Below are positions 1-64,000 of a stretch of DNA of 64,000 nt, piece after piece. Below the pieces are notes generated by a model. That model did not search any database and was not told where the DNA came from. It worked only from the letters and a program-made list of their open reading frames with translations. Position 1 is the stretch's first letter. The number at the start of each line of letters is the position of its first letter. A program made the translations under genes and the position numbers. This DNA is from Verrucomicrobiales bacterium (lineage in GTDB: Bacteria; Verrucomicrobiota; Verrucomicrobiia; Verrucomicrobiales; DEV007), in the NCBI GenBank assembly GCA_002698785.1, contig PAAG01000053.1:62001-126000 (forward strand), read 5' to 3'.

Positions 1-1968
1 CAACTCGAGGTTGAGGTTCTCTTGCCTCTCCTGCTGCGATGACCCTTGCGAAGGGTTCTTCGCCATCGCGATTTGTCTCTCTTTCGATTGGGCTTCGAGG
101 AGTTTCTCGTAGACGTCGAGTGCGGCTTGGTGTCCGGACTTCAAACCTTCGCCATCTGCTGCTTCCAGAACTCCAGTGAAGCGATCCGCAGAAACCTGCA
201 TCAAATCCCGTGCGTCTTGGTAGATTTGTCGTAGCTCGGCATCCTCGATTTGTTGCATTGCTTCTTCGGCCATCGAATGGACGATGATCTGTGACTCAAG
301 AATCACTTCGACATTGTTTGCCAGTGATTTGAAAGGGCGATTCAATTGATGCTCGCGCAAGGTTTTCCACGAGGCGTTTACAATGTCCTTCTGTAGTCGG
401 ACGAGCTCGTCTGCGGGTTGTTGCCCGGCACCCGCTCCTGATGGAGGTTGGCCCTCCCTGACAATGTCTTCAAAATATCGGACGTTTGCGTAAAAGAGGT
501 CACTGGACGTGCGTCTTACTTTCCCTTCTTTGTCCACGTCTTCAGCCCAGAAGTGATAGGAGATCAGGTCGGTTGGTTTTGTCTCGAGGGTCTCGACATC
601 CACCAGTGTTTCCAGATTATGGTTTTCGTTTCCAGCCAGGGGAGAGGTGGTGAGCTCGACTGTCTCTTCTTTGTCGTTGTAGTAATAAGAAAGACCGGTG
701 CGAAGCACTTCGACATCATCCCAGACCTCGGCTTCGAGCGGTAACTCCTGCAGGGCCGAAACCTTGTAATCACGGCCCGGGAATTTCAGCTTCAGTTCAG
801 GGGGGACATTTTCTTTCACTGTGATGGATATCCAAGGCGGGCGCTTGTTGGCGCGGTCTGCATCATCAACCAGGTGGACTCGATACTTTTGAGTTTTGTC
901 AGGGACGTGGGAGGCGACCAGAACCTTCGCGTCTTCAGCAGAAGGTTTCAGGGGAATGCTCTCGCCGTCTTCCCCATACAACTCTGCTTCCTTGATGGGC
1001 TTATTGATCGACAACCTCCAATCAACTTTCGAGCCCTCCATTATGCTGATCTTTCGAGTGTCGGTGACTTCTTTCAACTCTTCATCCAGATAGGCAGGTG
1101 GGGTGACGGTGGCATCTGCCTGCTGAAGTTCGGGATATTCAAATATCGTGATTGAGAAGTCGTCCGACTTTGCTGATTCGTAGGCGACTCGGTAGTTTCC
1201 GCTCTCGTTCACAGACGGAATAAGTGCGGAAAAGACGGTATCGTCGAGGCCAGGAGTCATTGGAATTCGCCGTTCTCCTGATGCACCATCGAGAACAAGC
1301 AGGGAAGCCGTCGGTGCTCTGCCTGAAAACGTTGCTTCCACAATGAGGCGGCTTCCTTTCTCGATTTCAACGTCGCCTGGACTTACTGCGATGGAGACCT
1401 CGGGCTTTGTCTCGGGAGTCTTTTCGGATACTCGTTCCTGGGAAGTGGATAGTGGCGTTCTGTTACTTGGCACTTCACCCAGAAGAATCCACGCACACGC
1501 ACCAAACAGAACCAACGCTGAAAATTGTAACCAAGCCGCCCCGACAAGTTTCCGAGAGGACACTTGCTTTACCCAGCGGTTTTTCACTGCGTGCTCGGAT
1601 ACTTCTTCAAGGAGTTTGCGCTGGAGATACGAAAGCGACCCATCTTCAGCCGGTTTCTGATCCATCGCTGCAAGGAGTGCTGCACGAAGGTCGGGATGTG
1701 ATTCTTCCACTTTTCGGGCGATCTCCCTGGCGTTGACCTGACGGCTCTCAATCCAACCGAGGCCGAGCAATATGGCAGCGACAACTCCGAAGAGAACGCC
1801 GAGAACTGCAACCCATGACCACCAACCAGAGGTGACCACTAGAAAAATCAAAATGCCGAATGCGATGGCCCCGACCGTCAATATGATCGAGATCAAATTG
1901 CGGCGTTGCAATTGCTTCTCCGCTGCGATCACTGGTTGCAGGCAGCTCTCTAAAAATTTCTCAATCAT
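1..1968 (-). CDS. Large membrane protein of the BatA/VWA cluster, C-terminus cut by the window edge
   Basis: An open frame runs without a stop from an ATG at 1968 to position 1, so at least 656 residues are present and the C-terminus is missing. Two membrane segments lie near residues 25-70. After a short cytoplasmic helical part, another membrane segment sits near residues 148-166. A long region of beta-rich, probably periplasmic domains follows, and then a charged helical stretch from about residue 540 onward. The start is 3 bases downstream of the stop of the BatA-type gene, so the two are almost surely co-transcribed. The layout resembles the large DUF4175-like proteins found beside MoxR/DUF58/BatA genes in Verrucomicrobiota and Planctomycetota. 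That family name is inference; the function is unknown. Confidence 0.75.
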   Translation of the reverse strand, partial: MIEKFLESCLQPVIAAEKQLQRRNLISIILTVGAIAFGILIFLVVTSGWWSWVAVLGVLFGVVAAILLGLGWIESRQVNAREIARKVEESHPDLRAALLAAMDQKPAEDGSLSYLQRKLLEEVSEHAVKNRWVKQVSSRKLVGAAWLQFSALVLFGACAWILLGEVPSNRTPLSTSQERVSEKTPETKPEVSIAVSPGDVEIEKGSRLIVEATFSGRAPTASLLVLDGASGERRIPMTPGLDDTVFSALIPSVNESGNYRVAYESAKSDDFSITIFEYPELQQADATVTPPAYLDEELKEVTDTRKISIMEGSKVDWRLSINKPIKEAELYGEDGESIPLKPSAEDAKVLVASHVPDKTQKYRVHLVDDADRANKRPPWISITVKENVPPELKLKFPGRDYKVSALQELPLEAEVWDDVEVLRTGLSYYYNDKEETVELTTSPLAGNENHNLETLVDVETLETKPTDLISYHFWAEDVDKEGKVRRTSSDLFYANVRYFEDIVREGQPPSGAGAGQQPADELVRLQKDIVNASWKTLREHQLNRPFKSLANNVEVILESQIIVHSMAEEAMQQIEDAELRQIYQDARDLMQVSADRFTGVLEAADGEGLKSGHQAALDVYEKLLEAQSKERQIAMAKNPSQGSSQQERQENLNLEL

Positions 1969-1971
1969 GGA

Positions 1972-3990
1972 TCAGGAAGGAGTTGCTGTTGGAATGCTGG
2001 TGGCGACTGATTTGCCACCGGTGCGTCTACCGGCGAGCCATGTCTCAATTATCAGCAGGATCAGGGCTAACAGAATCAACCATTTCCAGAGTTTCTGCCT
2101 GTTCTCTTTTTCTTCTGACTCAAGACGGGCAAGAACTTCTGAGGGTAAATCGGCTTGTTCGGCAACCTGTTCTGTTTCGAGGAGTGGAATCCCATACTCG
2201 GCTAATGTTACGACTGGATCGAATGAGGCAGTCATTCCTTCAGCAGGTGCAAGATTCACTGATACGAGATATTGCTCGTCTCCCTTTGTTTCTTCATAGA
2301 ACCCCGGTTTCTGGTGCTCGGTTTCACCCACATAGAGAGTTGGAGCTGAACGGATGCTGTAGCCAGCGTGATCGAAGATGGAATACAGCAGCGGGACAAA
2401 TTTCGAGGAGAGGGATAGCTGGCTCTCCTTCGGTTCCCAGCCAGAAAGAAACCCGAAGACGGCACCTTCTCCGACGGGCAGCTCAAACAAGGCCGGGCTC
2501 TCTCCATCAAACGTGGCGATCACCTGCGCCCCGGAATCATCCGCTTCTCCCATTTCAAGAAGTCGATGGTTCCAAATACGGATCTTGGTGAAATCTCGAA
2601 CCTGTGCCCGTGCGAAGGGGAATAACACAGGATGCTCAAAATCCAGGTCGGAGAAAAGGGCGTAGTCTGATACATCTGCCTCAGAGAGTTTCCAGTCACC
2701 GTCCGTCAGTGCCGCAAAAGAATCTGAAGAAGAGCCCTCGCCAGGAATCGCCAGGACAAGCCCTCCCGACTGAGCGAACTCTCGCGCTTTCTCTGACATC
2801 TCTTCACCCCAAGTGCCTGACAGGACGATAACTTCACGGTCTTCCATGGCAGTGTTGTCGAGTTCTTCCGTTGTTGTGATGACGGGATTTAAGGCTGGGG
2901 TCGGCTGCATGGCCCTGCGGAGGTAGAACAGTGGGGTTCCGGGCGTCTCTGGCGCTCCTTCCTGATTGGCGAAAAGAATGCGGAGAGGGCGGGGTTGCAC
3001 AGGGGAAATATAGACTTCGTTGTCGAAAGAGTGAGCGTCGCCCTGGATGGAAAGAATTCCTTTTTCTGCTTCGGCAGGACGAGGGCGTGAAGAAAGAATT
3101 CGGCTAGTGCCGGGAGCGATGGTTGTCGAAATTGCGGTGTCAGGGAAGCCTTGCCAGCTGAGGGTGACGTCGGAGGACTCGGAGTCTGCGGCATTACTGA
3201 TGCGAACTCGGTAGAGTTCTTCTTCGTCGATATTCGACCGAGTCGGAGTCGCTGCCAGAGTGATCGACATATTCCCGGGTGACTTTACTGAAACTGGGAT
3301 AGCTCGAACATTTACATCCTCTGGCCAGGCACTTTGATTGAGCACATCGAGGTTAGCACCTTTTTGAAAGTCACTGATTAGTATGATTTCCCTCTCTGTC
3401 GCTTTTTGATTCAAGTCGGCTGCCAGCAGCATGTCCGAGGCCCGGGTCAATGCCTTGCCCAAATCAGTTCCCAGCCACCCTGCGGAAGAAATCCCGTCAC
3501 CCAACGTTTCTTCTAGCTGGGACTTCCTTGCCCGTGCTCCCAGATTTCTCCACGCCGGAAAGTCGGCTGCCATCTTCATCGATTCGTCGAAGAAGGCAAA
3601 AGCGACTTCGTCTTTCTCGTCAAAAAGTTCGAGGGACTCTTCGGCTGATGTGAGCGCCTGCTTCGACAAGTCTTCCCGCTGCATCGAGGCGCTTCGATCT
3701 ACGAGGATGATTGCCCTGGTAAAAGATGCGGCTTCGGTTGTCAGGTTCATCGACCTCAGAAACGGTCGACTGAAAGCCAAGGCAAGCAGGATAATGGCGA
3801 GGCACCGGAGCGCGAGAAGAAGTAGCTTTTCCAGCCTTGTCCGACGGGTGAGACGCTCAGGCGTCTTTTCCAGGAACATCAGTGAGCTGAACGGGATGTG
3901 TTCCTTCGGAGGTCTTCTTCGTAAATGGAGCAGGATCGGCACGGCGATGGCCGCAGCTCCAAGAATATACAGAGGGAAGAGAAAACTCAC
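1972..3990 (-). CDS. BatA-type membrane protein with von Willebrand factor A domain
   Basis: A 672-residue protein. The N-terminus has the BatA/aerotolerance-regulator signature: a membrane helix, then LLHLRRRPPKEHIPFSSLMF, then a second helix near residues 55-75. A VWA-like domain begins around residue 90 with DRSASM, the DxSxS core of a MIDAS metal site. The C-terminal half looks like a class I glutamine amidotransferase-like fold of the kind found in these proteins. It ends with a membrane helix close to the C-terminus (WLILLALILLIIETWLAG). BatA-type proteins act in the inner membrane with MoxR AAA ATPases and DUF58 proteins, probably in envelope protein assembly or stress. Those partners are not in view and may lie left of the window. 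Confidence 0.85.
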   Translation of the reverse strand: MSFLFPLYILGAAAIAVPILLHLRRRPPKEHIPFSSLMFLEKTPERLTRRTRLEKLLLLALRCLAIILLALAFSRPFLRSMNLTTEAASFTRAIILVDRSASMQREDLSKQALTSAEESLELFDEKDEVAFAFFDESMKMAADFPAWRNLGARARKSQLEETLGDGISSAGWLGTDLGKALTRASDMLLAADLNQKATEREIILISDFQKGANLDVLNQSAWPEDVNVRAIPVSVKSPGNMSITLAATPTRSNIDEEELYRVRISNAADSESSDVTLSWQGFPDTAISTTIAPGTSRILSSRPRPAEAEKGILSIQGDAHSFDNEVYISPVQPRPLRILFANQEGAPETPGTPLFYLRRAMQPTPALNPVITTTEELDNTAMEDREVIVLSGTWGEEMSEKAREFAQSGGLVLAIPGEGSSSDSFAALTDGDWKLSEADVSDYALFSDLDFEHPVLFPFARAQVRDFTKIRIWNHRLLEMGEADDSGAQVIATFDGESPALFELPVGEGAVFGFLSGWEPKESQLSLSSKFVPLLYSIFDHAGYSIRSAPTLYVGETEHQKPGFYEETKGDEQYLVSVNLAPAEGMTASFDPVVTLAEYGIPLLETEQVAEQADLPSEVLARLESEEKENRQKLWKWLILLALILLIIETWLAGRRTGGKSVATSIPTATPS

Positions 3991-4064
3991 AGCACCGGAA
4001 ATCCTGCCATTGAATGAGTCAGGGCGCGAGGACGTTTTCGCGGGGAGAATCTCATAGTAGAAAA

Positions 4065-4553
4065 TTAATTCGTGGGTTCCCGGGATTTGCTCCCGGCTTT
4101 TTCATCTACGACTTCGGCTTCCACGTTGATTACGCCTGCCGGGGGCTTCCGTTCTGATGGGCGTGGGACTCCGACGGACTCGCCAGCCACCGTGACTCGA
4201 TCCTTCAGGTAACTTTTCAACATTCCGCGGACCGCGTGGCGAACGGTGGGAACGAGAAGCAGAAAACCGATCGTGTCGGTCAAGAAACCTGGGGTCATGA
4301 GGACTGCCCCTGCGACCAAAATCATCAGGCCGTCCATGACTTCTTCATGAGGAAGTCGCCCGGCGGCGAGAGCTTCCTGGTATTTTTTCAGAGCCTCTCG
4401 TCCTTGCGATTTGGTCAGGTAGGCGCCGATCACCGCCGTAATCACAATGATTACCAGTGTTGTCGGGATCCCAATCTTGGAACCGAGAAACATGAAAATC
4501 ATCAATTCCAACACGGGAATTGTGATGAATAAGAGAAGTAGGCGACCGAACAT
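4065..4553 (-). CDS. fxsA: FxsA family inner-membrane protein
   Basis: A 162-residue protein with the FxsA pattern: an N-terminal hydrophobic pair of helices (FGRLLLLFITIPVLELMIF), a second helix region with ITAVIGAYLTKSQGREALKK, then the conserved GRLPHEEVMDGLMILVAGAV followed by LMTPGFLTDTIGF. These are the usual landmarks of the family. E. coli FxsA is a cytoplasmic-membrane protein known for relieving exclusion of phage T7 by the F plasmid; its normal role is unclear. The C-terminal 40 residues are polar and poorly conserved. It lies 74 bases upstream of the BatA-type gene on the same strand and may share its transcript. Confidence 0.9.
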   Translation of the reverse strand: MFGRLLLLFITIPVLELMIFMFLGSKIGIPTTLVIIVITAVIGAYLTKSQGREALKKYQEALAAGRLPHEEVMDGLMILVAGAVLMTPGFLTDTIGFLLLVPTVRHAVRGMLKSYLKDRVTVAGESVGVPRPSERKPPAGVINVEAEVVDEKAGSKSREPTN

Positions 4554-4626
4554 GATACCTGCGGTTTGGTCTTTAGAGTCGATGCGGTAGCGAAATGTTC
4601 AACATACAGTCCGCCGATTCACGGCG

Positions 4627-5409
4627 TCAGGTGTTTTCGGGCGGGATATCTCGGCAATGTTTGAGGCGATAGCCACCATCTACCGGAAGAATCGTCCCGG
4701 TCACGTAGTCCGCTCCCGGTGAAGCGAGATAGGCTGCTGCTTTTCCAATTTCCTCTGGCAAGCCGAGACGGCCCCATGGCAATTTTCTCCCTTCTGCGGC
4801 CATCGTTTCGTCGTCGTAGTGGTGGCGCTCGCCTGGAGTATCGATCCAGCCAGGTTCGATGCAGTTCACGTTGATGTGGTGTTCGAAGAGTTCGACTGCC
4901 ATTGTTTGCATCATGCTGTTCAAGCCCGCTTTTGCGGCGCTGTAGGCCACGCATCTCGCATTTGGGATGCGCGCGAGCACGCTGGAAATAAAAACGATTT
5001 TGCCCGGCTTTCCTGAGTCGACGTAGTGCCGGGCAGCGAGTTGTCCGATGTGGAAGCTTCCCATTAGGGCAGCGTTTAGAATGCTCTCGAAATCTTCCGG
5101 TCTGTATTCGAGGAAATTCTCGCGACGATTGAAGGCGGGAACACTCACCACGATGTCGAAACCTCCGAAGGATTCAATGGCCTTGGAAACAATCAATTCG
5201 CAGCCTTCCCTGGAAAAGGCATCTGCTTCTACGGTGTGGCACTCGACGCCTATCTCGCTAATCGTTTTAGCTCCCTCTGTGAGTTCAGTGCTGCCGGGGC
5301 GATCTGCCAGCAGGATGGAAGCTCCCTCTTTGGCGAGTTCCGAGGCGCAGCCAAGCCCGATTCCGCGTGCTCCTCCGGTTACGATAGCGACTTTTCCTTC
5401 GAGATTCAT
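4627..5409 (-). CDS. Short-chain dehydrogenase/reductase (SDR)
   Basis: A 260-residue classical SDR. The N-terminal cofactor motif is TGGARGIG (residues 11-18). The catalytic serine lies in FISSVLARIP and the active-site YxxxK is YSAAK near residue 155. The C-terminal part has the common YVTGTILPVDGGY ending. D40 in LLADRPG, after the second beta strand, would favour NAD over NADP. The substrate cannot be told from sequence; 3-oxoacyl-ACP reductase, sugar and alcohol dehydrogenases all look like this. It is divergent from the adenine phosphoribosyltransferase gene, with 115 bases between starts, and lies upstream of fxsA on the same strand. Confidence 0.88.
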   Translation of the reverse strand: MNLEGKVAIVTGGARGIGLGCASELAKEGASILLADRPGSTELTEGAKTISEIGVECHTVEADAFSREGCELIVSKAIESFGGFDIVVSVPAFNRRENFLEYRPEDFESILNAALMGSFHIGQLAARHYVDSGKPGKIVFISSVLARIPNARCVAYSAAKAGLNSMMQTMAVELFEHHINVNCIEPGWIDTPGERHHYDDETMAAEGRKLPWGRLGLPEEIGKAAAYLASPGADYVTGTILPVDGGYRLKHCRDIPPENT

Positions 5410-5524
5410 TCGTGCGAACCTAGCTCAAGCCGGAGTGACAGGGAAGGGCTCAATTGCGTGGAAGTTTCGTGAAATCAGTCGATGACTCCTTGACCGACGC
5501 CGCGATCCTGATCTAGTTGCATCT

Positions 5525-6058
5525 GTGAACCAGGAAACCCTCGAACGGATCCACTCGTCCATCCGTGACGTCCATGATTTCCCGAAGCCGGGAATCGTCT
5601 TCAAAGACATTACTCCCATCCTTGCTGACGGGGAACTGTTTCGGCTGACAATTGATTGTTTCATTGATGCGATCGGTGAGGAAAAGCCGACCAAAATCGT
5701 TGGGATCGATGCCCGGGGATTCATTTTTGGTGCCGCTTTGGCGGATCGCCTGGGGGTCGGGTTCGTGCCGGTGCGAAAGAAAGGGAAATTACCCTGGGAG
5801 ACTAACGGTGCCTCTTACTCTCTCGAATATGGAGAAGCTCACGTCGAAATTCATAAAGACGCTGTTCATGCTGGAGAAAAGGTGGTCCTCATCGATGACC
5901 TTCTTGCTACCGGAGGTACTGCGGAAGCAGCGCTGAAGCTGATCAAAGGGTTGGGTGGTGAGATCATTTGCATTGTTTTCCTGATAGAACTGCTCTTCCT
6001 CGAAGGGAGAAAGAGTCTTGATGCGGACATTCGGACGGAGACTCTTCTCCAATACTGA
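5525..6058 (+). CDS. apt: Adenine phosphoribosyltransferase
   Basis: A 177-residue protein of the usual Apt length. It converts adenine and PRPP to AMP in purine salvage in the cytoplasm. Visible signatures are DFPKPGIVFKDITPIL near the N-terminus, GIDARGFIFGAALA, the PVRKKGKLP loop, and the PRPP-binding motif VLIDDLLATGGTA near residues 121-133. The start is a GTG at 5525; no ATG lies suitably upstream, and the protein begins at the normal family position. The methyltransferase gene starts 9 bases after its stop, so the two are probably co-transcribed. Confidence 0.96.
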   Translation: MNQETLERIHSSIRDVHDFPKPGIVFKDITPILADGELFRLTIDCFIDAIGEEKPTKIVGIDARGFIFGAALADRLGVGFVPVRKKGKLPWETNGASYSLEYGEAHVEIHKDAVHAGEKVVLIDDLLATGGTAEAALKLIKGLGGEIICIVFLIELLFLEGRKSLDADIRTETLLQY

Positions 6059-6067
6059 TCTTTAGGA

Positions 6068-6805
6068 ATGAGCTACGAGAGCGACGTACTCCGCGACTGG
6101 TATCTTCTGTTTCATTACGGTAGTGAAGAGGAGATCCTCCATGGTGTGGGCTTTGATCACTCTTGCCTCCCGGAGGGCTGTCTGGAATTCCCTGTTGCGA
6201 CGGTGAACTTCTGCCAATCCGACAGGAAAGTAGATCGTGCTCTGGACATCGGTTGTGCTGTGGGGCGGTCGACGTTTGAGCTTTCCAGGCGAGCAAGTGA
6301 AGTGATAGGGATCGACTTCTCGTCGAGCTTTGTAGAAGTGGCGGATCAACTGCGAAAGGGAGAACTCGTTTCCTATCGTCGCTATAGCGAGATGCACCTA
6401 TCGGACAAACTTACTGCATCGATGCCCGATGGCGTCTTCCCTGATCGTGTTGCGTTCGAGCAGGGCGACGCGATGAATCTGAGAGACGACTTGGGAAGTT
6501 TTGATTTGGTGCACGCGGCAAACCTCCTGTGCCGCCTTCCTGAACCAGAGCGATTTCTAGACAGGCTGACCGACTTGGTAAATCCCGGGGGGCACCTCGT
6601 GATGGCTACCCCTGCGACTTGGCTTCCTGAGTATACTCCGGTGGAAAACCAGCCTGAAGCGTTGACGATCAATTACCTGCTGCATCGTCTTGGTCCACAT
6701 TTCGAGCTTATCGAAGCACAGGAAATTCCGTTCCTGATTCGCGAGCATCAGCGGAAGCTTCAGCTCAGCACATCGCAGGCAAGCCTTTGGAAACGTAAGG
6801 TCTGA
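6068..6805 (+). CDS. SAM-dependent methyltransferase resembling the ovothiol 4-mercaptohistidine N-methyltransferase domain
   Basis: A 245-residue class I methyltransferase. Motif I is ALDIGCAVGRSTFELS (about residues 58-73), then GIDFSSSFV, with FEQGDAMNL and FDLVHAANLLCRLPEP further on. The N-terminal YESDVLRDWYLLFHYG and the following FPVATV match what I remember of the C-terminal methyltransferase domain of OvoA, which in most OvoA proteins follows a sulfoxide-synthase domain. Here the methyltransferase stands alone and no sulfoxide synthase is in the window. The enzyme would transfer a methyl group to the imidazole ring of a thiohistidine. That substrate is inferred from the family; the methyltransferase fold itself is certain. 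It follows apt by 9 bases. Confidence 0.78.
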   Translation: MSYESDVLRDWYLLFHYGSEEEILHGVGFDHSCLPEGCLEFPVATVNFCQSDRKVDRALDIGCAVGRSTFELSRRASEVIGIDFSSSFVEVADQLRKGELVSYRRYSEMHLSDKLTASMPDGVFPDRVAFEQGDAMNLRDDLGSFDLVHAANLLCRLPEPERFLDRLTDLVNPGGHLVMATPATWLPEYTPVENQPEALTINYLLHRLGPHFELIEAQEIPFLIREHQRKLQLSTSQASLWKRKV

Positions 6806-6896
6806 GCGGTTCCGTAGTCGTTTTTCCGCCAAAAAGGCGGCGCAAAGATGGGTTCGACAATTGCGATCCTGTCCTTACCATGTCGGTCTTGAAATT

Positions 6897-7595
6897 ATGA
6901 AAAAATCTATCCCATATCTCGCGATTCTTTTCCTGACCGCTGCGCTGGTTCAGGCTGACGATTCTAAAGGCTGGACTTCACTGTTTAACGGCGAAACGCT
7001 CGAAGGTTGGAAGCACTCGACTCTTGGCGAGGCAGAGTATTCGGTCGTCGATGGTGCGATCAAGGGAATCACCGTAGAAGGAAGTCCAAATACCTTCCTG
7101 CTCAGCGAAAAAGAATATGGAGACTTCGAGCTCGAGTTTGAAGTCAAAGTCCACGACAGCCTGAACTCTGGCGTGCAAATTCGCTCACGCGAGAAAACCG
7201 AAGAAGACTTGGCTACATCCGGCAAGAATGGCAAACCGGCCAAAGATCTCAATCGCTTCTATGGACCTCAGGTAGAGATCGAAGCTTCTCCTGGCCAGGC
7301 CGGTTACATCTATGGCGAAGCAACTGGATTCGGTTGGCTTTCACCTGAGCCTCAGGACAAAGGCCATTCTCACGAACACATCAAGAACGGTGAGTGGAAC
7401 AAATACCGCATCGTTGCGAAAGGGCCTCGAATTCAGACGTTCATCAACGGAGAAAAGGTAGCTGACCTGACCCACGAAGAAATTTATAAGTCACATCCGA
7501 AGGGGCACATCGGCCTTCAAGTCCACGGAATCAAGAAGGGAACTGGCCCCTACGACGTGTATTGGAAGAATATTCGGATCAAAGAATTGGACTAA
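6897..7595 (+). CDS. Secreted DUF1080 (3-keto-disaccharide hydrolase-type) protein
   Basis: A 232-residue protein when started at the ATG at 6897, which gives a clean signal peptide (MKKSIPYLAILFLTAALVQA). The in-frame start at 6861 would place polar residues ahead of it. The mature part is a single DUF1080 beta-sandwich: GWTSLFNGETLEGWKH, FELEFEVKV, LNSGVQIRSR, YGPQVEIEASPGQAGYIYGE, WNKYRIVAKGPRIQTFINGEKVADL and a C-terminal IGLQVHG. The domain is related to concanavalin-like lectins and includes enzymes acting on 3-keto-glycosides. It is expected in the periplasm or outside the cell. It is one of three DUF1080-type genes in the window and is followed by a strong terminator. Confidence 0.88.
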   Translation: MKKSIPYLAILFLTAALVQADDSKGWTSLFNGETLEGWKHSTLGEAEYSVVDGAIKGITVEGSPNTFLLSEKEYGDFELEFEVKVHDSLNSGVQIRSREKTEEDLATSGKNGKPAKDLNRFYGPQVEIEASPGQAGYIYGEATGFGWLSPEPQDKGHSHEHIKNGEWNKYRIVAKGPRIQTFINGEKVADLTHEEIYKSHPKGHIGLQVHGIKKGTGPYDVYWKNIRIKELD

Positions 7596-7919
7596 GCGGT
7601 CCCTGATCGCGGCAAAAGAATCCGTAATTTTCCTTGCTGGTTCTTCTGCTTATGCCTTAAAACAAATGAGTGACAGTGATGGTGTTCTCGATCAACTTAC
7701 CATCACTTGATCTTATAAGGAGGAGGGCCCCGGTGCCGTTTCGACGGCACCGGGGTTATTTTTTGTGAATCCAAGGAGGGAGGTAAGGACTCACACCTGA
7801 GATTTGTCACTGAAAAGCGGGCTGTGACGTATTCTTTTCCGAGGAAATCGGATTTCTTTCCCCCTCAATGCGGATAAATTACTCCTCTTCACGGGCGAGT
7901 ATCCCGTAAGACACGATTC
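7596..7919 (+). other. Intergenic region with nested inverted repeats, terminator and smpB leader
   Basis: No convincing protein gene lies here. An ATG at 7666 opens a 14-codon frame only. Two overlapping inverted repeats compete. AGTGATGG at 7675-7682 pairs with CCATCACT at 7700-7707, and GATCAA near 7690 pairs with TTGATC near 7707. A purine-rich AAGGAGGAGGG stretch follows, and then the terminator at 7728-7763. The stretch could be the 3' untranslated end of the DUF1080 transcript or a short separate RNA. After the terminator, about 155 bases lead to smpB; they contain a small ACGGG/CCCGT inverted repeat at 7891-7907. Confidence 0.4.
7728..7763 (+). terminator. Strong rho-independent terminator with TTCG loop
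   Basis: A perfect 12-base stem (CCCCGGTGCCGT at 7728-7739 with ACGGCACCGGGG at 7744-7755) closes a TTCG tetraloop and is followed by TTATTTTTT. This is a textbook intrinsic terminator in plus orientation, 130 bases after the DUF1080 stop. Confidence 0.95.
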
Positions 7920-8369
7920 ATGAGCGATATAGCCACAAACCGGAAAGCGCGGCGCGATTTTCACATTTCCGAGAAATATGAGGCGGGAATTGAATTGAAG
8001 GGCACCGAAGTGAAATCCATTCGCGCCGGGAAAATCAATATCAGCGAGTCCTTCGCGCGAGTCGACCGGGGCGAAGTGTGGCTCTACAACTGCGATATTC
8101 GCCCCTACGAGCAGGCCAGTCACGAGTTCCATGTCCCACTCCGGAATCGTCGACTCCTGCTTCATAAAAAAGAAATTCGCCGTATGGCGGCGTTGTCCGA
8201 TCAACAGGGCGCGACTTTGGTTCCGCTGCGATTGTATTGGAAAAATGGTCGTGTGAAGGTCGAAATCGGAATCGGAAAAGGAAAGAACCAGCGGGATCGC
8301 AGGGAGGACCTGAAACGCCAGGCCCACAATCGAGAAGTGGAAAGAGAGCTGGCGCGTCTGCATAAGTAG
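7920..8369 (+). CDS. smpB: SsrA-binding protein SmpB
   Basis: A 149-residue protein of normal family length that binds tmRNA and delivers it to stalled ribosomes in trans-translation. Landmarks are NRKARRDFHISEKYEAGIEL at the N-terminus, then the conserved GTEVKSIRAGKINISESF, IRPYEQASHEF, RNRRLLLHKKEI, and the basic C-terminal tail with GKGKNQRDRREDLKRQ, which folds on the decoding centre. The tmRNA gene is not in this window. It reads toward aroC, 84 bases downstream. Confidence 0.97.
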   Translation: MSDIATNRKARRDFHISEKYEAGIELKGTEVKSIRAGKINISESFARVDRGEVWLYNCDIRPYEQASHEFHVPLRNRRLLLHKKEIRRMAALSDQQGATLVPLRLYWKNGRVKVEIGIGKGKNQRDRREDLKRQAHNREVERELARLHK

Positions 8370-8453
8370 CGGCTTTTTCACTCCTGTCGCATATCGGACC
8401 GCGACGAAGTCGTTTGACTGTCCGCCGTATGCCTCTTCATTCCCCGCAGTTTT

Positions 8454-9548
8454 ATGGGATCGTCTTTTGGTCAACTCTTTCGCATTTCCACCTGGGGTGA
8501 ATCTCACGGCGGTGGAGTAGGTGTCGTCGTGGATGGATGTCCGCCTCGTGTTCCGCTGGATGAAGCTGATATCCAGATTGATCTGGATCGCAGGCGCCCC
8601 GGACAGAGCGAGATCACCACTCCTCGAAACGAGGCAGATCAGGCGGAAATCCTGTCGGGGACATTTGAAGGGCTGACGCTGGGATCGCCGATCGCGATTC
8701 TTGTTCGCAACAAAGACGCACGTCCCGAAGCGTATTCCGAGATGAGCGAGAAATACCGCCCGTCTCACGCCGATTACACATACGATGCGAAATACGGTAT
8801 CCGAAACTGGCAGGGTGGAGGTCGCTCCAGTGCTCGGGAAACGATCGGGCGGGTTGCTGCAGCCGCTATCGCGAAGAAAGTGATCCAGCAGGAATTTGCT
8901 CCCGAACTCGAAATTCTGCCATTTGTTGAGTCCATCGGAAGCATTCGTGCCAACGTCGATACGGCTACTGTGACACGTGAAATGATCGAATCGAATATCG
9001 TCCGAACAGGTGATCCTGATTCGGTCGAGCCGATGATCGACTTGGTGAAAAAAATGCGGGGCGAAGGGAATTCCGTAGGAGGTACGGTCGGGTGTGTGAT
9101 TCGAAACGTTCCAGTCGGTCTAGGGATGCCGGTTTTCGATCGGCTGGAAGCGGATCTTGCTAAGGGAATGCTCAGCCTACCAGCAACGAAAGGGTTTGAA
9201 ATTGGGTCTGGCTTCGCCGGTACGGAGATGACAGGTAAGGACCACAACGATCCTTTCCGCATGGTTGACGGCCAGGTACGCACGACGAGCAATCGATCTG
9301 GCGGTGTGCAAGGGGGTATCTCCAATGGAGAAGATATAGTTTTTCGGGTGGCGTTCAAACCTACTGCCACCATCATGACGAGCCAGGAAACGGTCTCGAA
9401 AGAAAAAGAAGATACTGACTTAAAAGGTCGGGGTAGGCATGATCCCTGCGTCCTTCCGCGGGCAGTGCCCATGGTAGAGGCAATGGCGGCACTAGTTATA
9501 GTTGATCACATGTTGCGCCAGCGAGCACTTTGCGGCACAGGTGGCTAG
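8454..9548 (+). CDS. aroC: Chorismate synthase
   Basis: A 364-residue protein of usual length that converts 5-enolpyruvylshikimate-3-phosphate to chorismate with reduced FMN, the last step of the shikimate pathway. Clear signatures are [20 protein letters not shown] at the N-terminus, the [18 protein letters not shown] block, [28 protein letters not shown], and [14 protein letters not shown] with [17 protein letters not shown] near the C-terminus. The start ATG at 8454 gives [13 protein letters not shown], the normal N-terminus. It is followed closely by a membrane-protein gene and gatB on the same strand. Confidence 0.98.
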
Positions 9549-9574
9549 TTACACGAAACTACATACTATATATC

Positions 9575-10444
9575 ATGTTGCTGGATTACACCCCGGTTCT
9601 GTTGGCGCTCATTCTTATTCTATTCTTCTTCGGATATACTTTCAGCAGGGGAGTGGTTGGCTTGATGAGCTCCGGTTTGGCGGCCTTGTGTGCAATGGTC
9701 GTCTTCTTCACCTCGGTAAACCTTCTTCCGGTGATTTCCGAAAATCTCGGAGAAATGGAACTGACCTGGCAGATCTTGATTGCATCTTCTGCAGTGCTGG
9801 CCCTGCTGTGTTACATAGTTGGGATCTTTGTATTCAAAGGAATACTGAAGTTTCTCTTTAATCCAGATAGCTGGCTACATTCTTTCGCTGACGGAATACC
9901 CGGTGCAATTCTGTCGATCGTACCCAGTGCGATTGCGATTCTCTTCTTTTTCTGCTGTATTCGAATCGTCGGGACAGTTCAGGAGTTGAATTATTCTGCG
10001 TCTATCAGCCAATCGGGGATCGAGGCAATGGGAGGAAAAGTGCCGCCGGTCCCGATGATGGTGGGGTGGAGGAATGGGATCGAGAGAGTCCCTTTCGTTG
10101 GGGCTGCGCTCGACATTCTCGACCCGTTCAGCAATCGGCTGAACCGCAGAGCTGCCGCCTTCCTGATAATGACGGATTCGGTGCACGTTCGTTCGTATTT
10201 GCTCAGCCGTTCCGATACAAAGCCAATCGCAGAGAGTCTGGAATTGAATCGCCTTCGAACGAAGACCGAACTCAGGAAAGCGCTCAAAGAGCAGGATCGT
10301 CTTGGGGTTGTATTGGATCGAGATCTGCAGCAGTTTGCATCAGACTCCGTGATATCCGAAGATATCGAGGACGTTCGCTTAAAACCTGTTCTGGAAGGAT
10401 TTGTCGATTCATTGCCCAAGTATGAATCGGCGGCCAGCCAGTAA
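9575..10444 (+). CDS. Membrane protein with four N-terminal helices, CvpA-like
   Basis: A 289-residue protein when started at the ATG at 9575; an in-frame start at 9530 would overlap aroC by 19 bases. Four hydrophobic segments fill the first ~140 residues (LLALILILFFFGYTFSRG, then helices near 30-50, 70-95 and 110-130). A polar, mostly helical cytoplasmic tail of about 150 residues follows. The overall plan, with a short turn after GYTFSRGVVGLMSSGLAAL, resembles CvpA-type proteins, but I cannot assign the family firmly. It sits between aroC and gatB with only 17 bases to gatB, suggesting one operon. Confidence 0.7.
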   Translation: MLLDYTPVLLALILILFFFGYTFSRGVVGLMSSGLAALCAMVVFFTSVNLLPVISENLGEMELTWQILIASSAVLALLCYIVGIFVFKGILKFLFNPDSWLHSFADGIPGAILSIVPSAIAILFFFCCIRIVGTVQELNYSASISQSGIEAMGGKVPPVPMMVGWRNGIERVPFVGAALDILDPFSNRLNRRAAAFLIMTDSVHVRSYLLSRSDTKPIAESLELNRLRTKTELRKALKEQDRLGVVLDRDLQQFASDSVISEDIEDVRLKPVLEGFVDSLPKYESAASQ

Positions 10445-10461
10445 GAAAAGATAATTCCCCT

Positions 10462-11925
10462 ATGTCGACCCCTGATTACATCGCCAGCATCGGACTTGAG
10501 GTGCATGTGCAGTTGAAGACGGACAGCAAAATGTTTTGTGGTTGTCCTGTTCGGTTTGGAGAACCTCCGAATACGCTGACATGCCCGACTTGCCTTGGAT
10601 TGCCTGGTGCTCTCCCTGTTCTGAACGGAGGGGCTATCGAACGAACAATTCTGACCGGAGCTCTTCTGGGGTGCAGTACTCCTGAGGTGGTGAAGTGGGA
10701 CCGGAAGAATTATTTCTATCCGGACATGCCGAAGAACTACCAAATTTCTCAGTATGATCTCCCACTCTGTCTCGATGGCGGCGTTCCGCTGTATGAACTC
10801 GCTTACCCCAAGGACGCTCAGAAGGATATTGTGAATCCGGGAAAAACAGTAAGGCTGACACGGATCCATCTGGAAGAGGACGTAGCTAAGTCGACACACC
10901 ATTCTTCCTACACGACGATCGATTTCAATCGGGCGGGAACTCCTCTCATGGAGATTGTCTCAGAACCCGATATCGACTCTCCGGAAGAGGCGGTAGCATA
11001 TCTCAACTCTCTCAGGCAGATCCTCGTCTACAGCGGTGTCTCCGATGCCGACATGGAAAAGGGTCAGATGCGCTGTGATGTGAACATTTCCGTTCGTCCC
11101 GCATCGCAGGATGAACTGGGAACCAAAATCGAACTCAAGAATTTGAATTCGGTATCCTCAGTACGACGTTCGATCCAATACGAGATTGGGCGCCAAATTG
11201 AAGAAATTGAGGCAGGCAACAAGATCGTTCAGGCAACCTGGCGTTGGAATGACGAAGTCGGGCAGACCGAGATCATGCGCACAAAGGAGGACGCACACGA
11301 CTACCGCTATTTCCCGGATCCGGATCTTTTGCCTGTGAGAACATCCGAAATGGTCGCCTCGGTTCAGGAGGACCTTCCAGAGTTGCCGCACGAGAAAGTC
11401 GAACGGTTCGAGAAAGACTACGAGATCACTCACTATGACGCCTCTGTATTGGCGGCAGAACAGGCTCTGGCGGATTACTACGAAAAAGCTGCTGCCGACG
11501 CATCGTCGCCGAAAAAAGTGGCGAACTGGGTTATCAACAATCTGCTGGCGGTTCTAAACGAAAAATCAATTAGCATCGAGGAGTGCGAAGTGGCCCCGGA
11601 AAAAGTCGGCGCACTCGTCAATCTCGTGGAATCTGGCCAGGTATCGAACAACCAGGCGAAGGATGTATTTGCGGAACTGTTCGAGAGTCCCGACAAGAGC
11701 CCTGCGGCCATCGCTAAAGAGAAAGGGTTTGAGCCAGCCGACAGCAGTGAGGTAGAGGCGTTTATTGATGAGGCAATTGCCGCGAATCCAGGACCTGCAG
11801 GTGAAGTTGCAGAAGGAAACGACAAAGCAGCCAACTTTTTGACTGGCCAGGTGATGAAGTTGTCTCGCGGGAAAGCAAATCCCAAGCAGGTGACAGAGAT
11901 GATTCTCAAAAAGCTCCAATCGTAA
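10462..11925 (+). CDS. gatB: Aspartyl/glutamyl-tRNA(Asn/Gln) amidotransferase subunit B
   Basis: A 487-residue protein of normal GatB length. It is the kinase/tRNA-binding subunit that turns Glu-tRNA(Gln) or Asp-tRNA(Asn) into the amide form together with GatA and GatC, which are not in view. Signatures are IGLEVHVQLKTDSKMFCGC with the CPTCLGLPGALPVLN zinc-type pair, KNYFYPDMPKNYQISQYD, the LTRIHLEEDVAKSTH block, DFNRAGTPLMEIVSEPD, and a C-terminal YqeY-like helical domain ending with GQVMKLSRGKANP. Its stop is 5 bases from the end of the convergent small gene. Confidence 0.97.
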   Translation: MSTPDYIASIGLEVHVQLKTDSKMFCGCPVRFGEPPNTLTCPTCLGLPGALPVLNGGAIERTILTGALLGCSTPEVVKWDRKNYFYPDMPKNYQISQYDLPLCLDGGVPLYELAYPKDAQKDIVNPGKTVRLTRIHLEEDVAKSTHHSSYTTIDFNRAGTPLMEIVSEPDIDSPEEAVAYLNSLRQILVYSGVSDADMEKGQMRCDVNISVRPASQDELGTKIELKNLNSVSSVRRSIQYEIGRQIEEIEAGNKIVQATWRWNDEVGQTEIMRTKEDAHDYRYFPDPDLLPVRTSEMVASVQEDLPELPHEKVERFEKDYEITHYDASVLAAEQALADYYEKAAADASSPKKVANWVINNLLAVLNEKSISIEECEVAPEKVGALVNLVESGQVSNNQAKDVFAELFESPDKSPAAIAKEKGFEPADSSEVEAFIDEAIAANPGPAGEVAEGNDKAANFLTGQVMKLSRGKANPKQVTEMILKKLQS

Positions 11926-11930
11926 CTCAA

Positions 11931-12143
11931 TCAGAGTAGGGACGAATCGTCCCTGCCCTTGAGTTTGATCAGCTTCTTTTTGATCACCTCCAATTCGACT
12001 GTGAGTTGGTAGGCAGCTTTTACGACATCGGCAGTCGTCTCCTCGTCTTCCAACTGGCGCGCTGCTGGAGTGACCTTCATCATCTCCAGAGCAATGATCC
12101 TGCAGGATTCTTCGATACGTGAAATGGCTTCGTCCCTCGTCAT
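11931..12143 (-). CDS. Small hypothetical protein (70 residues)
   Basis: A 70-residue, mainly helical, charged protein (starts MTRDEAISRIEES). I place the start at the ATG at 12143 because it lies 4 bases after the stop of the thioesterase gene. A longer reading from 12242 would run back into that gene in another frame and add a hydrophobic segment that is only a shadow translation. There is no recognisable domain. The C-terminal half is lysine-rich (EVIKKKLIKLKGRD) and could form one amphipathic helix. It is the last gene of a short minus-strand group (cupin, lipoprotein, thioesterase) and converges on gatB. Confidence 0.6.
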   Translation of the reverse strand: MTRDEAISRIEESCRIIALEMMKVTPAARQLEDEETTADVVKAAYQLTVELEVIKKKLIKLKGRDDSSLL

Positions 12144-12147
12144 GGCG

Positions 12148-12561
12148 CTAAACGGAATAAGCAGAAACAACATCATCAGGAATCGTTTTGGGGCGACCAC
12201 TGTTGGCATCGACCATAACGTACTCCAGCCAACCTTTGGCAACCGTTCTGTTGTCGGATTCCTTTGAGATTAAAAAAGCGACTCGGACGCTGCGAGCCTG
12301 AATTTCATCGACTTGTGTCTGGATGATTGCGGTATCCCCAAGGCGAAGGGGCCGTTTGTGCTCCATGTATGAGGACCGCACTACCCAGCTGAATCCACGT
12401 TCGAGGAATTTCTCCATCGACATGCCATAGCAGCGTGACATTTGGTCATAGCGAGCTGCCAGCACGTAATCGAAGTACTTCGAATTGTGCACATGCTGGT
12501 TCATGTCGATGTCGTCGGGGCGCACCCCGATTTTTGTCTCGAATTGGCTGAAATTCGACAT
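12148..12561 (-). CDS. Acyl-CoA thioesterase, hotdog fold
   Basis: A 137-residue protein with the 4HBT/YbgC-type hotdog pattern. Near the N-terminus it has VRPDDIDMNQHVHNSKYFDY, where the aspartate and the following NQHVHN/YFDY residues form the active-site region. FLERGFSWVVRSSYMEHKRPLRLGD and a final beta strand around GWLEYVMVD follow. Such enzymes cleave acyl-CoA or acyl-ACP thioesters; the acyl group cannot be read from sequence. The next gene begins 4 bases after its stop, so the two are co-transcribed. The lipoprotein gene lies 77 bases upstream. Confidence 0.88.
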   Translation of the reverse strand: MSNFSQFETKIGVRPDDIDMNQHVHNSKYFDYVLAARYDQMSRCYGMSMEKFLERGFSWVVRSSYMEHKRPLRLGDTAIIQTQVDEIQARSVRVAFLISKESDNRTVAKGWLEYVMVDANSGRPKTIPDDVVSAYSV

Positions 12562-12638
12562 GCTCAGCAGTGCGGATGCTTGGGGGACGTATCGAGAGTT
12601 GGCCCGCTTGCCGACTCTGTCCCGAGGCGAGAAAGGCC

Positions 12639-12962
12639 TCAGCGCACCAGCCTGCGGAGTCGATAGCCGCGACCGCGCTCAATTGGATCTGTAGAAAACG
12701 CTGTCGTCTTCTCGACCTTCTTAGTGGGGGCAGTAGGGTAATCCCGCTTGTCGGTGATCAGCTTCCACTCTACAGGGCCAGACTCTTCCTCGAAAGGAAT
12801 GAGCGCATTGTCTGGAGCCATAGGTTCGGGCTCAGACTCAAGCTTCGCACCAGAGGATAACCAGGCAGGAACGCCACCCATGGTGAGCTTATCGTTTGTT
12901 GTACAACCTGTAAACATGGCTGCAGCAATGCAAAAGAATCCGGATACAAAAAAGCGGGTCAT
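12639..12962 (-). CDS. Small lipoprotein of unknown function
   Basis: A 107-residue protein with a lipoprotein signal: MTRFF, a hydrophobic core and the lipobox FTGC, giving lipidation at cysteine 19. The mature part is hydrophilic and proline/glutamate-rich (ESEPEPMAP) and shows no known domain. It ends with a basic arginine-rich tail (RGRGYRLRRLVR). It is probably anchored to the outer or inner membrane on the periplasmic side. It lies between the cupin gene (70 bases upstream) and the thioesterase gene (77 bases downstream). I do not recognise the family. Confidence 0.7.
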   Translation of the reverse strand: MTRFFVSGFFCIAAAMFTGCTTNDKLTMGGVPAWLSSGAKLESEPEPMAPDNALIPFEEESGPVEWKLITDKRDYPTAPTKKVEKTTAFSTDPIERGRGYRLRRLVR

Positions 12963-13032
12963 GGTAAAAGTGGAAGGTTCAGATGCGGTTCAGGCGATCC
13001 GACGCGGACCATAAACGAACATTACAAATTTT

Positions 13033-13392
13033 CTAATCGAAATACGTATCTTCGTGGGAATAAGGTGGGGCGCAGCAACAGAGAAAGCGGAGGTCAGTGG
13101 TGCCTTCGGCGGTAATCTGGTGCCATTCACCCGGAGGGATAAGGATTGCATCGCCTGTGGCGACCGAGCGTTTTTTGCCGTCGAGTTCCATCGTTCCAGT
13201 CCCTTCGAGGATGAAATAGATCTCTTCACTTTTCTTGTGGTAGTGGCGGTCAGTGCATCCGCCCGGCTTGAGGCTCGCTTCGGCGAGACTCTGGTTTTCA
13301 ACCGGGGCATTCGTGCAATCGAGAATGCTTCGAATTGTGGAGCCGTCGGCGGTGGTAAAAGGTTCTTGTTCTGCGATTTGATTGACTGTCAT
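13033..13392 (-). CDS. Cupin-domain protein
   Basis: A 119-residue single-domain cupin when started at the ATG at 13392. The frame stays open upstream, but that part overlaps the divergent GH75-like gene and is an arginine-rich shadow. Cupin motif 1 is present as CTDRHYHKKSEEIYFILEGTG, with the two histidines and a glutamate as metal ligands. Motif 2 is PPGEWHQI with the last histidine. The protein probably binds a divalent metal in the cytoplasm. Substrate unknown; many such proteins are isomerases or small-molecule sensors. It is divergent from the GH75-like gene with 76 bases between starts. Confidence 0.88.
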   Translation of the reverse strand: MTVNQIAEQEPFTTADGSTIRSILDCTNAPVENQSLAEASLKPGGCTDRHYHKKSEEIYFILEGTGTMELDGKKRSVATGDAILIPPGEWHQITAEGTTDLRFLCCCAPPYSHEDTYFD

Positions 13393-13468
13393 CTCGGAGT
13401 ATGATTTCCGGTGCCAGTGTAAGCGAGCTTGCTTGAAGAGCAACGGTCGTGCCTCTCCGCAACGAATC

Positions 13469-15025
13469 ATGAACGGAACGGAAGATTTTTTAGAATCCCC
13501 AGAAAGTGGTCGGCGTCGAAATCGCCCCCCTCGCCGGCGCGCCGGCGGATTTATCAAACATTTCATTCTCATGCTCCTGATGGGAGTGGTCTTTTTGATC
13601 GCCTGTCTCGTGATCGTTGACATGACGAATTCGGGCGGAAAAATCAAAGAGGCCCTGATCGGCATGCTGGGTGGAGAGAGGGATGAGCCGAAAGCTCTAG
13701 AGCCCGAGACGAAGATTGTCGAAAAAGTGGTCGAAGTGCCGGTGGAAAAAGTGGTGGAAAAGGTCGTCGAGAAAATCGTTGAGGTAGAAGTGACTCCGCC
13801 GATGCCATCCGGCTATGTCGGGTGGAAAAAGATCGATACCGCAGAATTGTGGAGCGAGATTCCAGTCAAAACCGAAGTCATCACTACCCAAGGGGAGACT
13901 GCGGTGAAAGAGAGGGAAGAGGACGATAGCTATGGGATCGAGATGCGGATCAACCTCACGATCCCCAAGCCTAATCAGTCGGAGGAAGAGTTGGCCGAAA
14001 TCAATCCGCATTTGCCGAAGATATTGAACGACTTTTCGGGATTGGTGAATGCCGCTGAAGTATCCCCGTTTTTTCATCATCTTTACGAGCTGAAAACCGC
14101 TCGAATTCAACAGAATGTGACTCGGTTTGACCGCATTCTATCACGTCACAATCTGTATGACTGCGAAACTGTCTTGCAGATCAAGCACCCCGATACCGGG
14201 GAAAAAGTCCTGATGGTCCAAGGTGAAATGGATGTGGTATCGGATGGCTCGGATGGAGATCGATGGCCGGAGCTCGATGACTACATTTCGATGTCTCAGT
14301 ACTATCAGCCATTCACCAGCTACGGTTGGTCGAAACGATCGAATACACCAAACCCGCTTCTCGCTCGGTGGGAGGAAAAACTAAAGGAGTATGAAGATCG
14401 GTTCGCTATCAAAGGCCTAAGTATCGAAGAGAATCGATTCCTGCGGGAAAAAATTGAAGAATACAAAGCAGGGATTGCGGACATGAAAGGTCGTAGTTTC
14501 CTGATTGCTGAAGCGGACCCGTTTTTCGTCTTACCGTTGTCTTTCCTTGGACGAAAAGATGAAAATGAATTCGGTCCCGGAATCGGCGACTATGGAGTCA
14601 TCATCTACGAGGATGGAGTGTACCCTGTGATCGCTGGTGATGCGGGACCCAGTTGGAAATTTGGTGAGGCTTCGCTTCGTGTTGCTCGCCACCTCAACGA
14701 AAAAGCCTCTCCCTACAATCGACCTGTGAGCGACTTGAAGGTGACGTATCTGATTTTCCCGGGTTCGGCAGATGAGAACCGCGGACCGCCTGATCTGGAA
14801 GCATGGCATCAAAAATGTAGCGAGTTACTTGAGGGCATTGGCGGTCTCTCCGCGGACTACTCTCTGCACCAATGGGAAGACCTGATCGCGAAACGTCTCG
14901 AAGAAATCGAGGCAAAGAAAGCTGCGGAGGCCGAAGCAGAGGCTGCAGCGGAAAACGCTGAGAACGAAGAGAGTGAAACTCCAGAGTCCGAAACATCAGA
15001 GGAAACTGGGGATGATGCACAGTGA
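13469..15025 (+). CDS. Membrane-anchored glycoside hydrolase family 75 (chitosanase)-like protein
   Basis: A 518-residue protein from the ATG at 13469; the frame is open further upstream but there overlaps the cupin gene. It has a basic arginine-rich N-terminus, one membrane helix (about residues 27-49), then a charged stalk with a repeating valine/glutamate/lysine pattern (VEKVVE units, about residues 80-108). A domain I do not recognise follows. From about residue 350 the sequence fits GH75: a DYGVIIYEDGVYPVIAGDAG strand pair with an aspartate, then FGEASLRVA with a glutamate, the two residues that act as catalytic acids in fungal chitosanases. The C-terminus is alanine/glutamate-rich. The MFS gene overlaps its stop. 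Chitosan or a peptidoglycan-like glycan is a possible substrate. Confidence 0.68.
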   Translation: MNGTEDFLESPESGRRRNRPPRRRAGGFIKHFILMLLMGVVFLIACLVIVDMTNSGGKIKEALIGMLGGERDEPKALEPETKIVEKVVEVPVEKVVEKVVEKIVEVEVTPPMPSGYVGWKKIDTAELWSEIPVKTEVITTQGETAVKEREEDDSYGIEMRINLTIPKPNQSEEELAEINPHLPKILNDFSGLVNAAEVSPFFHHLYELKTARIQQNVTRFDRILSRHNLYDCETVLQIKHPDTGEKVLMVQGEMDVVSDGSDGDRWPELDDYISMSQYYQPFTSYGWSKRSNTPNPLLARWEEKLKEYEDRFAIKGLSIEENRFLREKIEEYKAGIADMKGRSFLIAEADPFFVLPLSFLGRKDENEFGPGIGDYGVIIYEDGVYPVIAGDAGPSWKFGEASLRVARHLNEKASPYNRPVSDLKVTYLIFPGSADENRGPPDLEAWHQKCSELLEGIGGLSADYSLHQWEDLIAKRLEEIEAKKAAEAEAEAAAENAENEESETPESETSEETGDDAQ

Positions 15026-16242
15026 GGGCTCCTTCCGAGCCTGACAGAGGTGTCTTTCAACGAACGTTTGTGGCAGAGGCGACTCGTGCGGTGGCAGCAG
15101 GAGTTATCGAAACATCTCTTGCGACGTTCGCCGTTTTCATAGCTGTCACGCGGTTTGAGTCTGGGCCGGCGATCAAGGCGCTGCTCCTGGGTAGCCCTGC
15201 TCTGGGTTTGTTGGGAAGTCTGCTGGTCGTCCCGCTCGTTGTTCGTCTGCAGATCCGAGCCAGCCGGGCTGCCGCAGGCGTTAGTTTTCTGAGTATGGGA
15301 GGATTCATCCTCGCGGCATCTCTGCCCGCCTCTGAGCCCGCATTTATCGTTGGTACGACTCTTGGCATGGGAGCGATTGGAATGGCGATTCCGCTCCAGA
15401 CTCATTATCTCAGAATCAATTATCCATCCCATAGCAGGGGGCGGTTGTTCTCTATCGCGATTGTCCTGCGTGCACTGACTGCGCTTTTGGTTAGTTGGGG
15501 ATTTGGAGAGTTCCTCGAATCGCAGCCAGACCGTTATCCTGTTCTGCTCTGGTCGTTTGTGGCCGCAGCCTTCGTTTCGGGGTGTTGTCAGTTTTTGGTC
15601 CCGTCAGAGGCTATACAAGCGGGTGGGTCGAAGAAGCTGGATTTCCTTCAGTCCGTGAAACTGAGCTCCTCGGACAAAGGCTTCGTGCTTCTGTTGATTG
15701 GTGCAATGGTACTTGGCGTGGGCGTGCTTTCTTCGAATGCCCTTCGGGTCGACTATCTGGTAAATCCGGAGCACGGATTAAATCTGGACGTGAAGACCGT
15801 GAGCCTGATTACCGGTATAGTTCCTTCTCTCGTTCGTCTCGTATCCACGTTTTTCTGGGGATGGCTTTTTGATCGAATGGACTTCTTCGTTCTTCGGATA
15901 CTGGTCAATATTGTCTTCCTTGCCGGGATACTCCTTTATTTCGTGTGGAGTGATGTGCGCGTGATTCTTGTCGGGAGCGCCCTTTTTGGTATGGCCAGAG
16001 GAGGTGGGGAAATCCTCTTTAACCTTTTTGTGACCAAGATTGCTCCTTCGGCAAACGTGGCGAGTTACATGTCGGTGCACACATCGCTTGCCGGAATCCG
16101 AATTCTTGCTGCACCATTTATCGGTTTCTTTCTCGTTCAATGGGCGAACATTCCTGTGATGGTCGTCTTTTGCTCTGCAGTCGTGATTGTCTCGATATTC
16201 ATCGTGAGAAGAGCTTCTGTGTTTTATCGCAAGAACGCTTGA
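15022..16242 (+). CDS. Major facilitator superfamily transporter
   Basis: A 406-residue protein with about twelve predicted membrane helices in two halves, as in MFS carriers. The start is the GTG at 15022, which overlaps the stop of the GH75-like gene (GTGA). Helix 1 follows a polar N-terminus (FVAEATRAVAAGVIETSLATF). After a central loop (about residues 195-215) the second half begins with KGFVLLLIGAMVLGVGVLSS. The loop RLVSTFFWGWLFDRMDFF resembles the MFS loop motif. The substrate is unknown. The four-base overlap suggests translational coupling, so export or import linked to the GH75-like enzyme is possible but unproven. Confidence 0.85.
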   Translation: MRAPSEPDRGVFQRTFVAEATRAVAAGVIETSLATFAVFIAVTRFESGPAIKALLLGSPALGLLGSLLVVPLVVRLQIRASRAAAGVSFLSMGGFILAASLPASEPAFIVGTTLGMGAIGMAIPLQTHYLRINYPSHSRGRLFSIAIVLRALTALLVSWGFGEFLESQPDRYPVLLWSFVAAAFVSGCCQFLVPSEAIQAGGSKKLDFLQSVKLSSSDKGFVLLLIGAMVLGVGVLSSNALRVDYLVNPEHGLNLDVKTVSLITGIVPSLVRLVSTFFWGWLFDRMDFFVLRILVNIVFLAGILLYFVWSDVRVILVGSALFGMARGGGEILFNLFVTKIAPSANVASYMSVHTSLAGIRILAAPFIGFFLVQWANIPVMVVFCSAVVIVSIFIVRRASVFYRKNA

Positions 16243-16293
16243 ACGAAAAAGAAACACTGGATATTTGCCTTCGCCTTCCTATACAGTTTTCCC

Positions 16294-16824
16294 ATGCCGA
16301 ATCTCAACAAAGTCATGCTGATGGGGAATATCACCCGCGATCCCGAGGTGCGTTATACGCCAAAGGGGACTGCTGTAACTGATATTTCACTCGCCATCAA
16401 TCGGACCTATTCTCTCGATGACGGAGAGCGCAGGGAGGAAACCACTTATGTGGACGTGACTTACTGGGGGCGTCAGGCGGAAGTAATCGGGGAGTACATG
16501 AAGAAAGGGCGGCCAATCTACGTCGAGGGGCGTCTGCAACTCGATCAGTGGGAGGACAAAACCACGGGGCAAAATCGCTCACGCCTCAAAGTGGTTGGCG
16601 ATAACTTTCAATTCCTCGGTGGTCGCGATGATGGCGGCGGTGGAGGCGGTGGCCAAAGAGGCGGCGGTGGAGGTGGTTACAGCTCGCAGGGGAACCAAGG
16701 TGGGGGAGGGTATTCGCAGCCCCCGCAACAACAACCTTCCCACCAACAGGCTGCACCACCTCAACAGAAAAGCGGAGGTGGTGGCTACGACCCGATCGAT
16801 GACGACGACGACATCCCGTTCTAG
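16294..16824 (+). CDS. ssb: Single-stranded DNA-binding protein
   Basis: A 176-residue SSB. The N-terminal OB fold is clear: MPNLNKVMLMGNITRDPEVRY, then GTAVTDISLAINR, ETTYVDVTYWGRQAEVIGEY and KGRPIYVEGRLQLDQWEDK. A glycine/glutamine-rich disordered linker follows (about residues 112-165). The protein ends in DDDDDIPF, the acidic tail that binds partner repair and replication proteins. Length and architecture are normal. It converges on the membrane-protein gene that ends 13 bases downstream. Confidence 0.97.
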   Translation: MPNLNKVMLMGNITRDPEVRYTPKGTAVTDISLAINRTYSLDDGERREETTYVDVTYWGRQAEVIGEYMKKGRPIYVEGRLQLDQWEDKTTGQNRSRLKVVGDNFQFLGGRDDGGGGGGGQRGGGGGGYSSQGNQGGGGYSQPPQQQPSHQQAAPPQQKSGGGGYDPIDDDDDIPF

Positions 16825-16837
16825 GGAGAGTCGGGAA

Positions 16838-17566
16838 TCAGTCTGCGTCCAGCGTTTCCATCCAGTGTGTGAGAAAGAATTTTTTCTCATGCTGGAGGAA
16901 AGTATCTTCTGCCGGACCAACAATCGGGCGTAAAGACGTCGACATTTGTAGTGTGACGACGACGAATATTCCCGTCCAGAAAACGAAGTAGCCCTTACCT
17001 CTACTGGACTCGGACTCAATGGCCCGATTGATCAGTGAGCAACCGAATGCAATTCCAACACCCCAGAATAGGAGTGCGAAGAATGCCATGCAACTGACCG
17101 ACTCTGTCGATTGGGAGAATATCCAGCCTACCGGGCAAAGCCCCAGGAGAACCAGCCCCGAGAGACAAAGACCGATCCCGAGTGCTCCCGCGGCTTTCTT
17201 GAATGAGATGTCAATCCCGCTGAGGCAACTGAAAACATAAAGGCTGGGAAACGTGATCAGTGCGGATACGAAAGCACCGAGGAGAACCTTTAATGGTGCA
17301 GCCCAGAGTTGAGTGCCTCCTGAGAAAAGGCCGAGGACGAATCCAAAAACGAGGAACGATGTCGCAAAAACGGCCAACAGGTGCATCGAGATCTTACGTT
17401 CATTGTCCTGGCTCAACTCATAGAAGATTTGGCCGGGCTGTTTCAGCAGGGCGTCGATTGTGGTAGGTAGGCGAATCTCCCCCGGCATTGGTTCCTGTTT
17501 GAGAACCTGTTTTTCAGAATGGGGTAATTCGGGTGGAGTTGTGGGAGATTGGGTGTCGTCGCTCAT
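16838..17566 (-). CDS. Polytopic membrane protein, paralogue of the upstream gene
   Basis: A 242-residue protein with a hydrophilic, proline-containing N-terminus of about 60 residues and then five or six membrane helices (starting at HLLAVFATSFLVFGFVLGL). The first helix pair and the C-terminal LRPIVGPAEDTFL/FFLTHWME have direct counterparts in the gene immediately upstream (LRPIFGNPGLKIEFL/NFYESVWW), so the two are tandem duplicates that diverged. The layout resembles small Yip1-like membrane proteins. I do not recognise a specific family or function. The gap to the upstream gene is 21 bases. Confidence 0.75.
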   Translation of the reverse strand: MSDDTQSPTTPPELPHSEKQVLKQEPMPGEIRLPTTIDALLKQPGQIFYELSQDNERKISMHLLAVFATSFLVFGFVLGLFSGGTQLWAAPLKVLLGAFVSALITFPSLYVFSCLSGIDISFKKAAGALGIGLCLSGLVLLGLCPVGWIFSQSTESVSCMAFFALLFWGVGIAFGCSLINRAIESESSRGKGYFVFWTGIFVVVTLQMSTSLRPIVGPAEDTFLQHEKKFFLTHWMETLDAD

Positions 17567-17587
17567 TTTCTTTGATTGCTATTGGTT

Positions 17588-18289
17588 TTAAAAGCTGTTT
17601 CTGATGGCCCACCAGACGGACTCGTAGAAATTCCCCTCGAAAATATCGGGGCGGAGGAATTCGATTTTCAGTCCTGGATTTCCAAAAATCGGGCGGAGGA
17701 GAAATCCCACCTGAGCCCCTGCGAAAAGATTCCCGGCAACCAGGCAGGCAACACCACGAATGGCTGCGATCTTGGAACGGGAATAGGGAAGGAGTAGTCG
17801 GTAGAGGCGAGTCGTTGATACCAAGCCAGCGAGAGCGATGATACCTGTGTGGGTCAGGATTAGGATGCGATGTGTAGAAGCTGCTTGGTCGGAATGAGCG
17901 CTCGGGCTTTCGATGGCCATACCGAGGGTAATCGGGGATAGCGAGCCCGTGATCAGTGCGAAAACTGAGAACGAGGTCAAAAGAGCCAAAGTGGTCTGAG
18001 TAAACGAGGTTCGGATCCCTACGATTTGTGAGAGAACTCCGTTGAGTAGTCCGTTGATCAACAACGTGAGCAGGATAATTAGCGGTAGTTTGATGGCCAC
18101 ATAGCCCGCTTGTTCAAGGCCCTGCCATGCTCCGATAGAGGCTCCGTATGTGCCGACCCCAAGGAAAATCGTGGTGATGCAGAATGATGTGGCCCCTCTG
18201 CATGGAGAACTTATCCACGTATCGGCTGTGCAAGCCCCTCCTAGTAGAAGGTCCTTCCAGTTGGAGGCGGTAGTTTCAGGGGAAATCAT
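17588..18289 (-). CDS. Polytopic membrane protein, paralogue of the downstream gene
   Basis: A 233-residue protein with about six membrane helices. The N-terminus is short and polar with several cysteines (GGACTADTWISSPCRG), then helices from about residue 33 on. The C-terminus carries LRPIFGNPGLKIEFL and FYESVWWAI, matching the downstream paralogue. It lies 107 bases downstream of serA on the same strand, with no obvious terminator between, so it may be transcribed with serA. Its function is unknown. Confidence 0.75.
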   Translation of the reverse strand: MISPETTASNWKDLLLGGACTADTWISSPCRGATSFCITTIFLGVGTYGASIGAWQGLEQAGYVAIKLPLIILLTLLINGLLNGVLSQIVGIRTSFTQTTLALLTSFSVFALITGSLSPITLGMAIESPSAHSDQAASTHRILILTHTGIIALAGLVSTTRLYRLLLPYSRSKIAAIRGVACLVAGNLFAGAQVGFLLRPIFGNPGLKIEFLRPDIFEGNFYESVWWAIRNSF

Positions 18290-18396
18290 GGACGGTGCGA
18301 CTCAACGCGCACCATCAGATTTCGTCAGTTGTGTGAAACAAGTGAGAAACCTCCGTGAATTCCTGGTGAAAAAAACGGTAAAACGAATAGCCCGCG

Positions 18397-20004
18397 TTAG
18401 AGCTGGACGGTCTTCGCGGAATTAATTCCGTCGATTTCAATGATCTTTTCGAGGACCTCTTCGCTGACTGCGGAGTCCACGTTCAAGATGCTCAGCGCCT
18501 GTCCACCACGCTGGCTTCGGCGGCTGAGCGACATGTTGGCAATGTTGATGTCGCTTTCTCCGAGGACTTTTCCGAGAGCGCCAACTACACCGGGAGAATC
18601 GGAGTTCTCGATAATCAAGAGGTGACCCTCGGGAGTGGCATCAATGTTGTGCTCACGCACTTTTACGATACGGGGTTGAGGCCCGAAGAAAGTTCCTGCT
18701 ACGGCGACCTGCTCGCTATCGTTTCCGACAGTGATCGTGATTAGGTCAGTAAAATCGCAGGTTTCTGCTGGTCGGCTTTCCGTGACCCGGATACCGCGCT
18801 CCTCTGCGATTGAAGGGGCGTTGAGGTAGTTGGTCGATCCGGAAGTACCACCTGTCTCAAGGTAGCCTTTCAGCGCAGAGCGAGTCACGAGGGTCGTGTC
18901 GATATCGCTGACTTTACCCGAGTATTCGATACGGAAAAAATCAGGCTGGTTAGGCGCAATCTGGCTGAGGAGCTTCGCCATCGTTTCGGAGAGGCTCATG
19001 TAAGGCCCGATCTCCTTCAGCGTGCTCTCATCGAGATTCGGCATGTTGACCGCGTTGATCACAGCGCCGTGCAACAGGCGATCTCGGATAGCTTCCGCGA
19101 TCTCGATGCCGACATTCTCCTGAGCTTCTTCAGTGGAGGCTCCTAGGTGAGGAGTGAAAACCATTTCCTCACGCTGGAGAAGTTCGTAGTCTGCCGGTGG
19201 AGGCTCTACTTCAAAGACGTCGAACGCTGCTCCAGCCACTTTACCTTCTTTGATGGCAGCGAGGAGAGCTTCCTCATCGACCAGTCCTCCGCGAGCGCAG
19301 TTGATGATGCGGACTCCCGGCTTCATCTTCTTGAGGCGCTCCGCGTTGATCAAATGAGTCGTCTCCGGTGTTTTCGGCATGTGCAGGGTGATGAAATCGG
19401 CCTGCTCAACCGCCTCGTCGACCGTGGCGCAAAGTTCGACTCGCATGTTCTTCGCCTTGCTTGCCGCGAGATACGGATCGTAGGCCACAACGCGCATCCC
19501 GAAGCCCATGGCACGGCGAGCGAATTCTCCACCGATTCGGCCCATTCCGAGAATCGCGAGAGTTTTGTTGTAAAGCTCTACTCCTTTGAAGGCTTTACGG
19601 CCTTCTTTGAAGCGGTCTTCCACCACGGACTTGTGAGCGTGAGGGATGTGGCGTGCGAGCGACATCATCAGCGTGAAAGCATGCTCAGCCGTAGAAATGG
19701 TGTTTCCCGCGGGAGTGTTCATCACTACGACGCCGTGTTTCGTAGCGGTGGGAATGTCGATATTGTCTACCCCAACCCCCGCACGACCGATAGCGCGCAG
19801 CACTCCGGAGCCAGCTTCAATGACAGGAGCGGTGATTTTGACGCCGGATCGCACAATGATGCCCTCGTAATTGGGGGCCAATGCGATCAGTTCGTCTTCG
19901 CTGAGTCCGAGTTTGACATCGACTTCGATGCCTTCGGCTGCATTCAGCAATTCGATCCCCTTTTCAGCAATGGGATCGGCTACCAGCACTTTGCGTACAC
20001 TCAT
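18397..20004 (-). CDS. serA: D-3-phosphoglycerate dehydrogenase
   Basis: A 535-residue enzyme of the long bacterial type. It oxidises 3-phosphoglycerate with NAD, the first step of serine synthesis. The N-terminal substrate domain starts MSVRKVLVADPIAEKGIELL. The NAD-binding Rossmann motif is LGMGRIGGEFARRA, followed by VVAYDPYLA. Catalytic-loop features include INCARGGLVDEEALL, VFEVEPPP and FTPHLGASTEEAQENVG with its conserved histidine. A C-terminal intervening domain precedes an ACT domain (NSDSPGVVGALGKVLGESDI) that normally binds serine for feedback inhibition. It is divergent from the BASS transporter gene. Confidence 0.97.
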   Translation of the reverse strand: MSVRKVLVADPIAEKGIELLNAAEGIEVDVKLGLSEDELIALAPNYEGIIVRSGVKITAPVIEAGSGVLRAIGRAGVGVDNIDIPTATKHGVVVMNTPAGNTISTAEHAFTLMMSLARHIPHAHKSVVEDRFKEGRKAFKGVELYNKTLAILGMGRIGGEFARRAMGFGMRVVAYDPYLAASKAKNMRVELCATVDEAVEQADFITLHMPKTPETTHLINAERLKKMKPGVRIINCARGGLVDEEALLAAIKEGKVAGAAFDVFEVEPPPADYELLQREEMVFTPHLGASTEEAQENVGIEIAEAIRDRLLHGAVINAVNMPNLDESTLKEIGPYMSLSETMAKLLSQIAPNQPDFFRIEYSGKVSDIDTTLVTRSALKGYLETGGTSGSTNYLNAPSIAEERGIRVTESRPAETCDFTDLITITVGNDSEQVAVAGTFFGPQPRIVKVREHNIDATPEGHLLIIENSDSPGVVGALGKVLGESDINIANMSLSRRSQRGGQALSILNVDSAVSEEVLEKIIEIDGINSAKTVQL

Positions 20005-20102
20005 GGGTTTTGGGTTTATTTTCTAAAGAGGCGGGAACGTAGGGGTGCTGGACTCGGACGCAAGAGGGAACTTGAGCAGGTAAGCACGATTTCACTTGTC
20101 GA

Positions 20103-20120
20103 AAGGAGGGATGCAATTTG
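20103..20120 (+). promoter_or_regulatory. Shine-Dalgarno sequence supporting a TTG start
   Basis: The stretch AAAGGAGGG ends 7 to 8 bases before a TTG at 20118 in the BASS-transporter frame. The first in-frame ATG, at 20130, would be about 20 bases away, too far for this site. An ATG at 20111 is in another frame and too close. The spacing therefore favours TTG as the start codon. Confidence 0.6.
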
Positions 20121-21068
20121 ATATGCGGCATGGTCCGTATTCTCTCGTGGCTCACCAATGCGTTTCCGCTCTGGATACTGCTCTGCAGTACCATTGCCCT
20201 TTTCGAGCCCTCGATTTTTACCTGGTTCAAAGGGCCGCTTATCGTTTGGGGGCTTGCGGTGATTATGCTTGGGATGGGGCTCACTCTGAATTTCTCGGAT
20301 GTGAAGGGTGTTCTATCCCTACCGAGGGCGGGAGTTATAGGTGTCATTTGCCAATTTCTCTTGATGCCCGCCTTGGGATGGGGCGTTGCCACAATGTTGA
20401 AACTCGACGAGATCGACCCATCTCTCGCAGTCGGGCTGATCCTCGTGTCATGCTGTCCTGGCGGGACTGCTTCAAACGTGGTTGCCTACTTGGCGAAGGC
20501 AAATGTCGCCCTATCCGTGTTGATGACGATGTGCTCAACCTTTGCTGCAATTGTCATGACCCCGCTTCTCACCAAATGGCTCGCGGGGGCTCTAATCGAA
20601 GTCGATGCCTGGGCGCTCTGCAAAAGCACGGCACAGGTCGTCTTGATACCCGTAGTCGTTGGGATTCTCGTAAATCAGTTCCTGCCAAAATTCAGCGAAA
20701 AAGTGAGGGTAGGATCACCGCTCATATCGGTGATCGCGATTGTCCTCATTGTGGCGAGTATTATCGGTGGTAGTCGTGAGGTTATCTTAGAGGCGGGATG
20801 GAGGCTCTTGGCCGCCCCTGCATTGTTGCACATTGGCGGCTTCGGATTGGGCTACCTTCTAGCCCGTCTCATTCGCCTTCCCGAAGCGAGCTGTCGCACC
20901 ATCTCCATCGAGGTGGGTATGCAGAACTCCGGGCTGGGTGCAAGCCTTGCGAAAAAGCACTTCCCGGGCACTGCCGCTGCAGTACCCTGTGCCATTAGTT
21001 CAGTCTATCACTGCCTGATCGGTAGTTTCCTCGCAGGCTGGTGGCGACTTCGAGCTTCGAAAGAATGA
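20118..21068 (+). CDS. Bile acid:sodium symporter (BASS) family transporter
   Basis: A 316-residue protein with about nine or ten membrane helices. It shows the BASS hallmarks: GPLIVWGLAVIMLGMGLTLN near the N-terminus, CCPGGTASNVVAYLAKANVA in the first crossover region, and the second crossover ISIEVGMQNSGLGASLAKKH. Such carriers move organic anions such as pantoate, pyruvate or thiamine precursors with sodium; the substrate cannot be set from sequence. The start is taken as TTG because of the well-placed ribosome-binding site. It converges on the PilT-type gene, 5 bases away. Confidence 0.88.
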   Translation: MICGMVRILSWLTNAFPLWILLCSTIALFEPSIFTWFKGPLIVWGLAVIMLGMGLTLNFSDVKGVLSLPRAGVIGVICQFLLMPALGWGVATMLKLDEIDPSLAVGLILVSCCPGGTASNVVAYLAKANVALSVLMTMCSTFAAIVMTPLLTKWLAGALIEVDAWALCKSTAQVVLIPVVVGILVNQFLPKFSEKVRVGSPLISVIAIVLIVASIIGGSREVILEAGWRLLAAPALLHIGGFGLGYLLARLIRLPEASCRTISIEVGMQNSGLGASLAKKHFPGTAAAVPCAISSVYHCLIGSFLAGWWRLRASKE

Positions 21069-21073
21069 AGGGG

Positions 21074-22177
21074 TTACTCTTTTGCAGACCCTCCGCCGGA
21101 ATGACCCAATTCCGAATGCTCTGGCGGTAGTGCCGCGCGGAATCGGCTCTTATCGATCGCCTTCATGTAGGCCTCGAGAGAAGAAACCTGTCCAGACACC
21201 ATCTTTTCCCAGATCGCATCATCCATGAACTGCATTCCATATTCTTTACCGCCAGTAATAATATCGTAAAGCTTCTGGGTAGAACCTTCCCGAATCACAG
21301 AACTCACGGCAGGCGTGCTCACGAGGATCTCATTTACAGCGACACGACCAGGCTGGTCATCCCGCTTCAGAAGCAGCTGGGCCACAACACCGCGAAGAGA
21401 GCCTGCCAACATCGTCCGAACCTGCGACTGCTGGTCGGATGGGAAAACGTCTACGAGACGGTCGACAGTTTTACGAGCGTTGTTCGTGTGAAGTGTTCCG
21501 AAAACAAGGAGGCCCGTTTCCGCAGCTGTCAGTGCGAGCGAGATGGTTTCCAGGTCGCGCATCTCCCCCACGAGAACGATATCAGCATCTTCACGAAGTG
21601 AAGCGCGAAGGCCATCTGCGAACGACGGGCAATGAACGTGAACCTCGCGCTGAGTAATGGTCGATTTTTTGTTGTTATGAACAAACTCGATCGGTTCCTC
21701 AACCGTGATGATATGGCGAGCGTAGGTGCGGTTGATGTAGTCAATCAGGGCGGCAAGGGTCGTTGATTTACCCGAACCAGTCGGCCCTGTTACCAACACA
21801 AGTCCGCTTCGCAAATCTCCAAAGCTCTCGATTGTCTCCGGGACATTGAGATCCTGAATCGTTTTAATCTTGGTCGGGATCAAACGAAAGACGGCTCCGA
21901 GTCCATTCTTCTGTTTGAAGAAGTTACAGCGAAATCGCGACTCATGATCCATCTCATAGGCGAAGTCGAGGTCACCTTTTTCGAGAAATCGCTCGTAGGC
22001 TCCCTCGTCACAGATCTCGCTGAGCATGTGATTGAGTGTGGAGTGCTCGAGGACTCCATCTGCGATAGGAGAAATAGCACCGTGTGCTCGCATCTTCGGC
22101 GGTTGGCCCTCACTCAAGTGCAGGTCAGAGCCACCCGATTCGACGAGGTGTTTAAAATATTGGTCAATTACAGCCAT
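21074..22177 (-). CDS. PilT/PilU-type twitching motility ATPase
   Basis: A 367-residue secretion-superfamily ATPase. The N-terminal domain has SGGSDLHLSEGQPPKMRAHG. The Walker A motif is TGPTGSGKSTTLA (about residue 131), followed by the Asp box (HIITVEEPIEFVH), the Walker B region DADIVLVGEMRDLETI and the His box region GLLVFGTLHTNNA. The length matches retraction ATPases of type IV pili, hexamers at the inner-membrane base of the pilus. It lies 41 bases downstream of a second such gene, as pilU follows pilT in many bacteria. No other pilus gene is in the window. Confidence 0.9.
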   Translation of the reverse strand: MAVIDQYFKHLVESGGSDLHLSEGQPPKMRAHGAISPIADGVLEHSTLNHMLSEICDEGAYERFLEKGDLDFAYEMDHESRFRCNFFKQKNGLGAVFRLIPTKIKTIQDLNVPETIESFGDLRSGLVLVTGPTGSGKSTTLAALIDYINRTYARHIITVEEPIEFVHNNKKSTITQREVHVHCPSFADGLRASLREDADIVLVGEMRDLETISLALTAAETGLLVFGTLHTNNARKTVDRLVDVFPSDQQSQVRTMLAGSLRGVVAQLLLKRDDQPGRVAVNEILVSTPAVSSVIREGSTQKLYDIITGGKEYGMQFMDDAIWEKMVSGQVSSLEAYMKAIDKSRFRAALPPEHSELGHSGGGSAKE

Positions 22178-22218
22178 GGTCTGAAGAAAGTGTTAATTCT
22201 TGATTAGGTTACGTGGTA

Positions 22219-23298
22219 TCAGCCGAGATTAGCTCGCAGAGATCCGGGATCGATCGCCCGTCCAATCGCTTCATCCTTGGAGATTAGGCCTTCGTGATAC
22301 AAATTCGCGAGGGAGTCATCCATCATGATCATCCCAACGTTCTTACCGGTCTGCATGACACCGGGGAGCATGAAGGTTTTGCCGTCTCGAATAAGTGCAG
22401 AAACCGCGGGAGTGTTGACGAGAAGCTCGAGGGCAAGCTCGCGGCCTGTCCCGTCTTTCTTTGGAACGAGCTGCTGTGAGATTACCCCACGAAGCGATTC
22501 ACCAACCATGATTCGAATCTGCTCCCGCTGCTCGGTGGGGAACACATCGAGAATTCGGTCGAGTGTTCTTGCGGCACTTCCTGTGTGAAGTGTGGCAAGA
22601 ACAAGGTGTCCCGTTTCTGCCGCGGTGATTGCGAGAGAGATCGTTTCCAGGTCGCGCATCTCACCCACCATGATCACATCGGGATCCTCACGAAGAGCAG
22701 CACGCAAAGCATGGGAGAAACTCTCGGTATGCGTATGCACTTCCCGTTGGTTTACGTGGCAATCTTCCGATTCGATCACGTATTCGATCGGGTCCTCGAG
22801 TGTAATGATGTGGTCTGTGCGCTGGTGGTTGATTTCATTGATCAGGGCCGCCAGCGTGGTCGATTTACCGGAGCCGACGGCGCCGGTCACGAGGACGAGT
22901 CCGTTGTGATATTCGAGGAGTGGCTTGATCGCTTCGGGCAATCCTAGCTCGTCCATCGTGCGCAGGTTGGTGCTGATCACGCGGAAAACCATCTCCCAGC
23001 CAAGGCGGGTCTTTACTACTGAGGCACGGAAACGGCCGAAACCTGGATCGTAAGCAAAGTCGACATCACCCTTTTCTTCGAGTCGGGCCAACTCAGGAGC
23101 AGGGAGATATTTGCGAGCAAGGTCTTCCGTTTGCTCTGGAGTCGCTATCTCAGCATTCTCCCAGATTGGCTGGAGGAGACCGAAGCGGCGCCACTTGGGT
23201 TGGCTGTTTGGAGCGATGTGAACATCGGAGACGTCATACTCCTGGGCGAGCTTCAAGTATTCATCGACGTGATCGAGAACTGGAACAGTATCTGACAT
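22219..23298 (-). CDS. pilT: PilT-type twitching motility ATPase
   Basis: A 359-residue retraction ATPase. It has YDVSDVHIAPNSQPKWRRFG at the N-terminus, Walker A TGAVGSGKSTTLA, the Asp box HIITLEDPIEYV, the Walker B DPDVIMVGEMRDLETI, and GHLVLATLHTGSAARTLDRI. The Walker A loop has AVGSGKS where PilT proteins usually carry PTGSGKS. It powers pilus depolymerisation, or possibly another inner-membrane assembly. It is the first gene of a two-gene unit with the other PilT-type ATPase. The two are clearly different in sequence, so the duplication is old. Confidence 0.9.
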   Translation of the reverse strand: MSDTVPVLDHVDEYLKLAQEYDVSDVHIAPNSQPKWRRFGLLQPIWENAEIATPEQTEDLARKYLPAPELARLEEKGDVDFAYDPGFGRFRASVVKTRLGWEMVFRVISTNLRTMDELGLPEAIKPLLEYHNGLVLVTGAVGSGKSTTLAALINEINHQRTDHIITLEDPIEYVIESEDCHVNQREVHTHTESFSHALRAALREDPDVIMVGEMRDLETISLAITAAETGHLVLATLHTGSAARTLDRILDVFPTEQREQIRIMVGESLRGVISQQLVPKKDGTGRELALELLVNTPAVSALIRDGKTFMLPGVMQTGKNVGMIMMDDSLANLYHEGLISKDEAIGRAIDPGSLRANLG

Positions 23299-23531
23299 GG
23301 ATATGGAGTTTGGGAGGTATCTGCAATTGCCGGGAAATACAGGGGCAATTTGTTGAACGCAACATCTGGCGGCATTCCCGGTGAGATTGCGAGTATTCTG
23401 ATAGTGAAAGTTTCATTCAAGCCAAAAACTGAGTTTTCCTGCTCGTAAATACGCGGTTTGTATAATCTTCGACCCAATCACGGACGGCGAATTCTCTTGC
23501 AGAAGGCGGGCGAACAGGAAAAATGTGAAGT

Positions 23532-24389
23532 GTGAAATTCTTTGCTGGTCTACTCGTCTTTGTCGTCGTATTCGCTGCCGTTGGCGTGGGAATGCATTAT
23601 TCCATGTATCAGAAGCCGGGTATTTTTATCTGGTCGGTCACTCAGGACCCCGGCGAGGGAGGATTTCTTGAGAGAACGACGTTTGCCCTTGCGGGAACCG
23701 TCGAGGAAAAGGAAGTCAGTGCAGATGTCGGTGGAAGTACGGAAACCAATAAGCCTGAGGAGGTTCTCGAGGCAGCTCCCGCTCCGGAGCCCGCAGAAGT
23801 AACCGAGCAAGAGGAGGAGAACAGCGTGATATCTCTTTTCGACGGAAAAGAACTGGGGCAGTGGGAAAAAACCCAGTTCGGTGGAGAGGGTGACGTATTT
23901 GTAAATGAGGACGGGAATCTGGAATTCGGCTTTGGTGCGATTCTCACCGGAGTGCACTGGGGCGGCGAGGTTCCTGCGACGAGCAATTATGAAATCACCC
24001 TCGATGCGATGAAGATCGATGGTAACGACTTTTTTTGCGCCCTCACATTTCCCGTGAGAGACAGCCACGCCACCTTTGTGATTGGCGGTTGGGGTGGTGG
24101 AGTCGTCGGAATATCGAGTGTCGATGATCTGGATGCTTCGGAGAATGAAACGATGAACATCGAGGGATTCGAGAGCGATAAATGGTTTAAAATTCGAGTT
24201 CTGGTAACAGACGAAAAACTTCAGGCCTGGATCGATGAAGATGAGAAAGTGAACCTCGACCTGGAAGGACGAAAGATCAGCCTTCGGCCCGGAGATATCG
24301 AATTGTGTGTGCCAATAGGAATTGCGAGCTTCCAGACACGCGCGCAGTTTCGAAACATCACGTGGCGAAATCTGCCCTCAGAGGAGTGA
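23532..24389 (+). CDS. Membrane-anchored DUF1080-like (concanavalin-type) protein
   Basis: A 285-residue protein starting at a GTG at 23532 (GTG AAA TTC), where a membrane helix (FFAGLLVFVVVFAAVGVGMHY) begins at once. A low-complexity glutamate/proline/alanine linker covers about residues 70-98. The rest is a single beta-sandwich with FDGKELGQWEKTQFGGEGD, YEITLDAMKIDG and WFKIRVLVTDEKLQAWID, and a closing strand FRNITWRNL. This is the layout of DUF1080 and related LamG-like domains. It is probably anchored in the inner membrane with the domain in the periplasm. It has no obvious operon partner. Confidence 0.75.
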   Translation: MKFFAGLLVFVVVFAAVGVGMHYSMYQKPGIFIWSVTQDPGEGGFLERTTFALAGTVEEKEVSADVGGSTETNKPEEVLEAAPAPEPAEVTEQEEENSVISLFDGKELGQWEKTQFGGEGDVFVNEDGNLEFGFGAILTGVHWGGEVPATSNYEITLDAMKIDGNDFFCALTFPVRDSHATFVIGGWGGGVVGISSVDDLDASENETMNIEGFESDKWFKIRVLVTDEKLQAWIDEDEKVNLDLEGRKISLRPGDIELCVPIGIASFQTRAQFRNITWRNLPSEE

Positions 24390-24606
24390 TTCAATCCTCA
24401 GTGTGCCCATGGCCCTCTCCGGTCTCTTGTCATGGGAATTATAAAATTGTCAAAAATTAAAATTATTGACGTCTTAATTATCAACTTTTTGAACGAAACG
24501 CTTGACCAACTGTCCAGATGCTGTCTGGATATTTAAAAATTGAGGCAACTTTACAACAAATTGTTTCAATTTTTAATGACCTCTCACACTACGTCTCTCA
24601 ACAATT
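24390..24606 (+). other. AT-rich intergenic region, likely promoter of the HrgA-like gene
   Basis: About 217 bases, strongly AT-rich in the middle (runs such as AAAATTAAAATTATT) compared with the genes on either side. A small CCAGA/TCTGG inverted repeat with a five-base spacer lies near 24514-24528. I see no reading frame or RNA gene. TTGACG near 24467 and TTGACC at 24502 are possible -35 elements, but no -10 box sits at the right distance with confidence. Confidence 0.35.
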
Positions 24607-25647
24607 ATGAATCTTCGTGATCAGTTAAAAGAAATTCTTCCTGACATTTTGCCCAGGAATCCGGCCCAATCGATTAAGGGAACGGAATTAATTGAGATGG
24701 TTAAGCATCGACTGAAGCAGGATTACTCAGATGCGACACTTCGGTATCACTTCTCAATCATGTCCTGCGATCCCTCTTCTCCGATCGCGAAGGTAGAGCA
24801 AGGGCAGGGTTACTATCTGCGAACATCGACAATCCACTCCATGAACAGTGCGCGAAACCTGTTCCACGGTGGAGAGGCTGGTGTGGGACAGAGTTCGGTA
24901 ATGGGTTCTGAGGATCTGGATGTAAATCTTCGTCGTGCCGCAAAATTTCGCGCTGTGGTGAATCGTTACCTCGAGTCCATCGAGCAACTTCCTTTCGCTT
25001 TCGAGGAGTCCTTCTCAAATGATGCCGACTCGAATCGTTGGAGAGTGCCAGATCTGGCCGTTGTAGACTGGCTTGTGGCGGGAGAGGGCGAGGATTCTCC
25101 TATTTTGGACAAGCGCAAGCTGGAGGTCTATCGACGCATGTCTCAGACTCCTTTTCGTGTCTCTGCTGTAAAATTGCAGCTCGAACTTTCTTCTGGAAGC
25201 GCGTTAGAAACTCTTCACCAATGCCTTTCAGCTTCCGAATGGGCACATGCTGGAGAGCTTCTTGTAGCTTCTCCTATTGTGGACCCGCAGTTGGCGAGCG
25301 AAGTCAGGAAATTCTCGGACCGCTATGGAATCGGAGTGATCAGCTTTGGGCTCGATTCGGACATTTTGGATGACATGCCCGAACCGGCAGCGATTGAAAA
25401 TCTCCACCTGCGCGAATTTGAATCGATCCGCAGTCTCCTGACGGTCCGCAGACACTCAGCTCCGCATCCTGGCAAGGCATTGGACTGGGAGCATGTCACG
25501 GCACTCGGTGCTGCAAATGCAGATTTTGCTCGTTTTGATTCGTGGATTTCCCGGAGCCTCCTGGAAGAGCGGATTATTCCTTCTCGCGAGTTCGTCGAGC
25601 TGGAACGAAACGCTGCTGCTGCGGTCGCACAGGAGTATGTGGCATAA
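24607..25647 (+). CDS. HrgA-like protein: N-terminal winged helix and degenerate restriction-endonuclease-like domain
   Basis: A 346-residue protein. Residues 1-75 look like a HARE-type or similar winged-helix domain (KGTELIEMVKHRLKQDYSDATLRYHF, then the strand GQGYYLR). From about residue 130 the protein follows the HrgA (COG2958-like) nuclease-fold pattern: WRVPDLAVVDW, then FRVSAVKLQLELSSGS, LHQCLSASEWAHAGELLVAS, and FSDRYGIGVISFGLD. In the active family the second element has an ExK. Here the lysine remains but the glutamate position reads alanine (AVK). No DNA methyltransferase is near. It has its own terminator. A DNA-binding regulator derived from a nuclease is the likeliest reading; the family assignment is from pattern memory. 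Confidence 0.6.
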   Translation: MNLRDQLKEILPDILPRNPAQSIKGTELIEMVKHRLKQDYSDATLRYHFSIMSCDPSSPIAKVEQGQGYYLRTSTIHSMNSARNLFHGGEAGVGQSSVMGSEDLDVNLRRAAKFRAVVNRYLESIEQLPFAFEESFSNDADSNRWRVPDLAVVDWLVAGEGEDSPILDKRKLEVYRRMSQTPFRVSAVKLQLELSSGSALETLHQCLSASEWAHAGELLVASPIVDPQLASEVRKFSDRYGIGVISFGLDSDILDDMPEPAAIENLHLREFESIRSLLTVRRHSAPHPGKALDWEHVTALGAANADFARFDSWISRSLLEERIIPSREFVELERNAAAAVAQEYVA

Positions 25648-25694
25648 TTTTTTGAGAGATTTTTTCCCTTGGTTAGCGGTCTTTTTTTCCGCAG

Positions 25695-25727
25695 AAGGGC
25701 ACCCTCCACCGGGGTGCCCTTTTTCTT
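25695..25727 (+). terminator. Rho-independent terminator after the HrgA-like gene
   Basis: AAGGGCACCC at 25695-25704 pairs perfectly with GGGTGCCCTT at 25712-25721 across a seven-base loop, and the right arm runs into a T-rich tract (TTTTTCTTT). It lies about 50 bases after the stop codon in plus orientation. Confidence 0.93.
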
Positions 25728-25795
25728 TACAACTTCCTGACAACCCTTTTACAGGCCCATGACAACTATTTCTGAGAAAGTGGGAGAATGGTTGC

Positions 25796-27145
25796 ATGGA
25801 AATCAAACGCTACCTGACCATGTCGGCACTCGGAGCTCTTGCGCTTGCGGGTGGAAATGCAGAAGCCGGTAAAACCACCGTGCCCGTCGAACTGCGCACA
25901 ACAGTGGATCGACCTTTGATCGTTTCCGAAGGAGATGCGCAAAAAGTCGTGATCAAAATTGAAGTGGAGGGAGAGAAAGTGGCACTCGCCCACCGTGCGC
26001 CGTTGAATCTGTCCATCGTTCTCGACCGGAGTGGTTCGATGAGTGGGGCAAAGCTGGAACAGGCAAAGCAGGCGGCTGCTATGTTGATCGATCAACTCGG
26101 CGAAGACGATGTCGTTTCGGTTGTGCTCTATGATACTGAAGTTGATGTGCTCGTTCCTGCTCGCCGACTCGAAGGGCGCAGAAATCAAATTCAGAGAATG
26201 ATCAGCCGAGTGCAGACCGGCGGAAGCACTGCTCTCTACGCCGGGGTCGAAGAAGGCGGGGATCAGCTCCGGGAGTTCTTTACCAAAGAAAAGGTCAATC
26301 GCGTGATCCTTCTTTCTGATGGAATTGCAAACGTCGGCCCCAGCAGTAATCGCGAGATCGCAAGCCTGGGCACCCAACTGGCTCGGGACGGTATGTCGGT
26401 CACGACAATCGGCCTCGGCAATGACTACAATGAGACGCTCATGACCGCGCTCGCTGAGGCAAGTGATGCCAATTACTACTACGTAGAAGATGTTGAAAGG
26501 CTTCCTGACGTGTTCGCTAAAGAACTCGGTGAGCTTCAGAGTATCGTAGCTCGTGATATCGAGATTGAGATTCGCTGTCCGAAAGGTGTGCGCCCGTTGA
26601 GATTCCTTGGCCGCCCTGGAGAATTGAAAAAGAGAACGGAGTCCGTCGCGTTCGGAACCCTTTCCAGCCAGCAGGTTCGTGAATTGTATCTTGAATGTCT
26701 GATTGAGCCAGAAAGCTTCGATTCAGTTTCGGAAATTGCGGAGTGTTCTGTGAGATTCAAGCACGCCGCGTCTGGCGATTCTGCTTCCGCTAAGGTTTCA
26801 CCGGTTGTTGTCGGATACACAAAGGACACCACTCTCGCAGAGAAGTCAGTGAATCGGGCTATCGTCGCAGAAGCCGCAATCTTTGCGAATGCGGTGGAAA
26901 CCGAGCGAGCCATTGCTCTTGCGGATGAAGGTAACATCGAGGCTTGCCGCGACCAGCTTCGTGGGCAGTGGAGTACGTTGAAAGAAGCATACGCCGCAGC
27001 ACCAGCTGCTCAGCAGGCACAGCTTGCAGAAGAAATCCGCTCCGTGGAAGAGGCCGAGCGCGACTTGGAAGACAATCAACTTTCGAAAGCCCAGCGTAAG
27101 AAGCTCAGTAATGACGCCTTTATGCTGCGTAACTCGAAACGTTAA
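25796..27145 (+). CDS. Secreted von Willebrand factor A domain protein
   Basis: A 449-residue protein with a signal peptide (residues 1-24, ending GGNAEAG). The VWA domain runs from about residue 70 to 250. The MIDAS metal site is complete: DRSGSMSG, the threonine in TGGSTALYAG, and the aspartate in LLSDGIANVG. After the domain come a beta-rich region and a helical C-terminus of alternating charged and alanine residues (about residues 360-449). It is expected in the periplasm. It is flanked by terminators on both sides, so it is a single-gene unit just upstream of the histidine-kinase operon. Confidence 0.88.
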   Translation: MEIKRYLTMSALGALALAGGNAEAGKTTVPVELRTTVDRPLIVSEGDAQKVVIKIEVEGEKVALAHRAPLNLSIVLDRSGSMSGAKLEQAKQAAAMLIDQLGEDDVVSVVLYDTEVDVLVPARRLEGRRNQIQRMISRVQTGGSTALYAGVEEGGDQLREFFTKEKVNRVILLSDGIANVGPSSNREIASLGTQLARDGMSVTTIGLGNDYNETLMTALAEASDANYYYVEDVERLPDVFAKELGELQSIVARDIEIEIRCPKGVRPLRFLGRPGELKKRTESVAFGTLSSQQVRELYLECLIEPESFDSVSEIAECSVRFKHAASGDSASAKVSPVVVGYTKDTTLAEKSVNRAIVAEAAIFANAVETERAIALADEGNIEACRDQLRGQWSTLKEAYAAAPAAQQAQLAEEIRSVEEAERDLEDNQLSKAQRKKLSNDAFMLRNSKR

Positions 27146-27180
27146 GGGAGACAAGGAGTTCGCCTAATGCGATTCCTGGA

Positions 27181-27210
27181 GGGCGGCACCGCAAAGGTGT
27201 CGCCCTTTTT
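27181..27210 (+). terminator. Rho-independent terminator after the VWA gene
   Basis: GGGCGGCACC at 27181-27190 pairs with GGTGTCGCCC at 27196-27205 (one G-T wobble) around the loop GCAAA, followed by five T. It is 36 bases after the VWA stop codon. Confidence 0.93.
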
Positions 27211-27256
27211 ACCTTCGCTAGGTCCTCGATCAACGCCTATGTTATCAGTCTGAACA

Positions 27257-29269
27257 ATGAAGCGTATCGCCGTAGTATTCGTTCTCGCCATTCTTCTGCC
27301 GTCCATTTTGCTGGCGGTGATGGCAGTGCGTTCTCTCCGAGATCAGGAAATCGTAGTGAACAGCCAGCGGGCTCTTTTCTATCAATCCGCATGCGACTCG
27401 ATGGCTGGCGATATCAATCTGTTCATGGATGATGTCAGGGTGTTCCACGGTCGTTTGGTTGAAGAGTTAGTAAAAAGAGAGGCTTCGGAAACCGTAACGA
27501 AGGACTTCAGCAGTTTCATCCAGGATAGTTGGAGTCAGGCGCTAATCGGCGCAGTGGTTACAGATTCAGGGCAAATTGTTTCTCCTCTCCCGACCGAAAG
27601 TGAAGCTGCTGCCTCATTCCTATCGGAGAACGGAGATTTCCTGACAAATCGACGGGTGGTAGAGGTCTTCGAGGCTCCCGGTCTTCTGAATGAGCAACTG
27701 AAAGTGGTCAAAGAAGAGAAGCCGAAATCCGGTAGTAGCAGCTCATTTTTACAAAAGAAAATATCGAGGAGTTCGGCCGAAGACTCAGCTCCCCAGCCTG
27801 TGTCTGTGCCAGCTCAGCGAAAGGTATCGATAGAAGAGGACAGGGTGCTTGGGTATCGGTTTGAGAATCGGGCCATGGCTGACGAAGGGGAGCCAATTCC
27901 AGCAGAGGAAGAGGCAGTAGCCGAGCTGGCACCGGCGCCATCCCGGAAATCAGAAGCACGTCCACCCAGCCAGATGCTTACTCGAAACGTGATGCCGATG
28001 CAGCAACAGCAGGCTCAGGCGCCAACTACGGAGATGATGAAGCCAGTAGCTCCGGCGCCTCTCTCGGTGGAGAACTATTCAAGTTCGAAATGGTCTGCAA
28101 TACGTTCAGAAGATCTGACTCGCGGTCAAAGTGAGGGCGCTGTGGGGCGCATCATCGATGGTGAACTTCATGTTCTTTTGTGGAAAAAGGCGGCTGCTCT
28201 TCCGGGATACACATTCTGGACAGAGCTCGATATGAATATCATTGAGGAAGATTTGAGCGATCTTTTCAGGAGGAGTGAATGGAACGATCGGAAGGAGGAA
28301 GTATCTCTCGCGTTGCTCGATACTGGCGGCGATCTTGTCGGGCAAACGGTATCGGGGTTCTCCACCGACTGGACAAAACCCTTCGTGGCATCCGAAGTCG
28401 GGCAGATCCTTCCCAGGTGGGAAGTTGCCGCTTATCTCGTGAACCCTGACCTTCTGGATCGATCTGCGCGGATAGCGCGCCTGACGATCTGGCTGGTGAT
28501 TCTACTGCTTCTTGGTGCCGTTGCTGCTGGCACGATTCTGATTCTGCGATCAGTGAATTACGAAATGCGTCTGGCTTCGCGGAAGACTGACTTTGTCAGT
28601 AATGTCAGTCATGAGCTGAAGACACCGCTGACATCCATACGAATGTTTTCTGAGCTTCTCGAGAACTCCCCAGAGATTGATGCAGAGAAGTCTGCGAAAT
28701 ACTCTGGTGTGATCAGCAGAGAGTCGGCTCGCTTGACCCGACTTATCAATCGGCTCCTCGATTTTTCGAGACTCGACAGAGGAGAGATGAAGTTGAATCT
28801 CGAGTCGATGGATCTGGCTGAATTTCTTCGGGACACGGTAGAGACGCACCGGTCTCCCATTGAAGAGGCCGGATTTCGTCTCGATGCTCAGATTTCAAAT
28901 GAGAAGGAAGCGAGAGTGTTTGGGGACCGTGATGCTCTGTCTCAGGTGGTGGTTAATTTGATTTCCAATGCAGAAAAATACGCAGCGAGCGGGAAAGAAA
29001 TCTTGGTGACGATGGATTTTCCCTCAGACGAGAGGGTTCGGTTTGCGGTCCATGACCGTGGGAAGGGAATACCGAGAAGTGTACAACGAAAAATATTCGA
29101 GAAATTCTACCGGGCTGACGATTCGATTGACTCTGGTATTGAAGGCTCTGGGATAGGGCTCGCTCTTTGCCGACAGATTGTTGAACTGCATGGTGGTACG
29201 ATTCAGTATTCAAAACGTGAAAAAGGAGGGAGCACCTTTTGGGTCGAGATCCCTCTCATGGACAAATAA
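27257..29269 (+). CDS. Sensor histidine kinase
   Basis: A 670-residue membrane kinase. One helix covers residues 4-24 and a second about 413-432. The roughly 390-residue region between them faces the periplasm. It contains a low-complexity stretch rich in proline, glutamine and methionine (about residues 225-275). The HisKA box is FVSNVSHELKTPLTSIRMFS with the phosphorylated histidine at residue 452. The ATP-binding domain shows NLISNAEKYA (N box), HDRGKGIPRSVQRKIFEKFY (G1/F) and GSGIGLALCRQIVELHGG (G2). The response-regulator start overlaps its stop by one base, so the two form a coupled pair. Confidence 0.93.
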   Translation: MKRIAVVFVLAILLPSILLAVMAVRSLRDQEIVVNSQRALFYQSACDSMAGDINLFMDDVRVFHGRLVEELVKREASETVTKDFSSFIQDSWSQALIGAVVTDSGQIVSPLPTESEAAASFLSENGDFLTNRRVVEVFEAPGLLNEQLKVVKEEKPKSGSSSSFLQKKISRSSAEDSAPQPVSVPAQRKVSIEEDRVLGYRFENRAMADEGEPIPAEEEAVAELAPAPSRKSEARPPSQMLTRNVMPMQQQQAQAPTTEMMKPVAPAPLSVENYSSSKWSAIRSEDLTRGQSEGAVGRIIDGELHVLLWKKAAALPGYTFWTELDMNIIEEDLSDLFRRSEWNDRKEEVSLALLDTGGDLVGQTVSGFSTDWTKPFVASEVGQILPRWEVAAYLVNPDLLDRSARIARLTIWLVILLLLGAVAAGTILILRSVNYEMRLASRKTDFVSNVSHELKTPLTSIRMFSELLENSPEIDAEKSAKYSGVISRESARLTRLINRLLDFSRLDRGEMKLNLESMDLAEFLRDTVETHRSPIEEAGFRLDAQISNEKEARVFGDRDALSQVVVNLISNAEKYAASGKEILVTMDFPSDERVRFAVHDRGKGIPRSVQRKIFEKFYRADDSIDSGIEGSGIGLALCRQIVELHGGTIQYSKREKGGSTFWVEIPLMDK

Positions 29270-30003
29270 TGAAAGATTCAAAAATCACCGTCTATGTCGT
29301 TGAGGACGACCCGAGTATTCGGTTTGGCTTGGAAGAGATTCTCAACGGGGAGGGGTTTGAGGTTCATTCCTGTGAGACGGGCGGGAATGCGATTGAGGGG
29401 ATAGGAGAGACATTGCCTGATTTGATTCTCCTCGATGTAATGTTGCCCGAGAAAAGCGGTTATGAAATCGCCAAGGAATTGCGGAAGAACGGTTCTCGCA
29501 TTCCAGTGCTCATGCTCACCGCGCGGGGCCAGGAAATGGACAAAGTGATCGGGCTGAATTCTGGAGCCGACGACTACGTTACCAAACCTTTTGGGGTGAA
29601 CGAACTGCTGGCGCGAATCAATGCGCTGCTTCGCCGAACTCAAGACTGGGGGAGGCCGTCAGTCGAGGCAGATTCTGCAGAAGATTCTGTCATGATTTTT
29701 GGCGATGCAGAAATTGATCGAAATACTTACGAGGCACGGATCGCTGGGGAGGTGCATCCATTGACTCCGCGAGAAATGGAACTCATTTGCTTCATTCACC
29801 AGCACCGTGGTGTCGTGCTGACACGCGATCGTCTTTTGGAAGAGGTCTGGGGAGTGAAATATTTCGGCACAACCCGAACGCTTGACCAGTGTATTGCCCA
29901 GGTTCGCAAGAAGATTGGGGACGAAGGGAGAACCCCCAAATATCTACTCACTGTTCACGGAGTAGGATACAAGATGGCTCAGGAAGTCGTGGCTTCAGAA
30001 TAA
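29269..30003 (+). CDS. OmpR/PhoB-type response regulator
   Basis: A 244-residue regulator when started at the ATG at 29269, which overlaps the kinase stop (TAATG). The receiver domain has the acidic pair VVEDD, the phosphorylated aspartate at residue 56 (LILLDVMLPEKSGYE), the threonine in LMLTARG, and the lysine in YVTKPFG at about residue 106. The C-terminal winged-helix DNA-binding domain has LTPREMELICFIHQHRG, LTRDRLLEEVWG and the RTLDQCIAQVRKKIG recognition region. It should bind DNA when phosphorylated by the adjacent kinase. Target genes are unknown; the upstream VWA gene is a candidate. Confidence 0.95.
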   Translation: MKDSKITVYVVEDDPSIRFGLEEILNGEGFEVHSCETGGNAIEGIGETLPDLILLDVMLPEKSGYEIAKELRKNGSRIPVLMLTARGQEMDKVIGLNSGADDYVTKPFGVNELLARINALLRRTQDWGRPSVEADSAEDSVMIFGDAEIDRNTYEARIAGEVHPLTPREMELICFIHQHRGVVLTRDRLLEEVWGVKYFGTTRTLDQCIAQVRKKIGDEGRTPKYLLTVHGVGYKMAQEVVASE

Positions 30004-30034
30004 AAAAAGAGCGGATCTCTCGACCCGCTCTTTT
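30002..30034. terminator. Bidirectional terminator between the response regulator and rpsR
   Basis: AAAAGAGCGG at 30005-30014 pairs with CCGCTCTTTT at 30025-30034. The A-rich left flank (seven A from 30002) becomes a T tract on the other strand, so the hairpin can end transcription from both sides. It sits in the 59-base gap between two convergent genes. Confidence 0.9.
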
Positions 30035-30062
30035 GCAAAATATCTTAAAAAAATCCGCAGAA

Positions 30063-30302
30063 TCACATCAGATTCAGAGCGCGTGCTCTCTTGATCTCGC
30101 GAGTGATCTTGCGATGCAGTTTTGCCGAAACGCCTGTGGTACGGCGAGGATAGATCTTTCCGGACTCCGTGGTGAAGTTCTTCAGGAACTCTGGGTTCAG
30201 GTAGTTCACCTTCTCCAGCGGGATGTCCATGCGGCGACGCGGCATGCGGCGATTCGCACGACGAAGATTGATGGCTCTCTGCTCTGTTTTTGGACCAGTC
30301 AT
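30063..30302 (-). CDS. rpsR: 30S ribosomal protein S18
   Basis: A 79-residue protein of normal S18 length. It binds the platform of the small ribosomal subunit next to S6. The recognisable core is LEKVNYLNPEFLKNFTTESG, then GKIYPRRTTGVSAKLHRKIT and a basic C-terminal REIKRARAL. There is no cysteine, so this is the zinc-free form. It lies 38 bases downstream of rpmG on the same strand, an arrangement of two small ribosomal proteins seen in many genomes. Its own 3' end is closed by the bidirectional terminator. Confidence 0.95.
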   Translation of the reverse strand: MTGPKTEQRAINLRRANRRMPRRRMDIPLEKVNYLNPEFLKNFTTESGKIYPRRTTGVSAKLHRKITREIKRARALNLM

Positions 30303-30340
30303 TGGTAAATTATTCGGTTGGGCCTATGAAAACTCTCTCC

Positions 30341-30514
30341 TTAGCGCTTCTCACGATGGAGCGTACGGCGCTTCAAGTAGGGATTGAATTTCACCTTCTC
30401 GAGTCTCCCCGGAGTGCGGAGGCTCTTTTTATTGCGCGTGGAAACGTAGATAGAAGGACGAGCTCCTTCTTCTTTTGCTTCCGTGCATTCCAGGATAATG
30501 ACCTCTCTAGGCAT
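30341..30514 (-). CDS. rpmG: 50S ribosomal protein L33
   Basis: A 57-residue frame read directly from the sequence, ATG at 30514 to TAA at 30341. The protein starts MPREVIILECTEAKEEG and contains the L33 core SIYVSTRNKKSLRTPGRLEK, then VKFNPYLKRRTLHREKR. The zinc-binding CxxC pairs of some L33 proteins are absent apart from one cysteine (C10), so it is the zinc-free type. It is a component of the large ribosomal subunit. The stop is 38 bases before rpsR, and dksA lies upstream on the same strand. Confidence 0.95.
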   Translation of the reverse strand: MPREVIILECTEAKEEGARPSIYVSTRNKKSLRTPGRLEKVKFNPYLKRRTLHREKR

Positions 30515-30544
30515 GGGATTCTAAGGTTCTGTGTTCGCGAGGGC

Positions 30545-30567
30545 GGGTATTCTACGTTAGAATACCC
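30545..30567. repeat. Perfect inverted repeat between dksA-like gene and rpmG
   Basis: GGGTATTCTA at 30545-30554 and TAGAATACCC at 30558-30567 form a ten-base stem with a three-base loop (CGT). There is no T tract on the minus strand, so it is not a clear terminator; an RNA processing site or attenuator is possible. Confidence 0.55.
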
Positions 30568-30584
30568 GAAACACAACCGATAAT

Positions 30585-31475
30585 TTATTCGTCTTCGTTT
30601 GAAGTGGTTGGAACATCCTTTTCGTCCAACCCAAAAAGGGAGTGAACTGGCGGGCGGTACAAGCCTTGAGCCTGCTCTTGATCAAGCCGCTCTTGGTATT
30701 CCACCGTGCACCGGGCGAACGGCATGGCCTCAAGGCGAGCCTGAGGAATCGGTTCTCCAGATCCCTGGCAGATTCCATATTCCCCATTTTCTATCCGGAT
30801 CAGAGCTTCTTCGATTTCGTGAAGCGCATCTTGCTCCTGAGAAAGAATGTTTAGAGCGAAGTCGCGGTCGTAGGCGTCACTTCCTGCATCGGCTTGATGC
30901 ATTCCGAAGGCGGAAGAATCTCCGTTATCGTCACGACTGCCAAGTGAGTCGCGAGCCACTCCGCTCATCTGGTCAAGGAGAGTGTCGCGCAGGTCGAGCA
31001 ACTTCTGTTTTTGTTGCTTGAGGAAACTGGCGGAAAGTTTTTTCGGTTTGCTTCCAGCACCGTTAGTGGTGGCGTTGGAAATCGGTTTAGGTGCGAGGTG
31101 AGAGAGCATGGGCCGCCTTTTCACAGCGACTCGCTTTTTAGCGGTAGCTGCTTTCTTCTTTGGCGCGGCCTTTTTGGCGGGTGCCTTCTTAGCCGTTGCT
31201 TTCTTTTTCGGAGCCGTCTTTTTTGCTGGCGTCTTTTTCACGGTTGTTGATTTCTTTGCAGGAGACTTCTTGGCTGGAGCTTTTTTAGCGGGCGCTTTCT
31301 TGGTGGGAGCCTTTTTCTTCGGGGCTGCTTTCTTCTTGGCTATCTTCTTTTGCGGAGCAGCTTTTTTAGCTGGAGCTTTTTTCTTCGAAGTAGCCGCCTT
31401 CTTTACGGTCGTCTTCTTCTTCGAGGTTGCCGCTTTTTTCGTGGGAGCCTTCTTTTTAGCAGCCTTTTTTGCCAT
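30585..31475 (-). CDS. DksA/TraR-family protein with histone H1-like lysine/alanine/proline tail
   Basis: A 296-residue protein in two parts. Residues 1 to about 120 are almost only lysine, alanine, proline, threonine and valine in short repeats (such as KKAPAKKAAPKK), like histone H1-type tails of Chlamydia Hc2. The C-terminal part, about 150 residues, is a DksA/TraR protein: a helical coiled coil with FLKQQKQKLLDLRDTLLDQM, the acidic-tip region, then the zinc-finger position. There the usual four cysteines are reduced: CQGSG replaces CxxCG, and RCTVEYQ keeps one cysteine of the second pair. It may bind DNA through the tail and RNA polymerase through the coiled coil; both are inference. It is upstream of rpmG and rpsR. 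Confidence 0.88.
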   Translation of the reverse strand: MAKKAAKKKAPTKKAATSKKKTTVKKAATSKKKAPAKKAAPQKKIAKKKAAPKKKAPTKKAPAKKAPAKKSPAKKSTTVKKTPAKKTAPKKKATAKKAPAKKAAPKKKAATAKKRVAVKRRPMLSHLAPKPISNATTNGAGSKPKKLSASFLKQQKQKLLDLRDTLLDQMSGVARDSLGSRDDNGDSSAFGMHQADAGSDAYDRDFALNILSQEQDALHEIEEALIRIENGEYGICQGSGEPIPQARLEAMPFARCTVEYQERLDQEQAQGLYRPPVHSLFGLDEKDVPTTSNEDE

Positions 31476-31597
31476 GATCGTTGGCGGGTTGAGTGGGAGT
31501 TCTTAGGTCAGTTCCGCAGGGGAGCGGATAGAAGGCGGAATTTGTAAAGGATAACCAACCGTCTCGCAAGGAGAAATCTCCCGAATTGCTCACCTGA

Positions 31598-33385
31598 CTA
31601 AAATGGCCATAATTTTGGGATTAGTAGGCTAGCAAGCAGCCACAATCCGACCGCTAGAGGTAGCCCGATACGACTAAAATCTTTAAACTTGTACCCACCT
31701 GCGCCGTAGACGTAGGTATTGGTCTGGTAACCGATTGGAGTAACGAAACTAGCCGAAGAAGCGAACATAACCGCCACAACAAATGGTCTGGGATCCACAT
31801 CAAGTTGGTGGGCGATGCTGATTGCGATTGGTGCCAGGAGGGCGGCAACCGCGTTGTTGCTGATGAGTTCTGTTAGTATTGCGGCGAGAAGGTAAAGGGC
31901 TGTAAGGACGGCGAAAGGCCCCCAGTCGTGGAACCATGCAACCGCTGAACTCGCAGCAATTGTAGCTAGGCCGGTTTGCTCCAGCCCCATGCCTAGGCCG
32001 AGCATACCAAATATCATGAAGATAACTTTCCACTCGACTGCTTCATAGGCTTCGTCAGGATCAATACATCGAGTGATTAATGTAATCACAACAGACACCA
32101 GGGCGAGGATAGGTATATATGCAGGGAACAGTGCTCCACCGACCATGAACAGTAGTAATGCAGATATTGCTATCGGAGCTTTGCTTGGTCGAATGGGGCG
32201 ACCTTTGGGTTTGCTGAGGTTTACAAAGTCTTTCTCACTGAACAATTCGTTCATTCTATTGAGAGGACCTTCCACCAATAGCGTGTCGCCAAATGCGAGC
32301 TTAACGTCCTCAAAGCGGTCTCGTAGATTTACCCCTCGGCGGTGGACAGCGAGGATGACGACCCCGAAACGCTGTCGGAAATTGAGCTCCTTCAGACTGT
32401 GACCAGCGAGTCGGGATTCGGGACCCACGATGCCTTCCATCAATACGGCGGACTCAGTTCGGACGTGGTCGAGTCCCAGTTCTCCCTCGGGGAGTAGGTC
32501 GAGGCCGCTCGTCTCCGCCAGTTCAACGACACCTGACGCCCGCGTTTTCATGGTGATCTGGTCACCTGCTTCTAACACCAGTTTATTCAGAGGGATGGGG
32601 ACTGGTCTGCCTTCCCTTACGACTTCGATCACTCTCAATCGTCTTTGCTTTGCCAGGGGAGTCTCGGGGAAGGGGGTTCCGACTAGCGGGGATTTCGCGT
32701 TTACATACACCTGAGTCAGAAATTCCTGCGATGCCTCACCGTCGAAGAGTGTCGATAGCGTGATGCGATCCGGTATCAATCGCCAACCACCAAGCAACAT
32801 GTAGAGAACAGCAGCGGCAACGAAGAGAATACCCAGTTTGCTGACTTCGAACATCCCGAACGGCTCCATACCCGAGTCAGCGGCGATACCGGAAGCGATC
32901 AGGTTCGTCGACGTGCCGATAATCGTGCATGTGCCGCCGACAATGGCAGCGTAGCTCAGGGGAATCAAAAAGCGGGAGGCCTTCAGATCAAACTTCCGGC
33001 AGTGGGCGAGAACGATCGGCAGAAACACGACAACAACGGGAGTGTTATTTACGAACGCCGAAAGAAAAGCCACCAGGAGAAGCAGGATGACCATGGTTCG
33101 AAATTGATTGCCTCCCGCCAGGGTTTCGAAGCGTGTCGCAAGCAGCTCGATCAATCCGGTCCGTTCTAGGACCGCGCTCATCACGAACATGGCAGCGACC
33201 GTGATAGGGGCTGAGCTGCCGAAAATGCTGAGGGCTTCTCCCGGGCCAATTACCCCAATCAGAACGAGGGACAAAAATGCCGCCATTGCTGTCAGGTCAG
33301 GCGAAACCCACTCTTTCAGCAACACGACAAAAACCGCGATCACCATCATCGCGGTAATGACTTGCTGCCAAACTTGGATTTCCAT
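31598..33385 (-). CDS. SLC13/DASS-type permease with two central TrkA-C domains
   Basis: A 595-residue membrane transporter. It has N-terminal and C-terminal membrane halves with about five or six helices each. Each half carries an SNT-type motif: SAFVNNTPVVVVFLPIV followed by GTCTIIGTSTNLIASG, and ELISNNAVAALLAPIAIS followed by SFVTPIGYQTNTYVYG. Between them, about residues 205-375, are two RCK C-terminal (TrkA-C) domains (VRPGD-like VLEAGDQITMK and LAFGDTLLVEG). This arrangement is typical of SLC13-type carriers for sulfate, dicarboxylates or similar anions in bacteria. The substrate is not readable. It is divergent from cstA with 96 bases between starts. Confidence 0.92.
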   Translation of the reverse strand: MEIQVWQQVITAMMVIAVFVVLLKEWVSPDLTAMAAFLSLVLIGVIGPGEALSIFGSSAPITVAAMFVMSAVLERTGLIELLATRFETLAGGNQFRTMVILLLLVAFLSAFVNNTPVVVVFLPIVLAHCRKFDLKASRFLIPLSYAAIVGGTCTIIGTSTNLIASGIAADSGMEPFGMFEVSKLGILFVAAAVLYMLLGGWRLIPDRITLSTLFDGEASQEFLTQVYVNAKSPLVGTPFPETPLAKQRRLRVIEVVREGRPVPIPLNKLVLEAGDQITMKTRASGVVELAETSGLDLLPEGELGLDHVRTESAVLMEGIVGPESRLAGHSLKELNFRQRFGVVILAVHRRGVNLRDRFEDVKLAFGDTLLVEGPLNRMNELFSEKDFVNLSKPKGRPIRPSKAPIAISALLLFMVGGALFPAYIPILALVSVVITLITRCIDPDEAYEAVEWKVIFMIFGMLGLGMGLEQTGLATIAASSAVAWFHDWGPFAVLTALYLLAAILTELISNNAVAALLAPIAISIAHQLDVDPRPFVVAVMFASSASFVTPIGYQTNTYVYGAGGYKFKDFSRIGLPLAVGLWLLASLLIPKLWPF

Positions 33386-33481
33386 TTTAAGTTGTTCGTT
33401 GATTTTCTCCGCTCAACAGGGCAGCATCGCTTGCTTTGTGCCACCCAAAAATCTTTTTAACTTTCAGGTTTAGCAAATCCT

Positions 33482-35428
33482 ATGGAAACACTTTTGATCG
33501 CAGTCGGAGCCTTGGTGCTCTATCTGATTGCCTACAACACGTATGGAAAATGGTTGGGGCGGAAAATCTTCAAGCTCGATGCCGAGGCACAGGTTCCAAG
33601 TGTCGCGCTGAATGACGACAAAGATTACGTGCCGACGAAGAAGTCGATTATCTTTGGGCACCACTTCACTTCCATCGCCGGGACGGGTCCGATTGTTGGG
33701 CCTGCAGTAGCCGTGATCTGGGGGTGGGTTCCTGCACTCCTGTGGGTTCTTTTCGGATCGATTTTCATCGGAGCTGTCCACGATTTTGGCTCCCTCGTGG
33801 TATCGATGAGAAACCGGGGGCAAACCGTCGGAGATATCGCAGGTAGAATGCTGACGAAGCGCACGCGCTTGCTGTTCCTTTCCGTCCTCTTCATGGCGCT
33901 GACAATCGTGCTGGCGATTTTTGGCCTTGTGATTGCTGCCGTGTTTCGCCAATACCCGGCCTCGATTTTTCCCTGCTTGGTTCAGATCCCCCTGGCCGTA
34001 TTTATCGGTGTCTACCTGCACAGAAAAGGATTCAACATTCTCATTCCTTCTCTTTTCGCCCTCGCCTTGATGTATCTCTCGGTTTGCTACGGGAATGTCG
34101 GCTTTCTTGGCGCGTTCAATAGCGCTCTCGCGGGATGGTCAAACATCACTTGGGTGATCGTGCTACTCTTATACAGCTATGTTGCCTCCGTACTGCCGGT
34201 TTGGACCCTGCTGCAGCCGCGCGACTACATCAATAGTCTTCAGTTGCTCAGCGCCCTCGGTTTGGTCGTCATTGGGCTTATCGTGGCCGGAATAGCGGGA
34301 GGAGCCGCTGCTGCTGGTGCGGAACGCCCGGCCTTGGAAATTGTAGCGCCTGCATTCCGGGCGGCACCCGAAGGTGCTCCAATGATTTTCCCTTTTCTTT
34401 TCATTACAATCGCTTGCGGAGCGATCTCCGGCTTTCACTGTCTCGTGTCGAGCGGAACCTCCTCGAAGCAGATTCAGTGTGAATCAGATGCCCAGTTCGT
34501 TGGCTATGGATCGATGCTTACGGAAGGCTTTCTTGCCGTGCTGGTGATTCTTGCCTGTGTTGCTGGATTGGGACTCGGAACAGCCGGTCCGGATGGCAAC
34601 ACACTCTTCGGGCAGGCGGCCTACGAAATGCGATATGCAAACTGGGGTGGGGCAAACAGCCTTGGGGCGAAAGTAGGGGCGTTCGTCGAGGGATCGGCGA
34701 ACTTCCTTCAGGCTCTCGGTTTTCCCGCAGGGTTCTCTGTCGCTCTCATGGGAGTGTTTGTTGCCAGCTTTGCGGCTACGACTCTCGATACAGCCTGTCG
34801 TCTTCAGCGATATGTAGTCCAGGAGCTGGCCTCTACATTTGCACCTAAGATTTCGAAAACAGCCCTCGCCTCAGAGGCTTATGACTTTGACGACAATCGC
34901 GCCGGTGCCGATCGCTCTACAGGCGCAGCTTCTGATAGCAAGCCTCACGCGCTGAATCCGTTTACTTGGCTGACCAACAAACATGGAGCAACGATCTTCG
35001 CTGTCGTGCTGGCAACAGGTATTGCTGCTCTACCGGGTGGTGAAGGAAAGCCACCAGGCACAGGTGGCTTGCTGTTGTGGCCTCTGTTCGGCGCTACCAA
35101 TCAACTGCTCGCTGGCTTGGCTTTTCTCGTGATCTCATTCTGGATGTGGCGCCGTAGCCTTCCAGTTTGGTTCGTCGCCTTCCCGGCGGTCTTTATGTTG
35201 GTTCTGCCAGGGATTGCGATGTCGATGCAGGTTTTCACTGGCGAGAGCTCATTCCTGGCTCAGAAAAACTGGCTGCTTTTCGGAATAGGACTCGCGACGC
35301 TCGGACTTCAAGCTTGGACGATTGTCGAAGCCTTGATCGCGTGGCCCAAAGCCAAAGGTGTGCTGGAAGAGCAATTGGAGCCGCTTCCAGCGAATACTTT
35401 CGCCTCCGAGGGCGGGCGTTCCTGCTGA
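33482..35428 (+). CDS. cstA: Carbon starvation protein CstA family transporter
   Basis: A 648-residue polytopic membrane protein with the CstA layout. It begins with a helix and YNTYGKWLGRKIFKLD, then the conserved VPTKKSIIFGHHFTSIAGTG, PIVGPAVAVIWGWVPALLWV and GAVHDFGSLVVSMRNRGQTV. Further blocks are ISGFHCLVSSGTSSKQI and GATNQLLAGLAFLVISFWMW. CstA-type proteins take up peptides or pyruvate under carbon limitation; which applies here is not shown. About 15 membrane helices are visible. It is divergent from the SLC13-type permease gene and converges on the HU gene 9 bases downstream. Confidence 0.95.
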   Translation: METLLIAVGALVLYLIAYNTYGKWLGRKIFKLDAEAQVPSVALNDDKDYVPTKKSIIFGHHFTSIAGTGPIVGPAVAVIWGWVPALLWVLFGSIFIGAVHDFGSLVVSMRNRGQTVGDIAGRMLTKRTRLLFLSVLFMALTIVLAIFGLVIAAVFRQYPASIFPCLVQIPLAVFIGVYLHRKGFNILIPSLFALALMYLSVCYGNVGFLGAFNSALAGWSNITWVIVLLLYSYVASVLPVWTLLQPRDYINSLQLLSALGLVVIGLIVAGIAGGAAAAGAERPALEIVAPAFRAAPEGAPMIFPFLFITIACGAISGFHCLVSSGTSSKQIQCESDAQFVGYGSMLTEGFLAVLVILACVAGLGLGTAGPDGNTLFGQAAYEMRYANWGGANSLGAKVGAFVEGSANFLQALGFPAGFSVALMGVFVASFAATTLDTACRLQRYVVQELASTFAPKISKTALASEAYDFDDNRAGADRSTGAASDSKPHALNPFTWLTNKHGATIFAVVLATGIAALPGGEGKPPGTGGLLLWPLFGATNQLLAGLAFLVISFWMWRRSLPVWFVAFPAVFMLVLPGIAMSMQVFTGESSFLAQKNWLLFGIGLATLGLQAWTIVEALIAWPKAKGVLEEQLEPLPANTFASEGGRSC

Positions 35429-35437
35429 AGCGGGCGC

Positions 35438-35740
35438 TTACAGTTCCGGAAGAACTTTCGCAACACGCTCTTTTAACTCCTTGCCGGGCTTGAACTTAAC
35501 CACGGCCCGGGCAGGGATGGGGACTGCAGAGTCCGGCTTGTTCGGGTTGCGACCGATTTTCGGTTTCGTCTTAGTAACCTGAAAAGCGCCAAAGTTTCTC
35601 AGTACGACATCGTCATTGCTGGAGAGGCTGCCTGTGACTTCTTCGATAAAGCTTTGCAGGACGTTGAAAACTTCTTGTTGAGTAAGGCCGGTCTCGTTAC
35701 TGATACGAATCACGAGATCCCGTTTGGTGATGGTTGCCAT
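35438..35740 (-). CDS. HU/IHF family DNA-binding protein
   Basis: A 100-residue nucleoid protein. The pattern is normal for HU/IHF: KRDLVIRISNETGLTQQEVF, VVLRNFGAFQVTKTKPKIGR and NPNKPDSAVPIPARAVVKFK with the proline of the DNA-intercalating beta arm (PIPA), then PGKELKERV. It bends DNA and compacts the chromosome. Its upstream region is unusually AT-rich, as expected of a promoter for an abundant nucleoid protein. It converges on cstA. HU and IHF subunits are hard to separate from one sequence. Confidence 0.95.
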   Translation of the reverse strand: MATITKRDLVIRISNETGLTQQEVFNVLQSFIEEVTGSLSSNDDVVLRNFGAFQVTKTKPKIGRNPNKPDSAVPIPARAVVKFKPGKELKERVAKVLPEL

Positions 35741-36024
35741 GGAAATAGTATTACGGGTTGATAATTACTGAGTTACTTTCGAATTGATCGCTTGGTTGGC
35801 AATGCAATCTTCATCATTTTCTCGGAAATAACCTGTTACAAAAACGGCAATTCTCGATTAATTATTTTTGTGTTTGTTACGGATCGCAGCGGGTTTCGTG
35901 CCGTTTGTATTAACTTTTGTTGGTCAAAATAAGAGAATTGCACGACAAAATTTGCTAACTCGAAGAAACGCTGGCATTTCCGATTGTGAGCAGGAGCCCA
36001 GTAAAGGTCCCGAAAAAGCGAATC
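35741..36024. other. AT-rich divergent promoter region between the HU gene and mutY
   Basis: About 284 bases, AT-rich, with several runs of A and T around 35830-35950. I see no reading frame that is credible. A GTG at 35986 is in frame with mutY but would only add a short basic stretch, so mutY is started at 36025. Promoters for the divergent HU and mutY genes should lie here; I could not place -10 and -35 boxes with confidence. Confidence 0.4.
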
Positions 36025-37119
36025 ATGGCAAAAAAAGAAGGACTGGGAGAGGTCAGTGATCAGAGCCGCTTTGAAAAGGTTTTTTCAGACTCAGGTTCGG
36101 TAGATCGGTTCCGTAACGCTGTCATCGCTTGGTTCAAGGAAGAGGGGCGGGAGTACCCTTGGAGGAATACCACCGATCCGTATGCCATCCTTGTGTCTGA
36201 ATTGATGCTGCAGCAAACCCGTATCGCCACCGTGTTGGAGCGAGACTACTTCGGCCGTTGGATGCGGCGTTTCCCGGATGTCCACGCTCTGGCGAGGGCA
36301 AAAGAAGAGGAGATTCTCAAAGCATGGGAGGGCCTGGGATACTACAACAGGGCAAGGAACCTTCAAAAGGCAGCGCAGAAGGTGGTCGAAAAAGGAAAGG
36401 GTGATTTTCCAGATTCGATCGAAGAAATGGAGTCCTTGCCTGGTGTTGGGCGATATACTGCAGGCGCTGTCTTCAGTTTTGCCTACGATCGGAGGGCTCC
36501 GATCGTGGATGGGAATGTAATTCGGGTCTTTGCCCGATTGTTTGGATACGAAGAGGCAGTCGATCTGCCCGTTGCTGGCAAGCTGATGTGGAAGTGGGCA
36601 GACCTTCTAACTCCAGAAGCGCATGTGAGGGCCTACAATTCGGGGATCATGGAATTGGGGCAACGCCTTTGTGTGAGAGGAACGCCGGAATGCAGCGCGT
36701 GCCCCGTCCAAGAATTTTGTCAGGCACACTCCCGGGGAATTACCGAGCAGCTCCCCCGGAAGAAAGGGAAGGTCAAAGTCACTCTTAAGCAGGAATCCGT
36801 GGGCCTGTTCATCAAAAACGGTGAGATTTTGCTGGAAGAAGAGTCAGGCGCACGGAGAAAGGGCTTATGGAAACTTCCGGTAGTTACAAAAAGCGAGTCC
36901 GAAGACTGGGAAGAGCTATTCCGACTGCCCTATGCTATTACCCGATACCGGGTTGAGATGACTGTCTTTCGAGCCCCTCCCAACTCGAGGGAGAGAGAAG
37001 GCTGCACGAAATGGTACCCACTTTCGGGCGGCGAAAGCCTGCCGCCGCTGGGCTCTCCGTATCGGAAAGCGATACTGAAATACCTCGATATTCGTGATGA
37101 CTTGATGATGAACCGGTAA
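36025..37119 (+). CDS. mutY: Adenine DNA glycosylase MutY
   Basis: A 364-residue enzyme that removes adenine opposite 8-oxoguanine. The catalytic glutamate is in ILVSELMLQQTRI, the helix-hairpin-helix is LPGVGRYTAGAV, and the catalytic aspartate follows in PIVDGNVIRV. The iron-sulfur ligands are all present (CVRGTPECSACPVQEFC, spacing C-6-C-2-C-5-C). A C-terminal NUDIX-like domain, which reads the 8-oxoguanine strand, begins about residue 250 (KQESVGLFIKNGEILLEE). The ATG at 36025 (MAKKEGLGE) is preferred over a GTG at 35986. It stands alone, 172 bases before the next gene. Confidence 0.95.
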   Translation: MAKKEGLGEVSDQSRFEKVFSDSGSVDRFRNAVIAWFKEEGREYPWRNTTDPYAILVSELMLQQTRIATVLERDYFGRWMRRFPDVHALARAKEEEILKAWEGLGYYNRARNLQKAAQKVVEKGKGDFPDSIEEMESLPGVGRYTAGAVFSFAYDRRAPIVDGNVIRVFARLFGYEEAVDLPVAGKLMWKWADLLTPEAHVRAYNSGIMELGQRLCVRGTPECSACPVQEFCQAHSRGITEQLPRKKGKVKVTLKQESVGLFIKNGEILLEEESGARRKGLWKLPVVTKSESEDWEELFRLPYAITRYRVEMTVFRAPPNSREREGCTKWYPLSGGESLPPLGSPYRKAILKYLDIRDDLMMNR

Positions 37120-37291
37120 TTTCGAACCCCCCGAATCGGAAAATTTGGGAAGTTCGTGCTTGTTTTGCAGGAAAAAAATTTTAATTGTGATCGGTTTATT
37201 AAGAAATTGGAGTTGTTTTTGAGAGGCCCAATCGCTAGGATGAGCCCTCGGAGTCATCTCCGAATCGAACTTTAAACAAACACTCAGACTC

Positions 37292-38323
37292 ATGTGGAAA
37301 GTATTCCTTGTCATTTCAGCGGTCGTTCTCGGCGGAGCGATTTACCTGAGCTATTCGAACATGGGCCTCAAAAAAGAGAAGGCCGAAGAGGTTCAGAAAC
37401 AGAAGGACGAGTTGGCCAAAAGGCAGGGAGCCATTAAAGAGACCGAGCAGGAACTCGCTCAGATGGAGCAGTCTATCACGACTCTCAATGACGAGGCCGA
37501 GTCACTCAAGACCGAGAAAATCGATTTGGATCAGAAGGTGGTAAAAGCCGAATCTGACAAAAGAACTCAGGAGGCACAACTGGCTCAGGCAAAGGAAGAT
37601 CTCGAAAAAGCTGAGGTCATGGTAGGCGACATTCAGAAGATCGAAGCCATGCAGCGCGAAATGGCTCAGATTCGCACTCAGATCGAAGAGGCTGACATCG
37701 AGGTATCCCAGTTGGAAGGCGCAGTCGCATCGGCGCAAGTAGAGAGAGATCGTCTTGAGCGTGTCGCTCAGGAGCTCGAGGGCCTTCGGAAAGACCAGGA
37801 TTCCGGACTGATCAGGGGCGAATTTCAAAGCACCATCCAGAAGGCGTACAATCAGTGGGGATTTGTGATCGTTGAAGGCGGCAATGACCAGGGCGTGGTC
37901 GATAGGGCACAGCTTGATGTGTATCGTCGCGGACAGCCTATCTGCAAACTTCTGGTGACTTCAGTTGAGCCAGCGACTTCAGTTGGAGAGATTATTCCCG
38001 GATCACTTGCCCCTGGGCAGACAGTCCAGCAGGGCGACACGGTAGTGAAGACAGTTCGCGCCAACACAGCGGCAGCAGCAACGGATGATGCTGCTGCGGC
38101 ACCATCCGCTCCGGCCGGCGGTGGATCAGCGCCTGCTGCTCCGACCCAGCCAGCTGAAAGCGATCCTTTCGGCGGCGGTGGCGGTGGAATGTCTGAGGAA
38201 CCGGCTGCAGATCCATTTGGTGGAGGCGGAATGAGCGCACCTGCAGACAGCGAGCCTGATCCCTTTGGGGGCGGTGGCGCAATGGACGGTGGTGGTTCTG
38301 CTGAGCCAGATCCGTTCCAGTAA
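37292..38323 (+). CDS. Membrane-anchored coiled-coil protein with C-terminal DPFGGGG repeats
   Basis: A 343-residue protein: a membrane helix (residues 3-22), a long coiled coil (about 28-175), and a small beta domain starting at NQWGFVIVEGGNDQGVV and running through GQPICKLLVTSV to LAPGQTVQQGDTVV. An alanine/proline linker follows, then a glycine-rich end with repeated DPFGGGG units (four DPF motifs). The helix, coiled coil and beta domain recur in the same order in the next gene. The coiled coil and beta domain should face the periplasm. I do not recognise a named family; MreC and other envelope scaffolds have a comparable plan but no clear sequence match. Confidence 0.75.
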   Translation: MWKVFLVISAVVLGGAIYLSYSNMGLKKEKAEEVQKQKDELAKRQGAIKETEQELAQMEQSITTLNDEAESLKTEKIDLDQKVVKAESDKRTQEAQLAQAKEDLEKAEVMVGDIQKIEAMQREMAQIRTQIEEADIEVSQLEGAVASAQVERDRLERVAQELEGLRKDQDSGLIRGEFQSTIQKAYNQWGFVIVEGGNDQGVVDRAQLDVYRRGQPICKLLVTSVEPATSVGEIIPGSLAPGQTVQQGDTVVKTVRANTAAAATDDAAAAPSAPAGGGSAPAAPTQPAESDPFGGGGGGMSEEPAADPFGGGGMSAPADSEPDPFGGGGAMDGGGSAEPDPFQ

Positions 38324-38365
38324 TTAGCGGATTGAATTGGAAGGAAATTTTACACGGAAGTTGCT

Positions 38366-39157
38366 ATGAAGAAATTTGTGATGATCCTCGCGGGCTTGGC
38401 CATGTTGGGTGCCGCAGTTGTGGGTGTTCTCAACAAGCAGGATGTAGAAGTAATTAACAAGGATCTCGACAATGTTCGCGCCGAGGTGAAGACAGAGACC
38501 GAGAAACTTGGTGAGCTCGAAGACAAAAGGGATGATGCCGCTGAGCGTGAGACTCAGGCAAAAGATGCCCGGAATCAGGCTGCTGCAGCAGTTGAGGGCG
38601 TTAAACAGAACCTTAAGGTCATTGAACGCGCGTTGGAGGATGTGTCTGCAGAGCTGAAGACGACAGAGATCAAGCAGAAGGAAATCGACCTTGCTGTCAA
38701 AAAGCAGTTCCCAACTGGTGAGATCCAGTCAGTGAACGATCTGGAGATGAGGCTGACCATGCTTAAGGAAACGCTCACTCAAAAGCAGAACGAGAAATCC
38801 ACTCTCAATACCCAGCTCACACAGGCTGCAGAAGCAAAGCAGGTTCAGGTGGCTAAGGTGCAGGAGGAAGAAAAATTCCAACTGCAGCGTGCTCAGAAAC
38901 TCGCTTTGAATGGGCTCGAAGCTACTATCATCGCGGTGAACAAGGAATGGGGATTTGTCATGATCAATGCTGGTCGTCAGCACGGCGTCTCCGGTGATTC
39001 CTCACTCTTGGTTAAGAGAGGAAACACTCGTATCGCTCGTCTGCGAATTGTGAATCTCGAAGACTCTTTCGTCACGGCAGACGTCGTTGATGAGTCGGTG
39101 GTCAGAGGTGTTGAAGTGCAGCCTGGCGACCGTGTGATTTTCGAGAATGCCCGATAA
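38366..39157 (+). CDS. Membrane-anchored coiled-coil protein, paralogue of the preceding gene
   Basis: A 263-residue protein with a signal-anchor helix (residues 4-22), a long coiled coil of charged heptads (about 27-180) and a beta domain KEWGFVMINAGRQHGVSGDSS, then RIARLRIVNLEDSFV and VQPGDRVIF. The last part matches the beta domain of the preceding protein: WGFV, a dG/GV turn, a basic-to-hydrophobic strand, then PGD/QGD. It lacks the DPFGGGG tail. The two lie 42 bases apart, so they are surely one operon, with the small lipoprotein as third gene. They may form a complex across the inner membrane and periplasm; that is inference. Confidence 0.75.
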   Translation: MKKFVMILAGLAMLGAAVVGVLNKQDVEVINKDLDNVRAEVKTETEKLGELEDKRDDAAERETQAKDARNQAAAAVEGVKQNLKVIERALEDVSAELKTTEIKQKEIDLAVKKQFPTGEIQSVNDLEMRLTMLKETLTQKQNEKSTLNTQLTQAAEAKQVQVAKVQEEEKFQLQRAQKLALNGLEATIIAVNKEWGFVMINAGRQHGVSGDSSLLVKRGNTRIARLRIVNLEDSFVTADVVDESVVRGVEVQPGDRVIFENAR

Positions 39158-39190
39158 TCGGGAACCGCTCACCAGCAAATACTGCTTCAG

Positions 39191-39373
39191 ATGAAATCGA
39201 TCCTCCTTACCGTATTTTCTACTCTTGCCTTTGCCTTCCTTATCAGTTCCTGCGAGACTCTCGATAAAGGACCTGAACCTCCGCGGGAAAGATTGAGCAG
39301 CATGCCTCACAACATGCCTCAAGCGTGGGAAGGTTCAGCGGGGCTCCCTGGCTTGGCAGGTGGAGGCTACTGA
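39191..39373 (+). CDS. Small lipoprotein in the coiled-coil operon
   Basis: A 60-residue protein with a lipoprotein signal and lipobox ISSC (cysteine 21). The mature part is about 40 residues, rich in proline and methionine (SSMPHNMPQAWEGS) and ending in glycine (LAGGGY). There is no known domain. It begins 33 bases after the stop of the second coiled-coil gene and is almost certainly co-transcribed. Its fixed position suggests it is a partner of the two membrane coiled-coil proteins. Confidence 0.7.
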   Translation: MKSILLTVFSTLAFAFLISSCETLDKGPEPPRERLSSMPHNMPQAWEGSAGLPGLAGGGY

Positions 39374-39418
39374 TAGAAATTTTTCATCGCTTTTATACTT
39401 CTCGAAAACTGTTCTGCT

Positions 39419-39886
39419 ATGTCTCAAGGAAACGCGACTCTTCCCGAAATGGGCTTTGCCTCGGATTTTGATTCCGAAGAGCGGACTCAGTTAGGAAACT
39501 TCGGAGAATTCATTCTCCTTCAGGATGGGGAAGCGCTGATTACCGAGGGGCAAACGCAGGACTCACTCTTCATGGTGGTTTCTGGGACGTTTCACGTGCA
39601 GACGGAAATGACCGGTCGCTCTGTTCTTTTGGGAACGGTGAAAGCGGGCGATACCATCGGCGAAGTGAATATTTTTGATCCCGGCAACGCGAGTGCCAGT
39701 GTTGTCAGTCGATCGCTCTCTGAGGTGTGGCGTATCGACCGAAACAGACTCGAGCAGTATCTTGAGGCTCACCCCCGGACAGCAGCACGCCTGCTGGTGA
39801 ATGTTGCTACCCAATTGAGCAAGCGACTCAGAAAAACAAATGAGAAAGTGGCCATGGCAAGGGAGGCCATGATGGATTCGTTCTAA
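39419..39886 (+). CDS. Cyclic-nucleotide-binding-type domain protein without the phosphate-binding arginine
   Basis: A 155-residue protein made of one cNMP-type beta roll: ILLQDGEALITEGQTQDSLF, VSGTFHVQTEM, GTVKAGDTIGEVNIFDPGNA, then a helix EVWRIDRNRLEQYL. In true cAMP/cGMP binders the phosphate-binding cassette has a GE followed by an arginine and a small residue. Here GEVNIFDPGNASASV has no arginine at that place, so nucleotide binding is doubtful. There is no DNA-binding domain after it. It may be a regulatory subunit of another protein. It stands alone, 45 bases after the lipoprotein gene. Confidence 0.75.
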   Translation: MSQGNATLPEMGFASDFDSEERTQLGNFGEFILLQDGEALITEGQTQDSLFMVVSGTFHVQTEMTGRSVLLGTVKAGDTIGEVNIFDPGNASASVVSRSLSEVWRIDRNRLEQYLEAHPRTAARLLVNVATQLSKRLRKTNEKVAMAREAMMDSF

Positions 39887-39964
39887 CCGGAATTCGGAAA
39901 GAACACTCCTTCCGGTGATGACCCTTTGAACTGATAGGGCCTCACAAGCGGCATAGAAATACGA

Positions 39965-40366
39965 ATGCTTGAACCTTTGACATTGCCCTTTGCTCCTGCC
40001 GACGATTTTCTTTCGTCATTTATTTTGTTCTTCGCTCTTTCTATTGGCCATGCTTTTGCAGATTTTCCTCTGCAGGGCGATTTCCTCTCTCGAGGGAAAA
40101 ACCGTCACATGGAGCCTCCAAGGCTTGCGGACGGGAAAGAAAGTCCCAGTAATCTCTGGATGTGGTTGATGAGTGCCCATTGCCTCATTCACGCAGGGTT
40201 TGTCTGGCTCATTTCAGGGTTCTTCATTTTTGCTTTGGCCGAATTTGTCCTCCACTGGCTGATCGATGTTCTAAAATGCGAAGGTCGTACTTCCTTTGCT
40301 ACCGATCAGTGGCTTCATCTCATTTCGAAGGCGGCGTACGTGGTTATCATCTGGCTTTGGATGTAG
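39965..40366 (+). CDS. DUF3307 family membrane protein
   Basis: A 133-residue protein with three or four helices. It has the DUF3307 pattern: an N-terminal hydrophobic HAFADFPLQGDFLSRGKN with the conserved ADF.LQ core, a central HCLIHAGFVWLISGF, FVLHWLIDVLKCEG, and ATDQWLHLISKAAYVVI at the end. The function of this family is unknown. The gene lies between the cNMP-type gene and the S41 protease gene without obvious operon structure. Confidence 0.85.
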   Translation: MLEPLTLPFAPADDFLSSFILFFALSIGHAFADFPLQGDFLSRGKNRHMEPPRLADGKESPSNLWMWLMSAHCLIHAGFVWLISGFFIFALAEFVLHWLIDVLKCEGRTSFATDQWLHLISKAAYVVIIWLWM

Positions 40367-40447
40367 TGCCTCGGCTGACCCCGATCTTTCTTCGCTCAGG
40401 GTATAACCGCACCTTGAAAATCGGAATGAGTATCGGATCGTTCCTCA

Positions 40448-41839
40448 ATGAAGTCCCCTCGACACTTTTTTGCGCTTCTCTTGTTCAGCATGTTCATGGC
40501 AGGGGTAGAGCCTTCTGCTTCGCAGGATAGCGACTTGAACGAAGATGCAGGCTTTTTGGAGATCGAGCTATTCACCGAAGTTTTAGAGACAATCAGGCAG
40601 GGGTACGTCGATCCTGAAAAGGTCACCTACGAGCAACTGATCAACAGCGCACTGGAGGGCATGCTCGCAGACTTGGACCCTCATTGTCAGTTCATGCAGC
40701 CAAAGGTCTTTGATCAACTTAAGAGGAACACTGACAGCACCTACGAAGGCATTGGAGTCACAATCTCCACGAAGAACGAAATTCTCACCATCGTCACTGC
40801 GCGCGAAGATGGGCCGGCAGCAAGGGCCGGAGTGCTCCCGGGCGACCAGATCCTGAAAATTAACAACCAGCTTACCGAGGAAATCGGGATTGCCCAGGCG
40901 ATCAATCTTCTCCGAGGAAAGCCGGGAGAGGCTCTCAAGCTGACGGTGAGGCGGCCTGCGACCCAGAAGCTTCACGAATTCGAGATGAAGCGCGAAGTCA
41001 TCAAGCAGTCATCCGTGAAAGACATTCGGATTTTGAATCCAAAAACCACATCACCGTACCGGATGGGGTATGCCCGAATTCTCCAGTTTAGCGAACCTAC
41101 GGCGGAAGAGCTTGCCGATGCACTCGACAAACTCGAACAGGAAGGGATGGATGCCTTTATTCTCGACTTGCGGAACAACCCAGGTGGCTTGCTGAACAGT
41201 GCGATCGACGTGTGTGGAGAGTTTGTGAAGGCAGGAACTGTCGTGCTGACCACGGAGGGCAAGCCTGGATCCGGAGAGATCAAAGTTTATCGAACCAGCG
41301 CTGAAATAAAGCGCCGGGATCGCGACTATCCGCTGGCAATATTAGTGAATCATTCTTCAGCGAGTGGCTCGGAAGTTGTTGCGGGTGCGCTTCAGGATCT
41401 GAAACGCTGCATCGTTGTGGGAGAAACGTCATTCGGAAAAGGGTCCGTCCAGTCAATCATTCCGATCGGTGATGGGAAAGCGATTCGAATGACAACGGCA
41501 AAGTACTACACTCCCAGCCATAGGACGATCCATGAGAATGGCGTAGTTCCCAATATTGTCGCCACTTTGACGCCTGCTGAGGAACGTGATTTGGCTCGTT
41601 GGATGAGTCGGGATACGCTCTCTCCTGAAGAGCGGAAAAAGGCAGAGAAGTTTCGAGACCCTCAACTCATTCGTGCTATTGATGCGATGAAAGGAGCGCT
41701 CGTTTATTCAGGTGTTAGCGACGCAAAAGACAGTGTCGATGACGAGAAGGAAATGGCTGCCAACGACGCGGAGCCGAAGGAAGAAGAGGAGCCAGAGACA
41801 GAAGAAAAGCCGGGAACGGAAGATTCCGAAGAAGAGTAG
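40448..41839 (+). CDS. C-terminal processing protease, S41 family
   Basis: A 463-residue exported protease with a signal peptide (residues 1-25). A PDZ domain follows (YEGIGVTISTKNEILTIVT and GDQILKINNQL), then the S41 protease domain with LDLRNNPGGLLNSAIDV, the catalytic serine in NHSSASGSEVVAGAL, and the lysine in GETSFGKGSVQSI. The C-terminus is extended and very acidic (glutamate-rich, last ~35 residues). It works in the periplasm, cleaving near the C-terminus of substrate proteins, as in Prc/CtpA. It lies 29 bases upstream of tsaD and may share a transcript. Confidence 0.95.
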   Translation: MKSPRHFFALLLFSMFMAGVEPSASQDSDLNEDAGFLEIELFTEVLETIRQGYVDPEKVTYEQLINSALEGMLADLDPHCQFMQPKVFDQLKRNTDSTYEGIGVTISTKNEILTIVTAREDGPAARAGVLPGDQILKINNQLTEEIGIAQAINLLRGKPGEALKLTVRRPATQKLHEFEMKREVIKQSSVKDIRILNPKTTSPYRMGYARILQFSEPTAEELADALDKLEQEGMDAFILDLRNNPGGLLNSAIDVCGEFVKAGTVVLTTEGKPGSGEIKVYRTSAEIKRRDRDYPLAILVNHSSASGSEVVAGALQDLKRCIVVGETSFGKGSVQSIIPIGDGKAIRMTTAKYYTPSHRTIHENGVVPNIVATLTPAEERDLARWMSRDTLSPEERKKAEKFRDPQLIRAIDAMKGALVYSGVSDAKDSVDDEKEMAANDAEPKEEEEPETEEKPGTEDSEEE

Positions 41840-41868
41840 GGTGCCTGCTTTCTTGTGATAAGAAACGA

Positions 41869-42888
41869 ATGGAATGCGATCTGGTACTCGCGATCGAGAC
41901 CTCGTGCGATGAGACTGCCGTAGCTCTCGCAAAGATCTCGACAGGAGAAATTGTCACGAGCCTGGTCGCATCTCAGGTTGAGCTTCATGCGCCGTACGGA
42001 GGAGTAGTTCCCGAGCTAGCATCGCGAAATCACAGCGCGGATCTGCGACCCCTCGTGCAAAGTGCTATTGATGATGCCGGGGTTGGCTGGGGAGCAGTGG
42101 CTGCGGTTGCCGCTACCTCAGGGCCCGGTTTGGCGAGTTCTCTTCTCGTGGGTGATACCACTGCAAAGGCACTGGCGCTTACCTTGGGAAGACCGTTTTA
42201 CTCGATCAATCACATGGAGGGGCATCTTCTTTCTCCCTTCATTGGAACGGGTAGTGAAATTCAACCTCATATCGCACTCGTAGTGAGTGGAGGGCATACG
42301 ATGGTTGTGCACCTGAAGAGTGTCGCTAATTACAGCGTTCTTGGATCGACCAAAGATGATGCTGCTGGAGAAGCCTTCGATAAAGTAGGGAAGATGTTAG
42401 GGCTCCCTTATCCCGGTGGCCCGGAGATCGGACGGCGTGCTCAGTCCGGAAATCGGAAAGCTTTCGAGTTCCCTCGGAGCATGCTCGATTCTGGTGACTA
42501 CCAATTCAGCTTCAGTGGGCTGAAAACATCGGCGCTCTACACACTCCAGAAACTGGAAACGCCATTGCCGGAGTCGGTGTTGAATGACTTCTGCGCTGCC
42601 TTTGAGGAGGCTATTGTGGACGTTTTGGTGGAGAAGCTTTTTAGTGCCTGTGCGGAATACGAATTGGAAATTGCGTCTATCAGCGGCGGTGTAAGTTGTA
42701 ATCGAAGGTTGCGAGAGCAATCCGAAGAGCGTGCCAGGGAAGATGGGGTAAATTTGTATCTCGCTAGTCCTGAATACTCTACCGATAACGCGGGTATGAT
42801 AGCATTTGCAGCGGTTCAGCGAATACAGGCAGACACTGCTCCATCTCCGCTGACTTCGGACATCGATCCGAATCTGAAACTGGTCTAG
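41869..42888 (+). CDS. tsaD: tRNA threonylcarbamoyltransferase TsaD
   Basis: A 339-residue enzyme that transfers the threonylcarbamoyl group to adenosine 37 of tRNAs that read ANN codons, with TsaB and TsaE, which are not in view. Signatures: LAIETSCDETAVAL, VPELASRNHSADL, ATSGPGLASSLLVGDTTAKA, the metal-binding region YSINHMEGHL, VVSGGHTMVVH, KVGKMLGLPYPGGPEI, and ISGGVSCNRRLREQ with YSTDNAGMIAF near the end. Length is normal. The DUF1080-ThuA gene follows 69 bases downstream. Confidence 0.98.
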   Translation: MECDLVLAIETSCDETAVALAKISTGEIVTSLVASQVELHAPYGGVVPELASRNHSADLRPLVQSAIDDAGVGWGAVAAVAATSGPGLASSLLVGDTTAKALALTLGRPFYSINHMEGHLLSPFIGTGSEIQPHIALVVSGGHTMVVHLKSVANYSVLGSTKDDAAGEAFDKVGKMLGLPYPGGPEIGRRAQSGNRKAFEFPRSMLDSGDYQFSFSGLKTSALYTLQKLETPLPESVLNDFCAAFEEAIVDVLVEKLFSACAEYELEIASISGGVSCNRRLREQSEERAREDGVNLYLASPEYSTDNAGMIAFAAVQRIQADTAPSPLTSDIDPNLKLV

Positions 42889-42957
42889 TCAACTGGCGAA
42901 AACATCCTCGATGATGAGGTTGCCATGTTGATTCGACCTTGTTAGGTTTTTATTCCT

Positions 42958-44505
42958 ATGGCTTCCCGAAACCCCCTGCCTGGGATTGCTGCGCTAGTCG
43001 CGGCGATCGTTTCCATCTGGTCGCATCTCGCGTTTGCAGAGGAAGGATTTGTATCAATTTTTGATGGGAAGACTCTGGAAGGGTGGGTTGGTGATTCGTC
43101 ACTTTGGCGAGCTGAGGACGGAATGATTGTGGGGGAAACAAAAGAAAACTCACCCATAGAATACAATCAGTTTCTGACATGGGCCGAAGGGGAGGTTGAT
43201 GACTTCGAACTGAAGGTGGAATTCAAGATAGAGAGTGGGAATTCCGGAATCCAATTCAGGAGCTTTGCTCTCGAATCCCCCAATGCAGTGGGGGGATACC
43301 AGGCAGATATCGACGCTGCCGGGAAATGGAGCGGTACATGCTATGGAGAGAAGTTTCGCGGCATCCTCGCAAAGCGTGGCGAGAGTGTTGTCATAGGGGA
43401 GAATGGAAAGCCCGGGAAAGTAGATTCTGTCGGTGACCCGAAAGAATTGGGCGAGCCCGTTAAGGCTGGCGAATGGAACGAATACCATATTGTTGCACGT
43501 GGTTTTACCATCGTTCAGAAAATCAACGGACAGTTGATGTCACGGGTAGAAGACGCTGATGCAGACTCCCGCCGGCGCGCTGGATTACTGGCTTTCCAAT
43601 TGCATAAGGGACCACCAATGAAAGTCTCTTTTCGAGATGTTCGCCTGAAGCGGCTCCCTCTGGATGATGTGAAAAAGGTCGTATTCGTAGCGGGCAAACC
43701 GAGCCACGCTCCACGGCACCACGAGCACAATGCAGGCTGTCTTCTCCTCGCTCGACTTCTCAACGAGACTTACCCTGACAAAGTGCTTGCTACTGTTTAC
43801 CGAAGCGGATGGCCGTCGGACAAGACCGCGTTTCGTAATGCGGATGCAGTTGTAATGTTCGCAGACGGGGGGCAGAGGCATCCTGCGTTTTTCCATCTGG
43901 AAACACTGCGCGATCTCCGTGAAAGAAACGTTGGTCTCGGTGCCATCCACTACGCCGTCGAGATGGTCCCGGGAGAAAGCAACGAGACGTTGATGGAGAG
44001 CATTGGTGGCGCATTCGAAATTCATTATTCAGTGAATCCTCATTGGACGGCGTCATTTACCAGTTTTCCAGACCATCCCGTTTCCCGCGGGGTAGAGCCA
44101 TTTGAAGTTCAGGACGAATGGTATTTCAACATGCGGTTTACTGACCGAGAAGAGGCGCTGACACCCATTTTAAGTGCGGTGCCTCCAGCCTCCACGATGG
44201 AGCGTGCGGATGGTCATCATTCTGGAAATCCTGCGGTTCGAAAAATGGTCGAAGCAAAGCAACCGCAACATCTTTGCTGGGTCTACGAAACGGAGAAAGG
44301 AACTCGGGGATTTGGCTTCACTGGAGCGCACTTCCATGACAACTGGGCCAACGACGAATTTCGTAAAGTCGTTTTGAATGCCATTGGCTGGATCTCACAT
44401 GTCGAGATTCCAGAAGGAGGGCTGGATACACCTACTCCTCAACAGGCGGATCTGGATGCAAATCTCGATCCTAAGGAGTCCCCGCAACGAAAGAAAAAGA
44501 AATAA
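42958..44505 (+). CDS. DUF1080-ThuA fusion, secreted
   Basis: A 515-residue exported protein (signal peptide about residues 1-27). The first half is DUF1080: FVSIFDGKTLEGWVGDS, DDFELKVEFKIESGNSGI, GGYQADIDAAGKWSGTCYGE and EWNEYHIVARGFTIVQKING. The second half, from about residue 238, is ThuA-like: KVVFVAGKPSHAPRHHEHNA, ADAVVMFADGG, the histidine in IHYAVEMVPG, and FGFTGAHFHDNWANDEFRK. ThuA homologues act with a Gfo/Idh/MocA enzyme on 3-keto-trehalose. The C-terminus is lysine-rich. The next gene is exactly such an oxidoreductase, 43 bases downstream. Confidence 0.9.
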   Translation: MASRNPLPGIAALVAAIVSIWSHLAFAEEGFVSIFDGKTLEGWVGDSSLWRAEDGMIVGETKENSPIEYNQFLTWAEGEVDDFELKVEFKIESGNSGIQFRSFALESPNAVGGYQADIDAAGKWSGTCYGEKFRGILAKRGESVVIGENGKPGKVDSVGDPKELGEPVKAGEWNEYHIVARGFTIVQKINGQLMSRVEDADADSRRRAGLLAFQLHKGPPMKVSFRDVRLKRLPLDDVKKVVFVAGKPSHAPRHHEHNAGCLLLARLLNETYPDKVLATVYRSGWPSDKTAFRNADAVVMFADGGQRHPAFFHLETLRDLRERNVGLGAIHYAVEMVPGESNETLMESIGGAFEIHYSVNPHWTASFTSFPDHPVSRGVEPFEVQDEWYFNMRFTDREEALTPILSAVPPASTMERADGHHSGNPAVRKMVEAKQPQHLCWVYETEKGTRGFGFTGAHFHDNWANDEFRKVVLNAIGWISHVEIPEGGLDTPTPQQADLDANLDPKESPQRKKKK

Positions 44506-44548
44506 CGTAACTACTTTTAAGAAACCCCAGACAAACCTCGTAAATTTT

Positions 44549-45940
44549 ATGAACGAAGAACCCAAGAAATCAGAGAATCAAACATCCCGGCGCAAATTCG
44601 TTGCCGGTGCAGCAGCGGCTGGTGCTGCTGTTTCAACGTTGCCGGTTGAGCTTTCCGCCCAGGTAGGAGGCAGTGATGCAGTCAAAGTGGGCATGATCGG
44701 AATGGGCGGTCGCGGATCCGGAGCGATTGTCCAGGACCTTACCGCGAATGACAATGCAGTCCTTGTGGCCTGTGCAGATGCTTTTCAGGATAAGATCGAT
44801 GGCACCGGTCCGCGTGCAGCAGGCCTTCCCAAGATCACGAAGCAGCTCGAAAAAGACGGTCGAATGAAGCAGGTCGACCTGCCAAAGAGCCGTCAGTATG
44901 CCGGATTCGATGCCTACAAGGCGGTTATCGACGAAAGTGATCTCGTCGTCATTGCGACCCCTCCAGGCTTCCGCCCGATTCACTTTGAATATGCTGTACA
45001 GCAAGGGAAGCACGTCTTTATGGAAAAGCCCGTATGTGTGGACGCATGGGGATACAACAAGGTGATGGAAGCGGCGAAAGTTGCGGACCAGAAAAACCTC
45101 AAAGTCGTTGTCGGACTCCAGCGCCACTACCAGAACGTTTACCTCGAAGCCTTTGATAAGGTTCACAAAGAGGGGCTGATCGGTGATATCCTCGGCGCAC
45201 AGGTTTGGTGGAACGGTAGCCGTCCTTGGATTGTTGCACGCGAGCCAGGTTGGACAGAAATGGAATATCAGATGCGTAACTGGTATCACTTCAACTGGCT
45301 CTGCGGCGATCACATTTCAGAACAGCACGTTCACAACATCGACGTCATGAACTGGTTTTTGAGTGGGGATTCCGAGAAAGGTGGAAATCCCATAGTTGCC
45401 CAGGGAATGGGTGGGCGTGCCGGAACAGAGCCCCTGTCTGTAGGTGAAATTTTCGATCATCACTTTGTCGAATTCCGCTACGGTGCGGAGCACAACAATG
45501 CCGTGATGAATAGCCAGTGCCGTCACATCAAAGGGACTTGGCGTAAAGTTGCCGAGGAAATCCATGGAACGGAAGGTGTGCTTCATCTCGGAGCCGGAAA
45601 AATAACTGACCACAAAGGAGAGACGATTTGGCAGTATCGCAAACCACGTAGCGGAGAGCCGAATCCCTATCAGGTTGAGCACGACCGCCTCCATGCTGCG
45701 ATTAAAGATGGCTCCCCTCTTAACAACGCCTACTACGGCGCCAAGAGTTCATTTACGAGTACACTCGGTCGCTTGGCCACTTATAGTGGGCAGGAAGTCA
45801 AATGGGACGAAGCCGTTGCTTCCAACTTCAGCATCATGCCAGAGGAGTATAGCTTCAACGCAGAGGCTCCTGTTCAGCCGGGGCCAGATGGCAACTACGA
45901 GATTGCCATTCCCGGTACTTGGAAATTGCCTTGGGCCTGA
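44549..45940 (+). CDS. Gfo/Idh/MocA family oxidoreductase with Tat signal
   Basis: A 463-residue protein when started at the ATG at 44549. Frame upstream of this is open but overlaps the preceding gene and is a shadow. The N-terminus has a Tat signal (TSRRKFVAGAAAAGAAVSTLP), so the folded enzyme would be exported with its cofactor. The Rossmann motif is VGMIGMGGRGSGAIVQ. The family motif EKPVCVDAWGY, with the catalytic lysine, follows near residue 158. The histidine-containing DHISEQHVHNIDVMNWFL is typical of PVC-group members. It probably oxidises or reduces a sugar at C3. A strong terminator follows. Confidence 0.9.
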   Translation: MNEEPKKSENQTSRRKFVAGAAAAGAAVSTLPVELSAQVGGSDAVKVGMIGMGGRGSGAIVQDLTANDNAVLVACADAFQDKIDGTGPRAAGLPKITKQLEKDGRMKQVDLPKSRQYAGFDAYKAVIDESDLVVIATPPGFRPIHFEYAVQQGKHVFMEKPVCVDAWGYNKVMEAAKVADQKNLKVVVGLQRHYQNVYLEAFDKVHKEGLIGDILGAQVWWNGSRPWIVAREPGWTEMEYQMRNWYHFNWLCGDHISEQHVHNIDVMNWFLSGDSEKGGNPIVAQGMGGRAGTEPLSVGEIFDHHFVEFRYGAEHNNAVMNSQCRHIKGTWRKVAEEIHGTEGVLHLGAGKITDHKGETIWQYRKPRSGEPNPYQVEHDRLHAAIKDGSPLNNAYYGAKSSFTSTLGRLATYSGQEVKWDEAVASNFSIMPEEYSFNAEAPVQPGPDGNYEIAIPGTWKLPWA

Positions 45941-45975
45941 TTTAGTCAGACCATCGAGTTTGGTTTTCTATGAGA

Positions 45976-46005
45976 AAGCGGTTCCCGAAAGGGAGCCGCT
46001 TTTTT
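45976..46005 (+). terminator. Rho-independent terminator after the Gfo/Idh/MocA gene
   Basis: AGCGGTTCCC at 45977-45986 pairs with GGGAGCCGCT at 45991-46000 (one wobble pair) around a GAAA tetraloop, and six T follow. It lies 37 bases after the stop codon. Confidence 0.95.
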
Positions 46006-46310
46006 CATTTTCCAACCGAGTCAGGTGTGGCTCAAAGAGGCAAAAGAGCATCAGGACACCTCCTGAATTAGTTAAGGACACTTGATTTACGTTGTCCCTT
46101 AAAATACAGAAACCGCTCAGCCCGAAGGCTGAGCGGCTCCGAAACACGAAACACAAACAGACAGTTACCGAGAAAGTAACCGACAACAGAATAATTGATT
46201 ATTAAGGATAGTCAACAATTTAGAGTTAAAAAATTCATTTTTTTCCAATTTTCTTAACTTTTCTCGCTCGCTCGCTCGATTGGTGTAACTTTCGGCTCTG
46301 AATTTTAGGT
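46006..46310 (+). other. Intergenic region with two further hairpins
   Basis: About 305 bases without a credible gene. An imperfect inverted repeat (TTAAGGACA at 46072 with TGTCCCTTAA at 46093) is followed by a strong ten-base stem: CCGCTCAGCC at 46113-46122 and GGCTGAGCGG at 46127-46136, loop CGAA (TTCG on the other strand). On the minus strand it is followed by TTTCTGTATTTT. Further on the region turns AT-rich, with a short CTCG repeat at about 46264-46279, before the L,D-transpeptidase start. A promoter for that gene should be here. Confidence 0.4.
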
Positions 46311-46997
46311 ATGAAGATTCGCAAATTCCTTCTTCGCTGCTCCGGCAAGATAGTGCCTCTCATGGCACTCGGAGCCTTGGCTTCCGTTTCGGGATGTGCT
46401 ACCAAGCCATCTCAGGAAGTGCCCGCCAGCATGGCTGTTCGATTCGGTTCCGTTCAAGACGTGAGCAAAGTCGAAGTCAAAGTCAGCTTGGGTAATCGCG
46501 CGGTTTACGTTCTCGAAGGGGGCGAGCCCAAGTTCGTGGCCGCCGTTGCTATCGGGACGCCATCTGATCCGACTCCGACTGGAACTTTCAAGGTCCAGCA
46601 CAAGGAGATCAAAAAGCGATCCAGTAGCTACGGGTTCTTTGTGAAGGGGGACGAAGTCATCCCTGGAGAGCGTCGCAAGATGCCGTCTGGTTATCGATAC
46701 GTCGGCTATCCTCTCCCTTACTGGGTTTACTTTTCACACGGGTGTGGATTTCATGCTGGCGCAGTTTGGCCCCAGCCGAGGACGCATGGATGCCTGCGAC
46801 TCCACAAGTCAGTCGCTGCCGAGTTCTACAACCTGGTCAAAGTAGGCACGCCAGTGACAATCGCGAACAGCCTTCCCGAAGATGCTACAATTGGACAAAA
46901 TGTGCCACGTCCAACAGACTACGATCATCCGGATTCTTCTCCGGCCGTGAGAGCATCAGACGCGGTGTTCGAGAATATGAATGACGTCTGGTTCTAA
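46311..46997 (+). CDS. L,D-transpeptidase (YkuD domain) lipoprotein
   Basis: A 228-residue protein with a lipoprotein signal and lipobox VSGC at about residue 29. The YkuD catalytic core begins about residue 50 (VKVSLGNRAVYVL) and includes GTPSDPTPTGTFKV. The catalytic motif is HGCGFHAG...RTHGCLRLH with the active cysteine in THGCLRL. Such enzymes cross-link or attach proteins to peptidoglycan in the periplasm. IspH starts within its last codons (overlap of 17 bases), so both are on one transcript. Confidence 0.93.
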   Translation: MKIRKFLLRCSGKIVPLMALGALASVSGCATKPSQEVPASMAVRFGSVQDVSKVEVKVSLGNRAVYVLEGGEPKFVAAVAIGTPSDPTPTGTFKVQHKEIKKRSSSYGFFVKGDEVIPGERRKMPSGYRYVGYPLPYWVYFSHGCGFHAGAVWPQPRTHGCLRLHKSVAAEFYNLVKVGTPVTIANSLPEDATIGQNVPRPTDYDHPDSSPAVRASDAVFENMNDVWF

Positions 46998-48228
46998 GAG
47001 CGAAATGCCGTCTGCAACAGGGAAAAAGAAAAAACGGGTAAACGTCAGGACGCCCGAGGTCATGGAGCGAGTCCAGGCCGAGGTCGCGGACCATTACCAG
47101 AGTTCAATAGTTGAGAAAGTTCGCGAACGCGGCGGTGTGCTCACGATTGGGAACACCACGATCCGCCTCGCCAAGCAGTTCGGCTTCTGCTACGGAGTCG
47201 AGCGAGCTATCGACTTGGCCTATGCCTCTCGCCGTGTCTTTCCGAAAAACAGGATCTTCCTGATCGGCGAAATAATCCACAACCCAGAGGTGAATCGTCA
47301 GTTGGAGAAGATGGAAATAGTCTCTCTCCCGTGGCAGGCGATGAATGAACAGTATGACGACCTCGGTGAAGACGACGTCGTTATCGTACCTGCCTTCGGC
47401 GCTCCTGTATCCTTCATGGACAAGGTGGAGTCACAAGGCTGCATGACTGTCGACACGACTTGTGGCGATGTGATGAAAGTTTGGAAAAGAGTTCGAGGCT
47501 TCGCAAAAGAAAGCATCACTTCCATCATTCACGGGAAAGCTGATCACGAGGAAACGCGTGCAACGGCTTCGAGAGCTGCAGGTGAAGATGGCAAAGGTTC
47601 CTATCTGATCGTTCTGACCTTGGAAGATATCGACTATGTCTGCGATTACATCGCGAATGGCGGCGATAAGAACGAGTTTCTCACGAAATTTGCAGGCGCA
47701 ACGTCAGAAGGTTTTGATCCCGACATTCACCTCACTCAGATCGGCGTCGCTAACCAGACTACAATGCTGAAGTCTGAAACAGAAGAGATTCAGCGTAGGG
47801 TTAGAGTGGCCATTGAAAAGCGGGATGGAAATGCCGAGAATTTCTCAGTCTTCGACACCATCTGCGGCGCGACACAGGAACGGCAGGATGCACTCTTCGA
47901 AATGTTGAAGAGTTCCATGGATGCACTTCTCGTGGTTGGTGGATACAATAGTTCGAATACAACGCATCTGGTGGAAATTGGAGAAAAAGAACTGCCAACC
48001 TTCTTTATTCGCAGTGCCGACTGCCTCCAGTCACTCGAAGAGATCGTTCACTTCGATATCCATCAGAAAGAAGAAGTCTCCGGAGGAACAGACGTCTTTG
48101 GTAAAGAAGGCGAAATTGTCGTCGGAATTACTGCAGGCGCTTCCTGCCCAAGCAATTTGATCGAGGATACGATCATCAAGGTCTTTGGGCTCCGAGGCGT
48201 GGATGTGGACCAGATAAGAGCCGCCTAG
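46981..48228 (+). CDS. ispH: 4-hydroxy-3-methylbut-2-enyl diphosphate reductase, long form
   Basis: A 415-residue IspH, which makes IPP and DMAPP in the last step of the MEP pathway. It is longer than the ~310-residue proteobacterial form. Signatures: RLAKQFGFCYGVERAIDLAY with the first iron-sulfur cysteine, LIGEIIHNPEVNRQL, TVDTTCGDVMKVW, FDTICGATQERQDAL and ITAGASCPSNLIED. The three cluster cysteines are present. The first ~50 residues are a basic, poorly conserved extension; an alternative start is the ATG at 47005. Its stop overlaps the stop of the convergent GTPase gene. Confidence 0.95.
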   Translation: MTSGSKSEMPSATGKKKKRVNVRTPEVMERVQAEVADHYQSSIVEKVRERGGVLTIGNTTIRLAKQFGFCYGVERAIDLAYASRRVFPKNRIFLIGEIIHNPEVNRQLEKMEIVSLPWQAMNEQYDDLGEDDVVIVPAFGAPVSFMDKVESQGCMTVDTTCGDVMKVWKRVRGFAKESITSIIHGKADHEETRATASRAAGEDGKGSYLIVLTLEDIDYVCDYIANGGDKNEFLTKFAGATSEGFDPDIHLTQIGVANQTTMLKSETEEIQRRVRVAIEKRDGNAENFSVFDTICGATQERQDALFEMLKSSMDALLVVGGYNSSNTTHLVEIGEKELPTFFIRSADCLQSLEEIVHFDIHQKEEVSGGTDVFGKEGEIVVGITAGASCPSNLIEDTIIKVFGLRGVDVDQIRAA

Positions 48229-49691
48229 CGGAGATCGAAAATCTCTTCAGAATCCGGATAGAGATCGCGAAACACTTTCACCAGTAGCTCGCGTAGAGAT
48301 TTGTGCACCAGAGACTCCACTCGTTTCACGTCAGCTGAGGCACCACCTTTTTTCCAGGCACGCTTCCAGTCTTCCTCCATTTCCAACAAGGCGCTGTCTA
48401 CGGACTTCTCCCATCGAGCAGGATTGTTGACCGGGTCGCGCCAGCTTCCTCGCCCTCTCCCAAAATGGGAAATGGCCAGGTAAAGCATCACGATGAACTT
48501 CAACTGGTTCATGAAATGAGCCTCCGTCCATCGGACCATATTCTGTCCCGTTTGCGTGAGGTTGTATCCGCGGGCCAGTGCATAGGTGGTTGCCCCACCC
48601 AGTAGCATGCCTACGATCGCGCCGCCTCCAAATGTCATCCCACCCGAGATCAAATCGGCGGATAAACCTCCTACCAATCCGGAAAAGGCACCGCCCATTG
48701 TGGCTGCAAAAGACTCTTCGAGATCTCTCTTAATGGAAAACTCTTCCCGAGACGACTTCGAAAGTTTCGAGGCGGTTTCTCCATCCAGTCCATGTAGCGA
48801 TATGAGTCGATTTACCGTGTCGGCAGTCCTCTTTGCCAACCGGTCATACATAGCTGTTTGAATCCGGTCCAGTTCTTTGTTCCGTTCCTTTTTGACAACT
48901 AGGGTTCGGATCTTATCGAAAAGGCTTTGGCTGGAAAGTGCTTCGGTATCGATTGCCGAAGCAACTAAGACCTCCGAAATCGAGTCCACAGCCCGGTCGA
49001 ATGTCTCCAGGTTCCGCTTTGCCCATGCTTTCCCAAGCACCCGCGCTGTCTTTGATTTCTCTTTTGGGACTACCTCCGAGGCTAGTTCCATGATTCGGTG
49101 TTCCTGCGTCCAACACCGGGTAAAAGCGTCGAGAACGGAAACGCTCTTCACGATCGAATGCTTTTCGAGGTGAGCTTTCCATTCCGTTTCAGCAAGCCTG
49201 TCTCGCTCCCCGTCCGGTTGCCCCGTCTGGTTGAGGAACACAAGTACTGGTTTCCCAATCCATTCAATCACTTCCAGCTCTAGGTCGATATAACCGAGCG
49301 CTTCCGGTGGTTGAGAAGCGTCTACCAGGTACAGGATGACATCGGCGTTGTCCTGAACGTTCCGAATGGCTTCCTGACTACACCACAAAGATTTATCTTT
49401 GGCTCGGTCCCACACTTGGTGGAGTAGCCAGCCTACCGGATTCTTGCTCGATCGGATACGCTTCGCCAGTTTGGCCAGATTGGTCCCGAATCCAGGAGTG
49501 TCCCATAGGCGAGCCGAGTATTCACCTGATTCGATCAATGGGTAAGCTTCGGGCACCATCGTCACGTGGGCGCTGTCAGCCACTTCTCCCACATCCTTGC
49601 GCAGAAGGGTGCGTGCCAGTGCCGTCTTTCCCACATTGGTATGAGAGATCAGACTGAGCACGATTTCCTTGTCTTCGCCTTCTTCTGGCAT
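48225..49691 (-). CDS. GTPase with C-terminal DUF3482 domain
   Basis: A 488-residue protein. The N-terminal GTPase has G1 SHTNVGKT (residues 16-23, where the usual first glycine is serine), switch threonine near VADSAHVTMV, G3 DTPGFG and G4 as LNQTG in place of NKxD. The C-terminal region has a helical part and a hydrophobic membrane-interacting segment (GGAFSGLVGGLSADLISGGM and GGGAIVGMLLGGATTYALARG, about residues 333-380). This is the DUF3482 family, usually found next to a DUF2868 gene, as here (4 bases away). Function unknown; an envelope or membrane-remodelling role is plausible. Confidence 0.88.
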   Translation of the reverse strand: MPEEGEDKEIVLSLISHTNVGKTALARTLLRKDVGEVADSAHVTMVPEAYPLIESGEYSARLWDTPGFGTNLAKLAKRIRSSKNPVGWLLHQVWDRAKDKSLWCSQEAIRNVQDNADVILYLVDASQPPEALGYIDLELEVIEWIGKPVLVFLNQTGQPDGERDRLAETEWKAHLEKHSIVKSVSVLDAFTRCWTQEHRIMELASEVVPKEKSKTARVLGKAWAKRNLETFDRAVDSISEVLVASAIDTEALSSQSLFDKIRTLVVKKERNKELDRIQTAMYDRLAKRTADTVNRLISLHGLDGETASKLSKSSREEFSIKRDLEESFAATMGGAFSGLVGGLSADLISGGMTFGGGAIVGMLLGGATTYALARGYNLTQTGQNMVRWTEAHFMNQLKFIVMLYLAISHFGRGRGSWRDPVNNPARWEKSVDSALLEMEEDWKRAWKKGGASADVKRVESLVHKSLRELLVKVFRDLYPDSEEIFDLR

Positions 49692-49695
49692 GAAT

Positions 49696-51147
49696 TCAGT
49701 CAGCTGTTACGCGGTGACTCATGGCATGGTTTCCACCTAAGAGCAAATCGACCTCTTCCTCACGTAGCAGATTCTCCCAGGCGCTCATTCGGGCCTCGCG
49801 CCGCTCCGTGGCATCGGGCAGTGACTCGTTCTTCCGGTCGAAAGCCATGGAGTCGAGGATGATTCGGCGAACGCCGTTGTGTGTTTGCTCCTGCAGATTT
49901 CGGAAAAGGGCGAGATGCGCTTCCACTTCCGGCGTGGCCGAAAAACTGAATACTGGCACATATTCGTCGGAGACATTTGGTTCTTCCAATTCAAATGACT
50001 CTTCATCTCCGAAGGGCACGGCATCTTCCCATTTGCCTTTCACGGCACGGCCTAACTCATGCTCGAGGAAATCCTCGATCTCACTTCTGGTTTCTTCAGG
50101 CGGGGCAGCCGGGTAGGGGAGGAACCGGATGCGAGTTGCTTCACCGGTTGAAGTTGCCAGCAAGTGTTCGAAATACTTCGGCTCAACTTCGCGAAAGGGA
50201 ATAGTCCGATTCAATCGCGCCGAGCGCAGTCGCCACAAGACAGACAAAATTGCTCGCGGAATGAGAACATAGAGAGCGATCGTTAGCGCATACCAGTGAA
50301 TCCATCGAGCAGCTGGCTCCCCTGAGACCGGTGTAGAGTCGGCCGTCCACTGCATTGCGTTGAGATCAGCGGCACTGGGAAAAGTATCTCCTTTCAAGGC
50401 AGCCGCCGGACCAAGCACCGCTTTGATGAATGGCTGGAGCTGCTCAGGTTTTGTGAAAAAAGTGCTCTCCCATACCGCCCTATATTCATTCGCCAGTCCC
50501 TTTACATACATTCCTCCAATTGCGGCTGCCGCCAACAGCAGTGCCACCAGGTGCAGCATCGATTTGATTCTCGCACCTACAGCTGGGATGAGTAATTTCT
50601 GCCAGCGGGAATGGAAAAGGTGGCGGGCCGCTTCCAGTGGCCCATTCTCTTTCTCAGAAGCAGGCGCTCCGGGAAGGCAATACCGAACCAGTAAATTGAC
50701 CCAGTTATCATTGAAGAGCCGGTCACGAGAACGAAAGAGCAAAATCACCTCGCGCACATACACGACCAGGCTCCAGGCGAGAATTCCGAGCAGGGGAAAA
50801 GAGAGAATATTGATTCTCTTCTCCGGCCCGAGTTCATTGGTCAAAAAACCCACCACAATCGCGACGACACTCAGGCCGATCGTCAGCATACCGATGCGAT
50901 GCCGATTGGGTTGAGAATGTAACCATCGGGCTGATTCAGGGATTTTCGCAGCTATATCGACGAGCAGGCGAGAGGCCCGCTTCGCTAGAAAAGAGTTTTC
51001 AATTGATGAAGAGGGGCGCGATTCCAGAGGCGCTCCGGCATGTCTGGATGCTTCCTGCCGCTCGTTTTGGCTGAGCAGTTCAAAATCACGATCCGTTTGC
51101 TCGATCGCTTCGACGACAAGGATATTTCTGATGTCTTCTTGTTTCAT
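49696..51147 (-). CDS. DUF2868 membrane protein
   Basis: A 483-residue protein with an N-terminal polar part (about 100 residues), then membrane helices at about 103-125 and 133-155, a pair at about 200-225, and one near 285-310. The rest is a soluble domain with SFSATPEVEAHLALFRNLQEQ and a closing helix. The overall plan and its gene pairing with DUF3482 support the DUF2868 name. The C-terminal domain could respond to the GTPase state of the partner; that is speculation. It begins 17 bases downstream of ruvC and ends 4 bases before the GTPase gene. Confidence 0.82.
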   Translation of the reverse strand: MKQEDIRNILVVEAIEQTDRDFELLSQNERQEASRHAGAPLESRPSSSIENSFLAKRASRLLVDIAAKIPESARWLHSQPNRHRIGMLTIGLSVVAIVVGFLTNELGPEKRINILSFPLLGILAWSLVVYVREVILLFRSRDRLFNDNWVNLLVRYCLPGAPASEKENGPLEAARHLFHSRWQKLLIPAVGARIKSMLHLVALLLAAAAIGGMYVKGLANEYRAVWESTFFTKPEQLQPFIKAVLGPAAALKGDTFPSAADLNAMQWTADSTPVSGEPAARWIHWYALTIALYVLIPRAILSVLWRLRSARLNRTIPFREVEPKYFEHLLATSTGEATRIRFLPYPAAPPEETRSEIEDFLEHELGRAVKGKWEDAVPFGDEESFELEEPNVSDEYVPVFSFSATPEVEAHLALFRNLQEQTHNGVRRIILDSMAFDRKNESLPDATERREARMSAWENLLREEEVDLLLGGNHAMSHRVTAD

Positions 51148-51164
51148 TCCGAGCTAGCCGAGTA

Positions 51165-51689
51165 TCAAAGGGGAGCAGGTTGATCGGCTATCGTCTTTTT
51201 ACGAACGGGATCGTGGGCGTAACAGTGCGCTAGCCCAATCGCCAGGGCGTCAGCGGCATCGGAGGCTGGAGTTTCTGTCAGACCAAGCAGGGCGCGAATC
51301 ATGAATGCCACCTGTTGCTTGTCGGCTGCACCTTTCCCTACGACTGCCTGTTTCACTCGTTTGGGAGCGTATTCGTAAATTTCCATTCCGTGTTCGGCGG
51401 CTGCGAGAATGGCCGCGCCACGTGCTGCACCCATCGTGATTGCTGTTTTGTAACTTTGGACGTAGATCACACCTTCCACCGCACACACTTCCGGTCTGTG
51501 CGTTTTGATCTCATCATGAAGACGCTGTCGGATTTCAACAAGACAACCCGACTGGCGAAGGTTCCTGGAGTTACGAATCACATCGTACGTTAGGGCACGG
51601 TAAACCGACTTACCCGTAGGTGAGAACGACTGTTCAAGAATGGCGAAACCGGTGTTTCGTAAGGCGGGGTCGATGGCTAGCACACGCAC
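51165..51689 (-). CDS. ruvC: Holliday junction endonuclease RuvC
   Basis: A 174-residue RuvC that cleaves Holliday junctions with RuvAB. The first catalytic aspartate is in MRVLAIDPALRNTGFAIL, the glutamate in CAVEGVIYVQSYKTAITMG, and the later acidic residues in the helix SDAADALAIGLAHCY. The ARGAAILAAAEHGMEIYEYA and PKRVKQAVVGKGAADKQQV blocks are typical. Length is normal. It lies between the surA-like gene and the DUF2868/DUF3482 pair on the minus strand; ruvA and ruvB are not in view. Confidence 0.95.
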   Translation of the reverse strand: MRVLAIDPALRNTGFAILEQSFSPTGKSVYRALTYDVIRNSRNLRQSGCLVEIRQRLHDEIKTHRPEVCAVEGVIYVQSYKTAITMGAARGAAILAAAEHGMEIYEYAPKRVKQAVVGKGAADKQQVAFMIRALLGLTETPASDAADALAIGLAHCYAHDPVRKKTIADQPAPL

Positions 51690-51753
51690 AGCGAGACTTT
51701 ACACCCGAATTCAACTTCGGCATACCCGTTTCCAGAGCTGAAACAGGTGGAAG

Positions 51754-51772
51754 AGAGCACCTCAGGTGCTCT
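51754..51772 (-). terminator. Possible weak hairpin at the end of the SurA-like gene
   Basis: AGAGCACC and GGTGCTCT form an eight-base stem with a three-base loop directly at the stop codon of the SurA-like gene. There is no clean T tract after it on the minus strand, so termination would be weak and transcription may continue into ruvC. Confidence 0.4.
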
Positions 51773-52776
51773 TACTCTTCGAAAATGCGAACATTCGCAT
51801 CACGACGCAGTTTCTTCAGCCACGTCTCCAGGTTCTTTTGCTTCTTCTCGACCGTAAGTCGCTTATCGACTTCGTCTTCCAGTTCGTCAAAAGATGGAAC
51901 GGACTGGCCTACTCGGCCATCCACCTTGAGGATTCGCCAGAAAGGCCCATCATCTAAGGGAGGGCTCATCTGCCCGGAAGGGATGCTGTAGGCCGCACGA
52001 GTGAGACCTTCGTTCAGTGTGTTCCTGTCCAGAACCCCAACGTAGCCACCTTTGCTGGCGAAACTGTCCGCAGAATACTTCTTCGCTAGGGAACCAAAAT
52101 CACTTCCGCTTCGCAACTGGCCACGGATATCATCGAGTAGAGCTTTCTGTTGGTCGAGGCTGGAGGAAGCCGTTTGCTTGGGGATCGACATCATGCGCAG
52201 CTTTGGCTTCCCTTCAGAGGCGAAGTCTTGCTTGATCTCATTGTATTTCTTGCGCTTTTCCCATGGAGTATTGGGGATCACTTCATCACCCGCATGCTGT
52301 CCGCGCAGTGCCGAAATCGCAATCTGGTCTTCCTGGATTTCGCGAAACTGAGCGATCGTCATCCCGGACTTCTTCAACTCGGCAACAAACTTGTCTTTGT
52401 CTCCCCCAAAACGCTCTTTCACAAACTGGTCTACCGATTGGTCGATGTGGTGATCTTTGATCTTGCCTCCCAGGCGCTTGAACTCACTGAGAATCAGCAT
52501 CCTGTCGATCAAATCATCGAGGGCGCGCTCCTCCATCTCACGAATCTCCTTCTCCGCTTCGGAGCGGCTCACCATTCCCTTGTTTCCCATCAGCCAGATT
52601 TGCACCTGCGTCCGCATCGCCTGGTCCAGCATAACAGCTGTGATCGGCTCACCGTTAACGACTGCTTTGATGGAATTAACCTCCGTCGGGCGTGCGAACG
52701 CTGACGAGGCTACCAGGCAGACTGTCGCCAGGATGGAAAAAAACGTTCGTGAGTGTTTTGTGTGTGAGTAGCTCAT
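51772..52776 (-). CDS. SurA-like periplasmic peptidyl-prolyl isomerase
   Basis: A 334-residue exported protein (signal peptide about residues 1-28, ending SSAFA). The N-terminal SurA-type chaperone helices start with VNSIKAVVNGEPITAVMLDQAM. A parvulin-type domain lies near residues 190-290 (KLRMMSIPKQ, then LRSGSDFGSLAKKYSADSFAS, GGYVGVLDRNTLNEGL and a final strand WRILKVDGRV). Such proteins help outer-membrane proteins fold in the periplasm. It follows mfd by 38 bases on the same strand. Confidence 0.9.
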   Translation of the reverse strand: MSYSHTKHSRTFFSILATVCLVASSAFARPTEVNSIKAVVNGEPITAVMLDQAMRTQVQIWLMGNKGMVSRSEAEKEIREMEERALDDLIDRMLILSEFKRLGGKIKDHHIDQSVDQFVKERFGGDKDKFVAELKKSGMTIAQFREIQEDQIAISALRGQHAGDEVIPNTPWEKRKKYNEIKQDFASEGKPKLRMMSIPKQTASSSLDQQKALLDDIRGQLRSGSDFGSLAKKYSADSFASKGGYVGVLDRNTLNEGLTRAAYSIPSGQMSPPLDDGPFWRILKVDGRVGQSVPSFDELEDEVDKRLTVEKKQKNLETWLKKLRRDANVRIFEE

Positions 52777-52814
52777 AGGATTCTGATTTCGGGCTCAGGA
52801 GCTTGGGCGTAACC

Positions 52815-55800
52815 TTACAAATCTAATACCCAGTCGAGGGCGGACTCAAGCCATTCCTCCTCGTCGTCTCCGATTAAACGGGGAAACTTACCGTTTATTT
52901 GAATGTATTTCCCGTTTTTCATGAGTTTCAACTTACCGTCCTGCACCTCAATCGAGCTGCAGCCTTTCTGGGCCGCGCGAATTTTGATCTCCGTGCAGAT
53001 GAGGAGATTCTCCGCTGGAGCCGGTAGTTTTCCGAAGCGATCTTGCCAGTTTTCGCGCAAAGATTCGAGTTCTTCCACTTGGCTAGCTTCGGCCAATTCT
53101 CGGTATGCTGTAATTCGTAAGCGAGCTTCCGGCATGTAGTCGCCCGGAATAAAGGCCGGCAGACTTCCTTCCGGATCTTTCGTATACTGAGCTTCGTTCG
53201 TGCAGAGAAAATCGATGTGCAGGGAAAGGTCGATTCGATCTCCCACCGATTCTCCCTTCAGCTTGCCAACCGATTGCTTCAGCAATTGGCAGTAAAGATC
53301 GAATCCGATTGCCGCGATGTGGCCGCTTTGCTGCGTTCCGAGCAGATTTCCCGCTCCACGGATCTCCAGATCGCGCATGGCAATCTTGAAGCCTGCGCCT
53401 AGCGAGGAGTATTGTTTAATCGCATTGATCCTCTTTCGCGCGTCTCCCACCGTCAGCATGTCCGGCGGTAACATCAGGTAGGCGTAGGCTCGTCTGTCGG
53501 CACGCCCGACACGGCCCCGAATCTGATAGAGGTCGGCCAATCCAAATCGATCAGCACGGTCGATGATGATCGTATTCGCATTGGGAATATCCACACCGCT
53601 CTCAATAATCGTCGTGCACACCAGCACATCGAATTCGTGACGAATGAACCGATTCATAACATCTTCCAGCTCATCGTCCCCCATCTGCCCGTGGCCCACC
53701 TCGACTCTCGCTCCGGGAACGAGATCTTCGATGCGCCGTTTCATCCCGCGGATCGACTTCACCCGGTTGTGGAGAAAAAACACCTGCCCTTGACGAGCCA
53801 GTTCCTTTTCCACCGCCGAGCGAATGATCCGCTCATCATACGGGCAGACCGTCGTCGCGACAGGGCGCCGGTTTGGCGGAGGTGTGTCGATCACCGACAT
53901 TTCCCTCACTCCCATCATCGAGAGGTAGAGGGTTCGGGGAATCGGAGTCGCGGAAAGAGTAAGCACATCGACGAAACGCCACATCTCCTTGAATTTCTCC
54001 TTGTGGGTCACGCCGAAGCGTTGCTCTTCGTCGACCACCACAAGGCCGAGGTCCTTGAATTGGACATCCTTCGAGATCAGCCGATGCGTCCCGACGACGA
54101 TATCTACCGCACCAGTCAGTAGCTTTACCATCGTCTCCCTCTGTTGCGCGGCGGTGCGATACCGGCTCAACGTCTCAATCGTCACGGGAAAGTCCGACAT
54201 CCTTTCGCGGAAATTCCGATAGTGCTGTTCTGCGAGAACTGTTGTGGGAACCAGCACCGCCACCTGCTTCCCGGACATTACTGCCTTGAAAGCAGCCCGG
54301 ATGGCCACCTCCGTCTTACCGAAGCCCACATCCCCGCACACCAGCCGGTCCATCGGTTGGTCACTCTCCATGTCCTGCTTCGCCTCTTCGATCGCGCGTA
54401 GCTGATCCGGCGTTTCCTTATAAATAAAGGCGTTCTCAAATTCCCACTGCCACTTATTGTCTGCCGGATGGGCAAAACCCTTGTGTGCCTCCCGCTCCGC
54501 CTGGATTGAGAGCAGGCGGGCGGCGTAGTCCATGATGGAGTTCTCCGCATTCTTGCGTAGGCGAGACCATCTCTTGTCTCCGAGGCGCGAGAGCTTCGGT
54601 GCTTTCTTCCCGGTTCCAATATAGCGAGAGACGAGGTGTGCCTGATCCAGCGGGACATACAGGCGCGCCTGCTCGTCATACTCGATTTCCAACACTTCTT
54701 CGCTTCCATCGGGAGTATCCTTCGATTTGATCCCGCGGAACTTCCCGATCCCGTAGTCGATATGCACAACGAGGTCGCCGTAGCCATACTCACGAAGGCT
54801 GCTGACCTGCTGGCTTGCCTGCCGTTCGCGGGCGAGGCGATACCTCCGTCTACCGCGCTGATTCTGATACCGACCGAAAATCTCCGCGTCACTCAGCACC
54901 GCCAGCTTCGCATCGGGAATCGTAAACCCTCGGCTCAACGTGCCGATCATCGGTTTCAGAAACCCATCATCCCAGGCATTCTCGAAAATCAGTTCCGTGA
55001 AGCGGTCTTTCTCACCCTCCGAATGGAAAGCCATTAGGACCGTCCACTTCGACTTCTTCCAGGAAGCGACTTGGCGGCTGAATTCTTCGCGCCGTGTTTC
55101 CTGCAAAATGAAATCTCCCGCACCGAACTCCCCGAGAGGATTATCAAAGCACGCACCCGAAAAGTCCTCAGGTCCATCTTTCGCCTCCAGCGTGCCGCTG
55201 TTGATGCGCACTTGGGCCATCTCCGGGTCGCACTCCACTGCTACGATCAGGTCATCGTCTCCGATGTAGTCCAAAATCTGTCCCGTGTGCTCCAGATTCG
55301 CTTCACTGAAAAGAATCTCGCACGAATCCACTTTCCCGATGGAAGTCTGGGCATCCACATCGAACTCGCGAATGGATTCGATTTCACGGTCGAAAAGTTC
55401 AATCCTCACCGGGTGCAACGCCTGCCAGGAAAACACATCGATGATACCCCCTCGCAGGGCAAACTGCCCTCTCTGATACACTTGAGCCTCCTGATCGTAT
55501 CCGGCTTCCTCGAGAGAAGCCCCCAGTTTCTCAATGTCGAGATCAGCACCAACAGCGATGACTTCAGCCTGACGAGTCAGTGAGCCGGGTGGGGGAGCCT
55601 GTTCCGTCAGGGCATCTGCCGTTAGCACAATCACCGGTCCGGCGCCGCTTTTTACCTCCTCGTAGACCTCTTTGAGAACAGCCAGCCGTTCTGCGGCTGA
55701 TTCCGGGTCCGGGAGACTTTCCTCAAAGCCGGCCCATTCATATTCAGGGAGAAAAAGCGCTTCATGCCCCCAGACGCCGATTTCCGACTGCACCACCTCT

Positions 55801-56039
55801 TGCGCTTTTACATGGGGACACGCTACCCATATCGCAGAATCCAATTTGCCCGCCTCCCTCCAAGCGTTGATCGCGGCGGCAGTGTACAGCGGTTGGCCCG
55901 CCTCGGCTACATGTTCGAAGGTTGCCGGACGTTCTGCAGTGGCCAGAGAGACCGATTGGAGGATCGAGGAGAGCGACTTGCTGCGAAGCAACTGTGGCGT
56001 CACCACGTCGAGAGCCCCGCTTTCATCGAGGTTCTTCAA
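52815..56039 (-). CDS. mfd: Transcription-repair coupling factor Mfd
   Basis: A 1074-residue translocase that removes stalled RNA polymerase and recruits UvrA. The order is normal: UvrB-like N-terminal region, the RNA-polymerase-interacting domain ([20 protein letters not shown]), then the helicase motifs [16 protein letters not shown] (Walker A), [15 protein letters not shown] (DEEQ), SATPIPRTL and [16 protein letters not shown], and a C-terminal domain. It is slightly shorter than most Mfd proteins (about 1150). The annotated start is a TTG at 56039; no ATG is well placed upstream in frame, so the true start may lie a few codons further in. Confidence 0.96.
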
Positions 56040-56361
56040 AGTCGAAGACGCTACCTGAAAATTCTCATTTGGGAAACAGGATTCCGAATCACGGTCGCAG
56101 GGACAGTTTCATTCGCGAAATTGGTGGTTTTTCGCAGAAAAAAATCCATCTCCCGGTCTTGAAATGGATCAGCCCTGCTCCTTGTTGGCGGCTCCGGTTG
56201 CCAAAAAAACACCATTTCCGCAATTCTGACTCTCATACCTGAGAAAAGTCGCATCACCTTTCCGGACCATAAACATTTAATTATAAAAATTATGAGAAAA
56301 TTGCAATTTTGTAATTTCATTGTTGCAAATTTTCTCACGCGGACGTAAATTTTTCGCACGC
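56040..56361. other. AT-rich divergent region between mfd and the zinc-ribbon gene
   Basis: About 320 bases. The half near the zinc-ribbon gene is AT-rich, with AATTGCAA near 56301 and TTGCAAATT near 56323 forming an inverted repeat with a spacer of about 14 bases. A minus-strand frame that overlaps mfd upstream of its start is only a shadow. Promoters for the two divergent genes should be here. I see no RNA gene. Confidence 0.4.
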
Positions 56362-56598
56362 ATGACAAAGGAAAACACCGCTTTAGCTGACCGTGCCAAA
56401 AGAGCACGCCGTATCGTAAAGAACCCGACATCTTACAAGGTGTGTATGGGGTGTGATTCCATCGTCGCAAACAAGGTCAACATCTGTCCAAATTGCCACG
56501 CTTATCGATTCGAAGCTGACGAATCGTTCGTAGTTGCGCAAGCAAAAGCGCTCTCGACGCGCGAACAAAATTCCGTAGTCGCGGAAGACTTGATGTAA
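56362..56598 (+). CDS. Small zinc-ribbon protein
   Basis: A 78-residue protein from the ATG at 56362. The first 20 residues are basic (ADRAKRARRIVKN). The centre has two CxxC knuckles (CMGCDSIVANKVNICPNCHAY), with 13 residues between the pairs, the spacing of a zinc ribbon. The end is charged (EADESFVVAQAKALSTREQN). It could be a small DNA- or RNA-binding or adaptor protein. I do not recognise a named family. An in-frame start at 56320 would only add a shadow N-terminus. A secreted-hydrolase gene follows 70 bases downstream. Confidence 0.75.
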   Translation: MTKENTALADRAKRARRIVKNPTSYKVCMGCDSIVANKVNICPNCHAYRFEADESFVVAQAKALSTREQNSVVAEDLM

Positions 56599-56668
56599 GA
56601 GCCTATTTGGGGGGGCATGGTATCACCTTTTGGGTGAAACTTTCTCGCTCCCCAAACGTTTGATCCGG

Positions 56669-57769
56669 ATGATGAAATCCGGAAACATATACTCACTGCT
56701 GCTGGCGGTCGCTTTATGCGTAAGCGGCCCGATCTGTGTAACTGCCCAGCGCGAGAAACCGTCAGTGGAAGAGAGGCTGAAGCTTCTCTTCGAAAAGTTT
56801 CCCCAGGCTGACGCCAACCGTGATGGCGTTCTCACCAAGAAGGAAGCGATCGAGTTCAACAAGAACCGGCGTGCCCGAATGGAAGAGCGGAAAAAGGCCA
56901 ATCGTGGTCCCGAGCCGACTCACGCCGATGTAAAATACGGCGATCACGAACTTCAGGCCTTTGATATCTGGCTCACCGAATCAGGCGAAGCAGGAGAACC
57001 GACCCCGCTCTGCATCATGATCCACGGAGGTGGATTTCGTGGCGGAGACAAGAGCGGAGTCCCCGGAAATGTGATCGAACGCATGCTCGATGCCGGGATT
57101 TCATTCGCCTCCATGAACTACCGCCTCACCAACGAAGGCGAGTTTCCCTATCCCGTTCCCATGGAAGATGCGGCCCTGGGCCTGCAAACCATCCGATCTC
57201 GCGCCACCGAGTGGAACATAGATCCCGAAAAGATCGCCTGCTATGGCGGCTCAGCCGGTGCAGGTATCTCCCTTTGGTTGGCCTTCCATGAAGACTTGGC
57301 AGACCCCGATTCCGAGGACCCCATTGCTCGCCAATCCACACGCATCCTTGCCGCTGGGACTATGAACGGACAATCGACCTACGACGTGCGCACCTATCGC
57401 GAGTGGTTCGGAGTTCCCGAGCTGACCGCTCACGATGCCTTGCCTGCATTCTACGGCATGAAAGAAGGAGAAGACTATGATACCCCCAGGATCGTGGCCT
57501 TGGCAGAGGATGCCTCAGCCATCAATCACCTCACCAAAGACGATCCACCCGTTTACATGATGTATGGCCGTCCAAACACTGAGGTAACCGCAGAAACCAG
57601 CCAGGGAGAGTGGGTTCACCACGTCCTGTTGGGCCTCAAATTACAGGAAGCCATGAGAGAGCAGGGGATTGAATGCACCGTCACTGCGCCCGAACTGGAA
57701 GACGAGAGTTCCTACGAAGATCTTTTCGATTTCCTGATCAAAAAGCTCAAGACTGAGAGAGAGCAGTGA
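56669..57769 (+). CDS. Secreted alpha/beta hydrolase with EF-hand
   Basis: A 366-residue exported protein from the ATG at 56669 (a second ATG follows at 56672; the TTG at 56630 is unlikely). A signal peptide covers about the first 27 residues (ending VTAQ). An EF-hand loop follows, DANRDGVLTKKEAIEF, with calcium ligands at the usual 1, 3, 5 and 12 positions. The alpha/beta hydrolase begins about residue 90 with the oxyanion-hole motif HGGGFRGG and the nucleophile elbow GGSAGAG, as in carboxylesterases. EF-hand plus hydrolase is common in Verrucomicrobiota and Planctomycetota. The substrate is unknown. It sits upstream of tRNA-Tyr. Confidence 0.9.
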   Translation: MMKSGNIYSLLLAVALCVSGPICVTAQREKPSVEERLKLLFEKFPQADANRDGVLTKKEAIEFNKNRRARMEERKKANRGPEPTHADVKYGDHELQAFDIWLTESGEAGEPTPLCIMIHGGGFRGGDKSGVPGNVIERMLDAGISFASMNYRLTNEGEFPYPVPMEDAALGLQTIRSRATEWNIDPEKIACYGGSAGAGISLWLAFHEDLADPDSEDPIARQSTRILAAGTMNGQSTYDVRTYREWFGVPELTAHDALPAFYGMKEGEDYDTPRIVALAEDASAINHLTKDDPPVYMMYGRPNTEVTAETSQGEWVHHVLLGLKLQEAMREQGIECTVTAPELEDESSYEDLFDFLIKKLKTEREQ

Positions 57770-57863
57770 GCTGGGGAAAGTGAAAAAATCCTTGCAAACT
57801 GCTGTTTGCTCGGCAACTTACCGCCCTCGCAAATTCCGGTGAGAATACTACCGTTGTGATAAC

Positions 57864-57945
57864 GGGTAGATACCGAAGCGGTCAAACGGGGCAGACTGTA
57901 AATCTGCTGGCTATGCCTTCGAAGGTTCGAATCCTTCTCTGCCCA
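57864..57945 (+). tRNA. tRNA-Tyr (anticodon GTA)
   Basis: An 82-nucleotide tRNA with a long variable arm (class II), read directly. The acceptor arm pairs GGGTAGA (57864-57870) with TCTGCCC (57938-57944), followed by the discriminator A. The anticodon stem GCAGA/TCTGC encloses CTGTAAA with anticodon GTA. The T arm is AAGG-TTCGAAT-CCTT. CCA is not encoded. A strong terminator begins 5 bases later. Confidence 0.97.
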
Positions 57946-57950
57946 TTCTA

Positions 57951-57988
57951 AAAAAACCTTCCCCCAACGAGTTGGGGGAAGGTTTTTT
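57951..57988 (+). terminator. Strong terminator after tRNA-Tyr
   Basis: AACCTTCCCCCAAC (57955-57968) pairs with GTTGGGGGAAGGTT (57971-57984) around GA, and seven T follow. It ends the tRNA transcript and overlaps the first copy of the repeat at 57964. Confidence 0.95.
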
Positions 57989-58090
57989 TGCATCATGAGC
58001 CAGCAGAGAAGGATGAGAACTTCAGTTCGATTCAAAGGGAGCCTCCAGCGACCGGAGAACGACGGAGGCGAAGCCGAAGTCAATCCTTCC
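57964..58090. repeat. Copy 1 of a ~127-base direct repeat with imperfect terminal inverted repeats
   Basis: This copy begins in the tRNA terminator (CCAACGAGTTGGGGG) and runs to AATCCTTCC. It matches 58126-58251 with about 20 differences by eye (roughly 80-85 percent identity). The last 29 bases are identical in both copies. The left part (GAAGGATGAGAACTTC) and the right end (complement GAAGGATTGACTTC) are imperfect inverted repeats. A 12-base piece (GCAGAGAAGGAT, 58003-58014) is an exact inverted match of the tRNA 3' end at 57931-57942. Confidence 0.75.
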
Positions 58091-58125
58091 GTCCAAACAA
58101 TCGCAAACTCACACCTCGGAGTAAG

Positions 58126-58251
58126 CCAACTTGTTGGGGGAGGTTTTTTTGCATAATAGGCTAGAAGAGAAGGATGATAACTTCAGTTCGACCCGAAAGG
58201 AGCCCGAGGCGACTGGAGAGAGACGGAGGCGAAGCCGAAGTCAATCCTTCC
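58126..58251. repeat. Copy 2 of the ~127-base direct repeat
   Basis: Second copy, 35 bases after the first, from CCAACTTGTTGGGGG to AATCCTTCC. It keeps the T tract of the terminator, GAGAAGGATGATAACTTCAG and the 29-base identical end. Its hairpin stem is shorter than in copy 1. It ends 11 bases before the stop codon of the minus-strand leucine-rich-repeat gene. No open frame of its own is present. Confidence 0.75.
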
Positions 58252-58262
58252 CCACAGAGAAT

Positions 58263-59108
58263 TCACCGAGAAGGTCTGGGCGGCCCTTTCGCATCTTTAC
58301 CGGCAACTTGAATATCCAGTTCCGGTCGCTTCTCTCGAATGGCCTCAACCAAGGCTTCGGTATCGAACGGATTCTTTCTCGCGTCGATCAAAAGAGATTC
58401 CAGAGAATCGATTCCAGCAATCGCCATCATATGCTCGGCGGAAAACGAATTGATATTTTCGAGCGAAAGAATCTTCAGCGGAAGCTTCTGGAGAGTTACC
58501 AGGCCATCAGGAGTCGTCGTAGTCTCAAAACCACGAGGCGCATGGAAATCCAAACGTAACTCTTCCAGTTTTGGAAAATGTTCGACGATATGTTTTAGAT
58601 GGGCGTCATCTGGTGCGAGAGGCGAGTGATACAGATTCAGAAATGTCAGATTTGGTAGGTCTGTTAGGGTTAAAATTGCATCTTTCTGCTTCTTGGGGGC
58701 TTCTTTATTCATATCTCGGATTCCCATGCACCCGCCCACAGTAAGCGCTTCGATAGGCAAGTCGCAAAATGGCTCTAGCGAGTTGAATTCATGACCGTGC
58801 CAAATCGTCAATTTTTTGAGTGCGGACAAGTCGTGTAGAAACTTCCAGTCGTCGTTCCCTGCTGCCGGGGCATTCAGGGCCAATTCCTCAAGATGTTCGA
58901 GAGTTCCGATCTTTTGAAGATCCTCAACAGAGTGCTGCGGTTTTCCACCAGAAAAGAGCTTCACAGCATGCCCTTCCGAATCGAGCGTGATCCGAGCTCC
59001 CTCTTCGGTAAATAGAGCAATCGTCGCAGCTTCATCAGTGGAACGTGCCGCCGAAACGAAGACGGATAGAGCCGAAAACCAGATGGCCAAAATGGAACAA
59101 CGAATCAT
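58263..59108 (-). CDS. Secreted leucine-rich-repeat protein
   Basis: A 281-residue protein with a signal peptide (about residues 1-20, ending VSA). The rest shows leucine-rich-repeat units: IGTLEHLEELALN, LSALKKLTIW, LPNLTFLNLYHSPL, FPKLEELRLDF, LPLKILSLENIN and IDSLESLLIDARKNP, with irregular spacing. It is expected in the periplasm or outside the cell, probably as a protein-binding module. The C-terminus is short and basic. It lies downstream of the FAD oxidoreductase gene on the same strand, with a palindrome in the gap. Confidence 0.78.
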   Translation of the reverse strand: MIRCSILAIWFSALSVFVSAARSTDEAATIALFTEEGARITLDSEGHAVKLFSGGKPQHSVEDLQKIGTLEHLEELALNAPAAGNDDWKFLHDLSALKKLTIWHGHEFNSLEPFCDLPIEALTVGGCMGIRDMNKEAPKKQKDAILTLTDLPNLTFLNLYHSPLAPDDAHLKHIVEHFPKLEELRLDFHAPRGFETTTTPDGLVTLQKLPLKILSLENINSFSAEHMMAIAGIDSLESLLIDARKNPFDTEALVEAIREKRPELDIQVAGKDAKGPPRPSR

Positions 59109-59171
59109 GCTGCGAAGTATGTCTCACCAGGCATCAAAGAATCGAGAGAATTCCTTATCGAAAGAAAACTC

Positions 59172-59196
59172 ATTGTAAAATCTCAACATTTACAAT
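59172..59196. promoter_or_regulatory. Perfect palindrome upstream of the leucine-rich-repeat gene
   Basis: ATTGTAAA at 59172-59179 and TTTACAAT at 59189-59196, nine bases apart. It lies about 64 bases ahead of the start of the minus-strand leucine-rich-repeat gene. The AT-rich 8-9-8 spacing suits a dimeric repressor or activator. No regulator can be named. Confidence 0.45.
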
Positions 59197-59246
59197 GCGA
59201 GGTCGTCTATCGACTGACACCAGCGGCGATCAAGGCAAATGCCTGA

Positions 59247-60665
59247 TCAACCGCGAAGACCGATCTCGCTTAGCTTCCCAGCCCCTTCCTTCCAATCAAC
59301 CTCATGCGGGAGTCGGTCGGTCATCGCTGCAACAGCCGCTACGGCGCCTGCTGATTCGCCCATTGCAACGGCATTGCCCGTCACTCGATAGCTGGCATGG
59401 GCGATAAAATCCCCACTGATACATCGTCCCGCCATCATGAGTCCATCGAGGTCCTTCGCGATCAGTGCACGAAGTGGAATGTCATACGGGATCGCCTTGG
59501 TGTTTGCTCGCACGATAGGTTCTTTGTCATTCGCTTCCCGACTGTGAGCATGTATATCGACGCCGAATGTTACTCTCGCTACCGCGTCGTCATGTCTCGC
59601 GCCGTTCACCAAGTCGTCACGAGTGACTTCGTAGCGACCTCGAATTCTTCTCCCATCGCGCACCCCGATTTGTTCGGCGGTGGCTGCGATCTGTAGCCCT
59701 TCCCAGGGGCCTCCCAGTTTTCGAAGCGCACGCATGATGCGGAAAATCTCTGCCCGTGAGCGCATGGTCGCTTCGGAGATGGCCGCGGCATCCCACGGCT
59801 TGATACCATATTCGTGATTCAGCATCAGCATCACCAAGTCGTCCCTGACAGGAAAGATTGTCGGGTGTCCGTAGGAGGCTTCGACTCCCGCCCGCTCCAA
59901 CTCCTTCTTGAATGCTTCCACTGCTGTCAGATGTCCTCCGGGACCCTTGAAGGCATCAGTTCCTCGAAAAGACGTGAAAGGTGCGAGCGCATCGGCGTCT
60001 TTCACGACTGCCAGCGCGTTCATTGTCAGCGGCTGGCAGGGGCAGTCTTTGCTCTGGCCGACTTCCCAGTTACATCCAGCGAGCGCCCCGAGATCGCCGT
60101 CGCCCGTTGTATCGATGAAGACTTTGGCGCGCCATGCTTGTCTTCCTGCTTTCGATTCAGTAACAATCGTGCGCAGGCGGTTGTTTTCGGGAAAGGCGGC
60201 GACGACTCGTGTGAAAAGCTGCACTTCGATTCCTGCTTCCAGGCAGAGTTCTTCTAGGAGAATCTTCATCTCCTCTGGCTCGTACACAAACCGGCTCATA
60301 TTCTGGTTTCTCCGCGCATTCCTCTCATCAAGAATTTTGATGATCTCGCGAGTCAGTCCCGGCTTATCGAAGTCGAAGATATACGTCAGTAGTCCTGCAG
60401 TCCATACTCCGCCAAGGCAGCCGTGAACCTCGAAAAGTTTCACTCGAGCCCCTGATCTGGCTGCTGCAATTGCAGCCGATATCCCGGCAGGACCTGCTCC
60501 GCAAACGATCACATCCGCATCGTCATTTAGAGGGAGTTCTTTCGACGGCTCCAGAAAGAGATCATCATTCGCATCATCTGCGCCCTCGGCAAGAAACGGA
60601 GCGGCGGCGCCTCCTGCTATTGATCTGCGGAGAAAGGAACGTCTGTCGAAACGGGATTTTTCCAT
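59247..60665 (-). CDS. FAD-dependent oxidoreductase with Tat signal
   Basis: A 472-residue protein. The N-terminus is a Tat signal (FDRRSFLRRSIAGGAAAPFLA), so export in folded form is likely. The FAD motif is DADVIVCGAGPAGISAAIAA with the glutamate of the dinucleotide fold in VKLFEVHGCLGGVWTAG. It is of the FAD_oxidored type: FIDTTGDGDLGALAGCNWEVG, DGLMMAGRCISGDFIAHASY and GNAVAMGESAGAVAAVAA are typical. The substrate is unknown; such enzymes in PVC bacteria are often near sugar-degrading genes. It lies between two leucine-rich-repeat genes. Confidence 0.88.
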   Translation of the reverse strand: MEKSRFDRRSFLRRSIAGGAAAPFLAEGADDANDDLFLEPSKELPLNDDADVIVCGAGPAGISAAIAAARSGARVKLFEVHGCLGGVWTAGLLTYIFDFDKPGLTREIIKILDERNARRNQNMSRFVYEPEEMKILLEELCLEAGIEVQLFTRVVAAFPENNRLRTIVTESKAGRQAWRAKVFIDTTGDGDLGALAGCNWEVGQSKDCPCQPLTMNALAVVKDADALAPFTSFRGTDAFKGPGGHLTAVEAFKKELERAGVEASYGHPTIFPVRDDLVMLMLNHEYGIKPWDAAAISEATMRSRAEIFRIMRALRKLGGPWEGLQIAATAEQIGVRDGRRIRGRYEVTRDDLVNGARHDDAVARVTFGVDIHAHSREANDKEPIVRANTKAIPYDIPLRALIAKDLDGLMMAGRCISGDFIAHASYRVTGNAVAMGESAGAVAAVAAMTDRLPHEVDWKEGAGKLSEIGLRG

Positions 60666-60752
60666 CCCATATCATATCAAATCAGGAACAAACAAACATG
60701 TCCCTCATAAAGGCGATTTTTGCTGTCCAAGCGTAGTGGCGATGCCTATCAG

Positions 60753-62180
60753 CTACTCCAACACAAAATGAACGTTCACCGCTCCTTCTTCCCCAGAATC
60801 GAGAAGAAGTGCATATCGGCTGGCAAAGGGGAGCAGATTTGCAGAGAACGGAACCTTCGAGCCCGGAGTAATCTCGCGCGCCACGTAACCCTTCAATACA
60901 AGACCGTCGGGAACCTCACCTCTCCTGACAGGCCGATCTACAAAAAGGGAAGCCTGTGACCAGAAGTTGATCTCCACGGGACTATAGACCGTAAGACTGC
61001 CGCTTTCGACAGATACGGTTCCCGAAATCTTAATCTCCTTGTTCTGGAACTCGAGATTATCGGTTTCTGCTACGGGAAGTCTAACAGAGCCACTCAACTT
61101 GTTGATGGCAATTTCACCTTTGAACCCACTCTTCCCATTGAGGCTGAAATGGCTGGATATCTGTTTCCGAACCCCTTCGGTGCGTCCGTTCGCAGCCAGT
61201 GAGGGTTCTTCAACAAAGTTCGCATTCTCCAGGTATTTTGCTTTCAGGCTTCGCGCTTCTTGTTCCTGGACCTGAGCGTCAGTTAACGTTTCCTTCTTTA
61301 TCAGCTTTCCAGGAACCGTTCCCGCCGCTTCATCACTGGAGACCTCTGCCAAGGCAGGCCAGTTACTTAGAAGAGAAAGATCGGTGAGAGGATTCCCTTT
61401 CAGATTAATCTTCTCAACTGAGTTTGATGCTGCGATGGATGAGAGGTCAGAAATCTGATTGTTGGTCAGATTGAGGCTCTTTAATGCCGGCAGTGAGTCT
61501 ATCCCTTTGACTTCTGTTAGTTGATTGTCATCGAGAATAAGCACTTCAACGCTAGTGAGATTCTCGAGTCCAGTGATGGAGGCTATCTTGTTGTGGGCCA
61601 GATTTAGGAGCGTGAGGCTTTTCAGTGAGCTCGGGATGGAAACTGTTTCCAAGGTCTGACGCTCCGCAGATAATCGCGAAAGGTTTTTCAGTCCTGATAG
61701 CGGAGCGAGGTCGACAATGCTGGTCCAGAAGAATTCAAGCTCTCGCAACTCCTTGGACATTTCGATCCCGTCCAAGGATTTCAATTTTGTTCCTCTAAGG
61801 CGCAATTTTTCCAACGAAGGCGGGCTATCTGATAAGTCAGAGCCTTGGAACTCACTCAGATTCAATTCCAGTAGTTCCGGTAGGGGCACCAAGCCTTCCA
61901 GGCTCGATACTCCTGTGGCTTTGATGGAAGAGACTCGGCGATCGGAAATGAGAACAGATACATCTCCTTGATGCCCTCCTTCGCTGCCGGCGTGGATCTC
62001 GTCTGTTGCGAAGTTGTTTGCACCAATCCACGTTTGCAGGGCCATGGCATCTTCGGGATGAAGCTTTTCCGGGTTGTCCACAAACGAGCTGAGCTTGTCG
62101 TTTCTGCCACAGGAAGTCAGAGCAAATAGGGCGGAAAAAAGAAACGCGATCCGTCGAATCGCTCGAAGGAGGTATTTCAT
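60753..62180 (-). CDS. Leucine-rich-repeat lipoprotein
   Basis: A 475-residue protein started at the ATG at 62180, which gives a lipoprotein signal and lipobox LTSC (cysteine 23); an in-frame start at 62270 would overlap the divergent gene. Residues about 100-290 are leucine-rich repeats of the SDS22/internalin type (LKNLSRLSAERQ, LKSLTLLNLAHNKIASITG, LENLTSVEVLILDDNQLTEV, LPALKSLNLTNNQISDLS). A beta-rich C-terminal domain with no clear name follows (about 340-475). It is probably on the outer or inner membrane and binds protein partners. It is divergent from the small PH-like gene. Confidence 0.8.
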   Translation of the reverse strand: MKYLLRAIRRIAFLFSALFALTSCGRNDKLSSFVDNPEKLHPEDAMALQTWIGANNFATDEIHAGSEGGHQGDVSVLISDRRVSSIKATGVSSLEGLVPLPELLELNLSEFQGSDLSDSPPSLEKLRLRGTKLKSLDGIEMSKELRELEFFWTSIVDLAPLSGLKNLSRLSAERQTLETVSIPSSLKSLTLLNLAHNKIASITGLENLTSVEVLILDDNQLTEVKGIDSLPALKSLNLTNNQISDLSSIAASNSVEKINLKGNPLTDLSLLSNWPALAEVSSDEAAGTVPGKLIKKETLTDAQVQEQEARSLKAKYLENANFVEEPSLAANGRTEGVRKQISSHFSLNGKSGFKGEIAINKLSGSVRLPVAETDNLEFQNKEIKISGTVSVESGSLTVYSPVEINFWSQASLFVDRPVRRGEVPDGLVLKGYVAREITPGSKVPFSANLLPFASRYALLLDSGEEGAVNVHFVLE

Positions 62181-62262
62181 GTCTGTGTTCTTGTCGTTTG
62201 ACATGCCTCCGCAAAGTAAAGACGGTATAAGCAGAAGGCAATTCCAAATGGCATACTGGCAC

Positions 62263-62724
62263 ATGACCAAGAAGGTGGCGAAGCATCCCGAAATCAGGGA
62301 AGGCGAGAGGGTGCTGCATGCTTGTTACGGCCTGAGTGCCAGTTTCACACAAATGGGAAACACAGCCGCCTCGGGCCTTTCAGCGGCAGCAAAAAATCAA
62401 CCTGGCTTGGGAGGAAATAAAACCGATTTTTGGGATGCCGATTTCGACGGAACGGACGGAATGGCTTCTCCCATAGATAAGACAGGAGTCATGGCCTTAA
62501 CTGATCAACGGTTGATCTATTTCAAAAAGCTCTTCGCTATCGGAAGCCCGAAAGAGATTCTTGCCACTTGGCCTGTCGACCAGTTGGTAGATGTTATGTA
62601 CGAAGGAAACGTGCTTAGACTCACTTTTTCCGACGGTTCGATGGGAGGCCTCCATGTTCCTGCCGCACAAAAGCCAAAGCGTTTCCTCGAGGCCTTTGAA
62701 GAGGTTTCTCGAAATCGTAACTGA
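62263..62724 (+). CDS. Small protein with a PH-like domain
   Basis: A 153-residue protein when started at the ATG at 62263; an ATG at 62248 is possible, and the frame is open further upstream inside the leucine-rich-repeat lipoprotein gene. There is no signal peptide. The C-terminal half has a strand pattern of bacterial PH-like domains (GVMALTDQRLIYFKKLFAIG, ATWPVDQLVDVMYEGNVLRL, FSDGSMGGLHVP, then a helix PKRFLEAFEEV). The N-terminal half has GERVLHACYGLSASFTQMGN, which I do not recognise. It may bind a membrane or protein partner. Identification is tentative. Confidence 0.6.
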   Translation: MTKKVAKHPEIREGERVLHACYGLSASFTQMGNTAASGLSAAAKNQPGLGGNKTDFWDADFDGTDGMASPIDKTGVMALTDQRLIYFKKLFAIGSPKEILATWPVDQLVDVMYEGNVLRLTFSDGSMGGLHVPAAQKPKRFLEAFEEVSRNRN

Positions 62725-62772
62725 GATTTCTGGCAACTTTTGCAATACTCTGGTGTTCATTCATTTATTCCA

Positions 62773-63516
62773 ATGAACTCTTTTCACATTCCTTCTTCGC
62801 GTCGTCGTCTCCTGAAAAGTTTTCTCGCTGGTGCGGGCGGTATTCTGGCTGGTGACATTTATGCCGAAGCCCTGACATTAACGCCGTGGCAAACCGAAGG
62901 CCCCTATTTCCCGGATCATTTGCCTCTTGATCAAGATAATGACCTAACAAAAATCATTGGCGGAACTGCACCTGCCGGCGGGGTGATAACGGAGTTTGGC
63001 GGTAGACTGCTCGATTTAGACGGTAAACCCGTTACTGATGCGGCCGTCGAACTTTGGCAGGCGGATAACAATGGCTGCTACATCCACAGTCGGGGCGTCC
63101 AAAAAGGCAAAGAGCGCGACCCGCTCTTCCAAGGCTACGGAAAGATCGCCACTAACGAGAAAGGGGAGTACCGATTCCGAACCATCAAGCCTGGGCTCTA
63201 CACAGGGCGGACGCGTCATTATCACATCGCCGTGGTTCGCGGAAAGGAGCGTCTTCTCACCACTCAACTCTATCATGCTGGCGAGCCCCAGAACGATAGG
63301 GATCGCGTCTTAAATCATATCAAAGACGAAGAGCAGCGCCTTTCAGTGATCCGACCTTTCACTGAATCAGGTTCAGGAAAAGGTGAGCTTGTCGCCACTT
63401 GGGACATCGTTCTCGGGATGACTCCACCGGACCCTGAAGAGCGTCGGGGTAGGCGTATGGGACCACCTCCCGGAGGTCGCCCACCGAGGGACGGTGCGCC
63501 GCCGAGAAATGAGTGA
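62773..63516 (+). CDS. Tat-exported intradiol ring-cleavage dioxygenase-like protein
   Basis: A 247-residue protein from the ATG at 62773, with a twin-arginine type signal (SSRRRLLKSFLAGAGGILAG). The fold is the intradiol dioxygenase C-terminal domain: TEGPYFPDHLPL, then AAVELWQADNNGCYIHS, and KPGLYTGRTRHYHIAVV. All four iron(III) ligands of the family can be placed (tyrosines in GCY and GLY, and the two histidines in RHYH). It would cleave catechol-type rings in the periplasm; the substrate is unknown. The C-terminus is proline/arginine-rich (PPPGGRPPRDGAPP). It sits 70 bases before the VWA lipoprotein gene. Confidence 0.85.
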   Translation: MNSFHIPSSRRRLLKSFLAGAGGILAGDIYAEALTLTPWQTEGPYFPDHLPLDQDNDLTKIIGGTAPAGGVITEFGGRLLDLDGKPVTDAAVELWQADNNGCYIHSRGVQKGKERDPLFQGYGKIATNEKGEYRFRTIKPGLYTGRTRHYHIAVVRGKERLLTTQLYHAGEPQNDRDRVLNHIKDEEQRLSVIRPFTESGSGKGELVATWDIVLGMTPPDPEERRGRRMGPPPGGRPPRDGAPPRNE

Positions 63517-63586
63517 TCGGGGATTCCGGAGAATCATTCTTTCTTAAAGTCGTGAAAGATCGTCTCGCTATCGCCGTATTGGCGAA

Positions 63587-64000
63587 ATGAGACCACCGCT
63601 TTCCCTTGTCGTCGTTTTCCTGTCCTTTGGATTGTTCACTGCATGCACCACTCACAAGGTGGTGACTTCAGGTGGGAACAGTTCTGTCTGTGGTTCGAGC
63701 CTCGTCGCAAAAGCGCCCATCGAAGCCGGGCTGAGTTGGGGGCGACGAACCCAATATGTATCATTGCGAGAAACTCGGGCCGCGGTCGGAGGGGGGATGA
63801 ACCACGAGCGATATGACGATATCGAAGAAAACCCGTTCATCTCTGTTGGGGAGGAACCACGCTCCACGTTTTCTGTCGATGTAGACACGGCTGGCTATGC
63901 CAATGTTCGCAGGCTGATCAAAGAGCGTATGAAAATTCCCGACGGTGCCGTCCGGGTGGAAGAGATGATCAACTATTTCGACTACAACTATCCTCGGCCC
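63587..64000 (+). CDS. YfbK-type von Willebrand factor A lipoprotein, C-terminus cut by the window edge
   Basis: Read directly: ATG at 63587 with an open frame to the last base (138 residues seen). It has a lipoprotein signal with lipobox FTAC (cysteine 20). A variable region follows, then the conserved block that precedes the VWA domain in YfbK-type proteins: NPFISVGEEPRSTFSVDVDT, AGYANVRRLIKE and EEMINYFDYNYP. The VWA domain itself should begin right of the window. Such proteins lie in the periplasm, anchored to a membrane. It follows the dioxygenase-like gene. Confidence 0.85.
   Translation, partial: MRPPLSLVVVFLSFGLFTACTTHKVVTSGGNSSVCGSSLVAKAPIEAGLSWGRRTQYVSLRETRAAVGGGMNHERYDDIEENPFISVGEEPRSTFSVDVDTAGYANVRRLIKERMKIPDGAVRVEEMINYFDYNYPRP

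Follow-up and report, generated by a model that had tools for sequence, protein, structure and literature searches.

A membrane-anchored rod protein and a small lipoprotein encoded together across much of the Verrucomicrobiota: a candidate connection between the inner and outer membranes

Introduction

The Verrucomicrobiota include the gut bacterium Akkermansia, and to our knowledge the cell envelope of this phylum has been little described at the molecular level. Among envelope proteins described in other bacteria, MreC is composed of a membrane helix, a helix and a small beta domain, and LpoA and LpoB are outer-membrane activators that reach a peptidoglycan synthase from the other side. A common barrel topology is reported, in the excerpted text of PMC4446572, for the C-terminal domain of FlgT, the N-domain of the F1 beta subunit and the barrel of tripartite-pump adaptors. 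According to the excerpt of PMC10567701, the small lipoprotein LptM binds LptDE, and CT421.2 is named as a PVC signature protein in an excerpt of PMC3444138.

Here we describe three genes, P1, P2 and P3, from a Verrucomicrobiales bacterium; the window, i.e., the whole stretch of DNA that was analysed, measures 64,000 nucleotides. Judging from sequence comparisons and predicted structures, the trio may constitute a so far undescribed connection between the inner and outer membranes, and it recurs across much of the phylum. No description of such a module or of its motif was seen in the titles and abstract openings listed by literature searches, and the match obtained with the motif letters was an unrelated lizard paper.

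Organization of the Locus

P1, P2 and P3 are consecutive ORFs on the + strand, separated by gaps of 42 and 33 bases in the ORF list of the window (Table 1), where the earlier note had placed a three-gene operon. No terminator-like site was found on that strand within 37050-40000, hence none between the three genes. No Pfam or NCBIfam model exceeded its cut-off on P1, P2 or P3, which is consistent with the earlier note's remark that no named system is known to have this composition. Matches of P1 and P2 below the cut-off were mostly to coiled-coil families, P1 also matched TIGR01843 (HlyD family) at E 0.62 over the coil region only, and 21 aligned rods hit scattered Pfam coiled-coil families, each matching 1 or 2 members. 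Sequence searches of the PDB with P1, P2 and a P2 profile returned generic helical matches among those listed (in one search, the best 60 of 334).

Table 1. Features of the P1-P2-P3 locus, in window positions
Feature	Position	Strand	Basis
P1, membrane-anchored rod protein, C-terminal beta-barrel and DPFGG tail	37292..38323	+	ORF, 343 aa
P1 beta-barrel, residues 175-256	37814..38059	+	Structural alignment of AlphaFold2 model
P1 disordered Gly/Ala/Pro-rich tail, four DPF motifs	38060..38320	+	pLDDT ~40 over most; motif count
P2, membrane-anchored rod protein, P1 paralogue	38366..39157	+	ORF, 263 aa; BLASTP to P1
P2 beta-barrel, residues 183-262	38912..39151	+	VIA-align and Foldseek of model
P3, lipoprotein of 60 aa, 40 of them in the mature part	39191..39373	+	ORF; 30-row alignment
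P3 conserved peptide SSMPHNMPQAWEG	39296..39334	+	Column counts over the 152/164 P3 ORFs fitting the expression used

Downstream of the trio, the window encodes a cNMP-binding protein, a DUF3307 protein, an S41 peptidase and TsaD; among the loci listed, these neighbours recur in the genus and not in other families. Elsewhere in the window, two secreted-looking proteins (42958-44505 and 6861-7595) carry FDGKTLEGW / FNGETLEGW-type sequences and resemble what we take to be DUF1080-type domains.

Architecture of the Rod Proteins

The paralogy proposed for the two larger proteins is borne out by BLASTP (E 5e-10 over 145 columns) and by genome searches, in which each protein also matches the gene of the other. 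Both start with a hydrophobic stretch (maximum 19-residue hydropathy 1.99 in P1 and 2.58 in P2), as expected from the N-terminal membrane helix that had been assigned to them. AlphaFold2 predicts helices at residues 2-111 and 114-171 of P1 and at residues 2-114 and 123-181 of P2, i.e., about 150 residues of helix per rod between the membrane helix and a six-stranded barrel. If uninterrupted, 150-160 residues of helix would measure about 22-24 nm, and the predicted architecture is what one would expect if the rod had its anchor in the inner membrane and its barrel far away from it. Among 241 homologue ORFs, the distance from the N-terminus to the WGF-type motif of the barrel has a median of 192 and quartiles of 189 and 196, in a set that was filtered for full-length matches, which favours constant lengths, and that includes one row with a meaningless position (-71). 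Two relatives, in L274 and L275, are longer (406 and 414 aa).

The earlier note spoke of a long coiled coil. A long helix is indeed predicted in both proteins, but the heptad-like periodicity of a coiled coil stands out from that of shuffled sequences in some segments only: out of 1000 shuffles, a signal as high was reached by 6 for P2 24-114, 20 for P1 114-171, 68 for P1 24-111 and 417 for P2 123-181. For this reason, "long helical rod" is the safer description. Furthermore, a low-confidence break of the helix near residues 112-122 in both models makes it conceivable that P1 and P2 fold back as a hairpin too short to cross the periplasm. Mean-field coevolution analysis for such an antiparallel hairpin, a weak test carried out on 238 non-redundant rods (effective number 207), gave 160 and 213 as the top anti-diagonal sums; the sum 235, close to the 236 expected from a turn near column 118, ranked ninth with a score of 2.4, which is at chance level for the many sums tested.

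The beta domain said to be shared by both proteins is found in each as a barrel, which starts about 12 residues ahead of the WGFV sequence taken as its beginning; in P1, residues 181-250 were modelled with a pLDDT of 93-96. With VIA-align, the P1 barrel matches chain 0 of 8z5n from the LPHT ring, which we take to be the FlgT chain of that ring (Z 11.6, 77 residues, rmsd 2.0), and FlgT 3w1e (Z 10.1, 74 residues, rmsd 1.8). The P2 barrel matches chain 0 of 8z5n (Z 11.3, 74 residues, rmsd 1.8), and Foldseek relates P2 to 3w1e with an E of 1.6e-4. F1-ATPase rows reach Z ~10 with either barrel, so that the best matches, FlgT C-terminal domain and F1-ATPase N-domain, are nearly tied (Z 9.9-11.6; rmsd 1.7-2.8 except for one row at 12.4). 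Because the F1-ATPase N-domains score nearly as high, the modelled barrel resembles both domains by fold only. While sharing this six-stranded fold with the C-terminal domain of FlgT, a component of the flagellar H-ring, P1 and P2 carry a long helical rod and a membrane anchor where FlgT has its remainder. Likewise, they recall tripartite-pump adaptors of the HlyD/MacA type by their helical part and by a barrel of the topology that the excerpt of PMC4446572 ascribes to adaptors, but their models have a single beta domain and lack a second (lipoyl) one. The FlgT_C profile (PF16538) had no match in the genome of the window at E<=10, and in 14 control genomes it gave only sub-threshold matches, in 6 of them.

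The glycine-rich tail with its four DPF motifs occurs in P1 and not in P2, as the earlier note had observed for this pair, but it is not constant: the P1 proteins of five loci of the same order (L072, L075, L077, L082 and L084) are devoid of it, which makes the tail a lineage-specific trait.

The Lipoprotein and Its Conserved Peptide

Assignment of the third gene to a 60-residue lipoprotein stands, the lipobox cysteine (C21) being invariant in an alignment of 30 P3 rows. Searched against Pfam and NCBIfam, these rows yielded only scattered weak matches, those to any lipoprotein family involving 1-2 of the 30 members, and no LptM-named family at E<=0.01, in libraries that may hold no such model. 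P3 is akin to LptM and other small outer-membrane lipoproteins in having a lipobox followed by a short peptide of ~40 residues, and differs from LptM-type lipoproteins by a conserved peptide of its own. The consensus S-x-[LIM]-P-[WH]-N-x-P-x-x-W-E-G lies in the short mature part, with mostly W at the [WH] position elsewhere than in the window. In the 152 ORFs fitting an expression that fixes the first proline (12 of the 164 P3 ORFs did not fit and were left out, and close relatives are included), this proline is followed by W (99) or H (39), N (128) and the second P (113), and the motif ends with W (101), E (120) and G (93).

The residue at position +2 after the first lipobox-like cysteine is never Asp in 163 P3 ORFs. 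In E. coli, the absence of Asp at +2 fits sorting of a lipoprotein to the outer membrane, and by this rule the +2 residues of P3 fit a placement in that membrane.

Conservation in the Order and Beyond

In a sample of 36 genomes of the order, own genome included, searches with P1 and with P2 each found matches in 34, and the two genes are adjacent in 33. The match in G018, a genome 52% complete, is a fragment of P1 only, its P2 not being found, and no P1 or P2 match was obtained in G002 and G019 (75% and 77% complete). P3 follows P1-P2 in 28 of the 29 order-level trio loci (the window and L062-L089; the paralogue loci L090 and L091 were left out of the count), and in the exceptional locus, L074, the contig ends 4 bases past P2. 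Within this count, P2 was entered in the P1 slot of L073, where P1 also has a match of its own, and a frameshift divides the P2 gene of L071 (G022). A search of other genomes for the trio, as proposed in the earlier note, thus finds the homologues together, and within the order the trio behaves as a conserved unit. In a contig scan with a pattern drawn from the P2 sequences of the order itself, the best 80 of 137 relatives were all titled Verrucomicrobiota and included Verrucomicrobiales such as Akkermansia muciniphila, Prosthecobacter debontii, Luteolibacter marinus and Verrucomicrobium. On contig C1 of G119, for instance, P1 occupies 1478001-1478747, P2 1478807-1479607 and P3 1479698-1479898.

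Beyond the order, the P2 profile matches 214 of 237 genomes of the class at E<=1e-3, and a broader rod profile matches 277 of 288 genomes of the phylum at the same threshold, weak rod matches possibly being other helical proteins. The P3 profile comprises 30 rows taken from some of the same genomes that were later searched and, having been built from P3s located beside rods, may favour linked P3s. It matches 222 of 288 genomes of the phylum at E<=1e-3, mostly once per genome; in the class, its best match reaches E<=1e-3 in 225 of 237 genomes, in a table run at E<=0.1 where cross-matches to signal peptides are common. As far as these profile matches tell, P3 is the most widespread piece of the module.

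Rod and P3 genes are tightly linked. Among the matches listed, P3 lies at most 562 bases downstream of a rod gene on the same strand in 152 of 157 genomes (119/123 in the class and 33/34 in other classes), with a median gap of 82.5; in the other five, the listed P3 match lies away from the rod, that of G387 being a partial match. Outside these 157, again among the matches listed, 73 genomes have P3 and no rod match and 23 show the reverse. Four of these 23 rod-only genomes were read: a P3-like ORF is adjacent in G267, G272 and G410 (17.6, 28.5 and 19.0 bits), and none was seen in G280. Twenty loci had been fetched on their rod match before the P3 profile existed, and P3 lies downstream in 18 of them: in 17 of the 18 that belong to other orders of the class, and in 1 of the 2 that belong to the order of the window (missing in L146 and L155). 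In 17 of the 18 loci from other orders, the stretch contains a single rod gene. Of the composition given in the earlier note, the lipoprotein is therefore conserved with the rods, but a pair of paralogues is dispensable. The remaining neighbour genes differ between many of the rod-P3 loci. No protein related to the L138 rod was encoded in plasmid records at E<=0.01.

A rod is not always recognisable beside P3. Eighteen P3 loci that lacked a listed rod match were read (16 of the 73 genomes mentioned above, plus G051 and G122), and a recognisable rod neighbour is absent in 14 and present in G122, G140, G225 and G340. In G051 and G059, no rod match exists anywhere in the genome at E<=1e-3, and the former has kept P3 in a genome of 915,884 bp. 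In both, P3 lies beside genes that by eye resemble Fur, glycosyltransferase, RuvC and LipB genes, the same row being found in L138 with a rod gene in between. G113 (2.5 Mb), which bears the same genus label as G051 and G059, has a rod gene on another contig than P3. P3 retained in such settings must therefore have some value without an adjacent rod, a finding that weighs more than any other here against a strict tether.

Proposed Mechanism and Alternatives

The reading that we tentatively favour, at somewhat short of even confidence, is a Verrucomicrobiota envelope module in which the barrel of the rod docks on the P3 peptide to form a trans-envelope tether or spacer. The rod protein, encoded by one gene in most other orders sampled and by two in the order of the window, would be anchored in the inner membrane through its N-terminal helix, with about 150 helical residues protruding into the periplasm and the FlgT-C-like six-stranded barrel at their tip. 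After export and lipidation, P3 would reside in the outer membrane with about 40 residues exposed to the periplasm, among which the P-[WH]-N-x-P-x-x-W-E-G peptide would serve as docking ligand for the barrel. In lineages with two rod genes, P1 and P2 would assemble into a hetero-oligomeric rod. This tether reading is motivated by the linkage of rod and P3 genes among the matches listed and by the narrow spread of rod lengths in full-length matches. In a bolder and rather improbable version, P3 would be a strongly retained, phylum-wide outer-membrane receptor or assembly factor of a bridge with the barrel-tipped rod, P-W-N-x-P-x-x-W-E-G would be its recognition code, and the bridge would replace the tethers of Proteobacteria.

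Since P3 persists where no adjacent rod is recognisable, it could instead act independently as an outer-membrane assembly factor, like LptM for LptD or an accessory of BAM, with the rod as a second component of that envelope process that need not bind P3 and that was moved or lost in some lineages. We consider this unlikely, yet the strongest of the alternatives: G051 retains P3 and no detectable rod, its P3 neighbourhood equals the L138 row minus the intervening rod gene, and LptM offers a precedent of a small lipoprotein that binds LptDE, according to the excerpt of PMC10567701. LptD (PF04453) was matched in 8 of 13 genomes at E<=0.01, with G051 over the cut-off and G059 under it, but was not detected in G000, G030, G113, G288 and G447, all of which have P3, and where divergence could hide it. 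Moreover, an assembly factor independent of the rod would leave the pairing in 152 of 157 genomes calling for an explanation, and none of the 30 P3 rows led to an LptM-named family, if such a model is present in the libraries at all. Alternatively, the rod might organise peptidoglycan synthesis as MreC does, with P3 as an outer-membrane activator of the synthase in the manner of LpoA/LpoB, a proposal that we regard as distinctly improbable. P1 and P2 do share the order of membrane helix, helix and small beta domain with MreC, and Foldseek relates P2 to MreC 2j5u with an E of 6.8e-4, but at an rmsd of 18 over 106 columns, and the rods have one barrel and a much longer helix than MreC. The MreC profile (PF04085) had no match at the trio locus at E<=1, nor is it among the Pfam families of P1 and P2 at E<=1; the single match in the genome of the window lies elsewhere, in a separate MreC (C27:53857-54318, E 9.6e-33). 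No MreC row appears among the best 50 VIA-align matches listed for the two barrels, although the fold may still be MreC-like, and no cell-wall gene was recognised by eye beside the module among the loci listed.

Rods acting as adaptor- or FlgT-like subunits of a transport or ring structure, with P3 as their outer-membrane anchor, seem very improbable. Such a structure would accord with the barrel fold common to FlgT-C and tripartite-pump adaptors (excerpt of PMC4446572) and with the resemblance of helix plus barrel to an adaptor arm; against it stand the FlgT_C profile without a match in the genome, the single beta domain per model, and the lack of any transporter or outer-membrane channel recognised by eye as a constant neighbour among the loci listed. 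The presence of the module in most sampled genomes of the phylum and the retention of P3 in a 0.92-Mb genome point to the module as a promising candidate for a central role in the envelope. For the tether or spacer that we favour, the short conserved peptide of P3 provides a direct and testable binding hypothesis.

Origin of the Rod Pair and Related Barrel Proteins

A tree of 61 hand-picked rod rows, unrooted (its drawn root is arbitrary) and with long branches, L084 above all, places the 17 P1 rows in one group (support 100/99) and the 17 P2 rows in another (98/96). P1 and P2 are thus two distinct rod lineages in the sequence tree, and the pair therefore predates the divergence of the sampled families of the order. 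In the unrooted tree, however drawn, the P1 group does not adjoin the P2 group, and the duplication may go back beyond the order and have been followed by loss in other lineages. In L150 and in L267, each of the two tandem rods has the other as its closest relative, and the rods paired in L269 and L295 fall in a clade of their own; tandem rod pairs therefore arose more than once. The mutually closest partners in L150 and L267, together with the well-supported P1 and P2 groups, fit repeated pairing of rods.

Other proteins with the barrel were encountered in the order. Fourteen loci from 12 of its genomes (L092-L105) encode barrel proteins of about 200-320 aa, with no P3-like lipoprotein seen adjacent. 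In an Akkermansia-type genus, a single 235-aa rod-barrel paralogue is embedded in the S10 ribosomal operon, flanked by rpsS and rplV (L091 3921-4628; L306-L321). S19 is encoded upstream in 16 of 16 distinct genomes, and L22 was recognised by pattern downstream in 15; 51 of 59 genomes of the genus match this paralogue at E<=1e-3, some weakly and apparently to the trio proteins. Finally, in a genus relative of the window (G005), L090 784-6690 is a 1968-aa ORF containing the same barrel, with 41% identity to residues 139-258 of P1.
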